From: a virus
Virus record (IMG/VR): IMGVR_UViG_3300021409_000102
Coordinates: 1-41,422 of that record
Strand: one strand, 5' to 3'
Length of the DNA: 41,422 nucleotides
Numbering within the stretch: position 1 is the first letter of the stretch; every line of letters begins with the position of its first letter. Below the pieces are notes generated by a model. It worked only from the letters and a program-made list of their open reading frames with translations, was not told where the DNA came from and did not search any database. The position numbers were made by a program, and so were the translations under genes. Positions 1-41,422 of this stretch are shown piece after piece.

Positions 1-327
1 ATGGCACTAAGTACAAATGCAATCGCAATGGCCTATCAGGTTCTTAGCGAAATAAAACAGCAGGTCCTTCCTGATCTTGCTATTCCATCGTGGCCGATGG
101 ATATGGCAAAGCTACCGGAAGATGATCGAATCAATCCACCAGTTAACGAGGTGATGGGATTCGATAGAAAAGCAGATGATGGCTGGGAAAATCTTTTTTT
201 CATCGTAAGGAAACCTTCGCCAGAGCTGATCACCTTGTTCACCCATTTGAAACATAAGGTGCCAAATACAGGATTTGCAAAAGTATATGCTCAAAATGAT
301 AAGTACTGGATTTTAGGATGGTTTTAG
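1..327 (+). CDS. Hypothetical protein (108 aa), first gene of the early block
   Basis: No family recognised. The ATG is the first base of the window, so its promoter and ribosome binding site lie outside, and a longer upstream form cannot be excluded. The product is soluble, acidic to neutral, with no signal peptide or membrane segment; the N-terminal 25 residues look helical and the C-terminal half (FFIVRK, KVYAQNDKYWILGWF) looks like beta strands. It is followed by about 130 bases holding two hairpins before the next gene. Being first in the rightward operon it is probably an early phage gene, but that is inference from position only. Confidence 0.6.
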   Translation: MALSTNAIAMAYQVLSEIKQQVLPDLAIPSWPMDMAKLPEDDRINPPVNEVMGFDRKADDGWENLFFIVRKPSPELITLFTHLKHKVPNTGFAKVYAQNDKYWILGWF

Positions 328-344
328 CAAACTCCCCATTTAAC

Positions 345-371
345 AGCCCGACACCTTCCAAGGTTCGGGCT
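345..371 (+). terminator. Hairpin after the first gene
   Basis: Arms AGCCCGA (345-351) and TCGGGCT (365-371) enclose a second perfect stem ACCTT/AAGGT. It starts 17 bases after the stop codon. There is no T-run, so it may be a weak terminator, an RNA-processing or RNA-stability structure. Confidence 0.35.
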
Positions 372-400
372 TGAGGTGGTGAGAGCGTTAATTTAGATAG

Positions 401-426
401 CCGAGGTTGAGCGAAAGTTCCCTCGG
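401..426 (+). other. Second hairpin in the 328-460 intergenic gap
   Basis: CCGAGG (401-406) pairs with CCTCGG (421-426) around a 14-base loop. Together with the hairpin at 345-371 it makes most of this 133-base gap foldable. The gap has no open reading frame worth naming. Confidence 0.3.
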
Positions 427-460
427 TTCTAGTTCGCCAGCAAACTAATCTTACTTAAAA

Positions 461-673
461 ATGGGAAATTTCAAATCAGAAGTAACACACGAATTTGATG
501 GAAAAAAATTCAATCAGGTTCCTTTGAAAGCAAAGAAACAGGATGGATTTAATCAACAATCATTATCTGTGTTTGTCGAAGTGTATGGTAATGAGCTAGT
601 GATTGTAAATAACGGCAATGACGTTGTTGCAAGAATTATTGGTGATTCGTTGACAGTCATTCCTGTAAAATAA
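461..673 (+). CDS. Hypothetical protein (70 aa)
   Basis: Small soluble protein, no recognised family. The N-terminal half is Lys/Gln rich (KKFNQVPLKAKKQDGFNQQ) and the C-terminal half alternates hydrophobic residues (VFVEVYGNELVIVNNG), consistent with a small beta fold. It is separated by 8 bases from the next gene, so the two are probably cotranscribed. Position in the early block suggests an accessory or host-takeover function, which cannot be made more specific. Confidence 0.6.
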   Translation: MGNFKSEVTHEFDGKKFNQVPLKAKKQDGFNQQSLSVFVEVYGNELVIVNNGNDVVARIIGDSLTVIPVK

Positions 674-681
674 ACTGTGTT

Positions 682-903
682 ATGGACAATTTTCAAAATG
701 CGTTAGATGAGTATATCATTAAGTATTTGGTTAAGGGTTTTACTCAACCAGAAATTTCTGAAAAACTAAAATCCCTTGGTGTAAGACCAAATAGTTTGAG
801 CTCAATCGAAAAAGCTTTAAAAAGAATCAGGACAAGGTATAAAGCAAATACTATGTTTCATCTGGCCGTAATTCTTTCAAAATCCGAACCTAAGAAATTC
901 TAA
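682..903 (+). CDS. Small LuxR/GerE-type helix-turn-helix protein (73 aa)
   Basis: The whole protein matches the C-terminal DNA-binding domain of LuxR-type regulators: residues 15-65 run through the pattern 'G.T..EIS..L...........I...L..I..RY...N...L', with KGFTQPEISEKL as the scaffold and turn helices and SSIEKALKRIRTRYKAN as the recognition helix region. There is no receiver or other sensor domain, so it would be a free-standing DNA-binding module. It lies in the early operon 8 bases after one gene and 4 bases before the next. Likely role: phage transcription regulator. The family call is fairly safe; the target is unknown. Confidence 0.65.
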   Translation: MDNFQNALDEYIIKYLVKGFTQPEISEKLKSLGVRPNSLSSIEKALKRIRTRYKANTMFHLAVILSKSEPKKF

Positions 904-907
904 AACT

Positions 908-1156
908 ATGAGCAATGATCAACTTTTAACAAAATATCTCCAAACCATCGATGATATAGATTGGATGCTAAAGGTTAGAGCTGCATCCGGAAAGAAAAAA
1001 ACGAAAATCATTATGGCGCCGAGCTCCACATATGTCCAAAGGGTATGTAACGATTTTTGGCCATTTAATGGTAAAGAATTAAAGGCAATCAAAATAAATA
1101 TGCAAATCAAAATCGATAAAATAATTTCTGAAGTAGATATAAACCAAATTTTATGA
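908..1156 (+). CDS. Hypothetical basic protein (82 aa)
   Basis: No family recognised. The protein is Lys rich (KKKTKIIMAPSSTYVQRVCNDFWPFNGKELKAIKINMQIKI, quoted in two parts: basic patch at residues 28-35, hydrophobic/basic C-terminus). No signal peptide. Its TGA stop overlaps the ATG of the next small membrane protein (ATGA), showing translational coupling inside the early operon. The basic patch could bind nucleic acid, but nothing in the sequence proves this. Confidence 0.55.
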   Translation: MSNDQLLTKYLQTIDDIDWMLKVRAASGKKKTKIIMAPSSTYVQRVCNDFWPFNGKELKAIKINMQIKIDKIISEVDINQIL

Positions 1157-1296
1157 AACAGAACGCTCCTAAATCAAAAGACATTTCCTGGGCAAGGTTT
1201 TTTGCCTACGCCATCATCATTTCAGCTATCATCATCTGGCTATTTATGGTAATGGATTCATTCTATCAAACGGCGCTTCAATATCAAAATAAATAA
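1153..1296 (+). CDS. Small single-pass membrane protein (47 aa)
   Basis: A short gene easily missed by length filters. Its ATG overlaps the previous stop as ATGA. The product starts with a basic soluble stretch (MKQNAPKSKDISWARFF) followed by one strongly hydrophobic segment at about residues 16-35 (FAYAIIIS, AIIIWLFMVM) and a polar tail ending NK. Basic residues before the segment predict N-in topology. It lies between unknown early genes and the replication genes. Possible roles are a membrane-acting host-takeover or superinfection-exclusion peptide; this is a guess. No family recognised. Confidence 0.55.
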   Translation: MKQNAPKSKDISWARFFAYAIIISAIIIWLFMVMDSFYQTALQYQNK

Positions 1297-1314
1297 ATCT
1301 TAATCCGTCCCGAT

Positions 1315-2019
1315 ATGAATTCAAGATTTGAAATTGAACAGGCAATTATTGCCGCCATCATTTACAATGATGCTTACGCCACCGTTGCTTCAATACTGCA
1401 GATAAAAAATTTTTCCAATATCTATCATCAGAATATTTATGCTGCAGCAGGAAAACTTTATCCCTTAACACCGATCGACTTAATCACGATCCACCTGCAA
1501 TTGAAAAAAGACAATCCGAATACGGCTGCTGAGGTTACTCAACAAATGTACACCGCTGGAAAATACACGATCGGGCTGCACTTACGTCACTGGTGTTTAA
1601 TTCTCCTGCAAATGGACATTACCGACAACTTTGAAAGGGATTTAATTCTCTGGAGAGATAGCCGGATACAGGAAAATGAAAAGGTTGAAGCGGAAGTTTT
1701 AACTGAAATGCTTGAAATGATCAGAATCCCTCAGCTCGATATACTCGAGTTCATCGAAAAGGCAATTAAATATTTCGATATGCAAGACATGAGCTGGGAA
1801 TATAAATCCGCTAAAGAATTTAATGAGCATATAGGTGCAAAGGCCGCCAGGATCAAAAGAATGATTGCCCTGGATACTGCACTAGCTGCAGCTGCAAAAA
1901 TTGCTGATTGCGATATCGACATCAAACAGACTTGTAATAAGTTCCTGAGTGCCATCAACACGATGATCATAACTAACCGGGCGAAGCCTGAATTTTTAAA
2001 AGCAGCTGAACTACTATAG
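1315..2019 (+). CDS. DnaB N-terminal-domain-like replication protein (234 aa)
   Basis: Residues 4-62 match the N-terminal domain of DnaB helicases: 'E.A.I.A.I....A......L...NF....HQ.IY.AA..L.....IDLITI...L'. The rest is helical, with two leucine/isoleucine-rich stretches, and has no RecA-like motor, Walker A motif or helicase motifs, so it is not itself the replicative helicase. Family knowledge: the DnaB N domain mediates helicase hexamer and primase/loader contacts. It sits directly before the DUF3987 ATPase (6-base gap), so the two probably act together in replication initiation or helicase recruitment. The domain call is good; the role is inferred. Confidence 0.6.
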   Translation: MNSRFEIEQAIIAAIIYNDAYATVASILQIKNFSNIYHQNIYAAAGKLYPLTPIDLITIHLQLKKDNPNTAAEVTQQMYTAGKYTIGLHLRHWCLILLQMDITDNFERDLILWRDSRIQENEKVEAEVLTEMLEMIRIPQLDILEFIEKAIKYFDMQDMSWEYKSAKEFNEHIGAKAARIKRMIALDTALAAAAKIADCDIDIKQTCNKFLSAINTMIITNRAKPEFLKAAELL

Positions 2020-2025
2020 GATTTA

Positions 2026-3411
2026 ATGGGATTTAATGATTTTTTCAATAAGAGTAAGTCTGAAGTCAGCACCGCCTCAACAGAGGATATCCAAGCTGAG
2101 CTGCAGAAGAGACAAGGCCCAGAGAATTTATTTCCATTAGATATTTTTCATCCGAACATTAAACCATTTATAAACGAATTGCACACCAAATACGACATAC
2201 CAAGAGCCTACGTTGGCCTTTCGATGCTTGTTTCTTACAGTACGGCCATTGGCACCGCGTATTCCGTTACCCGTAACGGTTCCGATCGGATGACACTTTG
2301 CATTTGGGGTTGTATGAATGGCATCTCATCTTCCGGAAAAAGTTTCGCACTTGATATGTGCTTGAAACCACTAAATGATGTACAGAATGATTTCGATGAG
2401 CAGTGGAGCCAGGATACCAACGGCATTACTGACGAGCGCCGCCAGGGATTGAAGCTAAATACTGTGATTTACCGTGATGCACATATCCCGACGCTGATCC
2501 GTTACATCATGCCAGTTAACCCTAAAGGTGTGCTCAAAGAAAGTGATGAAATTCTGGAGTGGATCAATGGTTTAAATTCCTTGGGTAAAAAAGAAAGCAC
2601 CGATGAGCAGTTTTGGCTTAGTGCTTGGAACGGTAGAAAGTATTCTGCGGTCCGATCGGCCAATAATAAAATAAATATTCCGAAGATTTTCACCAATGTA
2701 ATTGGTGGTATCCAGCCAAAGCTGCTATATAAACTATTTAAAAATGAGCGTGGCGATTCGGGTTTCATCTTCCGTGTATTGTTCGCTTCTCCTGAGCAAT
2801 TTAAGATTGCTCGTCCGGTACCTGGTTATGATATCCCTCATGAATATAAAATGATCCATGATCAGGTTTTAAAAAAACTGTACAATGAATTGCCGGTAAA
2901 CGATGGCTATGATGATCCAAAAATTTGCGCTGTGACCAAAGAAGCCACCAATCTTATGGTGAAATGGGAGGATGAAAAGGTAGAGAAAATTAATGCAATT
3001 AAGGATGTAAATGAAATGAATATTCATTCCGGTATCCTGGGCAAAATGAAAGAGTACGCTTATCGTTTTGCTGGCATCTTGGCCATTACAGATTTTGCGT
3101 ATGACATGAAGCACCTCGATTTTTTTCCAAGTGAGTTGAAGATTACCGCAGATTTAATGCGTAGGGCTTTACGTGCTGCTGACTACTTCTATAAATCTGC
3201 AGTCGATATCTATGAGATTGTAGATAACTCGGTTACCGCTCCAATGGATATCATGGTTATGGCCAATCTATTCAAAACAGGCAGCAGCATAAGCCGAATG
3301 GCTGAAGTACTGCTAAAGGATAAAAACAAAAAAAGCACTATGCACCGGCAATTGCAAAAGGCAATTAAGGAATATCCAAAGGTTTTCGGTGCTGATAATA
3401 ATAAAAATTAA
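2026..3411 (+). CDS. DUF3987-type phage replication ATPase (461 aa)
   Basis: Residues 35-420 follow the DUF3987 family, frequent in phages and mobile elements and usually annotated as a primase/helicase-like protein. A canonical Walker A, G-I-S-S-S-G-K-S, is at residues 99-106, and an acidic pair in KESDEILEWINGL near residue 180 may be Walker B. The C-terminal 45 residues form a separate module (SSISRMAEVLL, KKSTMHRQLQKAIK, YPKVF) which recurs at the end of the coiled-coil protein at 3653-4063. It follows the DnaB-N-like gene and precedes a protein with an SSB-like tail and an iteron cluster, so it is the probable replication initiator or helicase of the phage. Confidence 0.75.
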   Translation: MGFNDFFNKSKSEVSTASTEDIQAELQKRQGPENLFPLDIFHPNIKPFINELHTKYDIPRAYVGLSMLVSYSTAIGTAYSVTRNGSDRMTLCIWGCMNGISSSGKSFALDMCLKPLNDVQNDFDEQWSQDTNGITDERRQGLKLNTVIYRDAHIPTLIRYIMPVNPKGVLKESDEILEWINGLNSLGKKESTDEQFWLSAWNGRKYSAVRSANNKINIPKIFTNVIGGIQPKLLYKLFKNERGDSGFIFRVLFASPEQFKIARPVPGYDIPHEYKMIHDQVLKKLYNELPVNDGYDDPKICAVTKEATNLMVKWEDEKVEKINAIKDVNEMNIHSGILGKMKEYAYRFAGILAITDFAYDMKHLDFFPSELKITADLMRRALRAADYFYKSAVDIYEIVDNSVTAPMDIMVMANLFKTGSSISRMAEVLLKDKNKKSTMHRQLQKAIKEYPKVFGADNNKN

Positions 3412-3413
3412 TT

Positions 3414-3644
3414 ATGAATAAGTTTTATGTAATGACCAAATCCGGGACTACGCCCCCAAAATACGTCCATCAACATATGGATACTGCGATTGCTGAGGCT
3501 ACCCGCTTACACCACTTATTAAATGATGAAGTAGTCATTTTAGAAGTAGTAGGTATAATAAAAAAAGTAGAGGTTCCGGTAACCGAGCTCAAAAGTGTAC
3601 TAACCGTTAAGCCTGGTTACGAAAACGACGATTTACCTTTTTAG
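3414..3644 (+). CDS. Small protein with SSB-like acidic C-terminal tail (76 aa)
   Basis: The body (residues 1-65) is not recognised: a basic N-terminus and a hydrophobic strand stretch EVVILEVVGIIKKVEV. The last nine residues, GYENDDLPF, look like the C-terminal tip of single-stranded DNA binding proteins (DDDIPF in Escherichia coli SSB, DDLPF in many Bacteroidota), the peptide that recruits PriA, RecQ, RecO, primase and exonucleases. The protein is too short and lacks the aromatic pattern of an OB fold, so it is probably not an SSB itself. It starts 2 bases after the DUF3987 stop and could bring host SSB partners to the phage replication complex. Confidence 0.6.
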   Translation: MNKFYVMTKSGTTPPKYVHQHMDTAIAEATRLHHLLNDEVVILEVVGIIKKVEVPVTELKSVLTVKPGYENDDLPF

Positions 3645-3652
3645 TTTCTGCC

Positions 3653-4063
3653 ATGGAAAATATCATCGAAAACCTGCAGGTGCAGCTGGAGAATGCAACC
3701 CTGAAAATTCAAGCCTTACAATCGGCATTAGATAAAGAGAAAGAAGCTCATTTGCAGACTCAGGCGAAGCTTCCACGTATAGAGCGAGGGTTAAATAAGG
3801 CTAATCAATTTATCTATGATATGAAAATTGCTTTGGCTAACGCGGATAACACCTATCAGGGAGCAGCTGATTTATTCAGCAGTATTCTTGCCCCTGCATT
3901 TCCTACGAAAAGTGCACAAACTTTGGCTGAGCTATACAACGCTCAAAAGAGTTATAGCCAGATGGCAGGAATGGTTTTAGGCGATACCACGAAGAAAAGT
4001 ACCATTCATCGAATGGTGAAAGATGCCATGAAAACACACCCAGAGTTATTCATAAAAAGATAA
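3653..4063 (+). CDS. Coiled-coil protein with C-terminal module shared with the DUF3987 protein (136 aa)
   Basis: Residues 1-60 are a heptad-like coiled coil (ENLQVQLENATLKIQALQ, LDKEKEAHLQ). Residues 90-133 read LAELYNAQKSYSQMAGMVL then KKSTIHRMVKDAMK and HPELF, which align with the last 45 residues of the DUF3987 protein (LFKTGSSISRMAEVLL, KKSTMHRQLQKAIK, YPKVF). The shared module looks like a small helical, possibly HTH, domain. The gene immediately precedes the iteron cluster at 4072-4361, so a DNA-binding replication accessory or regulator is plausible. No known family name can be given. Confidence 0.6.
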   Translation: MENIIENLQVQLENATLKIQALQSALDKEKEAHLQTQAKLPRIERGLNKANQFIYDMKIALANADNTYQGAADLFSSILAPAFPTKSAQTLAELYNAQKSYSQMAGMVLGDTTKKSTIHRMVKDAMKTHPELFIKR

Positions 4064-4071
4064 ATATTAAG

Positions 4072-4361
4072 AGCGGAACGGAACGAAATGGAAAATATCC
4101 TTGTAAACAACACAAATACAGCGATTTACAGCGGTTTTAGCCGTTCCAAATCGTACCGCACACTCTGTTTAAACCCATTTAAAGCGGGTGTTTGCGTTCC
4201 GCTTAAATCCACGCAGTACGTTCCTGTGTGCGCAACGATAACACCATTGTAAATCAATAGATTAACATAACAAGCGGAACGAAAAGGAACGATTTTTTAA
4301 CCTGTAATATATTGATTAACAGCTTAATACAAACGTTTTTAATAAAAAACAGCGTTCCGCT
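4072..4361 (+). repeat. GGAACG iteron cluster, candidate replication origin or operator
   Basis: This gene-free gap holds eight copies of GGAACG or its complement. Four are the longer AGCGGAACG: forward at 4072-4080 and 4273-4281, reverse (CGTTCCGCT) at 4195-4203 and 4353-4361. Short forms are at 4080-4085 and 4286-4291 (forward) and 4142-4147 and 4219-4224 (reverse). The order is ++ / --- / ++ / -. The intervening DNA is AT-rich with short direct repeats (ACAGCG twice, GATTAACA twice). It lies directly after the replication genes, as phage origins often do. An operator array for an HTH protein is the alternative. Confidence 0.6.
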
Positions 4362-4374
4362 AATAGAAAATAAA

Positions 4375-4599
4375 ATGCAAAGAAATCAAGTAATCGAAAT
4401 TTCAAAATTATCTCCAGGTGATGTATTCTACAAAGCCGGTGGCGATAAACATAAGACTTACGCTTTTATCAAACCTGGAGCATCACTAAGTGACTACATA
4501 GTTTGCCCTTCAGAATTTTATAATAACCGGTTTCAAAATCAACGCACCGAAAAATTAACCGAGGATATCAAGGTGGTATTCTTAAGATCAATTAAATAA
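4375..4599 (+). CDS. Hypothetical protein (74 aa)
   Basis: The start chosen is the ATG at 4375 (MQRNQVIEISKL). A longer form from a TTG at 4312 is possible but would run through the last iteron, which argues against it. Residues 10-40 (SKLSPGDVFYKAGGDKHKTYAFI) resemble the beta-rich 'L..GD.F...G....Y' pattern seen in many small phage proteins; the C-terminus (EKLTEDIKVVFLRSIK) is strand-like. It begins 13 bases after the last iteron, so it may be controlled by whatever binds there. No family recognised. Confidence 0.55.
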   Translation: MQRNQVIEISKLSPGDVFYKAGGDKHKTYAFIKPGASLSDYIVCPSEFYNNRFQNQRTEKLTEDIKVVFLRSIK

Positions 4600-4612
4600 A
4601 TACAGAAAAAGA

Positions 4613-4672
4613 GTGAGAGGCTTTTTACTGCTGTTGGTACTGGCGATAATAGTTATCGCGGCCAGCTGCTAA
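4613..4672 (+). CDS. Possible 19-aa hydrophobic peptide (GTG start)
   Basis: A GTG at 4613 opens a 19-codon frame: Met-Arg-Gly, then Phe-Leu-Leu-Leu-Leu-Val-Leu-Ala-Ile-Ile-Val-Ile, then Ala-Ala-Ser-Cys and stop. It is one membrane-spanning segment ending on a cysteine that would be +1 of a lipobox (AASC). Two more basic codons precede the GTG. There is a weak AG-rich stretch upstream. It could be a real micro-protein, a remnant of a lipoprotein signal peptide, or chance. The 107-base gap 4600-4706 holds nothing else. Confidence 0.2.
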   Translation: MRGFLLLLVLAIIVIAASC

Positions 4673-4706
4673 ACGAAAACAAAATTTAAAACTAAAAACA
4701 AAAAAA

Positions 4707-5222
4707 ATGGACAACAAAAAATTTTCAGACGCTGTAGATCAACTAGGAGATCTATACGAATTAGCAAAAGATCAGATGCTAAGATTAGAAGTATCGCCGG
4801 CATTGGCCAACGATCAACAAAACCTTTTCTTTACCATTCAGAGAATGCGTGATCTTGCTGCAACAACAATGCAGGAATGTAATGTATTAACGAATCGCTT
4901 AGAATCAAATCAAAGTGTTGGCGTTGCATTAATCAACCAGGAATACAATCGTGTTCTAAATGAAAAGCAGCTGACACCTGAGCACGATCAGAAGTATGTT
5001 CATGGGGAATTGCCTGAAGCTGCTATTTCCTATTTACTTTCCGGAACCTTTGAAGATGGGCCAAATTTACCAAGCAATTGGCCATTCGATTCAGCCACCT
5101 TTAAACCCACTCCAGGAGATAGGTTAAGAGAACTTTCTAAAGCTGGAGCTTTCATTGTTTCGGAGATTAACCGGATCGCATTTTCAAATGAATTAAATAA
5201 ACAATTACAATCTACTAACTAA
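4707..5222 (+). CDS. Phage protein with TPEHD/GELxxAA-type C-terminal domain (171 aa)
   Basis: Residues 76-162 match a phage domain often written 'I..E..R.....G.TPEHD..Y..GEL..AA..Y ... P..WPFD...FKP....R..L.KAGA.I..EI.R'. Here: NQEYNRVLNEKQLTPEHD, GELPEAAISYLL, NWPFDSATFKP, RELSKAGAFIVSEINRI. The domain is found in many early phage proteins and at the end of some predicted dATP/dGTP pyrophosphohydrolases, but no catalytic role is established here. The N-terminal 70 residues are helical and not recognised. It is followed after 6 bases by the NdpA-like gene. Family recognition is good, function unknown. Confidence 0.6.
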   Translation: MDNKKFSDAVDQLGDLYELAKDQMLRLEVSPALANDQQNLFFTIQRMRDLAATTMQECNVLTNRLESNQSVGVALINQEYNRVLNEKQLTPEHDQKYVHGELPEAAISYLLSGTFEDGPNLPSNWPFDSATFKPTPGDRLRELSKAGAFIVSEINRIAFSNELNKQLQSTN

Positions 5223-5228
5223 AACATT

Positions 5229-6281
5229 ATGATATCGTTTTTCGAAGCAAACCTAAAATCAATTTCAGTACATCATACAGGAAATAAACTACTGGAAGAA
5301 TACTACAAGTTATCGGATAAGCCGCTGGATGTATCTGATGAATTGCTAAATAATATATTGATGCAATTTTTTCTGAAACCGTTTGAAAAATCAAAGGAGG
5401 TTTTCAGATTTTTTCATCCTAGTAACAACCTACCGCTAAATGAGGTTTACGAATTGGTAAGTGAAATTTTTGTAAACAACGATGTTTTTCACGAGAAGTC
5501 GCAGCAGCTAGCCAAATTTCTTTATGATATCGCAAATCACCCGAAGATAAAGTCTGGAGAATTCTATGTTGCGTTGTTTGAGAAAGTACAGATCGAAGGG
5601 GAGCAGCTTGATGCTATTGGTATTTTTAAATCTGAAACTAAAGAAACTTATTTAAGCATTGCGCCTGAACTGGATGGTTTCAGAATGAGCTACAACCAGG
5701 ATGCAATCAGTGTCAACAAGCTTGATAAAGGATGTTTAATTTTCAATACAGAAAAGTCCGAGGGTTACAAACTAGTTGTTTTTGATAATAACAAATCGAA
5801 TTCTGCGGTTTACTGGAAAGATGAGTTTCTTCAGCTGGCCATTAGAAATGACAGTTACAACCAAACCACGAACTTTCTTAATCTATTCAAAAATTTCGTG
5901 CTTCATAAAATTGATGATGAATTTGAAGTTAGCCAATTTGATAAATCTGATCTTTTAAATCGTTCAATTAAATACTTTAAAGAAAAAGAGACTTTCGATA
6001 GGGAAGAATTTTCAGCCGAAGTGATAGCCAATGAAGTAGCTAAAGAATCTTTCACAAATTACCAAATCAGTTATGAAGAAGAGTTTGAAAGCCCTATCGC
6101 TGATGTATTTGAAATTGCCGATTCCGCTGTAAAGAAAGCCACAGCAGGATATAAACGGGTAATTAAACTTGATAAGAATTTTTTAATTACTATCACTGGA
6201 CATAAGGATATGGTTGAGAAAGGCTTTGATGAGGAAAAAAGCATGAATTATTACAAACTTTATTTTAGGGAGGAGGCGTAA
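5229..6281 (+). CDS. Nucleoid-associated protein, NdpA/YejK-like (350 aa)
   Basis: The length and layout fit the 37-kDa nucleoid-associated protein family (PF04245; E. coli YejK is 335 aa): an N-terminal helical part (residues 1-110), then the beta segment FYVALFEKVQIEGEQLDAIGIFK split as read at 118-140, DKGCLIFN near 166, and a C-terminal region after YWKDEFLQLAIRNDSYNQT with many acidic residues. Family knowledge: these proteins bind double-stranded DNA and sit on the bacterial nucleoid. In a phage early operon it could remodel host or phage DNA. Its TAA overlaps the next ATG by one base after a strong GGGAGGAGG. Confidence 0.75.
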   Translation: MISFFEANLKSISVHHTGNKLLEEYYKLSDKPLDVSDELLNNILMQFFLKPFEKSKEVFRFFHPSNNLPLNEVYELVSEIFVNNDVFHEKSQQLAKFLYDIANHPKIKSGEFYVALFEKVQIEGEQLDAIGIFKSETKETYLSIAPELDGFRMSYNQDAISVNKLDKGCLIFNTEKSEGYKLVVFDNNKSNSAVYWKDEFLQLAIRNDSYNQTTNFLNLFKNFVLHKIDDEFEVSQFDKSDLLNRSIKYFKEKETFDREEFSAEVIANEVAKESFTNYQISYEEEFESPIADVFEIADSAVKKATAGYKRVIKLDKNFLITITGHKDMVEKGFDEEKSMNYYKLYFREEA

Positions 6282-6601
6282 TGGAATTTAGTGTTGAGGT
6301 AAAAATAAAATTAACCACGGATCACACTCCTGGAGAGAAGAGATCGAAGCATGTCGCTACCGATTTTAATTTGATTGTTAAGGAGCCTTTAGATCATAAA
6401 CAATATTTCAGTGAAGATGGAATGCCAAATTTAAACGGATCTAAAATGATCACAAATTTATTTATTCAGGGTTTAGTTGGCAATATACACCAGGCACACG
6501 AAAAGGGTTTTGCCGATAGCGCGTCTCATTTAAGATTTATAATTTCTGAACCCGAGCGTGGGTTTGCTGCACCTGCAAATGTTTCTAAACATAAGTTTTG
6601 A
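6281..6601 (+). CDS. Hypothetical protein (106 aa)
   Basis: The ATG shares its A with the stop of the nucleoid-protein gene (TAATG), and GGGAGGAGG lies 8 bases upstream, one of few strong Shine-Dalgarno sites in this AT-rich genome. The protein begins with a beta-like stretch (EFSVEVKIKLTTD) and has a polar middle with no cysteines, no signal peptide and no membrane segment. Translation is probably coupled to the nucleoid protein. No family recognised. Confidence 0.6.
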   Translation: MEFSVEVKIKLTTDHTPGEKRSKHVATDFNLIVKEPLDHKQYFSEDGMPNLNGSKMITNLFIQGLVGNIHQAHEKGFADSASHLRFIISEPERGFAAPANVSKHKF

Positions 6602-6795
6602 AATTGGAAGATTTAACAACCCAGGCTAAATACCGCACTTCAGATTTTGTGTGCTACGATTGTGGCGAGCCTTTTAGAACTGAAAGACAGAAACATGTTG
6701 ATACTGTAATTACAGTTCACAAATCAGAGTGCGGTCTATGCCAGCAAATTAAACCGGTAATTCATATCCGGAACTTTAATTATTTAAGAATTTAA
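6598..6795 (+). CDS. Small zinc-ribbon protein (65 aa, TTG start)
   Basis: Two CxxC pairs, CYDC near residue 19 and CGLC near residue 46, with a His before the second (VHKSECGLC), predict one zinc ribbon. The C-terminal KPVIHIRNFNYLRI matches a pattern seen in small phage zinc proteins ending 'V....RDFGY'. There is no ATG in frame; the TTG at 6598 overlaps the previous TGA (TTGA), which decides the start. It precedes the ParB-like gene by 2 bases. Likely a DNA- or protein-binding early phage protein. Confidence 0.6.
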   Translation: MKLEDLTTQAKYRTSDFVCYDCGEPFRTERQKHVDTVITVHKSECGLCQQIKPVIHIRNFNYLRI

Positions 6796-6797
6796 AA

Positions 6798-7496
6798 ATG
6801 GAACAAACAATAAATTACGAACAATTCAAAAGCATCACAGCAAACCGTGAAGTACATACCGGCCACGTTAACAAATTAGTCAAAGCTATCGGCAAAAAAA
6901 ATCTGCTTCATCTTAATCCTATACTATGCAATGAAAAGATGGAAGTCATCGATGGCCAGCATCGTTTAGAGGCGGCCAAAATTCTAAAGTTACCTATCTG
7001 GTATAATATGGATAGCAATGTTAGTGAAGATGATATTGCAAGCATAAACAGTAATTCCAAAAACTGGAGTCAACTTGACTATATTAACTATTATACCATT
7101 AAGAAAAAACCTGGATTTGATAAACTCAGCTCATTTATGAGTGAATATCCTTTGATAAAAACCAGTACTATCTTGACTTTGCTTTCCGCCGATGGATTTA
7201 GAGATTCCAAAGCATTATATAATGGTCAGGTAAATGTGATGAATTATCACATCGCAGTAAAGGTGGCAGAGACATTAAAGTTCTTTAGAAATCATTTTGA
7301 CTTCGCGTACGATAGTAAATTTGTTTTAGCATTAGATAAACTAATGAGTCATCCGGATTATAGTTTTGATAAACTTAAATCTCAGGTAGAGATGCAACCA
7401 CGAAGTTTAGTTCGTTGCATTGATAAAAAACAGTACTTGGAAATGTTGTTGGAAATTTATAATTACCGGGCATCCTCAAAAAGGATTTCATTTTAA
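6798..7496 (+). CDS. ParB/Srx-domain protein (232 aa)
   Basis: Residues 5-75 carry the ParB N-terminal fold: 'NREVHTGHVNKLVKAIGKKN' (quoted to 20 residues), PILCNEKMEVIDGQHRLEAA with the diagnostic DGQHR box at about 52-56, and KLPIWYNM. The rest (residues 90-232) is helical and does not look like the HTH plus dimer domain of chromosomal ParB. Family knowledge: this fold binds and hydrolyses CTP in ParB, but phage and plasmid members also include nucleases and regulators. No ParA partner is nearby, so a plasmid-style partition system is not supported. Function open. Confidence 0.7.
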   Translation: MEQTINYEQFKSITANREVHTGHVNKLVKAIGKKNLLHLNPILCNEKMEVIDGQHRLEAAKILKLPIWYNMDSNVSEDDIASINSNSKNWSQLDYINYYTIKKKPGFDKLSSFMSEYPLIKTSTILTLLSADGFRDSKALYNGQVNVMNYHIAVKVAETLKFFRNHFDFAYDSKFVLALDKLMSHPDYSFDKLKSQVEMQPRSLVRCIDKKQYLEMLLEIYNYRASSKRISF

Positions 7497-7506
7497 GAGT
7501 AAACTA

Positions 7507-7704
7507 ATGGAAAATTTAAGAGATAATCCATACCTGGACAGGCCGATTCAGAACCGGTCCCGACGTGAAACAGTTGTAGTAAAACCTCCAGCTCCAACAT
7601 TAAGGAAAGCCAGGAGAAAATTGAAACCGGCACCGGAACCGACTGAAGAAAAATTTTATGACACCGCCCGGGAGCGTAGAGCTGCTGAGGAATTAAACTT
7701 GTAA
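7507..7704 (+). CDS. Pro/Arg-rich small protein (65 aa)
   Basis: The ATG at 7507 is chosen because upstream in-frame starts lie inside the ParB-like gene. The protein is low complexity: TVVVKPPAPTLRKARRKLKP, then PAPEPTEEKF, and a helical C-terminus RERRAAEELNL. It is strongly basic in the middle and probably disordered. It fills the space between the ParB-like gene and the next unknown gene (2-base gap), so it is part of the same operon. No family recognised. Confidence 0.5.
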   Translation: MENLRDNPYLDRPIQNRSRRETVVVKPPAPTLRKARRKLKPAPEPTEEKFYDTARERRAAEELNL

Positions 7705-7706
7705 TT

Positions 7707-8102
7707 ATGCATTCATCACATCAGGCTAAGCTTTTAAAAGCTGGTTATACAATATACACTGGCACTACTAGTCCTCAAGGATTGGTCATCAAAGCAAAAA
7801 CGCTAGATAATTCAAACTGGCACACAATTGAAAAGGGGTTTTTAAGTAAAGCTCAATTAAAAAAACGGCTGTTTGAGTTAGATAAAAAACCGACATGGAT
7901 TGATTTATATGATTCCAAGAATAACCTTACAGATAATGAGAAAATTCAAATAAAAGAAAAGGCAGAAAAATGGGATGATTTTTGGGACCAACTTGAAAAT
8001 CTTTATTCTGATGGTGCGCTACAGAATGAAGATCAAGATGATTTGGGATACATTGGAGAATTAGCTTTGATTGCTTTTGGATTTAAAGTGGACGGAGATT
8101 AA
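7707..8102 (+). CDS. Hypothetical protein (131 aa)
   Basis: No family recognised. Residues 1-50 contain mixed beta-like stretches (AGYTIYTGTTSPQGLVIKAK) and the middle is Lys/Asp rich (LTDNEKIQIKEKAEKWDDF). The C-terminus is acidic (LQNEDQDDLGYIGELAL). No signal or membrane segment. Its TAA overlaps the next ATG by one base (TAATG), so it is translationally coupled to the following gene. Early-block accessory protein by position. Confidence 0.55.
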   Translation: MHSSHQAKLLKAGYTIYTGTTSPQGLVIKAKTLDNSNWHTIEKGFLSKAQLKKRLFELDKKPTWIDLYDSKNNLTDNEKIQIKEKAEKWDDFWDQLENLYSDGALQNEDQDDLGYIGELALIAFGFKVDGD

Positions 8103-8356
8103 TGGAATTTCAAATAACGCAGACCTTCCAAGAAGATTCATTTTCTTTTGAATACTTTAAGGTTGCAAAGTGTGCAACCATGGAGCAAATTGAGGCGAAG
8201 GCAATCCGGATACAAAAAGCTAGTCGTAAAAAGAGGGAAACGAGTGGATTATACTTTTTTGGTCCACCAATGGAAAGTGAAACAATAAGAGTTCAAGAGT
8301 GGCGGGATGGTGATGTGGTTACTGATGGCATTACCTTTGAAGCGAAATGGAGGTAA
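8102..8356 (+). CDS. Hypothetical protein (84 aa)
   Basis: Soluble, basic in the middle (AIRIQKASRKKRETSG) and beta-like at both ends. No family recognised. It starts on the A of the previous stop and ends 1 base before the next ATG, in a tight operon of three short genes. No special motif is visible. Confidence 0.55.
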   Translation: MEFQITQTFQEDSFSFEYFKVAKCATMEQIEAKAIRIQKASRKKRETSGLYFFGPPMESETIRVQEWRDGDVVTDGITFEAKWR

Positions 8357-8357
8357 A

Positions 8358-8576
8358 ATGAATAATATCAACGATAGCTTCAGTTTCAAAATCGATGCAT
8401 CAATAGAGGATATGCGTAAAGCTTTCGGTACCCTCGCTGATGAGCTCCACGCCACTAAAGCAAAATTCGATCTCGTTCTAAAAGTAAAGCGAATAAAAAT
8501 TAAAGGCAAACAATACGCCCGGCCATTTACTTATGAAGGAAATTTGTTTTATTCCGGATTCGAGATTCAAGACTGA
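8358..8576 (+). CDS. Hypothetical protein (72 aa), last gene of the early operon
   Basis: The ATG at 8358 has GGAGG 4 bases upstream, overlapping the end of the previous gene; this favours it over an upstream start at 8307 that would lie in another frame of that gene. The product has a helical middle (IEDMRKAFGTLADELHATKA) and a beta-like C-terminus. No family recognised. It is followed 2 bases later by a strong bidirectional terminator, marking the end of the early/replication operon. Confidence 0.55.
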   Translation: MNNINDSFSFKIDASIEDMRKAFGTLADELHATKAKFDLVLKVKRIKIKGKQYARPFTYEGNLFYSGFEIQD

Positions 8577-8578
8577 TT

Positions 8579-8605
8579 AAAAGCCCTGCTCATGCCAGGG
8601 CTTTT
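8579..8605. terminator. Bidirectional intrinsic terminator
   Basis: AAAAGCCCTG (8579-8588) and CAGGGCTTTT (8596-8605) are perfect complements around a 7-base loop, with A- and T-runs on both sides. It serves the rightward early operon and the convergent leftward gene at 8604-8891. Confidence 0.85.
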
Positions 8606-8891
8606 AATATTCCCCTTTGACCAAATCTATCAAAGGTTGGAGATCGCCCATATTATATTCATGGTTTGGTTTTTGAAAAACTACTCTCCAGCCACCCAAT
8701 TGGTTGGCTATTATTCCTTTGTAATAGTTGTCGATCATGATGACATATGTTGATCCACCGCCACCGCTCGGTTGCGATATCTCAACAATCTTTTCTTCCT
8801 TTCCAAAAGCAGCCTTAAACTTTATCGATAACAAATACATGATGTAAAATTTGCTAACTTCTTTAGTTAAATCAAATAATTTTTCTAACAA
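8604..8891 (-). CDS. Hypothetical protein, leftward (95 aa; start uncertain)
   Basis: No family recognised. The longest form starts at a TTG (8891); an ATG at 8840 would give 78 residues (MYLLSIKFKAAF). Residues 38-90 alternate turns and strands (QPSGGGGSTYVIMIDNYY, GGWRVVFQKPN) and end in a helix LQPLIDLVKGEY. It is the only leftward gene between the early and late blocks and shares a terminator with the early operon. A lone leftward gene at this place could be expressed in the lysogen, but no DNA-binding motif is visible, so it is not called a repressor. Confidence 0.5.
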   Translation of the reverse strand: MLEKLFDLTKEVSKFYIMYLLSIKFKAAFGKEEKIVEISQPSGGGGSTYVIMIDNYYKGIIANQLGGWRVVFQKPNHEYNMGDLQPLIDLVKGEY

Positions 8892-8899
8892 AATTTTAG

Positions 8900-8907
8900 T
8901 ATTTTTG
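8900..8907 (+). promoter_or_regulatory. Host-type -7 box before the possible late regulator
   Basis: TATTTTTG at 8900-8907 is a perfect TAnnTTTG box of the Bacteroidota housekeeping sigma factor, 42 bases before the ATG at 8950. No good -33 TTG is present at the right distance, so the call is weak. Confidence 0.35.
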
Positions 8908-8949
8908 TATTACCCAAAACGCCACACAAATTTCTTCTAAACGCTCTGA

Positions 8950-9414
8950 ATGGTCTTCTTGCATCGGGTAACTATTAAACCCTATTTGAAAAAATATATG
9001 GCTCATTACGTTAAGGTAGAGCCTTACTTTATCTTAAGTGATACAAATCGATTTGGGGGCTTCCTGGTTAACAGCTTAAAGCATAAAAAGCAAATCAAGG
9101 AAAACGATCTGATCATTAATCTTACCGGTGAAACTCTCACAGTTTCTATTTCCGAATATTACGAAAGGAACTATGGTATTTTAATTTCTAAAACGCACCA
9201 GGCACGGTTTAACAAATTTTTGTTTGATGATTTCAACGATCGGATGTTTGACTATGTATTGCCACGATTAACTGGTAAAAAAGGTGATATCCGTAAAGCG
9301 CTGTTAAGCTTCCGCGATAAATATTCTATATCTGAAGATGAATTGGGATTCACTACGTTGAAAAAACAATATGAAAGAATGATCATGTATTCAATTCGTG
9401 AAAAAACTGCTTAA
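8950..9414 (+). CDS. Phage protein of unknown function, candidate late-gene regulator (154 aa)
   Basis: A basic protein with no signal peptide. The N-terminus (RVTIKPYLKKYMAHYVKVEP) and middle (FGGFLVNSLKHKKQIKEND) are not a family I can name. Residues 115-150, KKGDIRKALLSFRDKYSISEDELGFTTLKKQYERM (two helices around SISEDELG), could form a helix-turn-helix. A second ATG at 8998 (MAHYVK) is possible. It stands alone after a host-type -7 box and directly before the first late promoter at 9490, the usual place of a late activator. That role is inference from position and basic charge. Confidence 0.55.
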   Translation: MVFLHRVTIKPYLKKYMAHYVKVEPYFILSDTNRFGGFLVNSLKHKKQIKENDLIINLTGETLTVSISEYYERNYGILISKTHQARFNKFLFDDFNDRMFDYVLPRLTGKKGDIRKALLSFRDKYSISEDELGFTTLKKQYERMIMYSIREKTA

Positions 9415-9489
9415 AATCCTCAACTTTTACTCATAAAAATGTCACTTATCTTTTGACGCTTTTTGATGTGTTAAATTGCTAGTTTTTGC

Positions 9490-9525
9490 TGTCGTTTATC
9501 GGGTTCTATTCATTGCCGAACTTCG
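9490..9525 (+). promoter_or_regulatory. Late promoter 1 (head module)
   Basis: TGTCGTTTATC (9490-9500), 16 bases, CGAACTTCG (9517-9525), 4 bases, ATG at 9530. It shares sequence and exact spacing with the elements at 15387, 21930 and 27121. A partial copy of the first box (TGTCACTTATC, 9440-9450) lies 50 bases upstream without a second box. Confidence 0.7.
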
Positions 9526-9529
9526 GAAT

Positions 9530-10003
9530 ATGATAAGCAACTTTCCTACTCCGAAAAATTATAATCTTGGCGGATTATCAAATTTCCAATTTGCACCAGC
9601 TGAAGCTTTCAGTGTGTTTTCTGGGGTTTTTAATGGAAGAATCCTTTTCCCCTTAGTGCTGAATACTGGCTTTGACTGGTTTAAAGGATATTCTACAGCT
9701 TACACCCTTGGTTTTAATGAAACATTAAAGACGAGTGAACATGGAAAATACTATGAGCAAACTATAACAGGTTTCGTTCCTGGAGACCGAGCAGAACTGA
9801 TCAACTTAATGGAGACTATGGATGATCGTTATTTTGTACTGCAGGTAAAAGATGCAAATGGCGTATCCCGTTTGGTTGGTGGTTTCGGCTGTCCGATGCT
9901 CTTCTCTTCAAATTATGATAGTGGTTTGGCCAGATCAGATGGCAAAGGCTATCAATTTCAGTTTTTCTGCCAATCTACTTTCCGTGCTCCAGTTTATTTA
10001 TAG
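9530..10003 (+). CDS. Phage structural protein, tail-tube-like paralogue A (157 aa)
   Basis: The ATG at 9530 is chosen because the promoter geometry places the transcript start on or next to it; a TTG at 9476 would lie upstream of the promoter. The last 85 residues align with the protein at 13036-13581: GKYYEQTITGFVPGDRAEL / GKGYENMLEISFPGSEAEF, FVLQVKDANGVSRLVGG / FFVKEKNGKVRVLGN, and FRAPVY / TPAPIY. The pattern (beta sheet with a long loop) suits tail-tube or head-decoration proteins. It leads the head operon, before the protease. Structural role is inferred from position and paralogy. Confidence 0.6.
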   Translation: MISNFPTPKNYNLGGLSNFQFAPAEAFSVFSGVFNGRILFPLVLNTGFDWFKGYSTAYTLGFNETLKTSEHGKYYEQTITGFVPGDRAELINLMETMDDRYFVLQVKDANGVSRLVGGFGCPMLFSSNYDSGLARSDGKGYQFQFFCQSTFRAPVYL

Positions 10004-10011
10004 GCGTTTTA

Positions 10012-10047
10012 CGTCGTTTATGGGGGGCTTAAGCTTAGGCAAATTTG
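10012..10047 (+). promoter_or_regulatory. Late promoter 2 (protease/capsid)
   Basis: CGTCGTTTATG (10012-10022) differs from TGTCRTTTAYC at the first and last positions; 16 bases later comes GCAAATTTG (10039-10047), which keeps A-nn-TT-T-G of the second box. Unlike most copies, the next ATG (10082) is about 30 bases further, leaving a short leader containing an inverted repeat. Confidence 0.5.
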
Positions 10048-10076
10048 TATCCACTAGTTAATAGAAATACAAATTT
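10041..10076 (+). repeat. Inverted repeat in the leader of the protease gene
   Basis: AAATTTGTAT (10041-10050) and ATACAAATTT (10067-10076) are perfect 10-bp complements, 16 bases apart, ending 5 bases before the ATG at 10082. The left arm overlaps the second box of late promoter 2. It could be an operator (two half-sites) or a leader hairpin hiding the start region. Confidence 0.55.
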
Positions 10077-10081
10077 CAAAA

Positions 10082-11434
10082 ATGAACACCAATTATTATG
10101 TAAATCTAGGACTTCATGAGCCCTGGGCAATTGCTCCGGATTATGCTCAGACTCATCTACCCTTGCTGGCTCAGCTTCTTAGAGGCGAATCATCATTCTC
10201 ACAAGTGGATCATGCTGCCGAGCGCTTGAAAAGCAAAAGCTATATTGTTAAATCTGATTTGGATGACGATGAATATGAAGAAGATTTCGAATCAACACCT
10301 GATGATGCTCCAGCCGGAGCAATTGCTGTTTTAAATCTGAAAGGTCCGATCGTAAAGAACTCACAATACTGCGGACCCCGTGGTACTGTGGAAATTGCTG
10401 CAGAACTTAAAAAGATTTATGCAAATCCAAATTTCATCGGGGCCGTTATCGATTTAGATAGTGGAGGTGGTCAGGCTTACGCCGTTAAACCCTTAACAGA
10501 TGTTCTTGAGGAAAGGAATAAACCTGTTGTAATTCTAGCGGGTAATCTTCTTTGCAGTGCCGGTTATTATATAGCAGCTTACGGTGATGAAATTGTTTGC
10601 GATCATCCTCGCTCTATCATCGGTTGTATCGGTGTGATGCAAAGTATGGTGAATACTAAGCCAGCGCTTGAAAAATTAGGTGTTGAGTTTCATGATGTTT
10701 ATGCGACACAATCGCCATTAAAGAATAAAACTTTTGCCGACGCCCTTTCTGGAGACTATGCAAAGTTAAAGAGTGATCTGCTAGATCCATTGGCTGAAGA
10801 TTTCCATAATGATGTAAAAGCGCAGCGCCCAGGTATCTCCAACGATAAAACCATTTTTCAAGGAGAAACCTTTCTTGCATCTAAAGCACTCGATCTCGGA
10901 ATGATCGATCACCTTGGAAATAAGGACTTCGCCATTTCCAGAGTAAAAGCATTGTCCAAAAATTACAAAGCACCCAAAGCACAAAATCAAAATTCAAATA
11001 TGAAAAATTTCCTTAATGTGGCAGCATTGGCAACACTTGCAGCTGCTCCAACAACAGAACAGCTAGATCTTGCTAACGCTGATTTAACTGTTGCCGGAAT
11101 TACTAAAGCAACGTTAGTTTCGGAAGACTTTATAACTGAGGCCGCAAACACTGCTACAGAACTTGAAGAAGTTAAAACTTCATTGCAAACTGAGACTGCA
11201 GCAAAAACTCAGGCAACGAATGATCATGCTGCAGAAATCGTTGCACACAACAAAACCAAAGAAGCTTTGGCTGAAGCTTTAAGTAAAGTTGGTAAAGGTC
11301 CGGGAGCAACTCACAAACCAGGTGCAAGCTCTGAAACGAATGATGTTCCACCTGCAGCGGAAGAGGAGGATGATACAGAAGCGCTTCTAGCTGCAATGCC
11401 ACACAATCAAGCCGCTGATAAAATCACCGGATAG
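10082..11434 (+). CDS. S49-family head maturation protease fused to scaffold (450 aa)
   Basis: Residues 78-290 are a SppA/S49 serine peptidase: AIAVLNLKGPI, AVIDLDSGGGQAY (oxyanion-hole glycines), and LLCSAGYYIAA with Ser159 as nucleophile; Lys214 in SPLKNK is the likely general base. Residues 307-450 are an Ala/Thr/Glu-rich helical tail of scaffold type ending in an acidic stretch. Family knowledge: such proteases process capsid and scaffold during head assembly, as with lambda gpC/Nu3. It precedes the capsid gene. Residues 60-76 are a very acidic insert. Confident. Confidence 0.85.
   Translation: MNTNYYVNLGLHEPWAIAPDYAQTHLPLLAQLLRGESSFSQVDHAAERLKSKSYIVKSDLDDDEYEEDFESTPDDAPAGAIAVLNLKGPIVKNSQYCGPRGTVEIAAELKKIYANPNFIGAVIDLDSGGGQAYAVKPLTDVLEERNKPVVILAGNLLCSAGYYIAAYGDEIVCDHPRSIIGCIGVMQSMVNTKPALEKLGVEFHDVYATQSPLKNKTFADALSGDYAKLKSDLLDPLAEDFHNDVKAQRPGISNDKTIFQGETFLASKALDLGMIDHLGNKDFAISRVKALSKNYKAPKAQNQNSNMKNFLNVAALATLAAAPTTEQLDLANADLTVAGITKATLVSEDFITEAANTATELEEVKTSLQTETAAKTQATNDHAAEIVAHNKTKEALAEALSKVGKGPGATHKPGASSETNDVPPAAEEEDDTEALLAAMPHNQAADKITG
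11000..11434 (+). CDS. Possible nested scaffold protein from an internal start (144 aa)
   Basis: An in-frame ATG at 11000 (codon 307 of the protease gene) follows AT-rich DNA and begins MKNFLNVAALATLAAAPTTE exactly where the protease domain ends and the scaffold-like helical region starts. By analogy with lambda C/Nu3, a separate scaffold could be made from it. The sequence upstream (CAAAATCAAAATTCAAAT) is A-rich, as favoured for initiation in Bacteroidota. No direct proof. Confidence 0.4.
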   Translation: MKNFLNVAALATLAAAPTTEQLDLANADLTVAGITKATLVSEDFITEAANTATELEEVKTSLQTETAAKTQATNDHAAEIVAHNKTKEALAEALSKVGKGPGATHKPGASSETNDVPPAAEEEDDTEALLAAMPHNQAADKITG

Positions 11435-11467
11435 TTAAGTAACCCAATAATTAATTTATAAACAACA

Positions 11468-12613
11468 ATGATGAAAACTATTTTATCGCTTTCTCTAAAA
11501 ACAATTTGCTTAGTGGCAATGTCGTTTCTTTTTGGTGCCTTCGCAGCTTCAGCTTTAGGCGTTCCCGATTATGCAATTGCCGTTGGATCTGGAGTTGCAG
11601 CCTTAAACTTTGTACCGGTTAAAATGCCAGTGGGTGTTTATACCATTTTAGCTTCAAATGTAATTGCAGAATGGGGCGCTGTTTATCGTGCAGAAGGTCA
11701 AGGAATAAAAGATATCCTGACAAAATTGATGCAGCGTTCAGTTACAGCTGGCTATTTTCCAAGTCGTATCACTGAAAAAACGGTCCTAGAAAAAGTAACT
11801 GCTGAATTTGCCAGAGTTTTACAACGCTTTCAGAAGGGATACACTCCGATTGGTAGCACTACTTTTGAGCCAGTTAAAATTCCTTTGTACAAATTAAAGA
11901 TCGATTTGCAGGAAACTCCTGATGATTTAGAAGAGAGTTGGTTAGGCTTTTTAGCTGATAGTGGCTTAAATCGTAAAGACTGGCCATTTATTAAATGGTA
12001 TTTGACAAATGCTTTAATCCAGGCGGATAAAGATTTGGAATTGAATGAAATTTATTACGGTGTACCAGGCGCCATTACACCAGGAACCGCGACTGCCGCT
12101 GGTACCTCGCTAAAAGGTATTAAAAAGCAAATCAACGAAGCGAATACCGCCGGAACTTTACTGAAGGTTACTTTGGGAGCAGTTCCATCAACTGCTACTG
12201 ATGCAGGTAAAAAGGAGTTGGTAGAGTATGTTGAAACGATGATCAAATCTACACCTCGTTTGCTTCGTAACGAGTTAGATTTTGTATTCTTAAATGAAGA
12301 CTTACACGATGATTTTCGTGATGGTATGCGTTTGAAATATAACACAAACTATGAGGCAGTAGCTGAAAGCAAAATTACGAAGCTTCGTAATGATAATATC
12401 TCGGTTGTTGGCTTACCATCGATGGCTGGATCATCTAAAATCTGGACTACTCCTCAATGGAACCGTCAGGCAGGTTTTAAAAAACCAGGTAACGATAAGA
12501 TTTTCCAAGTAGAAAATGTAGATCGTACAGTTAAAGCTTATACTGATTACTATAAAGGATTCGGCTTCTGGATTCTTCAGTATTTAGTTTCTAACGATGT
12601 TGAATTAATTTAA
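11468..12613 (+). CDS. Major capsid protein (381 aa)
   Basis: Position after the protease-scaffold and size fit the HK97-type major capsid protein. From about residue 60 the sequence (NVIAEWGAVYRAEGQG, FEPVKIPLYKLKIDLQETPD, FVFLNEDLHDDFRDG, STPRLLRNELDFV) reads as a typical Bacteroidota-phage capsid. The first 55 residues are unusual: two hydrophobic stretches (ICLVAMSFLFGAFAASALG and YAIAVGSGVAALNFVPV) in place of a charged delta domain. This part may be removed by the S49 protease. Start ATG at 11468 or the adjacent 11471. Good confidence on function. Confidence 0.75.
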   Translation: MMKTILSLSLKTICLVAMSFLFGAFAASALGVPDYAIAVGSGVAALNFVPVKMPVGVYTILASNVIAEWGAVYRAEGQGIKDILTKLMQRSVTAGYFPSRITEKTVLEKVTAEFARVLQRFQKGYTPIGSTTFEPVKIPLYKLKIDLQETPDDLEESWLGFLADSGLNRKDWPFIKWYLTNALIQADKDLELNEIYYGVPGAITPGTATAAGTSLKGIKKQINEANTAGTLLKVTLGAVPSTATDAGKKELVEYVETMIKSTPRLLRNELDFVFLNEDLHDDFRDGMRLKYNTNYEAVAESKITKLRNDNISVVGLPSMAGSSKIWTTPQWNRQAGFKKPGNDKIFQVENVDRTVKAYTDYYKGFGFWILQYLVSNDVELI

Positions 12614-12623
12614 TCGCTCACTC

Positions 12624-12647
12624 GTGCAGGAGGTGGAGCTCCTGCAC
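12624..12647 (+). terminator. Strong hairpin after the capsid gene
   Basis: GTGCAGGAG (12624-12632) and CTCCTGCAC (12639-12647) are perfect 9-bp complements with hexaloop GTGGAG, followed by TTATCTTATT. No clean T-run, so it may protect the capsid mRNA 3' end or attenuate read-through instead of fully terminating. The same loop occurs in the hairpin at 19839. Confidence 0.5.
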
Positions 12648-12661
12648 TTATCTTATTAAAA

Positions 12662-13000
12662 ATGTCACTACCAAAATTTGAAACTATTGATGAAGCATTA
12701 GCTTACATCAAAACACAGCAAGGTTTATTAGATGCTGCTAATGGCGACATCACAAAACTTGAAAAGGAAAGAGATGATGCCTTAGCTGAAGTGGAGACAC
12801 TTAGCAAAAAATTAGACTTGAGCGAGAAGCACGGCGCTGACGGTTTAATGGTAACCATCAAGGGTAAAAACTTCACTTTGTCGGGAAATCGTTTCTTCAC
12901 TCCAGATGGAGAAATGAATGCCGAGGAGTTAAGTAAAAATACCAAAGAACTAGAGAGAATGGTCAAAATCAAATCTGGCTCACTTATCCCTCTTGATTAA
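12662..13000 (+). CDS. Phage head-region protein with N-terminal coiled coil (112 aa)
   Basis: Residues 8-58 form a coiled coil (LAYIKTQQGLLDAANGDITK, LEKERDDALAEVETLSKKL). The rest (TIKGKNFTLSGNRFFTPDGE, then ELSKNTKELERMVKIKSGSL) is a small beta-like segment followed by a helix. It lies between the capsid gene and tube-like protein B. The layout recalls small head-completion or capsid-decoration genes of Bacteroidota phages, but no named family applies. Confidence 0.6.
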   Translation: MSLPKFETIDEALAYIKTQQGLLDAANGDITKLEKERDDALAEVETLSKKLDLSEKHGADGLMVTIKGKNFTLSGNRFFTPDGEMNAEELSKNTKELERMVKIKSGSLIPLD

Positions 13001-13035
13001 TTAACCCAATTTTTTAACGCTCATATTCATTTAAA

Positions 13036-13581
13036 ATGAACGCAAAAGCAATATTATGGCCACAAGGCCGCTACAACCCTGGGGGAATTACTCAGGTGTT
13101 TTATGGTTATAAGGAAGACTTTTTGAGTTTCCCAGTTTTAGGAGATCCTGAAACGGCACTTACGCTTGAAAGCTTAGTTAGCTATGCTACGGCTATCATC
13201 ATGAAGGCAGGAAAACAGATTTTCCAACTTTACTGCACAGTAGAGCAGGGTGAGATTAAATCTACTATGGTAGGTCCTCGTGACGGTAAAGGATATGAAA
13301 ACATGCTTGAGATTTCTTTCCCTGGAAGTGAAGCAGAATTTCTAGGCTTTAAAGCAGCAGCTGCTAATCGCGAACTAATTTTCTTCGTTAAAGAGAAAAA
13401 CGGTAAGGTTAGGGTTTTGGGAAACTTAGAAGATCCTGCATTTTTCGAAAATGATGATTCTACATCAGGTAAGGCAATTGCAGATGGTCGTACATCTAAG
13501 TTGACTTTCAAAGCTTCAGGTGCAACTCCTGCACCAATTTATACACCGGCTTTAACTTCATTGTTGGCACCAGCAGCTTAA
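13036..13581 (+). CDS. Phage structural protein, tail-tube-like paralogue B (181 aa)
   Basis: Paralogue of the protein at 9530-10003 (see its aligned segments GKGYENMLEISFPGSEAEF, FFVKEKNGKVRVLGN, ATPAPIY). The N-terminus WPQGRYNPGGITQVFYGYKE differs from that of paralogue A. Moderate length, all-beta look and absence of cysteines in the core fit a major tail tube or head decoration protein. It is followed by a perfect AAGGAGGT that drives the next small gene. Which paralogue is the tube cannot be decided from sequence alone. Confidence 0.6.
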   Translation: MNAKAILWPQGRYNPGGITQVFYGYKEDFLSFPVLGDPETALTLESLVSYATAIIMKAGKQIFQLYCTVEQGEIKSTMVGPRDGKGYENMLEISFPGSEAEFLGFKAAAANRELIFFVKEKNGKVRVLGNLEDPAFFENDDSTSGKAIADGRTSKLTFKASGATPAPIYTPALTSLLAPAA

Positions 13582-13593
13582 GGAGGTACTGAT

Positions 13594-13785
13594 ATGAAAA
13601 AGCCATTATTATTTGATGAAAAATATGAATTAGTCGGGGTGGAGCCCGGCATTCATGATGTTGCAGGTTTTGGTAAAACTGATTTAACCAACATGGATGT
13701 TGAAGAAGCGGACCATTTGTATAAAGCAAAATTCCCTTTCCTAAAGTTGAAATCGAAAACCCCGCCTGAAACACCAAAAGCATAA
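13594..13785 (+). CDS. Hypothetical protein (63 aa) with a strong ribosome binding site
   Basis: AAGGAGG ends 8 bases before the ATG, unusually strong for this genome, suggesting high expression. The product has no hydrophobic segment; residues 15-45 (VGVEPGIHDVAGFGKTDLTN) and the Pro/Lys-rich end (KSKTPPETPKA) give no family. It closes the capsid/tube operon and is followed by a strong terminator. Position suggests a small virion or assembly protein. Confidence 0.6.
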   Translation: MKKPLLFDEKYELVGVEPGIHDVAGFGKTDLTNMDVEEADHLYKAKFPFLKLKSKTPPETPKA

Positions 13786-13814
13786 GCTCTCGTCCCGTTT
13801 TAGTTTTAGTTTGG

Positions 13815-13844
13815 AAAACCGCCCGTAATTGGGCGGTTTTTTTT
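13815..13844 (+). terminator. Intrinsic terminator of the head operon
   Basis: AAAACCGCCC (13815-13824) and GGGCGGTTTT (13831-13840) flank a 6-base loop, followed by a continuous T-run to 13844. Classic rho-independent terminator. Confidence 0.9.
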
Positions 13845-13854
13845 ATGTTTGCGG

Positions 13855-13983
13855 TGCAACTAAGTTTCTCGAATATCTCGCTTCACCGGCATACGGTAAG
13901 GCGTGGACGTGCCATAATTTCGACGTGTTCGGAAAAAAGCCGTCAATAGGGGTATTCGTACACTTAGTTGCAGGCCTTACCGT
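13855..13983 (+). other. Interleaved inverted repeats: candidate pseudoknotted RNA or dispersed repeat
   Basis: Arm A TGCAACTAAGT (13855-13865) pairs with A' ACTTAGTTGCA (13962-13972); an inner CGAATA (13870-13875) pairs with TATTCG (13952-13957), extending the same helix. Arm B ACGGTAAGGC (13893-13902) pairs with B' GCCTTACCGT (13974-13983). The order A-B-A'-B' means the two long helices cross, a pseudoknot with only 1 base between A' and B'. B' is followed by TTTTTATATG, so the B/B' helix also resembles a terminator just before the ATG at 13990. The element is GC-richer than its surroundings and has no convincing reading frame. Either a structured leader or non-coding RNA, or a REP/MITE-like repeat. 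Confidence 0.6.
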
Positions 13984-13989
13984 TTTTAT

Positions 13990-14250
13990 ATGCCAAACTT
14001 ATCAGATGATCAGAGATTTGACAATCACATTCTTTTCCAAAGAATTGAATTGATTTTTAAGCCAGCAACACGTTGGCAGGATTGTACTATGCCCTTAACT
14101 AATGCTGAAGTGGTGGAAAAGGTAATGGAAGAACAGGGGATGTTCTTCGATTCACCTGAGCAGATCATCCTGGTGATGGAAGAGATGCGTTTCCTTTATG
14201 AACTCAACGAGCATAATCGAAAACATTACTGGTTATTAAATCCTGCATAA
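13990..14250 (+). CDS. Hypothetical protein (86 aa)
   Basis: Starts 6 bases after the last arm of the structured element, so its translation or transcription may be controlled by it. A later ATG at codon 34 (MPLTNAEVVEKVMEEQG) is an alternative start. The C-terminal 50 residues are acidic and helical (SPEQIILVMEEMRFLYELNE). No family recognised; position after the tube-like gene would suit a tail-assembly protein. Its stop overlaps the next ATG (TAATG). Confidence 0.5.
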   Translation: MPNLSDDQRFDNHILFQRIELIFKPATRWQDCTMPLTNAEVVEKVMEEQGMFFDSPEQIILVMEEMRFLYELNEHNRKHYWLLNPA

Positions 14251-14411
14251 TGGCCAAAGAAAATAATTGCAAAGTATGTGGGGCAAAAACAACCGTTGTA
14301 TTTAATATTAATTTTAAAGCGGTACCAATTTGTGATGATTGTGCCAGGACAATATTCTTTCAGCAGGCTACGTACTATTTAACGATATCGTCTACTAAGC
14401 AGCGTAAGTAA
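14250..14411 (+). CDS. Small zinc-finger protein (53 aa)
   Basis: A short gene coupled to the previous one by TAATG. Two CxxC pairs (CKVCG at residues 7-11 and CDDC at 28-31) predict one treble-clef or ribbon zinc site; the middle FNINFKAVPI is strand-like and the C-terminus TYYLTISSTKQRK is basic. Such mini zinc proteins are common in phage genomes, with unknown targets. It is the last gene before the DUF4062 cargo gene. Confidence 0.55.
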   Translation: MAKENNCKVCGAKTTVVFNINFKAVPICDDCARTIFFQQATYYLTISSTKQRK

Positions 14412-14446
14412 TTTTTATTATTTTAGCAGAATCTAAATTGATAGAA

Positions 14447-15385
14447 ATGGCAAAACCTAGAATTTTTGTAAGTTCAACTTACTATGATCTGAAGCACATT
14501 AGAACAAATCTTGAATCTTTTATCGCTTCCTTTGGATATGAACCAGTGCTGTTTGAAAGCGGAGATATCCATTTTAGTCATGATAAGCCATTAGATGAAT
14601 CCTGTTATACTGAATTACAGAATTGCCATATGCAAATTTTGATAATAGGTGGGAGCTATGGAAGTCCGGAATCTGGAGTTGTCTTGACAGAAGAACAACA
14701 AACGGATCAATATTTCAAATTTAATTCTATCACTAAAACGGAATTTCAAGTTGCATTAAAGCGGCAGTTGCCCATATATTTTTTCGTGGAAAATGGTGTG
14801 CTTTCTGAATATACAACTTATAAAAAGAACAGAGAAAACACGGAAATCCACTATGCGCACGTTTCAAGTGTGAACATATTTACCCTTTTGGATGAAATTT
14901 ACGCACTGAAAACGGGAAACTTTATTAGAGGATTTACGAAATTTGAAGACATATCTAATTGGCTAAGGGTTCAATGGGCACATTTGATGGCCGAATTTAT
15001 CAATAACCGCACTGAACAAATTGCATTGAGTAGTTTAAATATCGGGCTAGAGAAATTAAATTTGATAACTAGTAGTTTGCAGGAATATACTGAAGCAATT
15101 TTGACAAAGGTAGAGCCTGATAAGGCTGTGAGTCTTAAAGAAAATCAAAAAAATAAAGTTATCCATGGACATATTGATAGACTCTCGAGAGAGGGTTTTT
15201 TCAAATCTATATTTGAAATTAGATCCGATATTACAGACCAAGAATTATACGATATTTTCGTTAAATCTGAGGACCTATCCGACTTTGTTTTACGATCCCT
15301 ACCTGAACCTGAAATGAGAAAAATATATAAACATTTATATAAGCAAGTTTGGGAAAATGATTTTGTATATCAAAAGATGATATAG
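14447..15385 (+). CDS. DUF4062-domain protein, probable accessory/defence cargo (312 aa)
   Basis: Residues 2-90 match DUF4062 (PF13271): PRIFVSSTYYDLKHIRTNLE, FGYEPVLFESGDI, SCYTELQNC and LIIGGSYGSPESG. After KTEFQVALKRQLPIYFFVEN comes a helical half (residues 180-312) with no NTPase or nuclease motif. Family knowledge: the domain has a Rossmann-like fold and is often found N-terminal to signalling or STAND-type proteins, some of them immunity-related. ATG at 14447 is preferred to TTG at 14438. It is not a structural gene yet sits between head and packaging modules, followed by a fresh late promoter, which marks it as inserted cargo. Confidence 0.7.
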   Translation: MAKPRIFVSSTYYDLKHIRTNLESFIASFGYEPVLFESGDIHFSHDKPLDESCYTELQNCHMQILIIGGSYGSPESGVVLTEEQQTDQYFKFNSITKTEFQVALKRQLPIYFFVENGVLSEYTTYKKNRENTEIHYAHVSSVNIFTLLDEIYALKTGNFIRGFTKFEDISNWLRVQWAHLMAEFINNRTEQIALSSLNIGLEKLNLITSSLQEYTEAILTKVEPDKAVSLKENQKNKVIHGHIDRLSREGFFKSIFEIRSDITDQELYDIFVKSEDLSDFVLRSLPEPEMRKIYKHLYKQVWENDFVYQKMI

Positions 15386-15386
15386 C

Positions 15387-15422
15387 TGTCATTTACCACA
15401 AATAAAGCAATTGCCATTTTTG
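15387..15422 (+). promoter_or_regulatory. Late promoter 3 (packaging module)
   Basis: TGTCATTTACC (15387-15397), 16 bases, CCATTTTTG (15414-15422), 4 bases, ATG at 15427: the same 40-base motif-to-ATG distance as promoters 1, 4 and 5. The second box differs from CGAnnTTCG at positions 2 and 8. It lies just after the DUF4062 stop. Confidence 0.6.
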
Positions 15423-15426
15423 ATCT

Positions 15427-16134
15427 ATGGCAATTGCATCTATTACAGCTTGGCTACTTTCGCCCAATCCAAATTTCATCCATGGGAAATTGCTTTTCCA
15501 ACAATATGGTAATGACAAGTTAGTCGAAACCATTATCAATTCTGGATCCGGGGCTTATCACTTCTCTAAACTTCGTGCAGCTCTCGAGAAGATAAACGAA
15601 GCTTGTGGCATCGAGCCAAAGCAAATTGTTTACACACCGCCACCGGTTCCTGTTCAGCCTGCTCATGCTGAGCCTCCAACTACCAACCTTATAATAAAAT
15701 CAAAGCCTGATCTCGATGATGCACCTGCAGAAATTTGGGCTTTTCGTAATCAGAAAAATGCAGTACATGCAGAAGCCAGGCATTTATTTGTAACGGCTAA
15801 ATTGATGGATTCAAAAGAGCATCGATTAGAAGCTGCTTTGAGAATACTGGATTTGATGGATCAGGTAAATGAATATTGGCTGATCATTGATACCTGGAGA
15901 GAAACCGGTAAAATCCTTGAGCTACAGAAAGAGGAGGCTATTGCTGAAGTATCGACACTAACCATTCAAGAATTACTCCAGGAACAAAAGAATCTACCTT
16001 CATACATTTCAAAAGCTCGTAAAAGATTCAACGATGCAAAGGATCCAAGGAAAAAGACTAAGGCCTTAGCAAAAGTCGAATCATTAGTTTCTCGTTTAAC
16101 CGAGGTGAAAAGGAGGATCGATGGGCTTGTTTAA
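15427..16134 (+). CDS. Phage protein upstream of the packaging genes (235 aa)
   Basis: No family recognised. A Pro-rich linker (YTPPPVPVQPAHAEPPTTN, residues 70-88) separates an N-terminal helical part from a C-terminal helical part rich in Lys/Glu (residues 130-235, e.g. ELLQEQKNLPSYISKARKRF). The last 50 residues could form a coiled coil. The predicted transcript of late promoter 3 begins at its ATG. Position, two genes before terminase, suggests a packaging or virion accessory protein. Confidence 0.6.
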   Translation: MAIASITAWLLSPNPNFIHGKLLFQQYGNDKLVETIINSGSGAYHFSKLRAALEKINEACGIEPKQIVYTPPPVPVQPAHAEPPTTNLIIKSKPDLDDAPAEIWAFRNQKNAVHAEARHLFVTAKLMDSKEHRLEAALRILDLMDQVNEYWLIIDTWRETGKILELQKEEAIAEVSTLTIQELLQEQKNLPSYISKARKRFNDAKDPRKKTKALAKVESLVSRLTEVKRRIDGLV

Positions 16135-16693
16135 AATGGAGGATGTGAATCCTTTAAAAAATAACGATCATCAACCAATTGCAGGCGTAGAAGATTTGGA
16201 TATCCATTTCGCATATGGAGAAAAGCTTGCAATGGTCTCACCATTAATCGAGAATTTGAAGGATGGCCAAGGTATTTACTTCATGACTGATGGCGCCTGG
16301 AGTAATATTGATATCATTTCAAAATTGCTGCAGCTGATCGGCAGATGCTCAATTGATTTTTGCACATGGTCCATCAGTACTGACGCGATTCGGAAGTTTA
16401 CTGAATGGCAGGAAAATGGATTGATTTCTGAATTAAATGTATTGCTAGACCAGGGGATCAGAAACCGCAAGCCCGAAATATATCAACAAGCAACAGCTGC
16501 CTTTAGAAACTTGAATCTTATGAAATGCCATGCGAAGGTCTGTGTATTGCAGAATGAGACTTATAGCTTCTGCGTTATTGGCTCAGCTAACTTTACTAAC
16601 AATCCACGTAAAGAGGCTGGTTTAATCATACGACAAAAGAATATTGCTGATCAGAATACCGACTGGATAAGGAAGGAGATTAGAAATGGTTAA
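16121..16693 (+). CDS. Phospholipase D-like single-HKD protein (190 aa)
   Basis: The ATG at 16121 is supported by AAAAGGAGG 5 bases upstream and overlaps the previous gene by 14 bases. Residues 138-165 read KCHAKVCVLQ ... IGSANFTNNPRKEAG: the HxK and GSxNFT parts of an HKD/PLD motif. The Asp expected five positions after the Lys is a Gln, so the canonical HKD acid is absent. Family knowledge: single-HKD proteins dimerise and include nucleases such as Nuc and BfiI. It lies between a late unknown gene and terminase small subunit; a nuclease or non-catalytic role in DNA packaging is possible. Confidence 0.65.
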   Translation: MGLFKMEDVNPLKNNDHQPIAGVEDLDIHFAYGEKLAMVSPLIENLKDGQGIYFMTDGAWSNIDIISKLLQLIGRCSIDFCTWSISTDAIRKFTEWQENGLISELNVLLDQGIRNRKPEIYQQATAAFRNLNLMKCHAKVCVLQNETYSFCVIGSANFTNNPRKEAGLIIRQKNIADQNTDWIRKEIRNG

Positions 16694-16952
16694 TGATCAA
16701 ACTTTAAAAGATATTGAAGATTTCGCGTATGCCTACATGTCGAAGGATGAAACTGCACTATTTGCCGGCATCGATGCGATTAATCTGGAGGATGAGAAAT
16801 CTCCCGAGGGCAAAGCTTTTGTTATTGGCCGGTTAAAAAGGAAAGTGAAATTCAACCAGGTAATCATGGCGCTCAGTGATCAGCTGTCATCACCGGCTAT
16901 GGCCATCGAATTGAAACTTGCAGAAAAAACTTATTTAAACGATATCCGATGA
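16686..16952 (+). CDS. Hypothetical helical protein (88 aa)
   Basis: Overlaps the PLD-like gene by 8 bases, with AAGGAG 9 bases before its ATG. The protein is largely helical and acidic at the start (DQTLKDIEDFAYAYMSKDE), basic in the middle (VIGRLKRKVKF). No family recognised. It overlaps the next gene by 4 bases (ATGA) and so is translated together with terminase small subunit; a packaging-associated protein by context. Confidence 0.6.
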   Translation: MVNDQTLKDIEDFAYAYMSKDETALFAGIDAINLEDEKSPEGKAFVIGRLKRKVKFNQVIMALSDQLSSPAMAIELKLAEKTYLNDIR

Positions 16953-17524
16953 AGTTAATTGGAAAATTAAGTAAGTATGATAAGATCATTGCTTACATGA
17001 CTAATCCAGACGGTGAGCTCTCTGAATTAACCGAGCACGAGCAGCAGACTCTGGATAGATGGCAGGAAGCATTTACTATGCTTCGTAATTACAAGAACAC
17101 GCCTGATACTGTTGCAATTTTAATGAAAAGATTCCCAGGATTAAGTCGGGCTACAGCTTTTCGTGACTGCAGGGATGCTGTCAGTTTGTTTGGAGATATT
17201 TCTAAATCTACAAAGGAAGGTATTAGGTTCCTGTCAATGGAAATGATTAAAGATGGTGCTGCCATTGCCCGGGCAAAAAATAATGAAGACGGTTTGATCC
17301 GTGCTGGTGTATCTCTTGCTAAAGTTGGTGGGGTAAATGTAACTGATCCTGATCTTCCTGATTTCGCTAAGTTAGAAACACATAAATATGTTCTGGGCTT
17401 ACCTGCTCAAATGGTTTCAATGCTTCAAGCGATGAGTAAAACAGGCAAAATAGATCTTACTCAGGTGGTAAATAACATGAGCAACTTTGCACAAGATGCT
17501 GAGGAGGTAAAGGATGACGAGTAA
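16949..17524 (+). CDS. Terminase small subunit-like protein (191 aa)
   Basis: An N-terminal HTH is visible at residues 55-85: VAILMKRFPGLSRATAFRDCRDAVSLFG, quoted as MKRFPGLSRATAFRDC plus helix, where PGLSRATAFRDC is the turn and recognition helix. The middle is helical and the C-terminus is acidic (AQDAEEVKDDE), typical of the part contacting the large subunit. Family knowledge: small terminases recognise packaging sites. It overlaps the large-subunit gene by 11 bases. The identity rests on the HTH and synteny. Confidence 0.65.
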   Translation: MKLIGKLSKYDKIIAYMTNPDGELSELTEHEQQTLDRWQEAFTMLRNYKNTPDTVAILMKRFPGLSRATAFRDCRDAVSLFGDISKSTKEGIRFLSMEMIKDGAAIARAKNNEDGLIRAGVSLAKVGGVNVTDPDLPDFAKLETHKYVLGLPAQMVSMLQAMSKTGKIDLTQVVNNMSNFAQDAEEVKDDE

Positions 17525-19034
17525 AGAACCTGAATATTCATTGCTTCCTGAAAGGACATTAGAATTGAATCTAATGCAACTACTGCTTAAAATCTCACCT
17601 CAAAAAGATCGAACGGTGCAATGTGGTAGGGGTAGTGGCAAGTCTACTGGTGCAGCTATCGATATCGTTGATACCATCGAGGAAATGCCGAAATCTAAAA
17701 ATTTCATTCTTACCGGTACTTTTCAGCAGGGATTAACCAGGACGTTGCCATCAACAATTAAAGCACTTGAAATGATGGGGCTCGTCAAAGATCTTCATTA
17801 TTTTATTGGAAGAAAACCTCCAGTATCCTGGAAGTGGGAGGAACCTTATGAACCACCACTGGATCCAAAGCATAGCATTTTCTTTTACAACGGTACCTGT
17901 TGGGATTTGCTTTCCCAAGACACCAACTCACGTGGGGCCAACTATTGCAACGGCTTTGCTGATGAGGCACAGGATCTGAACAACGAAAAGACGCAAAGCC
18001 AGGTTATACCAACCATGAGGGCTGAATTTAAACGTTATGGCCATAAAACAACCTATCGTCGTTTTAGTCGTTACTGCTCTATGCCTAGAAATCGTAAAGG
18101 CGAATATATCTTCGAATATGAGGAGTTAGCGATCAAGCATCCCGAAGAATATTTATATATCACAGCGCCATCCAGGGTTAATGCTCATAACCTGCCGCCG
18201 AGTTGGTTTAAAGATCAGAAAAGAATCTTGTTGCCAAGTGAGTACGATATCGAAATTGAAAACATTAGACCTAAGCAAGTAACAGGTGGTTTTTATCCAC
18301 AGTTCGATGATAGGAAGCATACCTACATCAACTTCAATAATGATTATTATGATGGCTTAATTGATAATAATAACGGTTATAAGCCTGAAGCCTTTGAGAA
18401 TATGAACTGTATGCAAGATGCAGATTTGTTGATCAATGAACCATTGTATATTAGTATGGATTATGGCTCCTGGTTCAATGGTATTGTTACGGGTCAGGAG
18501 GATGGGGATCAGTTCAGGTTTATATCTGCAGTATCTATCAACGAAGATGTAACATTTGAAGATCTGTTGATTCAATGGTGTACTTATTATGTGCCACATA
18601 GAGAGAAGACTGTATTCTATTATTATGACCACACAGCAAGAGATCATGATGCCAGGGCTGAAGAATATCCGGAGATCGTTAAACGTGTGTTGGGTTCATT
18701 TGGGTGGCATGTTATTGACATGTACATTGGTATGCAACCAAGCCCAGATGATAGATACAAATTCATGGCTGCTCTATACCAGGGGAACCAACGTCAATTG
18801 CCAAAGGTTACTATGAATGCTTATCATTGCAAATGGTTAATCGTATCGCTAAATGGTGCTAAAGCCAAGCAAGGGGCTAAAGGAGTCGAGAAGGATAAAG
18901 CTGATGAAAAGAATCATAAAATAGATCAGCGTACCACCACTCACTTCTCTGATGCTCATGACACCCTGCTAATGGGTAAGTTCGCAGGCTTAACACTTCA
19001 CCAAGAGCCGATCCCTTCTCCACGTTGGGGTTAG
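17514..19034 (+). CDS. Terminase large subunit (506 aa)
   Basis: Walker A CGRGSGKST is at residues 37-45 and Walker B GFADEAQDL at about 148-155 with the catalytic Glu151. The C-terminal RNase H-like nuclease shows SMDYGSW near residue 310, YYYDHTARDHD near 365 and SDAHD near 480, supplying the acidic cluster. The length is usual for a phage terminase large subunit. Its role is ATP-driven DNA packaging and cleavage. It overlaps the small-subunit gene and is followed by a 360-base gap and a cargo island instead of the portal gene. Confidence 0.9.
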   Translation: MTSKEPEYSLLPERTLELNLMQLLLKISPQKDRTVQCGRGSGKSTGAAIDIVDTIEEMPKSKNFILTGTFQQGLTRTLPSTIKALEMMGLVKDLHYFIGRKPPVSWKWEEPYEPPLDPKHSIFFYNGTCWDLLSQDTNSRGANYCNGFADEAQDLNNEKTQSQVIPTMRAEFKRYGHKTTYRRFSRYCSMPRNRKGEYIFEYEELAIKHPEEYLYITAPSRVNAHNLPPSWFKDQKRILLPSEYDIEIENIRPKQVTGGFYPQFDDRKHTYINFNNDYYDGLIDNNNGYKPEAFENMNCMQDADLLINEPLYISMDYGSWFNGIVTGQEDGDQFRFISAVSINEDVTFEDLLIQWCTYYVPHREKTVFYYYDHTARDHDARAEEYPEIVKRVLGSFGWHVIDMYIGMQPSPDDRYKFMAALYQGNQRQLPKVTMNAYHCKWLIVSLNGAKAKQGAKGVEKDKADEKNHKIDQRTTTHFSDAHDTLLMGKFAGLTLHQEPIPSPRWG

Positions 19035-19141
19035 CCTCAATTCTATAGGTAAAAAGTTCATCGGAAAAAATTCCATGAGCTTTTTCTGCGTAAGGGGACG
19101 CCCTCAGCACCCCCTAATCCCGAAAATCTAATAAATTCCCT

Positions 19142-19170
19142 TTGTCATGTATTTGTCATAGAATTGTCAT
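19142..19170 (+). repeat. Three TTGTCAT direct repeats with 11-bp period
   Basis: TTGTCAT starts at 19142, 19153 and 19164, exactly 11 bp apart, so the copies face the same side of the helix. They lie in the 19035-19396 gap after terminase, which holds no gene. Possible binding array for a regulator. Confidence 0.5.
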
Positions 19171-19195
19171 GCTATTCATATACCCAGCAACATCG

Positions 19196-19216
19196 AAAAG
19201 GGCAAATGCCCTTTTT
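19196..19216 (+). terminator. Intrinsic terminator after the terminase gene
   Basis: AAAAGGGC (19196-19203) and GCCCTTTT (19208-19215) around AAAT, followed by another T. It ends the packaging operon 160 bases after the terminase stop. Confidence 0.75.
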
Positions 19217-19362
19217 GGATAGGGCAGGCGGGGGTGCTTGTGCATAAATATGATACTGGAGAAAAACCAAATCATATTTAAGTTCTTGAAAATCAAAAAA
19301 ATAAAATTGAAAAACTGGAAAAATTTGAGACAACAAAAAGCACTATTTTTTAAAAATAAATC

Positions 19363-19393
19363 TTGCAGATTTGCGAGGTTTTTCTTATCTTTA
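19363..19393 (+). promoter_or_regulatory. Host-type promoter of the rightward cargo operon
   Basis: TTG (19363-19365) within CTTGCAGATTTG (19362-19373), a 20-base spacer, then TATCTTTA (19386-19393), then 3 bases to the ATG at 19397. The geometry is the same as at 21889-21919 on the other strand. This is the Bacteroidota housekeeping layout; the transcript would be nearly leaderless. Confidence 0.65.
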
Positions 19394-19396
19394 AGT

Positions 19397-19828
19397 ATGG
19401 AAACAAAGAAAAAAGCAGGGGTTTTAGCTGTAGCAGTTACCAATCCTATTGAGAAAAAAGAGCCGAATTTTAAAAATGCGATCACGCATATTGATGATGC
19501 CAAAAATGAAGACGTAAAACCAAAAGGTCTGAACCTGGACGAGACAATCAAAGTCATTGAAGATTTATTTCAAAAGAAACGACACCGTGACAGATTAGAT
19601 ACCTATGTGAATTATTTAGAAGCCTTTGAAATCAAAGCAACAGCGGAAGACCTCGACCCGAAATCTAGTTACTATTATGGATGCAAGCTTGTAATTACTG
19701 ATGATGAAAAAGCAAATTTTGAACTTAAAAACCCAACAATCATAAAAGAGGTGATTGAGTATCTAAAAAAGAGGTTAGGCGCAAAGCTTGCAGAAATTGA
19801 ATCGGAGTTAGTTCTGCCAACTCTTTAA
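19397..19828 (+). CDS. Hypothetical protein, first gene of the cargo operon (143 aa)
   Basis: The ATG at 19397 is chosen because the promoter lies immediately before it; an upstream GTG at 19238 would run through the promoter. Residues 50-143 (DETIKVIEDLFQKKRHRDRL, YVNYLEAFEIK) are helical, with a beta-like patch YYYGCKLVITDDEK. The N-terminus is Lys-rich and probably flexible. No family I can name. It is separated from the ArdC-like gene by a strong hairpin, so it may be a single-gene transcript with partial read-through. Confidence 0.6.
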   Translation: METKKKAGVLAVAVTNPIEKKEPNFKNAITHIDDAKNEDVKPKGLNLDETIKVIEDLFQKKRHRDRLDTYVNYLEAFEIKATAEDLDPKSSYYYGCKLVITDDEKANFELKNPTIIKEVIEYLKKRLGAKLAEIESELVLPTL

Positions 19829-19838
19829 AAACAAAAAT

Positions 19839-19864
19839 CCCTTTACGGGTGGAGCCGTAAAGGG
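19839..19864 (+). terminator. Perfect 10-bp hairpin after the first cargo gene
   Basis: CCCTTTACGG (19839-19848) and CCGTAAAGGG (19855-19864) with hexaloop GTGGAG, followed by TTAATTAATT. The loop is identical to that of the hairpin at 12624-12647. No pure T-run; terminator or processing structure. Confidence 0.6.
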
Positions 19865-19896
19865 TTAATTAATTAAAACTTTAACAGTCTTAAAAA

Positions 19897-20262
19897 ATGG
19901 AAGCGCAAGATACAACAAAAGAGTTAACACCAATACAGCAGAAAAGAGAAATTTTAAAAGCTTTGAGCTTACAGGTTGCACCACTTATTGAAATTGGAAC
20001 ATTTGAAAATATTAATAGTGCATTAGTTGATGCATATAAAACCGAAGTACATCAAGAATTTAAAACGTTTAAACAATGGAAAATTGACGGTTTCTTTGTC
20101 AAAAAAGGAATGAAAGCTTTTTTAGTTTGGGGTAGACCTAAGAAAGACCAGGACGAGCAAGAGCAGGAGAGCGAACCCGAAGAGGATCAAAGCAAATTTT
20201 TCCCGATAGCATTTCTATTTAGCAATGCACAGGTTGAAAAGAAAGGGGTTAAAAATGGTTGA
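19897..20262 (+). CDS. ArdC N-terminal-domain-like protein (121 aa)
   Basis: Residues 50-110 resemble the ssDNA-binding N domain of ArdC anti-restriction proteins: FKTFKQWKIDGFFVKKGMKA, LVWGRP, and FFPIAFLFSNAQVE, corresponding to 'T..QW...G..V.KG.K...V' and 'F....VFN..Q'. The metallopeptidase half of ArdC is missing. A strongly acidic linker (DQDEQEQESEPEEDQ) interrupts it. Family knowledge: ArdC is carried by mobile elements to block host restriction. It overlaps the next small gene by 8 bases, in a group with the RadC-like gene. Homology is moderate, so function is tentative. Confidence 0.5.
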   Translation: MEAQDTTKELTPIQQKREILKALSLQVAPLIEIGTFENINSALVDAYKTEVHQEFKTFKQWKIDGFFVKKGMKAFLVWGRPKKDQDEQEQESEPEEDQSKFFPIAFLFSNAQVEKKGVKNG

Positions 20263-20377
20263 GGCTTTCATTGATTTAATGGATTCCCTTTATTGGGAGG
20301 GTTACGCTGAACAGTTAGCAGAAGATAACCCACAAGCATATACATTTGAACTTAATAATTTTTTAAACGCTTATTAA
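20255..20377 (+). CDS. Small acidic protein (40 aa) between ArdC-like and RadC-like genes
   Basis: A short frame missed by length filters, overlapping the previous gene by 8 bases. Sequence features: FIDLMDSLYWEGYAEQLAED then a helical end FELNNFLNAY. It resembles small proteins accompanying RadC or ArdC-like genes on Bacteroidota mobile elements, though I cannot name a family. It ends 7 bases before the RadC-like ATG, supporting cotranscription. Confidence 0.5.
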   Translation: MVEAFIDLMDSLYWEGYAEQLAEDNPQAYTFELNNFLNAY

Positions 20378-20384
20378 TCATTTT

Positions 20385-20825
20385 ATGTATCAAGTATCAG
20401 AAATCACGGTTTCCTACAAACCACGATTTAAAATTTCAGACCGCCCAATTATTAGAGATAGCCGAACCATAGTAAAAATACTTAGAGAGTTTTGGGGTGA
20501 TGACATCAACCTATACGAAAGTGTAAATATTATTCTCTTAAATAATGCAAACCATGTTTTAGGGTTCTCCCGAATCACGACAGGTACAATAGATTCAAGC
20601 ATTGTAGATATTTATAAAATATTACAAATTGCATTAACTGCTCACGCTAATGGAATAATTTTAGCACACAATCACCCCAGCGGCAACCTTTCGCCTAGTA
20701 ATGCCGATCTGAAAATGACAAAAGCTTTGGATGAAGCTGCCAAGCTTATGAAAATTCGGTTTCTAGATCATATCATTTTAACCGAAAACAGCTACACGAG
20801 TTTTAAAGACGAATGTTTAATGTAA
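20385..20825 (+). CDS. RadC-like JAB/MPN domain protein (146 aa)
   Basis: The JAMM metal motif is clear: ILAHNHPSGNLSPSNADL at about residues 88-105 supplies two His and an Asp, and FSRITTGTIDSS around 60 is the preceding strand of RadC proteins. The N-terminal HhH half of chromosomal RadC is absent, as in the short versions carried by Bacteroidota mobile elements and phages. Role unproven; once linked to DNA repair. It is the last gene of the rightward cargo operon, before a terminator. Confidence 0.8.
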   Translation: MYQVSEITVSYKPRFKISDRPIIRDSRTIVKILREFWGDDINLYESVNIILLNNANHVLGFSRITTGTIDSSIVDIYKILQIALTAHANGIILAHNHPSGNLSPSNADLKMTKALDEAAKLMKIRFLDHIILTENSYTSFKDECLM

Positions 20826-20830
20826 AATTT

Positions 20831-20857
20831 TAAGCACCTTTTAAGGTGCTTTTTTTG
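20831..20857 (+). terminator. Intrinsic terminator after the RadC-like gene
   Basis: AAGCACCTT (20832-20840) and AAGGTGCTT (20843-20851) with a TT loop, then a T-run to 20856. Classic rho-independent terminator. Confidence 0.9.
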
Positions 20858-20865
20858 GCTGAAAA

Positions 20866-20907
20866 CTACTTTTTTATTTTCTTCAGTCGCCCTGAATAAA
20901 AAAGTAG
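20866..20907. repeat. Inverted repeat with inner TTCAG/CTGAA palindrome
   Basis: CTACTTTTTTA (20866-20876) pairs with TAAAAAAGTAG (20897-20907); inside, TTCAG (20882-20886) pairs with CTGAA (20892-20896) around TCGCC. A five-base bulge separates the two stems on the left. It lies between two convergent operons, so it could act as a leftward terminator (A-run side) for the operon at 20937-21885. The TTCAGTCGCCCTGAA core looks like a short dispersed element. Confidence 0.5.
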
Positions 20908-20936
20908 CAAAAAACAAAAGGGGCTATTAAAACCAC

Positions 20937-21479
20937 TCAGAACTCTAAAACAGATTTGTTAAATAATAATTTGCAAAACTGATTTAATTCAGTTAGATCA
21001 TTGACGCCGTCAAGACTTAAAGTATATCCACTTCCTTGAGTTTGCAATCTGATGTGATCCTCATTTATGTAGAAACAAAGTTCGAGACTAGTTCCAGGTA
21101 TATTTTTTCTGTACGCACCGCCGTTTTTATCTTCATTTACATCTATAAACCCAATCAATTGTAAATCATTTATAAATGTTGCCTTTCTCTCATTGATTAG
21201 TGCTTTCTTCATTTTTAAGCCTACACCATTATCTTTCTTTTCTATCACTTCACAGTCAATGCCATATTTCTCTTGAAATATTTTTACGAAGTTCTTTTCC
21301 TCCTTCGTGCAAATAAACACAGTCTTTCCTTTTAATAGAGCAATAGCCGATTGATTTAATTGTTTGTCAGACTTCGATCTTAGATCGCCATTTGTCCTAT
21401 TCCAGCCAGTTAATTCCGGATTTATTCCCAGTCCAGGATAAAACAATTGTTTAAGTGGGTTTTTATTTATATCACTCAT
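20937..21479 (-). CDS. Unknown protein of the leftward cargo operon (180 aa)
   Basis: No family recognised. Residues 1-35 are polar; residues 48-75 (ALLKGKTVFICTKEEKNFVK) start like a Rossmann or receiver strand; the middle (MKKALINERKATFINDLQLI) is helical and basic; the C-terminal half has beta-type repeats (ELCFYINEDHIRLQTQGSGY) that recall a PH-like or DUF4268-like beta domain, not a firm match. It overlaps the gene upstream of it by 4 bases. It is the distal gene of a three-gene operon with its own host-type promoter. Candidate effector of an unknown system. Confidence 0.55.
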   Translation of the reverse strand: MSDINKNPLKQLFYPGLGINPELTGWNRTNGDLRSKSDKQLNQSAIALLKGKTVFICTKEEKNFVKIFQEKYGIDCEVIEKKDNGVGLKMKKALINERKATFINDLQLIGFIDVNEDKNGGAYRKNIPGTSLELCFYINEDHIRLQTQGSGYTLSLDGVNDLTELNQFCKLLFNKSVLEF

Positions 21480-21706
21480 TCCTCAATTTTTTCGATTGTT
21501 ATTCTATACCTAGCATTACGATCATTCATGATTTCGATATCAAATGGTTTCTCCTCATTGAATCTTAACACCTCTATCTGAACAGTTACATCATTTCCTT
21601 CTGATTCAAACCAAACCTTTTGTTTACTAAGACCGGCAGAACCTAAAGTTTCGCTAAGTCCATTTGGGATCATATTTTCCCCCTCAAATAATATTACTTC
21701 GCCCAT
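21476..21706 (-). CDS. Unknown small protein of the leftward cargo operon (76 aa)
   Basis: Acidic, beta-rich: KVWFESEGNDVTVQIEVLRF and then EIMNDRNARYRITIEKIEE. A second Met at residue 12 (MIPNGLSETLGSAG) could be the start, which would reduce overlap with the upstream gene. The 5' end overlaps the HTH gene by 13 bases and the 3' end overlaps the unknown 180-aa gene by 4. No family recognised. Size and acidity would suit an inhibitor or adaptor of the neighbouring protein. Confidence 0.5.
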   Translation of the reverse strand: MGEVILFEGENMIPNGLSETLGSAGLSKQKVWFESEGNDVTVQIEVLRFNEEKPFDIEIMNDRNARYRITIEKIEE

Positions 21707-21885
21707 TGTTTTTCTTGTATTACTTTAAATCCTGCTTTTTCCAGCAGCTCTTCCATTTTCTCAATTGTGATATCACCACTTTTGAAATGATTTTTCGCTG
21801 AATAAGCTGCACTATCTGATATCCCTAAATCCTTATGCCAGCCGCGACGCTCCACCAGCTGAGCAAATGCTTCTCTCGTTGTCAT
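21694..21885 (-). CDS. Small HTH protein, probable regulator of the leftward operon (63 aa)
   Basis: Residues 4-60 fit a compact HTH: FAQLVERRGWHKDLGISDSA, AAYSAKNHFKSGDITIEKME, EKAGFKVIQEKQW. The pattern 'GIS.S......F..G..T.EKMEELLEKAGFKV..E..W' is seen in small phage and mobile-element regulators of Bacteroidota. The ATG at 21885 is chosen because the promoter TATATTTG ends 3 bases before it. It is the first gene of the leftward operon, so autoregulation is likely. A prophage repressor or an antitoxin-like regulator are both possible. Confidence 0.6.
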   Translation of the reverse strand: MTTREAFAQLVERRGWHKDLGISDSAAYSAKNHFKSGDITIEKMEELLEKAGFKVIQEKQWAK

Positions 21886-21888
21886 AAC

Positions 21889-21919
21889 CAAATATAAATA
21901 TTTTCTTTCAAATCTGCAA
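21889..21919 (-). promoter_or_regulatory. Host-type promoter of the leftward cargo operon
   Basis: On the minus strand: TTG (21919-21917) inside CTTGCAGATTTG (21920-21909), a 20-base spacer, then TATATTTG (21896-21889), a perfect TAnnTTTG, then 3 bases to the ATG at 21885. Same layout and same 12-base upstream motif as the promoter at 19363-19393. Confidence 0.75.
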
Positions 21920-21929
21920 GGTTTTGGGT

Positions 21930-21965
21930 TGTCGTTTACCAGGTCTCACATTCTTTCGACATTCG
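21930..21965 (+). promoter_or_regulatory. Late promoter 4 (portal module)
   Basis: TGTCGTTTACC (21930-21940), 16 bases, CGACATTCG (21957-21965), 4 bases, ATG at 21970. Sequence and spacing match promoters 1 and 5 exactly. It restarts rightward late transcription after the cargo island, back-to-back with the leftward promoter. Confidence 0.75.
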
Positions 21966-21969
21966 TTTT

Positions 21970-22245
21970 ATGGCAATCGAAATCAAGGAAGTTCTCGCAG
22001 ATATGAAGACTAAAGATTATCGGGATGGTGGCAAAACCTTCTCCATAAAATTTATGACTTGCAATCGTGAAAAGAAAACCGGTGGCGATATCATTGAGCT
22101 AAAAACAGCCCATCAATGTGGTTTACCTCCAAATTGTAAAGGCCACGAAATGCGTGGAATTAAAGATATGGAAACCGGAAAACCTTATGCCGTTCACAAC
22201 AGGCTCATGCTAGAGTATGATGGCCAGGAAATATTTTGGATATGA
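21970..22245 (+). CDS. Hypothetical protein before the portal gene (91 aa)
   Basis: No family recognised. It has one Cys-x-rich middle (KFMTCNREKKTGGDI, HQCGLPPNCKGHEMRG) with Cys at about residues 30, 50 and 56 and His nearby, perhaps a metal site, and an aromatic end (YDGQEIFWI). The ATG is on the predicted start of late promoter 4. It overlaps the portal gene by 4 bases (ATGA), so it is translated with it and is probably a virion or assembly protein. Confidence 0.6.
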   Translation: MAIEIKEVLADMKTKDYRDGGKTFSIKFMTCNREKKTGGDIIELKTAHQCGLPPNCKGHEMRGIKDMETGKPYAVHNRLMLEYDGQEIFWI

Positions 22246-23594
22246 GTACTACTATTATAAGATCACATGCAGGAATGCCTTTGCTTATTCACGGTGGCGC
22301 TGGAGCTCCAGCTGCTGTGTCAATTATGCCATCCAAAGGGAAAGCATCGGCAACCCAGCATATAAACCCCCAGGCAAATGAAACTGAGGAGGAAAATAAA
22401 AGTGATTGGATATTTTGGGGTGTAAACGATGATTTCCCCCGCGATATCTATAAAATGATGAAGCGCACCACAGTTGGCCGGGCAGGTTTGCAAAAACTTA
22501 CCACCAACATGTATGGCCAGCGCTTGATCGCTTTCAAGGTGGAAGATATGTCCGACGGTGGCAAAGAGGTAATTAAGTTTATGAAATATGAGCCTCTTAA
22601 TACCATTCTTTCACGTTCGAATATGAAAGCTGTTCGTTTGGCACAAACTCAAGATTATAATTGGTTTGCATTGGCATACGCTGAAATCATATTCACTGAA
22701 GACAAATCAGAAGTTTATTCCATTAATTATCAGAAAGCTTCACATTGCCGGTTTGCAAAAATAGATGACAACACTGGCCGTATCCCTTATGTCTATGTTT
22801 CCGGTAAATTTCCCGATGCTAAAGTTGGCGATTGCCAGAAAATAAAAGTGATTGACATGATCAATTTTGTTGATCAGATCGAAGAGATTAGGCAGGATAC
22901 CACGACGCATAAATACATCATGCCATTGATGTGGCCTGATGTAATGAATGATTATTATCCAAGTGCAGCCTGGGATTCAGCTCGCGAAAGTGGATGGTTG
23001 GATATTGCTATCTCAATCCCGGCTTACAAAAAAGCACTGTTTAAAAATCAAATGTCGCTAAAATATGATATCAAGATTCCAATGGAATACTTTGATTTCA
23101 AGTACACCAACTTCGCGGCCAAAACCCAGGACGAAAAAGACCGAATCTTCCAGGAATTATACGATGATATCAACGCCAGGTTGACTGGTGCTGAAAATGC
23201 TCAGAAAGCATTATTGAGTTTTTATAAAACTGATCAGCGTACCGGTAAAGGTATTGGCCAATGGGAAATTACCGTCATCGATGATAAGATGAAAACGGAA
23301 GCCTATCTGCCGGACACTACAGCTGCTGATTTTCAAATTTCCTATGCAATGGGATTAAACCCTGCAGGTTCTGGCCAGGGTACAACTGCGGGTGTAAATA
23401 AAGGCGGCTCTGATATTCGTGAGGCTGGCCTCGATCTACGTGCTCAGCTTCGTGCGCACCGTGATATCCTTTTAAGTTGGTTCGACTTTGTGAAAATTTA
23501 TAACAATTGGGATGCTGATCTGGAGCTAGGTATTCAGGATCAAGTACTCACCACTTTAGACCAGGGAAAAGGAACCGAAAAAGTAGTAAGCTAA
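22242..23594 (+). CDS. Phage portal protein (450 aa)
   Basis: The size, position before the connector gene, and the helical core with SDWIFWGVNDDFPRDIYKMM, MYGQRLIAFKVEDM, NWFALAYAEIIFTED and the C-terminal AADFQISYAMGLNPAGSGQG fit the portal proteins of Bacteroidota siphophages. The ATG at 22242 overlaps the previous TGA; an upstream TTG at 22236 is less likely. The portal forms the dodecameric DNA gate at the head vertex. Its separation from terminase by a cargo island is unusual. Family match is by recognition, with fair confidence. Confidence 0.7.
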   Translation: MSTTIIRSHAGMPLLIHGGAGAPAAVSIMPSKGKASATQHINPQANETEEENKSDWIFWGVNDDFPRDIYKMMKRTTVGRAGLQKLTTNMYGQRLIAFKVEDMSDGGKEVIKFMKYEPLNTILSRSNMKAVRLAQTQDYNWFALAYAEIIFTEDKSEVYSINYQKASHCRFAKIDDNTGRIPYVYVSGKFPDAKVGDCQKIKVIDMINFVDQIEEIRQDTTTHKYIMPLMWPDVMNDYYPSAAWDSARESGWLDIAISIPAYKKALFKNQMSLKYDIKIPMEYFDFKYTNFAAKTQDEKDRIFQELYDDINARLTGAENAQKALLSFYKTDQRTGKGIGQWEITVIDDKMKTEAYLPDTTAADFQISYAMGLNPAGSGQGTTAGVNKGGSDIREAGLDLRAQLRAHRDILLSWFDFVKIYNNWDADLELGIQDQVLTTLDQGKGTEKVVS

Positions 23595-24616
23595 TGAGGA
23601 TCATAACTACAATCGACGAAGTTCAGGATCATATTCCTGTTCAAATGACTAGCGAAATTGAAGTCATTAAACCATTCTTAAGCAATATTGAACGATCATT
23701 TCTTAAAAAATTGATTGGCATCAATCAGCTTAAAGCATTGATTATTGTTTATGAAGCTGCTTATTCTGTTTATAAGGATTTATCCGAATCAGACAGAGAA
23801 AACAAGCGTCCGATTGATTTTATCGAAGATGAGGACATCCGCGAAGCCGTTGATTTGGCTCAAAAATTAGTGGTGGGTATTGGATATCATAATGCGGTGC
23901 CAATTTTATCTGTAAAAATCGGCAGTAGTGGTATTCAGGTTTTCTCGAATACGGATACTAAACAGGCTTTCAACTGGCAAGTGGAGGATGTGAAAGCTTC
24001 ACTTTTAGATATCGGCTACGAAGCAATTGAAGAATTGCTCACCCATCTGGAGGAAAGTCCGGATAAATTCTCAGAGTATATCGATTCGCCTGAATATATC
24101 AGCAATGAAGAGTTTCTAATAAACAATGCTACAGAATTCTCAAAATATTTTGAAATCAAAAATAGCCGGTTTGTTTTCTCCAGCATCAGTTACCTGATCA
24201 GAAGAATTGAAATGCAGGTAGTGAAACCACTTTTAGGAGCAAACTTTTTCTCACTGCTAAAGGAGACCAATTTAACTGGTAATTATAAAATTCTTGCTGA
24301 TGATTACATCAAGCCAGGCATTGCTTTGCTCACGGGTGCAAAGGCTATTGTAGAACGTGTGATCACGCTCGATAATGGTGTAGCCAGGATTAATCTAGTT
24401 GCAAACTATGAAGCTGCAAAAAATAGCATTGTAGCCGAACGTGATCAGGTCAAAGACACGCAGGAGCAGCTTGTAAATGATGGCAATAAATTCCTTCAGG
24501 ATGGCTTGCAGTTCATTGCAGACAACATCGCTGATTTCGAGGATTATGTCTCTCCAGCCAGTAAGAAAAACTACAACGTAACAAACAACCCAACAGGAGG
24601 GGTTTTCTTCGCATAA
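23594..24616 (+). CDS. DUF6712-like head-tail connector protein (340 aa)
   Basis: Starts on the last base of the portal stop (TAATG). The sequence (TIDEVQDHIPVQMTSEIEVI, SFLKKLIGINQLKAL, EDIREAVDLAQKLVVGIGYH, ISYLIRRIEMQVVKPLLGAN) has a duplicated helical pattern: two halves each start with an 'E...YI.....' helix and continue with a helix pair, residues 8-160 and 165-300. This matches the connector/adaptor family known as DUF6712 in Bacteroidota phages. Expected to sit under the portal at the head-tail joint. The C-terminus is Asn/Gly rich. Confidence 0.65.
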   Translation: MRIITTIDEVQDHIPVQMTSEIEVIKPFLSNIERSFLKKLIGINQLKALIIVYEAAYSVYKDLSESDRENKRPIDFIEDEDIREAVDLAQKLVVGIGYHNAVPILSVKIGSSGIQVFSNTDTKQAFNWQVEDVKASLLDIGYEAIEELLTHLEESPDKFSEYIDSPEYISNEEFLINNATEFSKYFEIKNSRFVFSSISYLIRRIEMQVVKPLLGANFFSLLKETNLTGNYKILADDYIKPGIALLTGAKAIVERVITLDNGVARINLVANYEAAKNSIVAERDQVKDTQEQLVNDGNKFLQDGLQFIADNIADFEDYVSPASKKNYNVTNNPTGGVFFA

Positions 24617-24617
24617 A

Positions 24618-25145
24618 ATGAATTTTGTAGAAAAGATTCTTGCATTTGCTTCTTGGTACGATGGCAGGAAAGAAAAAAAAGGTAACCAGGGATGGGAAGA
24701 TGCTGCTTTCGAAAAGGAGATGAAATCTGCCGGATGGTATCTGGGTGCTGCATGGTGTGCCTTTTTTGTCAAAATGATATTTAAAAAGGTGTTCACTAAT
24801 GAGCCAACTTTTTTCGGACCAATAAACCGACAGTTTAACGGCAGCGCTAAACAAACTGCAGATAATGTAGAAAAAGCCGGTGACTTTGAAACCGGTGATG
24901 TTCCGGAACCAGGTTGCATAGTTGTTTGGCTTCTAGGTCATGGTCCTTCAGGGCATGAAGCAATCGTGAAATCTGTTGATTTTAAAAACAACACTATGTA
25001 TTGCATTGAAGGAAATACCAATGGTGCTGGCAGTAGGGAAGGCGATCGTGTCAATGCAAATAAACCCCGAACAATCAAAAGAGCATTTCAACCGAATGGC
25101 CTTAATGTTTACAAATACATCTATCCACGTCTCAAGAAAAAATAA
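24618..25145 (+). CDS. CHAP/NlpC-type peptidoglycan hydrolase, endolysin (175 aa)
   Basis: The catalytic signature is complete: Cys in GAAWCAFFVKMIF near residue 47, His in PSGHEAIVKSV near 115, and Asn/Glu in CIEGNTNGAG near 130. The segment GDVPEPGCIVVW before it is the usual strand of CHAP domains. No signal peptide or cell-wall binding repeat, so export needs a holin. Its N-terminal FASWYDGRKEKKG is typical for endolysins with TIGR02594-like fold. It leads a tight cluster of four membrane/secreted genes, which is the lysis cassette. Confidence 0.8.
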   Translation: MNFVEKILAFASWYDGRKEKKGNQGWEDAAFEKEMKSAGWYLGAAWCAFFVKMIFKKVFTNEPTFFGPINRQFNGSAKQTADNVEKAGDFETGDVPEPGCIVVWLLGHGPSGHEAIVKSVDFKNNTMYCIEGNTNGAGSREGDRVNANKPRTIKRAFQPNGLNVYKYIYPRLKKK

Positions 25146-25484
25146 ATGTCAAGCTCTCAAGAAAAAGAATTCGCCGCTTTCGGCATCATCAATAACAAAT
25201 TAAAAGCTGGTCTTCTTATAGGCCTGCTTAGTTTATCCCTAACGGCAAATGTATATCTGGTGGTAAAATTAATCAATTTACAAGGTGAGCTATACGAGAA
25301 AATGCTACACAGAGCAGATTCAGCCGCCAGAAGCCAAGCGGATAAGATATTGGCTGAACCCGTGAAAAATATTAACCGGGCAACAGCTCGTGTAGATACT
25401 GCAGCAGCTGTATCAATTGCTGCAGCTAAAACTGCCGACAGCGCCGGCACAGTAATCTTAGATCATCAAAAAAAGGTAAAATGA
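25146..25484 (+). CDS. Inner-membrane protein with periplasmic coiled coil; holin or Rz-like i-spanin (112 aa)
   Basis: Starts directly after the endolysin stop. One strong membrane segment at about residues 20-45 (GLLIGLLSLSLTANVYLVV) follows a Lys-containing N-terminus, predicting N-in, C-out topology. Residues 50-112 are Ala-rich and helical (AARSQADKILAEPVKNINRA, SIAAAKTADSAG). This is the layout of an Rz-type i-spanin, though a single-TM holin is possible. The TGA overlaps the next ATG (ATGA). No named family. Confidence 0.6.
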   Translation: MSSSQEKEFAAFGIINNKLKAGLLIGLLSLSLTANVYLVVKLINLQGELYEKMLHRADSAARSQADKILAEPVKNINRATARVDTAAAVSIAAAKTADSAGTVILDHQKKVK

Positions 25485-25651
25485 AAAAACTAATTATTGC
25501 CGTTTGCTTAATCATTTTAACAGCGGCCTTTGAACAAAAAGCATCAAGTACTTATAAAGCTGAACCTGCTCAATTAACAGCGGCGCAAAGCCTGGATTCA
25601 TTAGCGGTAAAACTTGAACATTTAAATCAGATCCAACGCCATGAAAAATAG
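25481..25651 (+). CDS. Small secreted protein of the lysis cassette (56 aa)
   Basis: Missed by length filters; embedded between two overlapping genes (4 bases with the previous, 11 with the next). The first 22 residues are a signal peptide: MKKLIIAVCLIILTAAFEQK with a likely cut near ALA-type residues at about 16-22. The mature part (about 35 residues) is helical, SLDSLAVKLEHLNQIQRHEK. There is no lipobox. It might be an o-spanin partner without lipid anchor, or a periplasmic regulator of lysis. No family recognised. Confidence 0.6.
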   Translation: MKKLIIAVCLIILTAAFEQKASSTYKAEPAQLTAAQSLDSLAVKLEHLNQIQRHEK

Positions 25652-26240
25652 TTTCCTGTTATTTGCCCTGGTGATGGTGATCAGCAGCTGCAGTATTTTT
25701 AAAGATAAATCTAAAAGTAAGGAAAAGGTATTTTTGGATAGTACAGTGAATAAAACTTCGTTTTCGAAATCAATTGACACAGGAAAAATTACCAATTACG
25801 AAAAACTGACGCTCTATTTTCAACTAGGCACAATGCCCAACTTAAACAAGCCAGGTAATGATAATTTGTTTGATTATGCTGCAGGTTTAATGGAAGCAGC
25901 TCGTGGCTTGGCCAATGCCTCGGTGAGTTTGCAAGATAGCACGAAAGAACATCCTACACCACCAGCGACCGCAAAAAAGAAAGTTTCAAAACCTACGCCC
26001 GGATTAATGAATTTACCAGGCTTGATTGCTGCAGCTTTTGAAAAAGGAAGTACTGAGCAGAAAGGTAAAACCGAAGAAAAAAGCGATGCTGAGCAGACAG
26101 ATGTAAATAAGAAAGCTATAAATGTAGAAGTCGACAATAAAGCAAATGCTAAGGGAATGGTAATTGTTAGTGTGTTGATATATTTTGCTATTGCGATAAG
26201 TTTATTTGGCTTATTCTTGTGGTATAAATCGCGAAAATGA
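25641..26240 (+). CDS. u-spanin-like lipoprotein with C-terminal membrane segment (199 aa)
   Basis: The N-terminus MKNSFLLFALVMVISSC ends in a lipobox (ISSC, Cys17), predicting an outer-membrane lipoprotein. Near the C-terminus, residues about 170-194 (GMVIVSVLIYFAIAISLFGL) form a membrane helix followed by the basic end WYKSRK. One protein with both an N-terminal lipid anchor and a C-terminal inner-membrane helix is the architecture of phage unimolecular spanins (phage T1 gp11), which fuse inner and outer membranes after endolysin action. The ~150-residue periplasmic part is Lys/Thr rich. Overlaps the next gene by 4 bases. Confidence 0.6.
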   Translation: MKNSFLLFALVMVISSCSIFKDKSKSKEKVFLDSTVNKTSFSKSIDTGKITNYEKLTLYFQLGTMPNLNKPGNDNLFDYAAGLMEAARGLANASVSLQDSTKEHPTPPATAKKKVSKPTPGLMNLPGLIAAAFEKGSTEQKGKTEEKSDAEQTDVNKKAINVEVDNKANAKGMVIVSVLIYFAIAISLFGLFLWYKSRK

Positions 26241-27118
26241 AAACCATTTCAGGCTCTTATCCTAAAAATTTCAAAGAAGTAAACTTTTCAGTACAAGTTC
26301 CTGAAGACTGGACTGAGCTTGAAAAATTTCAGTTCGCCCGGATCATCGAAGTGCTGCACTTTACCAAGGCTGATAAATATACGATATCGGTTTCTTTGCT
26401 TACGCTTTTATTTGGTCCGGAAAACTTCCCATTACTTAAAAATATTTCTGAAGTAAAAGCAATGGAGCCCGATGATCCATCTGGAGATGAACTTTTGCAA
26501 ATGCTTACACCATTGACTAATTTCATTTTCGAAACCAAACCACCGGTTAAAAATTTCTTTCCGGAAATTCAAATAAAGAAGAAAAAGCACATTGCTCCAG
26601 CTGATGATCTTTCTAACTTAAGTTTTGGAGAATGGTGTTTCGCCCACCAGTATTATATTTATTATTCGATTACCAAGGATAAAGAATGGTTAACTAAACT
26701 GATCGCGACAATTTATCGCCCAGTGGATCCATTACAAAATCCGGACGACGCAAATTACTCTGGAGATCGACGTGAAGCTTTCAATGAAAACCTGATTGAG
26801 AAAAGAGCGCTGAGTGTAGCCAATCTCGAAAACCACATTCAACTTGGTATCATGGCGTGGTTCTCGGTTGCTCTTGCCGAGGTAAGCCTTGCCCGTCCGC
26901 ATGTTTTCCCGCCTGCGCCTGAGGTAGATCCTGAAAATCCACAGCCAGTGGATGAAATTGAACCCGACACCTCACGTACCTGGTTAACGATCTTTCGTGA
27001 ACTGCTTGGCCCTAAATGGGGAACTGAGCAGCAGCTAAAATTTACTAATGCTATGTTTGTGTTGGATGAGTTAGAAGATAAGCATATCGCTTTCGAAGAG
27101 GCTAAAAAGCAAAATTAA
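26237..27118 (+). CDS. Phage protein between lysis and tail modules (293 aa)
   Basis: No named family. The protein begins VNFSVQVPEDWTELEKFQFA and has a conserved-looking middle LSFGEWCFAHQYYIYYSITK and YSGDRREAFNENLIEK, then an Ala/aromatic helix GIMAWFSVALAEVSLARPHVF (quoted in parts) and a Trp-rich end SRTWLTIFRELLG. Similar proteins occur in Bacteroidota siphophages next to tail genes. Start ATG overlaps the spanin stop. It is the last gene before late promoter 5. Head-tail joining or tail-assembly role by context only. Confidence 0.5.
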   Translation: MKTISGSYPKNFKEVNFSVQVPEDWTELEKFQFARIIEVLHFTKADKYTISVSLLTLLFGPENFPLLKNISEVKAMEPDDPSGDELLQMLTPLTNFIFETKPPVKNFFPEIQIKKKKHIAPADDLSNLSFGEWCFAHQYYIYYSITKDKEWLTKLIATIYRPVDPLQNPDDANYSGDRREAFNENLIEKRALSVANLENHIQLGIMAWFSVALAEVSLARPHVFPPAPEVDPENPQPVDEIEPDTSRTWLTIFRELLGPKWGTEQQLKFTNAMFVLDELEDKHIAFEEAKKQN

Positions 27119-27120
27119 GC

Positions 27121-27156
27121 TGTCGTTTATCGTGAAGCTCTGGCTTGCGATATTCG
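27121..27156 (+). promoter_or_regulatory. Late promoter 5 (tail module)
   Basis: TGTCGTTTATC (27121-27131), 16 bases, CGATATTCG (27148-27156), 4 bases, ATG at 27161. It lies 2 bases after the previous stop. Matches promoters 1 and 4 in both boxes and spacing. Confidence 0.75.
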
Positions 27157-27160
27157 TACC

Positions 27161-27640
27161 ATGACCATCACCGAATTAAAGGATCGATTCGAATTTTACG
27201 CAATAAATCACGTAGAAATCAATCATAGTATTACCGATCGTAAAAAACGGTCCTTCTTTCACGTCGATATCGAGGAAATTCAGCAGGCGCTTACTGATGG
27301 AGTCCAATTTCCTGCATTATTTCTCCAAACACCTGAGGTTGAGAAAACGAGTGCTTTCGATAATATAAGCGAAAGCTTCGCTTTTACATTCGTCGTTCTT
27401 TTCAAACAAAACGATAATAAAACACTAATTTTTGATCGGGCAAAGGTTATTACCGATTCCATATACAATCGTATATCAGCTGATATCTTAGAAGGTATTC
27501 TTCCAGGAATGATTGAAGGATCCGATGAAGGGAAATTTGGTCCGATTGGCGACGGCATTCGTGGATGGGGCGTAAGCATAGCAGTTTCAGATGGATATGA
27601 TGGTGAAGTAAAACAAAAAGACTGGAGGGATTTAGCATGA
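27161..27640 (+). CDS. Phage protein, probable tail completion/terminator (159 aa)
   Basis: A mixed alpha/beta protein: N-terminal helix TITELKDRFEFYAINHVEIN, strands FFHVDIEEIQ, FAFTFVVLF, and a C-terminal GDGIRGWGVSIAVSDGY with a conserved-looking Gly/Trp pattern. Size and place before the tail proteins fit a tail terminator or connector. It overlaps the next gene by 4 bases. The predicted transcript of late promoter 5 begins at its ATG. Function by context. Confidence 0.55.
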   Translation: MTITELKDRFEFYAINHVEINHSITDRKKRSFFHVDIEEIQQALTDGVQFPALFLQTPEVEKTSAFDNISESFAFTFVVLFKQNDNKTLIFDRAKVITDSIYNRISADILEGILPGMIEGSDEGKFGPIGDGIRGWGVSIAVSDGYDGEVKQKDWRDLA

Positions 27641-29265
27641 GTGTAACACTTCTCACTCCTCCAGCTGCTCATTCTTTCAGTAATGATTTCATTACTGCCA
27701 GGTTTAAATGCACAGATTTTCTTCAGCAAGTTGGTGTTAAAGCCGTAAATGAAATTGATTTCACGGTATTGCCCGCTGTTAATACCGCTATCAATATAAA
27801 GTATGGCTCGACAAGTCTAACCATGACAGCGAAAGCCTCTGCCGCCGTCGATGGTTCTGGAAATACATTTGATAATACAAGCCTGAACTCCATTTTGGAA
27901 GGCTTCAAAGCTAACTTCACTTTAAGTCGCGACTTTGATATCATATTATTGGGCGCCAAACTTCGACTTGTCGCAAAGACAGCAGCATTAGGTTATAATT
28001 TTGTTAGCGGTGGTGGCAATGCCACGCCTGGTGTTGCTGAAATTATCAAACCAAATTACAGGGTGTTTTTCCGCTTATTCCTGGAGAATGCTACCCATAC
28101 TGGATACGAAGAAATCTATCAGACTTACCTTGACTTGGTAAACGGATCAGCAGGAGTAGCAGTTGCCCAAATCGGTGACAAGGTACACAATAAAATTACT
28201 GCTGATATAGATATTCATGGATTCGAAATTCCTGGTTTAACTTATGTTGAATGCAACAATACCGCCCGAAAGTATTATTTCCAATTTGCTGAAAGCTTTG
28301 GAGATACCATTGAAGTAAAAAAGGTATCAACCTCTCAAACTTACAATGTAATCCACGGAGGATTAAGTTTCCAGGGCGAAGCTTCACAAACTTTATCCGG
28401 ATTGATCAATCCATCTACACCGCCTGCAGATCGTTTCCTAAAACAAGGATCAAAACTCCAGTATAGCCGGGTTGATCAGCCACAGTTTCTATATTTTTAT
28501 CATACCAGGGCTACTCAAAATAATGCGAAGCTAGTTACCAAAAGAGTTTTTGTCGATGGTACAAGTGACAGTGTGAATACAGTATCATTGAATCTTGAAC
28601 AAAACCGAAAGTATGCTTTTAATGTAAGCGCCGGCAATATTTATAATGGCACAAAGCAAATCGATCGGTATGAAGTGTATTTGGCTGACAATGCAGGTAA
28701 TCGCATTTCTGAAAAACAGATCTATTCCATCAAACGAGATGGCCAACCCTTTTTGCGTTACTTTCTCAACTGGAGCAGCTGGGGATCATTGGATTCTCGT
28801 TGCTTCACTGGAGTTAATCAGCAGTCACTGGAGATTACTTCGTTTATAGCTGAAAAGATCCTGCAACCAGGTTATAAGGTCATCAATGGCAAATCAAAAG
28901 TTTACGGAAAAAGCGGAACAAATAAATTTGCGTCCTCTACAGGTTTTAATGATCCAGGAGATATAGCATTTAACCAAGATTTTTATCTTTCGAATCTTCA
29001 GTTCCGTTACATCAAAAACACCATTTTACCCATCCAGGTTACAAGCAGTTCCATAAATAATCCATCCGATAAGGATTTTCTTTATGCGCAAACTTTCGAG
29101 TACCAGTATTTATTTTCAAATGATCAGTTTACTGAAACTGATGTACAGGATGATTTCTCGTATCTAGGTTCAGTATATGTTCCAATTCCAATACAACCAA
29201 TTTTAATTGTTGCCGGTACTCCTGCAATACCATCTAAAAATATTATTCAACAAACAATCTCATAA
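27637..29265 (+). CDS. Phage tail structural protein (542 aa)
   Basis: A large beta-rich protein without cysteine clusters or signal peptide. Residues 130-370 contain strand repeats such as YRVFFRLFLENATHTGYEEI and SKLQYSRVDQPQFLYFYHTR, and NRYEVYLADNAGNRISEKQI-type strands later, as in distal-tail or baseplate proteins. It is cotranscribed with and precedes the tail fibre. The last part has QPILIVAGTPAIPS. Probably a distal tail or baseplate wedge protein; no named family. Confidence 0.55.
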   Translation: MSVTLLTPPAAHSFSNDFITARFKCTDFLQQVGVKAVNEIDFTVLPAVNTAINIKYGSTSLTMTAKASAAVDGSGNTFDNTSLNSILEGFKANFTLSRDFDIILLGAKLRLVAKTAALGYNFVSGGGNATPGVAEIIKPNYRVFFRLFLENATHTGYEEIYQTYLDLVNGSAGVAVAQIGDKVHNKITADIDIHGFEIPGLTYVECNNTARKYYFQFAESFGDTIEVKKVSTSQTYNVIHGGLSFQGEASQTLSGLINPSTPPADRFLKQGSKLQYSRVDQPQFLYFYHTRATQNNAKLVTKRVFVDGTSDSVNTVSLNLEQNRKYAFNVSAGNIYNGTKQIDRYEVYLADNAGNRISEKQIYSIKRDGQPFLRYFLNWSSWGSLDSRCFTGVNQQSLEITSFIAEKILQPGYKVINGKSKVYGKSGTNKFASSTGFNDPGDIAFNQDFYLSNLQFRYIKNTILPIQVTSSSINNPSDKDFLYAQTFEYQYLFSNDQFTETDVQDDFSYLGSVYVPIPIQPILIVAGTPAIPSKNIIQQTIS

Positions 29266-29267
29266 CT

Positions 29268-32200
29268 ATGCCACCTATTGTATTAGAAGCTCGTGTAAAA
29301 AATTTAATTCAAACCGAAGCCGAATGGCTTGCTGAAGATCCAGTCATTCTTGATGGCGAAGTTGCCTATGTCAGATTTGGTAATTTTGTAAATACCAAAG
29401 CTGGTGATGGTGTTAAGAGATTTAGTCAGCTTCAGTATAATCTTGAAAAACCTGCTCAACCTGTAGGTGTTTTAAAGCCATCAGATGTTCCTGGTCCGGC
29501 AAATTCACCCAGGTTTTGGTTTGCAGAAAAAGGAGTTTACCCGAATGTTGGCGGATTGGAAGTTAGTGGTAATGCAGGTGTTATAATAGATAATGGTGTG
29601 AGTTATCAAGTGGCAAATTTTGAGATTGATTTGGCAGGTTACGCCTCACTAATTGACTTGCAAAAGGCTGAAAAATATTCGGCATTTGTGGATGCCAAAT
29701 TAATGGATATCATACCAACCACAGATTTAGCTGGTGGCTGGCAAAAAACATCAAATCTGCCTTATTCCAATGGGGAAGCAATGAAGCTTCCTAATGGTGC
29801 TGTATCTGCCCCATCGATTGTGTATCCTATTCACGATTACTTCATTGACAAATACCCCATTGGGGTTAGAATAGATATAGAGGTGCTAGTTGAACACACC
29901 AAATCTTTTGTTCCGGCTATAGATAGCATCTTGTTTGTAAGAAAAAGTGATGGCTCAATAGTGAATGTGGCTACTTCAATAACCGACTATTCAGATGGTG
30001 TTAAGAAAATAACCTCATCAAGGGTCATACAAGCTGGTGATACTTATATTGATTTATTTTATAGAATTAATTCGGGCGCAACTGCTGCTGGAGATGTTTT
30101 TATAAAAACCTTAAGTGCAAAAGTAAGGGTTGAAGACGTATCAAACCCAATTTATGACGTTACAAAAAACGCCTTATCATCCATTTTAATAACCCCAGCT
30201 TATAATGTAGATGTTGCAGCTGGTGCAACAGCGGCAAATGGCGTAATCACTGTTCCAATTGGACAAAGCGGAAGTGGCAGCACTTTTGGTTTTGACTTAA
30301 TTAAGGCTTTGCCAGACTGGAAAAATAATTTTAGCGGTAAAAAAGTGGCTTTAAATTATGTTGTTAAAGCAAAAAACATAACAACAGCAAATCTGCTCTT
30401 TAGAGGCTTATATAATACCGTAAATGGCAATACTGAAATTTGGTCAAACTTTAGTTCTATTAAATTCAAAACGGAAGGCGGATTTGATTATTATTTAGTT
30501 AGTGGTTTTCTTCAGTTGCCTGTTTATTCTCCAGATATAACCATCATATTGGCTTATTTTGTTTTTTCAAATTCTGACACAACTACTTTAAAAACAATAG
30601 AAGTATTTGAAACTGTTATTAAGCCATTTGCTGAAAGTTTTGCAGAAATACAAGATTACAGAAAGAAATTTATATCGCAATCCACCTTAACGCAATCATA
30701 CAAGCTAAATCAAAGAATTGATGTTCCGCTTTTATATATTCAAGAAATAGGAGAGCTAAACGGAACTATCGCTAAATACGTAGGTATTACAGAAAACTCA
30801 AAGCGACAGGCTTTTATTCCAGCAGGGCAAACCGGAAATAGTGGTTATATATATACCAATTTAGATAAACTTGCAAACTGCAATTTTTTATACACCAATT
30901 TAAAAGGTAAGAAAATAACGATAGAAGTTTTAGTGAAAGCGCAAGGTATAGGAATAAACAATCTTACTGCCTTTTGTCACCAAAACATAAACGGTTTTCA
31001 ATTGGAAACCGCAACAAATAGAGTTTCCGAAATTCTTGTTAACGATTTACAATCTGTTTACAGTTTAAAATTTGATATTACTTTAACAGAACAAACGATT
31101 ACCGTTAATCCTTTTGTTCAGCAAAATGGAAGCAACACAGCTGCCAACAGAACCTTTGAGATTATTGGCATAGGTATAATTTTAGCGTATGATTACGATA
31201 ATCCAAAATTCGGAATGTCAAAAGCAGAATATAAAAATTATGTCGAAAGTAATATCCTTAAACAGGAAACAGAAACACAGCGTTCAATAAAAAACATTGT
31301 AAAGGTGAAAAGAAATGGAACCCCTGGTGTTGATTGTGCTTTTTCTGGAAACCGAGCGATACAGGATGCAATAGATGCGATAAAGGATGCAAGCTTAACT
31401 AATCCTTATAGAGTTGTAGCAGAAGGGCATTTTATTGCAACAACGCCAGCACAACTGGATGCGCCTAGCCATGATAATCTTAGTTTTGTTTCTTCAAAAC
31501 CTTGTGTTTCGCTTCATGGTGTATCGAGGCAAAAAACAGTTATAGAGGTAAATATGCCTAATAATTTAGATCCTGGTCTTTATTCGACATTTCAAACATT
31601 GCTTTGGGAAAATGATATTACAATGCTTAAAGACTTGACTGTTATTATTGAGAATGGTCGTTATGCTGCTCATATAGATAAAGCATCATCCATTGACATC
31701 ACAGAGAAGTTCGACAATGTAGAGTTTATACACAGAGGGAACACGGGTAATGCGGTTGCGTGGCCTTCGCCGCTCCCGCTTGGAGTTGGAACTGTATCAG
31801 GTTTACAATTGTTGTTTGAGAACTGCAAATTACAAGCACTGCACCCTGATAAGGGAACTTTGCACGGCCATACGAATGCGATATTCGATCGACCTTCAGT
31901 AATGTCTTATAAAAATTGTAGATTTTTATCTAAAGGTAAGGTTCTGGGCGTCATACGTCCTTTAGGAATAAATGTTGAGGACTTGTTTTATTTAGAAGGT
32001 TGTGGTTTTGAAGGCGGTTACACACTAAGTATTTCGGTAACTGATTTATTTCCTACGTTCACACCTACTTTAGCAACAATTCCTTACAACGTTTCTAATT
32101 CCTTTATAAAAGGTTTTGGTAACGATCCCATTTTGTATAAAAATGAAATTACAACCGGTTATGCTTTAAGGATAAAAAGCAAGTCAACAGGCAGTTCAAG

Positions 32201-32942
32201 CAGGGTTCAGTTTGACGAAAACAGCACCGCTTTTAATTTAATAGTTAAAGACAGGGATTATGCTGGAAGGGATTATACAACTGATACCTATGAACACAAT
32301 GTTGCTGGTTACGCTTATAAATTCGGTGACGTCGGTTTTCCTGGTTACGCTATCGGTAGGTTAGATGTTGGGGAGGAAGATGCAAGAATCCCTGCTAAGA
32401 AATTAGGTCAGAGATTAGGTGACTGTTCGACTGTAAATAAAACATTGACTGTATTCATTGATGGTGTTACTCATAATATAGTTTTCTCAACAAACTTAAC
32501 TTCTGCTAACAACTCAACAGTTTTGGCTATAATTAATGCTGTTATTGGAAGTGTGGCTGATGTTGATTTATATAGTGTAGCAAACGATTACTTCGCAGAA
32601 TTTACAGATGTGCTGGAGGTTTGCCATTGTTCTGAAGCAATAATGAATGGTGACGTGGTTGTAAAAGAAGCTGGTCTGTTAAGAAAAGCAAAACCAACAG
32701 ATTTCAAAATAAGTGGTATTGCCATTGATGACTTCAGGAATGGTGAAGCTGGAAGGTTTATAAAAAAAGGATATGTTTCCACCGTAAACACTGAAAGGTT
32801 CAAAATAAACATGGAAGCTTACACAGCCGTTGGTAATGGTGAAACGTTTGGAATATCACCAACTCCAGGGAAAATAAAAACAGGCGCTGACCAATTACGG
32901 TTCGTTGCTATTGATGATAACGTACTATCATTTAATTTATAA
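29268..32942 (+). CDS. Tail fibre / receptor-binding protein (1224 aa)
   Basis: Residues 1-60 match the N-terminal attachment domain of phage fibres (Mtd_N-like): RVKNLIQTEAEWLAEDPVIL, DGEVAYVRFGNFVNTKAGDG. Then follow three repeated beta-sandwich modules at about 150-290, 305-455 and 500-645, with cores IDIEVLVEHTKS, VALNYVVKAKNITTANLLFR and ITIEVLVKAQGIGINNLTAF, probably carbohydrate-binding. From about 675 a right-handed beta-helix (FSGNRAIQDAIDAIKDA, KTVIEVNMPNN) runs to about 1040, then a C-terminal trimer-type domain. Ends 1 base into the next gene. Region 29850-31300 uses more ATA and AT-ending codons than its neighbours, hinting at exchange. Confidence 0.75.
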   Translation: MPPIVLEARVKNLIQTEAEWLAEDPVILDGEVAYVRFGNFVNTKAGDGVKRFSQLQYNLEKPAQPVGVLKPSDVPGPANSPRFWFAEKGVYPNVGGLEVSGNAGVIIDNGVSYQVANFEIDLAGYASLIDLQKAEKYSAFVDAKLMDIIPTTDLAGGWQKTSNLPYSNGEAMKLPNGAVSAPSIVYPIHDYFIDKYPIGVRIDIEVLVEHTKSFVPAIDSILFVRKSDGSIVNVATSITDYSDGVKKITSSRVIQAGDTYIDLFYRINSGATAAGDVFIKTLSAKVRVEDVSNPIYDVTKNALSSILITPAYNVDVAAGATAANGVITVPIGQSGSGSTFGFDLIKALPDWKNNFSGKKVALNYVVKAKNITTANLLFRGLYNTVNGNTEIWSNFSSIKFKTEGGFDYYLVSGFLQLPVYSPDITIILAYFVFSNSDTTTLKTIEVFETVIKPFAESFAEIQDYRKKFISQSTLTQSYKLNQRIDVPLLYIQEIGELNGTIAKYVGITENSKRQAFIPAGQTGNSGYIYTNLDKLANCNFLYTNLKGKKITIEVLVKAQGIGINNLTAFCHQNINGFQLETATNRVSEILVNDLQSVYSLKFDITLTEQTITVNPFVQQNGSNTAANRTFEIIGIGIILAYDYDNPKFGMSKAEYKNYVESNILKQETETQRSIKNIVKVKRNGTPGVDCAFSGNRAIQDAIDAIKDASLTNPYRVVAEGHFIATTPAQLDAPSHDNLSFVSSKPCVSLHGVSRQKTVIEVNMPNNLDPGLYSTFQTLLWENDITMLKDLTVIIENGRYAAHIDKASSIDITEKFDNVEFIHRGNTGNAVAWPSPLPLGVGTVSGLQLLFENCKLQALHPDKGTLHGHTNAIFDRPSVMSYKNCRFLSKGKVLGVIRPLGINVEDLFYLEGCGFEGGYTLSISVTDLFPTFTPTLATIPYNVSNSFIKGFGNDPILYKNEITTGYALRIKSKSTGSSSRVQFDENSTAFNLIVKDRDYAGRDYTTDTYEHNVAGYAYKFGDVGFPGYAIGRLDVGEEDARIPAKKLGQRLGDCSTVNKTLTVFIDGVTHNIVFSTNLTSANNSTVLAIINAVIGSVADVDLYSVANDYFAEFTDVLEVCHCSEAIMNGDVVVKEAGLLRKAKPTDFKISGIAIDDFRNGEAGRFIKKGYVSTVNTERFKINMEAYTAVGNGETFGISPTPGKIKTGADQLRFVAIDDNVLSFNL

Positions 32943-34828
32943 TGCTCCAAATTATAAACAAAGCGGGTTTAACGCTTCACCTTTTCTCTGATACTTTTAT
33001 TCCAATCGAGCGGAACAATCCGCTCTTTTTGGATAGTGATACTTTTGGTGAAGATGTGACCTATTCTTTCAGTTTTCCAGATGATGCCTATAATAAGGAG
33101 TTCACCAGGAATGGCCAATTAGTTGAGGCTGAAAACAGCGTGTATGAGCTTGAGGTACAAACATTGTTTTTTGGTACCACTTTTTTTGCTGGCGTTTTAA
33201 GTTATAGTTATGAAAATCTCAGTTTTAAAGGATTACTCAAGGTAAATCTTGGTGCAGTTGGTGATAAGATCAAAACAGTTAAGGTGTCAGAAATTTATAC
33301 CGGTGATGTTTTGCCTGCACAATATACAGCAGCAAATATGCTCGCTGTGTGCGCCAATCCCAATAATTACCCTTATAGTTTCTTTCCTGTTTATAATGAA
33401 GCGTGGGATCCGGAAAATAAATCAACAAGTTTTTTAGTAAATGCCTGGGATCACGAATCGCAAAAATTCCAGCTGATCGGTAGAAACAATACCAACGTCA
33501 ATACGGCCAGTGGTCCTTTTTGGAAACTAAAATATATCATTGCTAAGGTGATGGCCTTTCTTGGTTTTGAATGTGCCGGTACCTGGTACGAAAGTTTAGA
33601 AAGCGAGACTATATTTATATATACGCGTATCGCTTCAATGGGCAATATTATGGATTCCTTGGCTTACATGCCTTCTGATCTTTTGATCACTGATTTCCTT
33701 AAAATATGTCGTGATCGGCATTCGCTCAGCTTCAGTTTCGATTTGTTCAATGGTCGTGTAACCATCAAAAAAGGTATCGATATCATCAATGATCAGCCAA
33801 TTGATATCCGGAACTACATCACTGAAATTTTCGAAATAGCCAGGCCAGAGGTTCAGGGTTATAATATCACCTTAAAACCCGATGACCAGGACGAATTATT
33901 TAAGGATCCTGTTAATCCAGATGAAAACGTTTTTGTTCCAACGAATGTGCTGGCCATTGGCAACGAAGAGAAACCTGTAGAAATAAATTGCTCCACTTTA
34001 AAATCAAAAAGTGTCACTGATTATTCGATGCCTGAAACGAAGCAAGTAGTATTTCCTACGGTGACGGAAGACGTGCCGCAATTTCCGCTCCGGTTCCTTA
34101 CTTACAAAGGCATGAAAAGCGTAGCCGGCGGCAAAGTTTTTCCTGAAGCAAAGCCAATGGAACTTTCGCTCGAGGATGGGAAATGGTTCAAGTTTTTAAA
34201 TGATAGCAAAAAGGTAAGGCTCAAAGCAGCGATTCCTTTTTTTGAGTTGATCAAAATAGATGCATTATCTAAGTTAACTATCATCAGCAGGGAAAACCAT
34301 TATGCTCACGCCATCATCGAAAAGATAAGATACAATCTAAAAAATGATGAGAAGGAATTGATCGAGGTAGATTTTGATTGTAGGGTAATAAATAGTGGCG
34401 CTAATACCATAAGTGTGATCAATCCTTATGAAACTTTTTTAGCTGAAGACGCCATACGCCCAAGAATCAAAGCTTATTTTTCTTCATCATCGATAGCTAA
34501 TGTTGCAATTGAAATGTATTATGAGAAAGCTTATGATGGTACCGTGGCTGATCCCGGATCGGTAAGGATCGATGCTGGCGCGATCTTACAAAGCACCGAC
34601 AAATTCGGTACTGGAGGTAAAGCGCTCGTATTACCTGAAGTGAGAGTAAAACTAAGAAATAGCCCTGTCGAACTTCGTGTGAAATCTGGAGTGCCTAAAT
34701 ATGCGGTAGTAAATAACATAAAAATCCCATTTCAACAGCGTGGCGATTACTGGTTTGCAGATAATATTTTCTCCAGGTTAATTGGGCAAAACGGCATCGA
34801 TGGGCGTGGAGTCTGGATCGTATTTTAA
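32942..34828 (+). CDS. Phage tail protein, possible baseplate hub (628 aa)
   Basis: Overlaps the fibre stop by one base (TAATG). The N-terminus FSDTFIPIERNNPLFLDSDT and FGEDVTYSFSFPDD describe a beta domain; LLITDFLKICRDRHSLSFSF resembles the hub domain of tail proteins; later parts (VEVDFDCRVINSGANTISVI) are beta. C-terminal residues 500-628 may form an Ig-like domain. It lies between the fibre and the gene before the tape measure region. Tail hub or tip assignment is by layout and size, moderate confidence. Confidence 0.5.
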   Translation: MLQIINKAGLTLHLFSDTFIPIERNNPLFLDSDTFGEDVTYSFSFPDDAYNKEFTRNGQLVEAENSVYELEVQTLFFGTTFFAGVLSYSYENLSFKGLLKVNLGAVGDKIKTVKVSEIYTGDVLPAQYTAANMLAVCANPNNYPYSFFPVYNEAWDPENKSTSFLVNAWDHESQKFQLIGRNNTNVNTASGPFWKLKYIIAKVMAFLGFECAGTWYESLESETIFIYTRIASMGNIMDSLAYMPSDLLITDFLKICRDRHSLSFSFDLFNGRVTIKKGIDIINDQPIDIRNYITEIFEIARPEVQGYNITLKPDDQDELFKDPVNPDENVFVPTNVLAIGNEEKPVEINCSTLKSKSVTDYSMPETKQVVFPTVTEDVPQFPLRFLTYKGMKSVAGGKVFPEAKPMELSLEDGKWFKFLNDSKKVRLKAAIPFFELIKIDALSKLTIISRENHYAHAIIEKIRYNLKNDEKELIEVDFDCRVINSGANTISVINPYETFLAEDAIRPRIKAYFSSSSIANVAIEMYYEKAYDGTVADPGSVRIDAGAILQSTDKFGTGGKALVLPEVRVKLRNSPVELRVKSGVPKYAVVNNIKIPFQQRGDYWFADNIFSRLIGQNGIDGRGVWIVF

Positions 34829-34837
34829 AATAACACA

Positions 34838-35341
34838 ATGGAAGATACCTTAATTTCAATACCCGTACCGGTTGAACAACAAGCCGAGGTAATAAACATT
34901 TTTAATTCGAGTAATGCTGAAACCAGAAGTTTACTGATCAATTTATTCGGATCCGGATTTTTTCCGCTAAACATAAAAGAACGTGTTACTGATTTCGATT
35001 CGGCTTGCACAGTACTTGGAATCGATCCGAATTTTATCTCCGCTCTTGTTTTGACAGGTTCCCTCGAGGAAGATGCTACCATCGCGGCGATCAAGCTGCA
35101 GATAATAATTAAGGCATTAAATGAAAACTGGGTAATTGACCTGAGCAATGATGGCCAGAGAAAGTATTTTGCTGTTATGAATGTTGATGATGATACATTC
35201 GATTACATTCCCAATTATACCACAACTACAGCTATGATACCATGGACGCTCATGTTGGCCACCGAAGATTTGACCAGGCATCTCATTGCAACATGCAGAC
35301 AGTTACTGGATCAATACTATTACGCGGCTCCTGATCTGTAG
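34838..35341 (+). CDS. Conserved Bacteroidota phage protein (167 aa)
   Basis: The pattern FDSACTVLGIDPNFI, AIKLQIIIKALNENWVIDLS, QRKYFAVMNV and RHLIATCRQLLDQYYYAAPD recalls a protein common in Bacteroidota prophages: 'F..A...LGI.P', 'A..KL.II..ALN..W', a tyrosine-rich middle and a helical end with 'FL..Y'. Its function is not known. It stands 3 genes before the end of the tail module and just upstream of promoter 6. The start is the ATG 9 bases after the previous stop. Confidence 0.6.
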   Translation: MEDTLISIPVPVEQQAEVINIFNSSNAETRSLLINLFGSGFFPLNIKERVTDFDSACTVLGIDPNFISALVLTGSLEEDATIAAIKLQIIIKALNENWVIDLSNDGQRKYFAVMNVDDDTFDYIPNYTTTTAMIPWTLMLATEDLTRHLIATCRQLLDQYYYAAPDL

Positions 35342-35345
35342 GCCC

Positions 35346-35381
35346 TGTCGTTTACCAGGGTTTTTATTACCTCGAAATTTA
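35346..35381 (+). promoter_or_regulatory. Late promoter 6 (tape measure region)
   Basis: TGTCGTTTACC (35346-35356), 16 bases, CGAAATTTA (35373-35381), which matches CGAnnTTCG except the last two bases. The first box is part of a hairpin with arms CCCTG (35343-35347) and CAGGG (35356-35360). The expected start near 35386 falls inside a terminator stem; the next ATG is at 35412. Confidence 0.5.
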
Positions 35382-35411
35382 AGCATTCTGAAATATCAGG
35401 ATGCTTTTTTT
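35381..35411 (+). terminator. Intrinsic terminator directly before a start codon
   Basis: AAGCAT (35381-35386) and CTGA (35388-35391) pair with TCAG (35396-35399) and ATGCTT (35401-35406), one mismatch between, followed by T to 35411. The ATG at 35412 follows at once. Stops transcripts coming from upstream; see late promoter 6. Confidence 0.75.
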
Positions 35412-35840
35412 ATGACTACAGCAGAATACAATAAAAGTGTGCGCTCGTGGGCTGGTAGCACAAAACGAAAGATAAAACTTAAAGTTCTTCAGCAAGTACT
35501 TAACATCGGGCCCGGTCATGATAATCAGCAAGTAGCCGTTAAAAACTACGCTGGAGAAGCAGCAAAAATTAACTTCAGTTTCCCGTACTACATGGCTTTT
35601 GTGCATAAAGGCGCCGGCCGTGGTTATGGAGGAAACAAAACAGGAACATTCTTTAGACCAGGACAGGGAAGAGGAACAACCAATGCATCGAGCATGGGTA
35701 GAATGGGTACCGGAAAGCGAAAGCCGAAACCATGGTTTAACCCGGTAATCGAAGCAGAGTTCCCTGCATTGGCAAATCTCGTTGCCGATCACAAAGGTGA
35801 CAAAGTCATTCTCAAAATCGAAAAAATCTTAGTACGATAA
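35412..35840 (+). CDS. Phage minor structural protein (142 aa)
   Basis: The ATG at 35412 is preferred over an in-frame upstream start at 35286 that would lie inside the previous gene. The protein is basic, and contains INFSFPYYMAFVHKGAGRGY, a Gly-rich segment GPGHDNQ/TGTFFRPGQGRGTTN, and RKPKPWFNPVIEAEFPALAN; the last two are shared with tail-associated HK97-gp10-like or minor tail proteins of Bacteroidota phages. No hydrophobic segments. It ends 13 bases before the tape measure gene. Role by context. Confidence 0.55.
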   Translation: MTTAEYNKSVRSWAGSTKRKIKLKVLQQVLNIGPGHDNQQVAVKNYAGEAAKINFSFPYYMAFVHKGAGRGYGGNKTGTFFRPGQGRGTTNASSMGRMGTGKRKPKPWFNPVIEAEFPALANLVADHKGDKVILKIEKILVR

Positions 35841-35853
35841 ATTAACAGCGCTC

Positions 35854-38800
35854 ATGGCATCAGGATCAGCTCCTAGAAGTATAAGAGCCAGTTTATACAT
35901 TGATGGTAAACCGGCAGAAAATTCAATTAAAAGTCTTACTGATTTAACCCGTAAATTAGAAAGAGAATTAAATCAATTAACCGTAGGAACCGAAGAGTGG
36001 CAACGTAAGCTTGCTCAGCTGCAGTCAGCTCGTGGTCACCTGCAGAATATCCGGAACGAAGTTCGTGGCGTTAGTGGTGCATTTGCCCAGATGCGTGAAG
36101 AGCTCGGCAAATTCGGAACGCTTGCTGCCGGTTATTTAGGTTTCCAATTTATAACAAGCCAGTTTCAAGGAATTATTGCTGGTAATGCCAAATTAAGTGA
36201 TAGCCTAGCGGATATGCGCCGGGTAATTGGTCTAACTGAAGCTGGAGTTTTGAATCTCGATTCCAGTTTAGGGAAACTCGATACCAGGACCAGTAAATCA
36301 GAACTTCGTGGGATGGCTATTATTGCCGGTAAATTGGGTGTTGCCAAAACAGAAGTTCTTGCATTTGTTGAAGCTACCGATAAGTTAACTGTTGCCCTGG
36401 GTGATGAGTTAGGAAATGCTGATCAGATCACGACACAATTAGGAAAAATCTTAAATGTTTTTGATGGAAAAGTAACTGGTGATAACATTACCACCTTAGG
36501 TAATGCCATGGTCAAACTTGCAAACGATGGTGTGGCCAGTGCCGGTTTCATTGCCGATTTTACCCAGCGAGTTTCTGGCATAGCGAAAACTGCAGGAATG
36601 AGTTTGCCTGCAACATTAGCCATTGGTGCCGGAATCGAAGAGCTTGGTGGCCGTTCAGAGAGTGCTGCAACTGCAATGCAGAAATTGCTTTTGAGTATTT
36701 CTTCAGATACACCAAAGGCAGCAAAAATTGCTGGAATGTCGTTAAAAGACTATACCAAACTATTAGCTGATGGACCAGAGCAAGCGCTTTTGAAATATAC
36801 CAGAGGTTTAGTTGCAAATAAAAATGCTTTCTCTGAAGTAACTAAATCACTTGATGATGCAGGTGAAGAGGGTGCAAGAACTATCGAGACTATTACAAAA
36901 CTTGGTCAAAACTTTGAGTTCTTCTCCGGAAAAATCAACGATGCAAGTTATGCGATCACAGGATACAATGAAATCAATGAAGCCTTCAATCTCAAGAATC
37001 AAACTTTAGGTGCCCAGGTTGATAAACTCGGAAAAGACTTCAATAGCCTTGGTAACAATAAAACGCTTGTTAATTTTTTAACCACGCTAGTTATTCTTGC
37101 ATCCAATACCGTACGCTGGATAAAAGAAAACAGTGAAGCGATCAGTCGCTTTGTTAGGATTATCCTTACCGGAACGGCAGCCTGGTTAGGATATCGCACA
37201 GCTCTTGTTGCCGTAAACCTTTACACCACTTTGGCGGCTGCAAGTATGGCCACACTTCGTACAGTTACTTTGCTTTTGGCTCTCGCAAAAGCAAAGCTAA
37301 CCGGTGATACGCTTCGAGCAGCTGCAGCTCAGCGGTTATTAGGTGTTGCAATGGCCGCAAACCCCTATGGCGTTATCCTTGCAATAATTGGTGCGCTAAC
37401 TGCTGCCTATGTCCTGTTTTCTTCTAAAATGGAAACAGCAGCACAGATTCAACACGACCTAAACCAGATTAACCAGGAAGCGGTAAAGAACTCCATGCTG
37501 GAAACTGACAAAATAAAAGGTCTAGTTGCTGCATTGAATAAACAAAACATTTCTTTAGAAGCTAAAAAGGTAATCGTTGATAAGTTAAGAGCAATAATGC
37601 CTGATTACCTCAAGGGTTATACGGATGAACAAATCATGGCAGGGAAAGCAACTGGTGCAATAAATAATTATATCGCTGCATTACAGCGAAAAACGAGAGC
37701 TCAAGCTGCAACGGATGCTATCCAGAAAATTCAAAGTGAGAATATTGATCTTGAAAAAGTGTGGACTCCAGCTGACTTGACTGGCTTAGATAAAGTGGCC
37801 TATAATATTGATAATGCTTTGGGTAAAGGTAAAGAATTTATGGATGGCGTGAACAAAATAGTTAAGATGGAAAATGCTCCTAAGCTATTCGCAAATAAGG
37901 CCAGAATAAAAGAAATTTTATCCCAAAATGAGGATGTATTGGTAGAACAAATGATCACACCAGAAACTAAAACTCCTACCGGCAGTTTTGCGCCAACTGC
38001 AAAACCTGATAAGAAAGCAATTAGTGCCGCTGAACAAGCCAGAAAACAAGCTTTGTCAGAGTTTGAAAAACTCGATGATGAATATAAAAAATTAAACCTG
38101 CAAAGGTTAAATGATCAGCTGAGCGCCAATGAAAAAGAAGTAAAGCAAGAAGGCGATAAGTACGATAGCTTAATTAAAAAGGAACAAGATTTTCTGAAAA
38201 TGAAAGGCGCTACGCCAGAACAGAAAAAAGCTACCAATGCAAATATTAAAGATTTAGAAGCGAAAAAAGAAGTCGCAATCAATGATCTAAGAGTGCGCCA
38301 AGAAGTTGAAATGCAACAGAAGATTAAAGATCTGCACATTCATTTAACCGGTGTTCATGAAACTGAACTTCAAAAGCAGCTAAACCAAATAAATAAGTTT
38401 TATGATGAGCAGGAAAGGCTATTTGCTGGAAATCAAAAAGCGTTAGTAGAACTTAGAAAGAGCCGCACTACAGAAATTGCCGACGCAGAGTTGAGGGAAA
38501 CCGAAAGACTAGCATTGGAGAAAGCAGAGATTGAATCCCGTCTGGATCCATTAATAAATGGAGACACTAAAAAGAACAGGCTAGCCTCTATCAATAAAAA
38601 ATATGATGATGAGATTATAGCCCTCAAAGCCAAATTTAGCAAGGAAATGCAACTGACTCAGCAGTTTCAGGATGCTGTGGCGGCTATTGAGAAAAATCGA
38701 AGGGCAGAGGTTGATAAGACTACGGGTGAATCTAATAAATGGACAAAAGAAAGCACAATTGAAGCGGTTCAAACTACCAGCGATGCCGTGTTTTCGATTA

Positions 38801-39513
38801 TGGAAAATAACAGGCAGGCAGCATTAAACGGAGCTTTAAGTCATATCGAAAAACAGCGCCAGTCTGAGTTGGAAAATAAAAACCTAACTGAAGCCCAGAA
38901 GAAGAAAATTAATGATAAATATGATGCACAGGTAAAAGCAGAAAAATTAAAAGCATGGAAAGCAGATCAGGCAGCAGCTGTGGCACAAGCTATAATTAAT
39001 GGAGCATTAGCCGTTACAAAAGCATTACCAAACATTCCGCTCGCAGTTTTATCGGGCGTTACGGCAGCGGCACAAGTTGCGGTAATTTTAGGACAAAAAC
39101 CACCGGAGTTTGCGCAGGGTGGTATGAGCAATGAAGATCCTGCCGGTTATGTAAGTAATACCACATTATTTAACCGCTCAGCCTCAGGGCGTCCATTTGT
39201 TGCAGGTGAAGCAGGAAAAGAATGGATCGCTCCAAACTGGATGCTTAAAAATCCCACTTACGCAAATATTATTGGTAGTTTGGAAGTTGCAAGGAAAGAA
39301 AAGCGTATGTATGCCTCTGGTGGTTTCAATGCAGAGAATACAAGTAGTACTGCTATTGATTACAGTTACAGCTTTGCGAAATTAGAGAATTTAGTGATGA
39401 CAGTTGTTGAAGAGCAACGCAGATTCAATAAATTACCAATCGTAAATGACTGGCAAGTTCAGGAAGATTACGCTCGAAAACTTCAAAACGACAGGAACTC
39501 GCAAATGGGATAA
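35854..39513 (+). CDS. Tail tape measure protein (1219 aa)
   Basis: A long Ala/Leu-rich helical protein with a TP901-type tape measure core. Residues 8-110 are coiled coil (NSIKSLTDLTRKLERELNQL, REELGKFGTLAAGYLGF), 120-290 hold DSLADMRRVIGLTEAGVLNL, KSELRGMAIIAGKLGVAKTE, SAGFIADFTQRVSGIAKTAG and AIGAGIEELGGRSESAATAM, typical of the family. About 420-540 has hydrophobic segments (GYRTALVAVNLYTTLAAASM, PYGVILAIIGALTAAYVLFS) for membrane or DNA passage. About 740-1090 is Lys/Glu-rich coil; the end has GGMSNEDPAGY. The length predicts a tail of about 180 nm if 0.15 nm per residue. Very likely a siphovirus. Confidence 0.85.
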   Translation: MASGSAPRSIRASLYIDGKPAENSIKSLTDLTRKLERELNQLTVGTEEWQRKLAQLQSARGHLQNIRNEVRGVSGAFAQMREELGKFGTLAAGYLGFQFITSQFQGIIAGNAKLSDSLADMRRVIGLTEAGVLNLDSSLGKLDTRTSKSELRGMAIIAGKLGVAKTEVLAFVEATDKLTVALGDELGNADQITTQLGKILNVFDGKVTGDNITTLGNAMVKLANDGVASAGFIADFTQRVSGIAKTAGMSLPATLAIGAGIEELGGRSESAATAMQKLLLSISSDTPKAAKIAGMSLKDYTKLLADGPEQALLKYTRGLVANKNAFSEVTKSLDDAGEEGARTIETITKLGQNFEFFSGKINDASYAITGYNEINEAFNLKNQTLGAQVDKLGKDFNSLGNNKTLVNFLTTLVILASNTVRWIKENSEAISRFVRIILTGTAAWLGYRTALVAVNLYTTLAAASMATLRTVTLLLALAKAKLTGDTLRAAAAQRLLGVAMAANPYGVILAIIGALTAAYVLFSSKMETAAQIQHDLNQINQEAVKNSMLETDKIKGLVAALNKQNISLEAKKVIVDKLRAIMPDYLKGYTDEQIMAGKATGAINNYIAALQRKTRAQAATDAIQKIQSENIDLEKVWTPADLTGLDKVAYNIDNALGKGKEFMDGVNKIVKMENAPKLFANKARIKEILSQNEDVLVEQMITPETKTPTGSFAPTAKPDKKAISAAEQARKQALSEFEKLDDEYKKLNLQRLNDQLSANEKEVKQEGDKYDSLIKKEQDFLKMKGATPEQKKATNANIKDLEAKKEVAINDLRVRQEVEMQQKIKDLHIHLTGVHETELQKQLNQINKFYDEQERLFAGNQKALVELRKSRTTEIADAELRETERLALEKAEIESRLDPLINGDTKKNRLASINKKYDDEIIALKAKFSKEMQLTQQFQDAVAAIEKNRRAEVDKTTGESNKWTKESTIEAVQTTSDAVFSIMENNRQAALNGALSHIEKQRQSELENKNLTEAQKKKINDKYDAQVKAEKLKAWKADQAAAVAQAIINGALAVTKALPNIPLAVLSGVTAAAQVAVILGQKPPEFAQGGMSNEDPAGYVSNTTLFNRSASGRPFVAGEAGKEWIAPNWMLKNPTYANIIGSLEVARKEKRMYASGGFNAENTSSTAIDYSYSFAKLENLVMTVVEEQRRFNKLPIVNDWQVQEDYARKLQNDRNSQMG

Positions 39514-39516
39514 TAT

Positions 39517-39542
39517 AAAGCCTTGCATATCGCAGGGCTTTT
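39517..39542 (+). terminator. Intrinsic terminator of the late operon
   Basis: AAAGCCTTGC (39517-39526) pairs with GCAGGGCTTT (39532-39541), one G-T pair, then TTCTTATTTT. It marks the end of the tail operon 4 bases after the tape measure stop. Confidence 0.85.
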
Positions 39543-39572
39543 CTTATTTTCGGACGTCCAAAACAAAATTTA

Positions 39573-40148
39573 ATGAAAAAATTAATGCTCTATGCGAGTG
39601 CTCTTCTGATCACTGCATGTACTTCAGCTCCCCAAAAGGTTGAAGACGAAAAAAAATTAAATAAGATTGATCCCTATCTTAACTCTTTAGTTAAAAAATT
39701 TCCAAACTATTTAACCAACGATCTTATAAGAATGAAGGCTGAAAAAGCCATGAGTAATGATTTAGATAGTTTAGTGAAAAACAACTATTTTGATGATATC
39801 CCGCTTAAGATTTTGACGATTTCAAAAAATCCTCATGGAAAAGGTTCCTTAGTTCAATTTCATGTTGACCAGGTTGTACGTCCGGATCGTCTATCTGACG
39901 CCGCGACATTTGATGTCATCGGACTTATGGAAGATAGTCTTGCTGAAACACTGAATGATAAAGCAACTTATAAAATCAAGGGATCGTATAAAGCAGCCCT
40001 TGATCAAACTCAAGTAAGCGTTCTTGTAAATCAAACCTACTATTCTCCAGACCTTTTATTCAGCAAAAATTCCTTCGATGATAACCAATTTAACTTAGGA
40101 GTATTTTTATGTGAAGTAAAATCAGTAAAGTTAATTTCTAGCCCATAA
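39573..40148 (+). CDS. Lipoprotein, probable lysogeny accessory gene (191 aa)
   Basis: The start MKKLMLYASALLITAC is a lipoprotein signal with lipobox ITAC (Cys16). The mature protein is soluble: about 20 Lys/Glu-rich residues, then helical and beta regions (FPNYLTNDLIRMKAEKAMSN, KGSLVQFHVDQVVRPDRLSD). No named family. Its own possible promoter is TTG (39523-39525), 19 bases, TATTTTCG (39545-39552), overlapping the terminator of the tail operon. It stands between late genes and the integrase with no structural partner, so it may be a moron, e.g. superinfection exclusion or lysogenic conversion. Confidence 0.6.
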   Translation: MKKLMLYASALLITACTSAPQKVEDEKKLNKIDPYLNSLVKKFPNYLTNDLIRMKAEKAMSNDLDSLVKNNYFDDIPLKILTISKNPHGKGSLVQFHVDQVVRPDRLSDAATFDVIGLMEDSLAETLNDKATYKIKGSYKAALDQTQVSVLVNQTYYSPDLLFSKNSFDDNQFNLGVFLCEVKSVKLISSP

Positions 40149-40155
40149 TTGTTAA

Positions 40156-40180
40156 GGATAGCACTTTTAATGTGCTATCC
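40156..40180. terminator. Terminator between the lipoprotein and integrase genes
   Basis: GGATAGCAC (40156-40164) and GTGCTATCC (40172-40180) are perfect 9-bp complements around TTTTAAT. It overlaps the end of the convergent integrase gene and serves both genes. No clean T-run on either side. Confidence 0.7.
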
Positions 40181-41422
40181 TGCTTCGATCAAATCCTCAA
40201 ATCCGTTTTGAATCTTCATCGTACTTGATTTCTTATAATCGTCATCAATGTGTGCGTACCTTTCGGTGGTTTCAATCTTGCTATGGCCCATCAGTTCCTG
40301 GAGTCCGTACACATTTCCTTCTCCAGTCATATATAAATACCCAAAAGTGTGTCTGCCAACATGAGCAGTAACATTTTTCTTTATACCTGCTTTTTCAGCT
40401 AATTCTTTCAGGGTTTCGTTGTATTGTACCTGGTTAGGTAAGTCAAAATAAAACCCGGTATTATTAATAAAACTTCTGGCCATTGGTAGTAATGGTATTT
40501 TGATCTCTTCCTGCCTTTTCCTGTTCTTGTGAGGTATAAATTGGATAAATCCATCTTCAATCTCCCATTGTGAGTTAGCTTTGTAAACATCTGAAATTCT
40601 AAGCGAGGTGAAACATGTAAAAAGAAACGCCTTTAATACACGTCTTTGCCGTTCCGTTAATTCATCATCCGTTAGGCTTTCGTCCAGAAGCAAAATCAAA
40701 CTCCTCAATTCGAGTTTGTTCAAATAGGTAGTATCTGTATCTGGTTTCGGATTTGGAAATTGGATGGCTGATTCATCTACATATATCATAGGTTCCTGGC
40801 TTGCTAATACTAAATAAGCTTTTGCAGTAGCGATATGCCTCCATATAGTGCCAGATTTATAATAGTAAATGTTACCTTTTTTGTCTACATGATAAGCCGT
40901 TGATTCTAAAAATGCCTTAAACCCCTGCATCCATTTTAGATTAATATCTTTAAACAAACTGAAAGGATCATATCTCATTATAGCCAATTTGCACGAATTC
41001 GCATTCTCAAAAGTCTTTTTCTCTATCTCCTTACGCTTATACCGTCTGTTGCGCTCGTATTCCATAAAAGTGATAAAGCATTCTTTAGTTTCGAAAACTT
41101 TTACTTCTCGTGTGAATTTCTCCAGCGTTAATTCTTCCTTCTTTAACCGGTATGTTTTCTGTATTTCAGTATGCCTGGCTTTTTCAATTTGAATGAATAA
41201 ATTGAAGTCTACCACATCAGGATCTTTTTTAAATCTTGGTAACAGCTTTTCAGCCAGAAAATCAATTTTATCTTCGGGCCACTTCAATTTTAAAGGGAAA
41301 TTCCTTTTTTTTCGGTTAATGATTACCGATATATACAAGCTTCCATAACCATCCTTTGAAACCCTTTGGGTATTAATGATTAGTTTACTGCTAAATGATT
41401 GCACTCTTTCTGGGTTAATCAT
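40175..41422 (-). CDS. Tyrosine recombinase, phage integrase (415 aa)
   Basis: Full-length tyrosine recombinase with an N-terminal arm-binding domain (KLIINTQRVSKDGYGSLYIS, residues 13-32), a SAM-like core-binding domain (about 95-210) and a catalytic domain with all residues: Arg275 in FTSLRISDVY, a Lys in HKNRKRQEE near 300, His354 and Arg357 in AHVGRHTF, His380 in LMGHSKIETT and the nucleophile Tyr389 in ERYAH. The start ATG at 41422 is the last base of the window, so its promoter and the adjacent attachment site are outside. It faces left, convergent with the late operon, and defines the element as temperate. Confidence 0.9.
   Translation of the reverse strand: MINPERVQSFSSKLIINTQRVSKDGYGSLYISVIINRKKRNFPLKLKWPEDKIDFLAEKLLPRFKKDPDVVDFNLFIQIEKARHTEIQKTYRLKKEELTLEKFTREVKVFETKECFITFMEYERNRRYKRKEIEKKTFENANSCKLAIMRYDPFSLFKDINLKWMQGFKAFLESTAYHVDKKGNIYYYKSGTIWRHIATAKAYLVLASQEPMIYVDESAIQFPNPKPDTDTTYLNKLELRSLILLLDESLTDDELTERQRRVLKAFLFTCFTSLRISDVYKANSQWEIEDGFIQFIPHKNRKRQEEIKIPLLPMARSFINNTGFYFDLPNQVQYNETLKELAEKAGIKKNVTAHVGRHTFGYLYMTGEGNVYGLQELMGHSKIETTERYAHIDDDYKKSSTMKIQNGFEDLIEAG

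Follow-up and report, generated by a model that had tools for sequence, protein, structure and literature searches.

Pseudoknots are found in translational riboswitches and ribosomal-protein leaders such as preQ1-II, SAM-II and rpsO/S15. To our knowledge, few regulatory RNAs are known in the phages of Bacteroidota. In phage T4, the gene 32 leader carries a 5'-terminal pseudoknot of ∼28 nt, after which come more than 40 nt of operator without structure (PMC535899). A different arrangement is found in type III toxin-antitoxin and AbiF modules, which consist of a promoter, a structured non-coding RNA of 100-130 nt, a terminator and, no more than 170 nt away, a small gene (PMC12373285). In Bacteroidota, mRNA structure close to the start codon reduces initiation, and in F. 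johnsoniae structure in the start-codon region tunes initiation without Shine-Dalgarno sequences (PMC6847099). Because these bacteria translate without such sequences, the question of switching by mRNA structure is largely open in this phylum.

Here we describe an element of ∼130 nt in a 41,422-nt viral contig (IMG/VR record IMGVR_UViG_3300021409_000102, referred to in full as the window), which we would class as a new RNA family, though one whose kind is known, namely a structured phage leader or non-coding RNA. It resembles the preQ1-II, SAM-II and rpsO leaders in having the 3' strand of a pseudoknot by the start site, an overlapping alternative hairpin and conserved core nucleotides, but unlike them it has no match in Rfam 15 and was found in phages only. 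As in T4 gene 32, a 5'-terminal pseudoknot in a phage leader is followed by the initiation region, an arrangement for which translational and possibly autogenous control is proposed (PMC535899); here, however, the RNA is far longer and has a multi-helix core, the pseudoknot itself abuts the AUG, and the downstream protein is no more than a candidate binder. The element also shares with the 104 candidate motifs obtained by comparative genomics (PMC2864571) the character of a conserved intergenic structured RNA of unassigned role, and differs from them in having no Rfam match at gathering or permissive thresholds: the window gave none at the gathering threshold, and permissive hits fell on the upstream terminator only, none above threshold. 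No tRNA or tmRNA was found, and openly readable papers, a set without one large phage RNA screen, gave nothing on the element. An HDV-like or other ribozyme topology was rejected, as the 1-nt gap between the A' and B' strands does not fit HDV and Rfam gave no match.

Fold of the element and its relatives

All features are given on the plus strand of the window. Both helices of the original prediction are perfect: P1 (helix A) joins 13855-13865 (TGCAACTAAGT) to 13962-13972 (ACTTAGTTGCA) over 11 bp, and is crossed by a 10-bp pseudoknot (helix B) between 13893-13902 (ACGGTAAGGC) and the B' strand at 13974-13983 (GCCTTACCGT). The nested 6-bp helix described with them is present but belongs to a longer one, the 10-bp P2 (13870-13879, CGAATATCTC, with 13949-13958, GGGGTATTCG, G-U pairs included). 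Folding places three further helices inside P2. These are the P3 hairpin (13880-13902), made of P3a (GCTT/AGGC) and P3b (ACCG at 13885-13888 with CGGT at 13894-13897), whose formation excludes the pseudoknot; P4, with its 5' arm (GACG + GC) at 13906-13912, followed by a conserved ATAA, and its 3' arm at 13939-13944; and the P5 hairpin (13918-13934, TTTCGA/TCGGAA). From the 5' end the RNA thus runs through P1 and P2 to a junction bearing the P3 hairpin and the P4-P5 arm, and the crossing B:B' helix joins the 3' side of P3 to the strand just 5' of the start codon, B' following directly after P1. P1, P2, P4 and P5 are also supported by the covariation alignment described below. The conserved core bases are ACGGTAAGG.G, ATAA and AAAGC. 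As had been claimed, the GC content of the element (47%) exceeds that of its surroundings (38% in the window, 37-39% in the two neighbouring genes).

Lone 10-bp inverted repeats are not rare within the window, so that the weight of the argument rests on the interleaving of the helices and on their conservation. A descriptor combining a TAnnTTT[GA] box, a helix A starting at most 9 nt from it and a helix B' at most 20 nt after A' gave the element a score of 26.0. In agreement with the earlier view that the A-B-A'-B' order is unlikely by chance, the arrangement, taken with its promoter box, had no equal in 3.37 Mb of dinucleotide shuffles, where no score reached 23; 0.97 Mb of reversed sequence gave 11 matches of at least 19, the top one at 23.2. 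The folding energy is also low (MFE z-score −4.5, with 0 of 200 shuffles folding as well), and the first relative of the element has a z-score of −7.0.

Relatives were reached through capsid, terminase and P3/pseudoknot-core pattern searches. The capsid-protein search gave three related contigs, among them one (L002/L005) that carries the element, and the pattern search gave two true new members among 13 new loci, the rest being chance, together with one further locus of an already known phage. Further members are L030/L042, L041, L036, L045, L009/L046 and L003/L043. Others sit in a prophage of Pedobacter terrae DSM 17933 (L035/L048), a prophage of Pedobacter sp. Leaf250 (L047) and a Sphingobacteriaceae MAG (L049), which points to Pedobacter and other Sphingobacteriaceae as the host group. 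In all, RNA relatives occupy the same place in ∼10 phages and prophages of this group, with a shared gene order of a ∼60-aa gene, a terminator, a promoter box, the RNA and the start codon of an 80-90-aa gene. A blastn search of the element against 50,697 phage records returned only a 25-nt chance match.

The same layout recurs in the Microcystis-labelled phage Mea-Yong924-1, at the same locus (descriptor 30.8), in Flavobacterium phage laban6-1 (29.8) and in contig L015 (31.1), which the RNA model does not recognise; L015, L058 and L060 are counted as members by architecture alone. In Cellulophaga phage Ingeline_1, a descriptor match whose score of 21.5 is within background sits in the gap before an 86-aa gene, between the capsid and terminase genes. 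Judged on architecture, the family extends to the Microcystis-labelled phage and perhaps to Flavobacterium, Cellulophaga and other phages. Contig L092, whose terminase is a 54% relative of that in the Microcystis-labelled phage, has no such element. L004/L038 has P1, P2 and a P4/P5-like TATA...CAAGGC hairpin in the right place and no convincing pseudoknot, and was left outside the counts; a descriptor match on the minus strand of L014 (19081) lies inside a coding region and was dismissed as chance. Mea-Yong924-1 itself (L059, MZ447863.1) has a Bacteroidota-type −7 box as well as capsid and terminase relatives in Bacteroidota prophages, so that Microcystis may not be its true host, which could instead be a Bacteroidota companion.

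Compensatory change was measured in an alignment of nine members covering 38 pairs, pseudoknot included, and built with an RNA model (R1), to whose P1-P5 structure the alignment was fitted. Standard pairs fill 97.0% of the cells, and 15 of the 38 pairs show changes on both sides (40 such cells), counts in which the near-identical sets window/L005 and L047/L048/L042 each stand for several of the nine sequences. The covariation score was 0.436, compared with a mean of 0.189 for shuffled alignments (sd 0.021; 0 of 500 as high) and at most 0.088 for slid controls. Covarying pairs fall in P1 (four), P2 (three), P4 (three) and P5 (four), the last of which is wholly rebuilt in L005 through compensatory changes (GAGGAA/TTCCTC). 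P3b is kept in all nine members bar one mismatch in L047, and being nearly invariant is without covariation support of its own in this alignment. The pseudoknot is likewise mostly invariant here, with 100% of cells paired, one covarying pair and three G-U variants. Beyond the nine, it pairs despite an entirely different sequence in L045 (AGCAAGGG(G) with (T)CCCTTGCT, unrelated to that of the window), L003 (GCCTAGG/CCTAGGC) and L055, a member assigned by architecture (TGCCTGGACT/AGTCCAGGCA), and also in L015, L058 and L060. R1 detected L036, which was outside its training set, at E 1.3e-7. The check named with the original prediction, which uncompensated variation of the arms would have refuted, comes out in its favour: covariation is strong in P1, P2, P4 and P5, and no member lacks pairing in the pseudoknot. 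That the element is a conserved structured RNA, with compensatory changes beyond controls, is very well supported by these alignments.

The same data bear on whether the inverted repeats, sited as they are between the head genes and the terminase, might instead act as DNA, either as a packaging, attachment or protein-binding site or as a REP/MITE repeat. The compensatory changes include G-U pairs, which favours RNA over a DNA element, and the promoter register described below is strand-specific. The suggestion of a REP/MITE-like insertion, part of the original prediction, fails on copy number. There is one copy in the phage's own genome and one in each Pedobacter or related genome with the prophage, one of which has a second, weak match (E 0.065); among 401 Sphingobacteriaceae genomes the RNA model matched 3, and in a phylum-wide set of 395 it matched 1, always in related prophages, so that the element is not a repeat. 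We regard the DNA readings as largely refuted and give them hardly any credence.

Predicted transcript ends and the downstream gene

The element starts after a rho-independent terminator (13813-13842; 13 pairs, loop of 4, T-tail) that ends the unit of the upstream 63-aa gene and is kept in L005, L047, L048, L041, L045, L046 and L049. The U-tract of this terminator abuts the RNA promoter, and in most members overlaps its −7 box. In the −7 box of Bacteroidota sigma-A promoters, T stands at −12 and A at −11, TTT fills −8 to −6 and G comes at −5 (PMC6847099). A corresponding TAnnTTTG box lies 4 nt 5' of helix 1 in 14 of the 14 members examined (TATGTTTG at 13844-13851 in the window; the variant TATATTTA in L036), and in all 14 the predicted +1, following the published register (PMC6847099), coincides with the first base of the part of P1 that members share, which in the window is 13856. 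This register indicates that the structured RNA is a primary transcript beginning with its own helix. As no good −33 box was seen upstream of the RNA, the promoter is a prediction. The earlier proposal of a structured leader or non-coding RNA with its own promoter is supported, as are the pseudoknot and its position between a terminator and a closely following ATG; both that terminator and the T-run 6 bases before the ATG at 13990 are where they had been reported.

At the 3' end, about two thirds of members have a U-run after B': it is present in the window (TTTTTAT), L005, L047, L048, L042, L041 and L036, interrupted in L046 and L049, and absent from L045, where TATATG follows directly, L055 (CCATG) and L003. 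In 12 of 15 members an ATG lies 2-7 nt 3' of B'; in L003, L058 and L060 the distance is 19-21 nt. The ATG stays close in L045 and L055 despite the loss of the U-run. In the window, the partner of B' lies 71 nt upstream across other helices; the pseudoknot helix, enclosing 65 nt, is unlike a normal terminator hairpin. Of the idea that the element could act as a terminator, the U-run after B' in the window stands, but L045, L003 and L055 have lost it and yet retain the close ATG, which makes termination doubtful as a common function.

These ends could also belong to a free-standing non-coding RNA, an sRNA or part of an RNP, that has its own promoter, is locked by pairing at both ends and finishes at the U-run, the gene being a mere neighbour or encoding a partner protein. 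With P1 at the predicted +1 and B' at the 3' end, both ends would be protected, and the U-run after B', interrupted in L046 and L049, would provide the stop. Moreover, the RNA is 87% identical between the window and L005, where surrounding DNA and flanking genes are at about 66-74% (between the window and L047 the RNA is 88% identical, similar to the genes), and the downstream genes differ in L003, L015, L058 and L060. Against this stand the members without a U-run, the short and constant distance to the ATG, the long interior of the pseudoknot helix, and the arms, for which no convincing start-codon match in trans was found in the window or in two Pedobacter genomes. We consider a free-standing RNA a possible but less probable reading.

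The downstream gene (13990-14250) encodes 86 aa, is conserved beside the RNA and is the gene we propose to be regulated. Homologs of its product were found at 12 loci; a search of viral contigs with the single protein sequence gave none. Proteins of this type have 80-90 aa and a motif NEHNxKxYWL. AlphaFold predicts an H-E-E-H-H-E-E fold (pLDDT 93) whose structural matches are weak and mostly to winged-helix DNA-binding domains; this prediction makes nucleic-acid binding plausible only. The counterpart gene in the Microcystis-labelled phage matches the small-protein profile (hhalign 89%, E 2.3e-6), and that in Ingeline_1 does not. A different gene follows the RNA in L003, L058, L060 and L015. 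In L003, a ∼4.5-kb defence island separates the 62-aa upstream gene from the RNA, which indicates that the RNA associates with the small gene and not with the upstream one; an extra 128-aa ORF lies between the RNA and the small gene.

The succession of promoter, structured RNA, terminator and small gene is also that of AbiF and type III RNAs (RF03085, ToxI, CptI), and the element could thus be the RNA antitoxin of such a module, with the toxin gene after the terminator, a layout identical to the published one (PMC12373285). Unlike those RNAs, it is a single copy without tandem repeats and matches neither RF03085 nor any other Rfam family, while its downstream protein is a predicted winged helix rather than an endoribonuclease, with no Pfam or PADLOC match to a ToxN- or HEPN-type toxin. 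An antitoxin role is accordingly very improbable.

Proposed control at the start codon

Starting from the fold, the location and the predicted promoter register, which are observed, we infer regulation, with its ligand and target: the RNA is, somewhat probably, an autonomously transcribed 5' leader that controls translation of the next gene. The middle of the pseudoknot strand doubles as the 3' side of P3b (CGGT, 13894-13897), whose partner ACCG recurs in sequence at the end of B' (CCTTACCG); P3b and the pseudoknot are therefore mutually exclusive and could exchange by strand invasion. L045 rewrote both helices and kept this overlap (GCTGTGA/TCATAGC and AGCAAGGG/CCCTTGCT). In an open state, P3b would be formed and the strand before the AUG free. 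In a closed state, CCUUACCG would invade P3 from an AAGG:CCTT toehold to complete the pseudoknot of 10 bp, which would bury the region 6-16 nt ahead of the AUG, and the 30S subunit could not load on an mRNA devoid of a Shine-Dalgarno sequence. Where a U-run follows, the closed form might terminate transcription as well. The trigger might be the downstream winged-helix protein, by autoregulation of the kind seen with T4 gene 32; other candidates would be some host protein or a small ligand bound in the conserved core. Of these the winged-helix protein is the simplest, but autoregulation by it cannot hold where the downstream gene differs, as in L003, L058, L060 and L015, and an autoregulator common to all members therefore cannot be one gene product.

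The members with other downstream genes offer a different route to the start codon, in which A' would leave A, pair with a copy of A at a nearby start codon and stop translation, window-type members having lost this target or replaced it by the pseudoknot. A' matches the downstream start-codon region over 11 nt in L003, 11 nt in L015, 16 nt in L058 and 15 nt in L060, each time better than it matches A (p <1/300 each versus shuffles). The loci where the P1 5' arm recurs at the start codon of a downstream ORF are L003 15213-15365, L015 3870-4070, L060 38163-38320 and, on the minus strand, L058 30007-30165 (reverse-complement coordinates). In the Microcystis-labelled phage the P1 arm has a 12-13-nt match (ATGCATCCGTCAGAAT; L059 12230-12250 and 23395-23477), of 12 nt at the start of another, distant gene annotated as a 'DNA repair protein' (CDS 12234). 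No such match exists in the window, L005, L047, L048, L041, L036, L045, L046 or L049, and three of the four cases (L015, L058 and L060) are family members by architecture only. As the general mechanism, we find antisense switching improbable; the A' matches suggest that the start codon may be covered in another manner too.

Returning to the leader that controls its next gene, we tentatively extend it to a new class of phage RNA switches spread across distant Bacteroidota phages. Such an RNA would fold from its first transcribed base, bury the start codon of the following gene with its pseudoknot or P1 arm and respond to a ligand or protein, and it would have moved between genes, winged-helix and other small ones, with P1 and the pseudoknot rewritten; this broader proposal is possible rather than probable. 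If the RNA is riboswitch-like, Bacteroidota phages would sense something through RNA in late-gene expression. Its compactness, strong covariation and predicted +1 start, together with the cultured hosts Pedobacter terrae DSM 17933 and Pedobacter sp. Leaf250, make it directly testable.

Cargo and repeats near the element

Variable cargo is found around this locus. In the window, the region after the winged-helix gene (14250-15385) encodes a 53-aa zinc-ribbon protein and a DUF4062 protein that are absent here in L005, and looks like an insertion hot spot. The defence-type cargo of L003 (10594-15047), placed in the structural operon, encodes an NsnA/DUF262-like protein and a CAP12/Pycsar TIR protein with TPR repeats. 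Upstream of the element, the 63-aa gene is preceded by a strong Shine-Dalgarno-like sequence (AAGGAGGT, 13579-13594), which is unusual for a Bacteroidota phage.

Other repeats were seen in the window and its relatives. An 11-bp inverted repeat at 15407-15437 (GCAATTGCCAT/ATGGCAATTGC) spans the start of the next conserved gene (235 aa, ATG at 15427) and, on sequence, looks like a start-codon-sequestering hairpin; at the start of this gene in related phages, a 9-13-nt complement is kept in 12 of 13 cases (not in L045), with a conserved TGTCRTTTA before it. Four copies of the 9-mer AGCGGAACG, alternating in orientation, lie within 4072-4361 (at 4072, 4195, 4273 and 4353), possibly as regulatory or origin repeats. 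Intergenic regions of the related contigs L009 (7131-7347), L010 (3249-3383), L012 (81-276) and L014 (11622-11835) are also dense in repeats, both inverted and direct, of which ACTGTTACA and GTTCCAACGTTCCAAC are examples.
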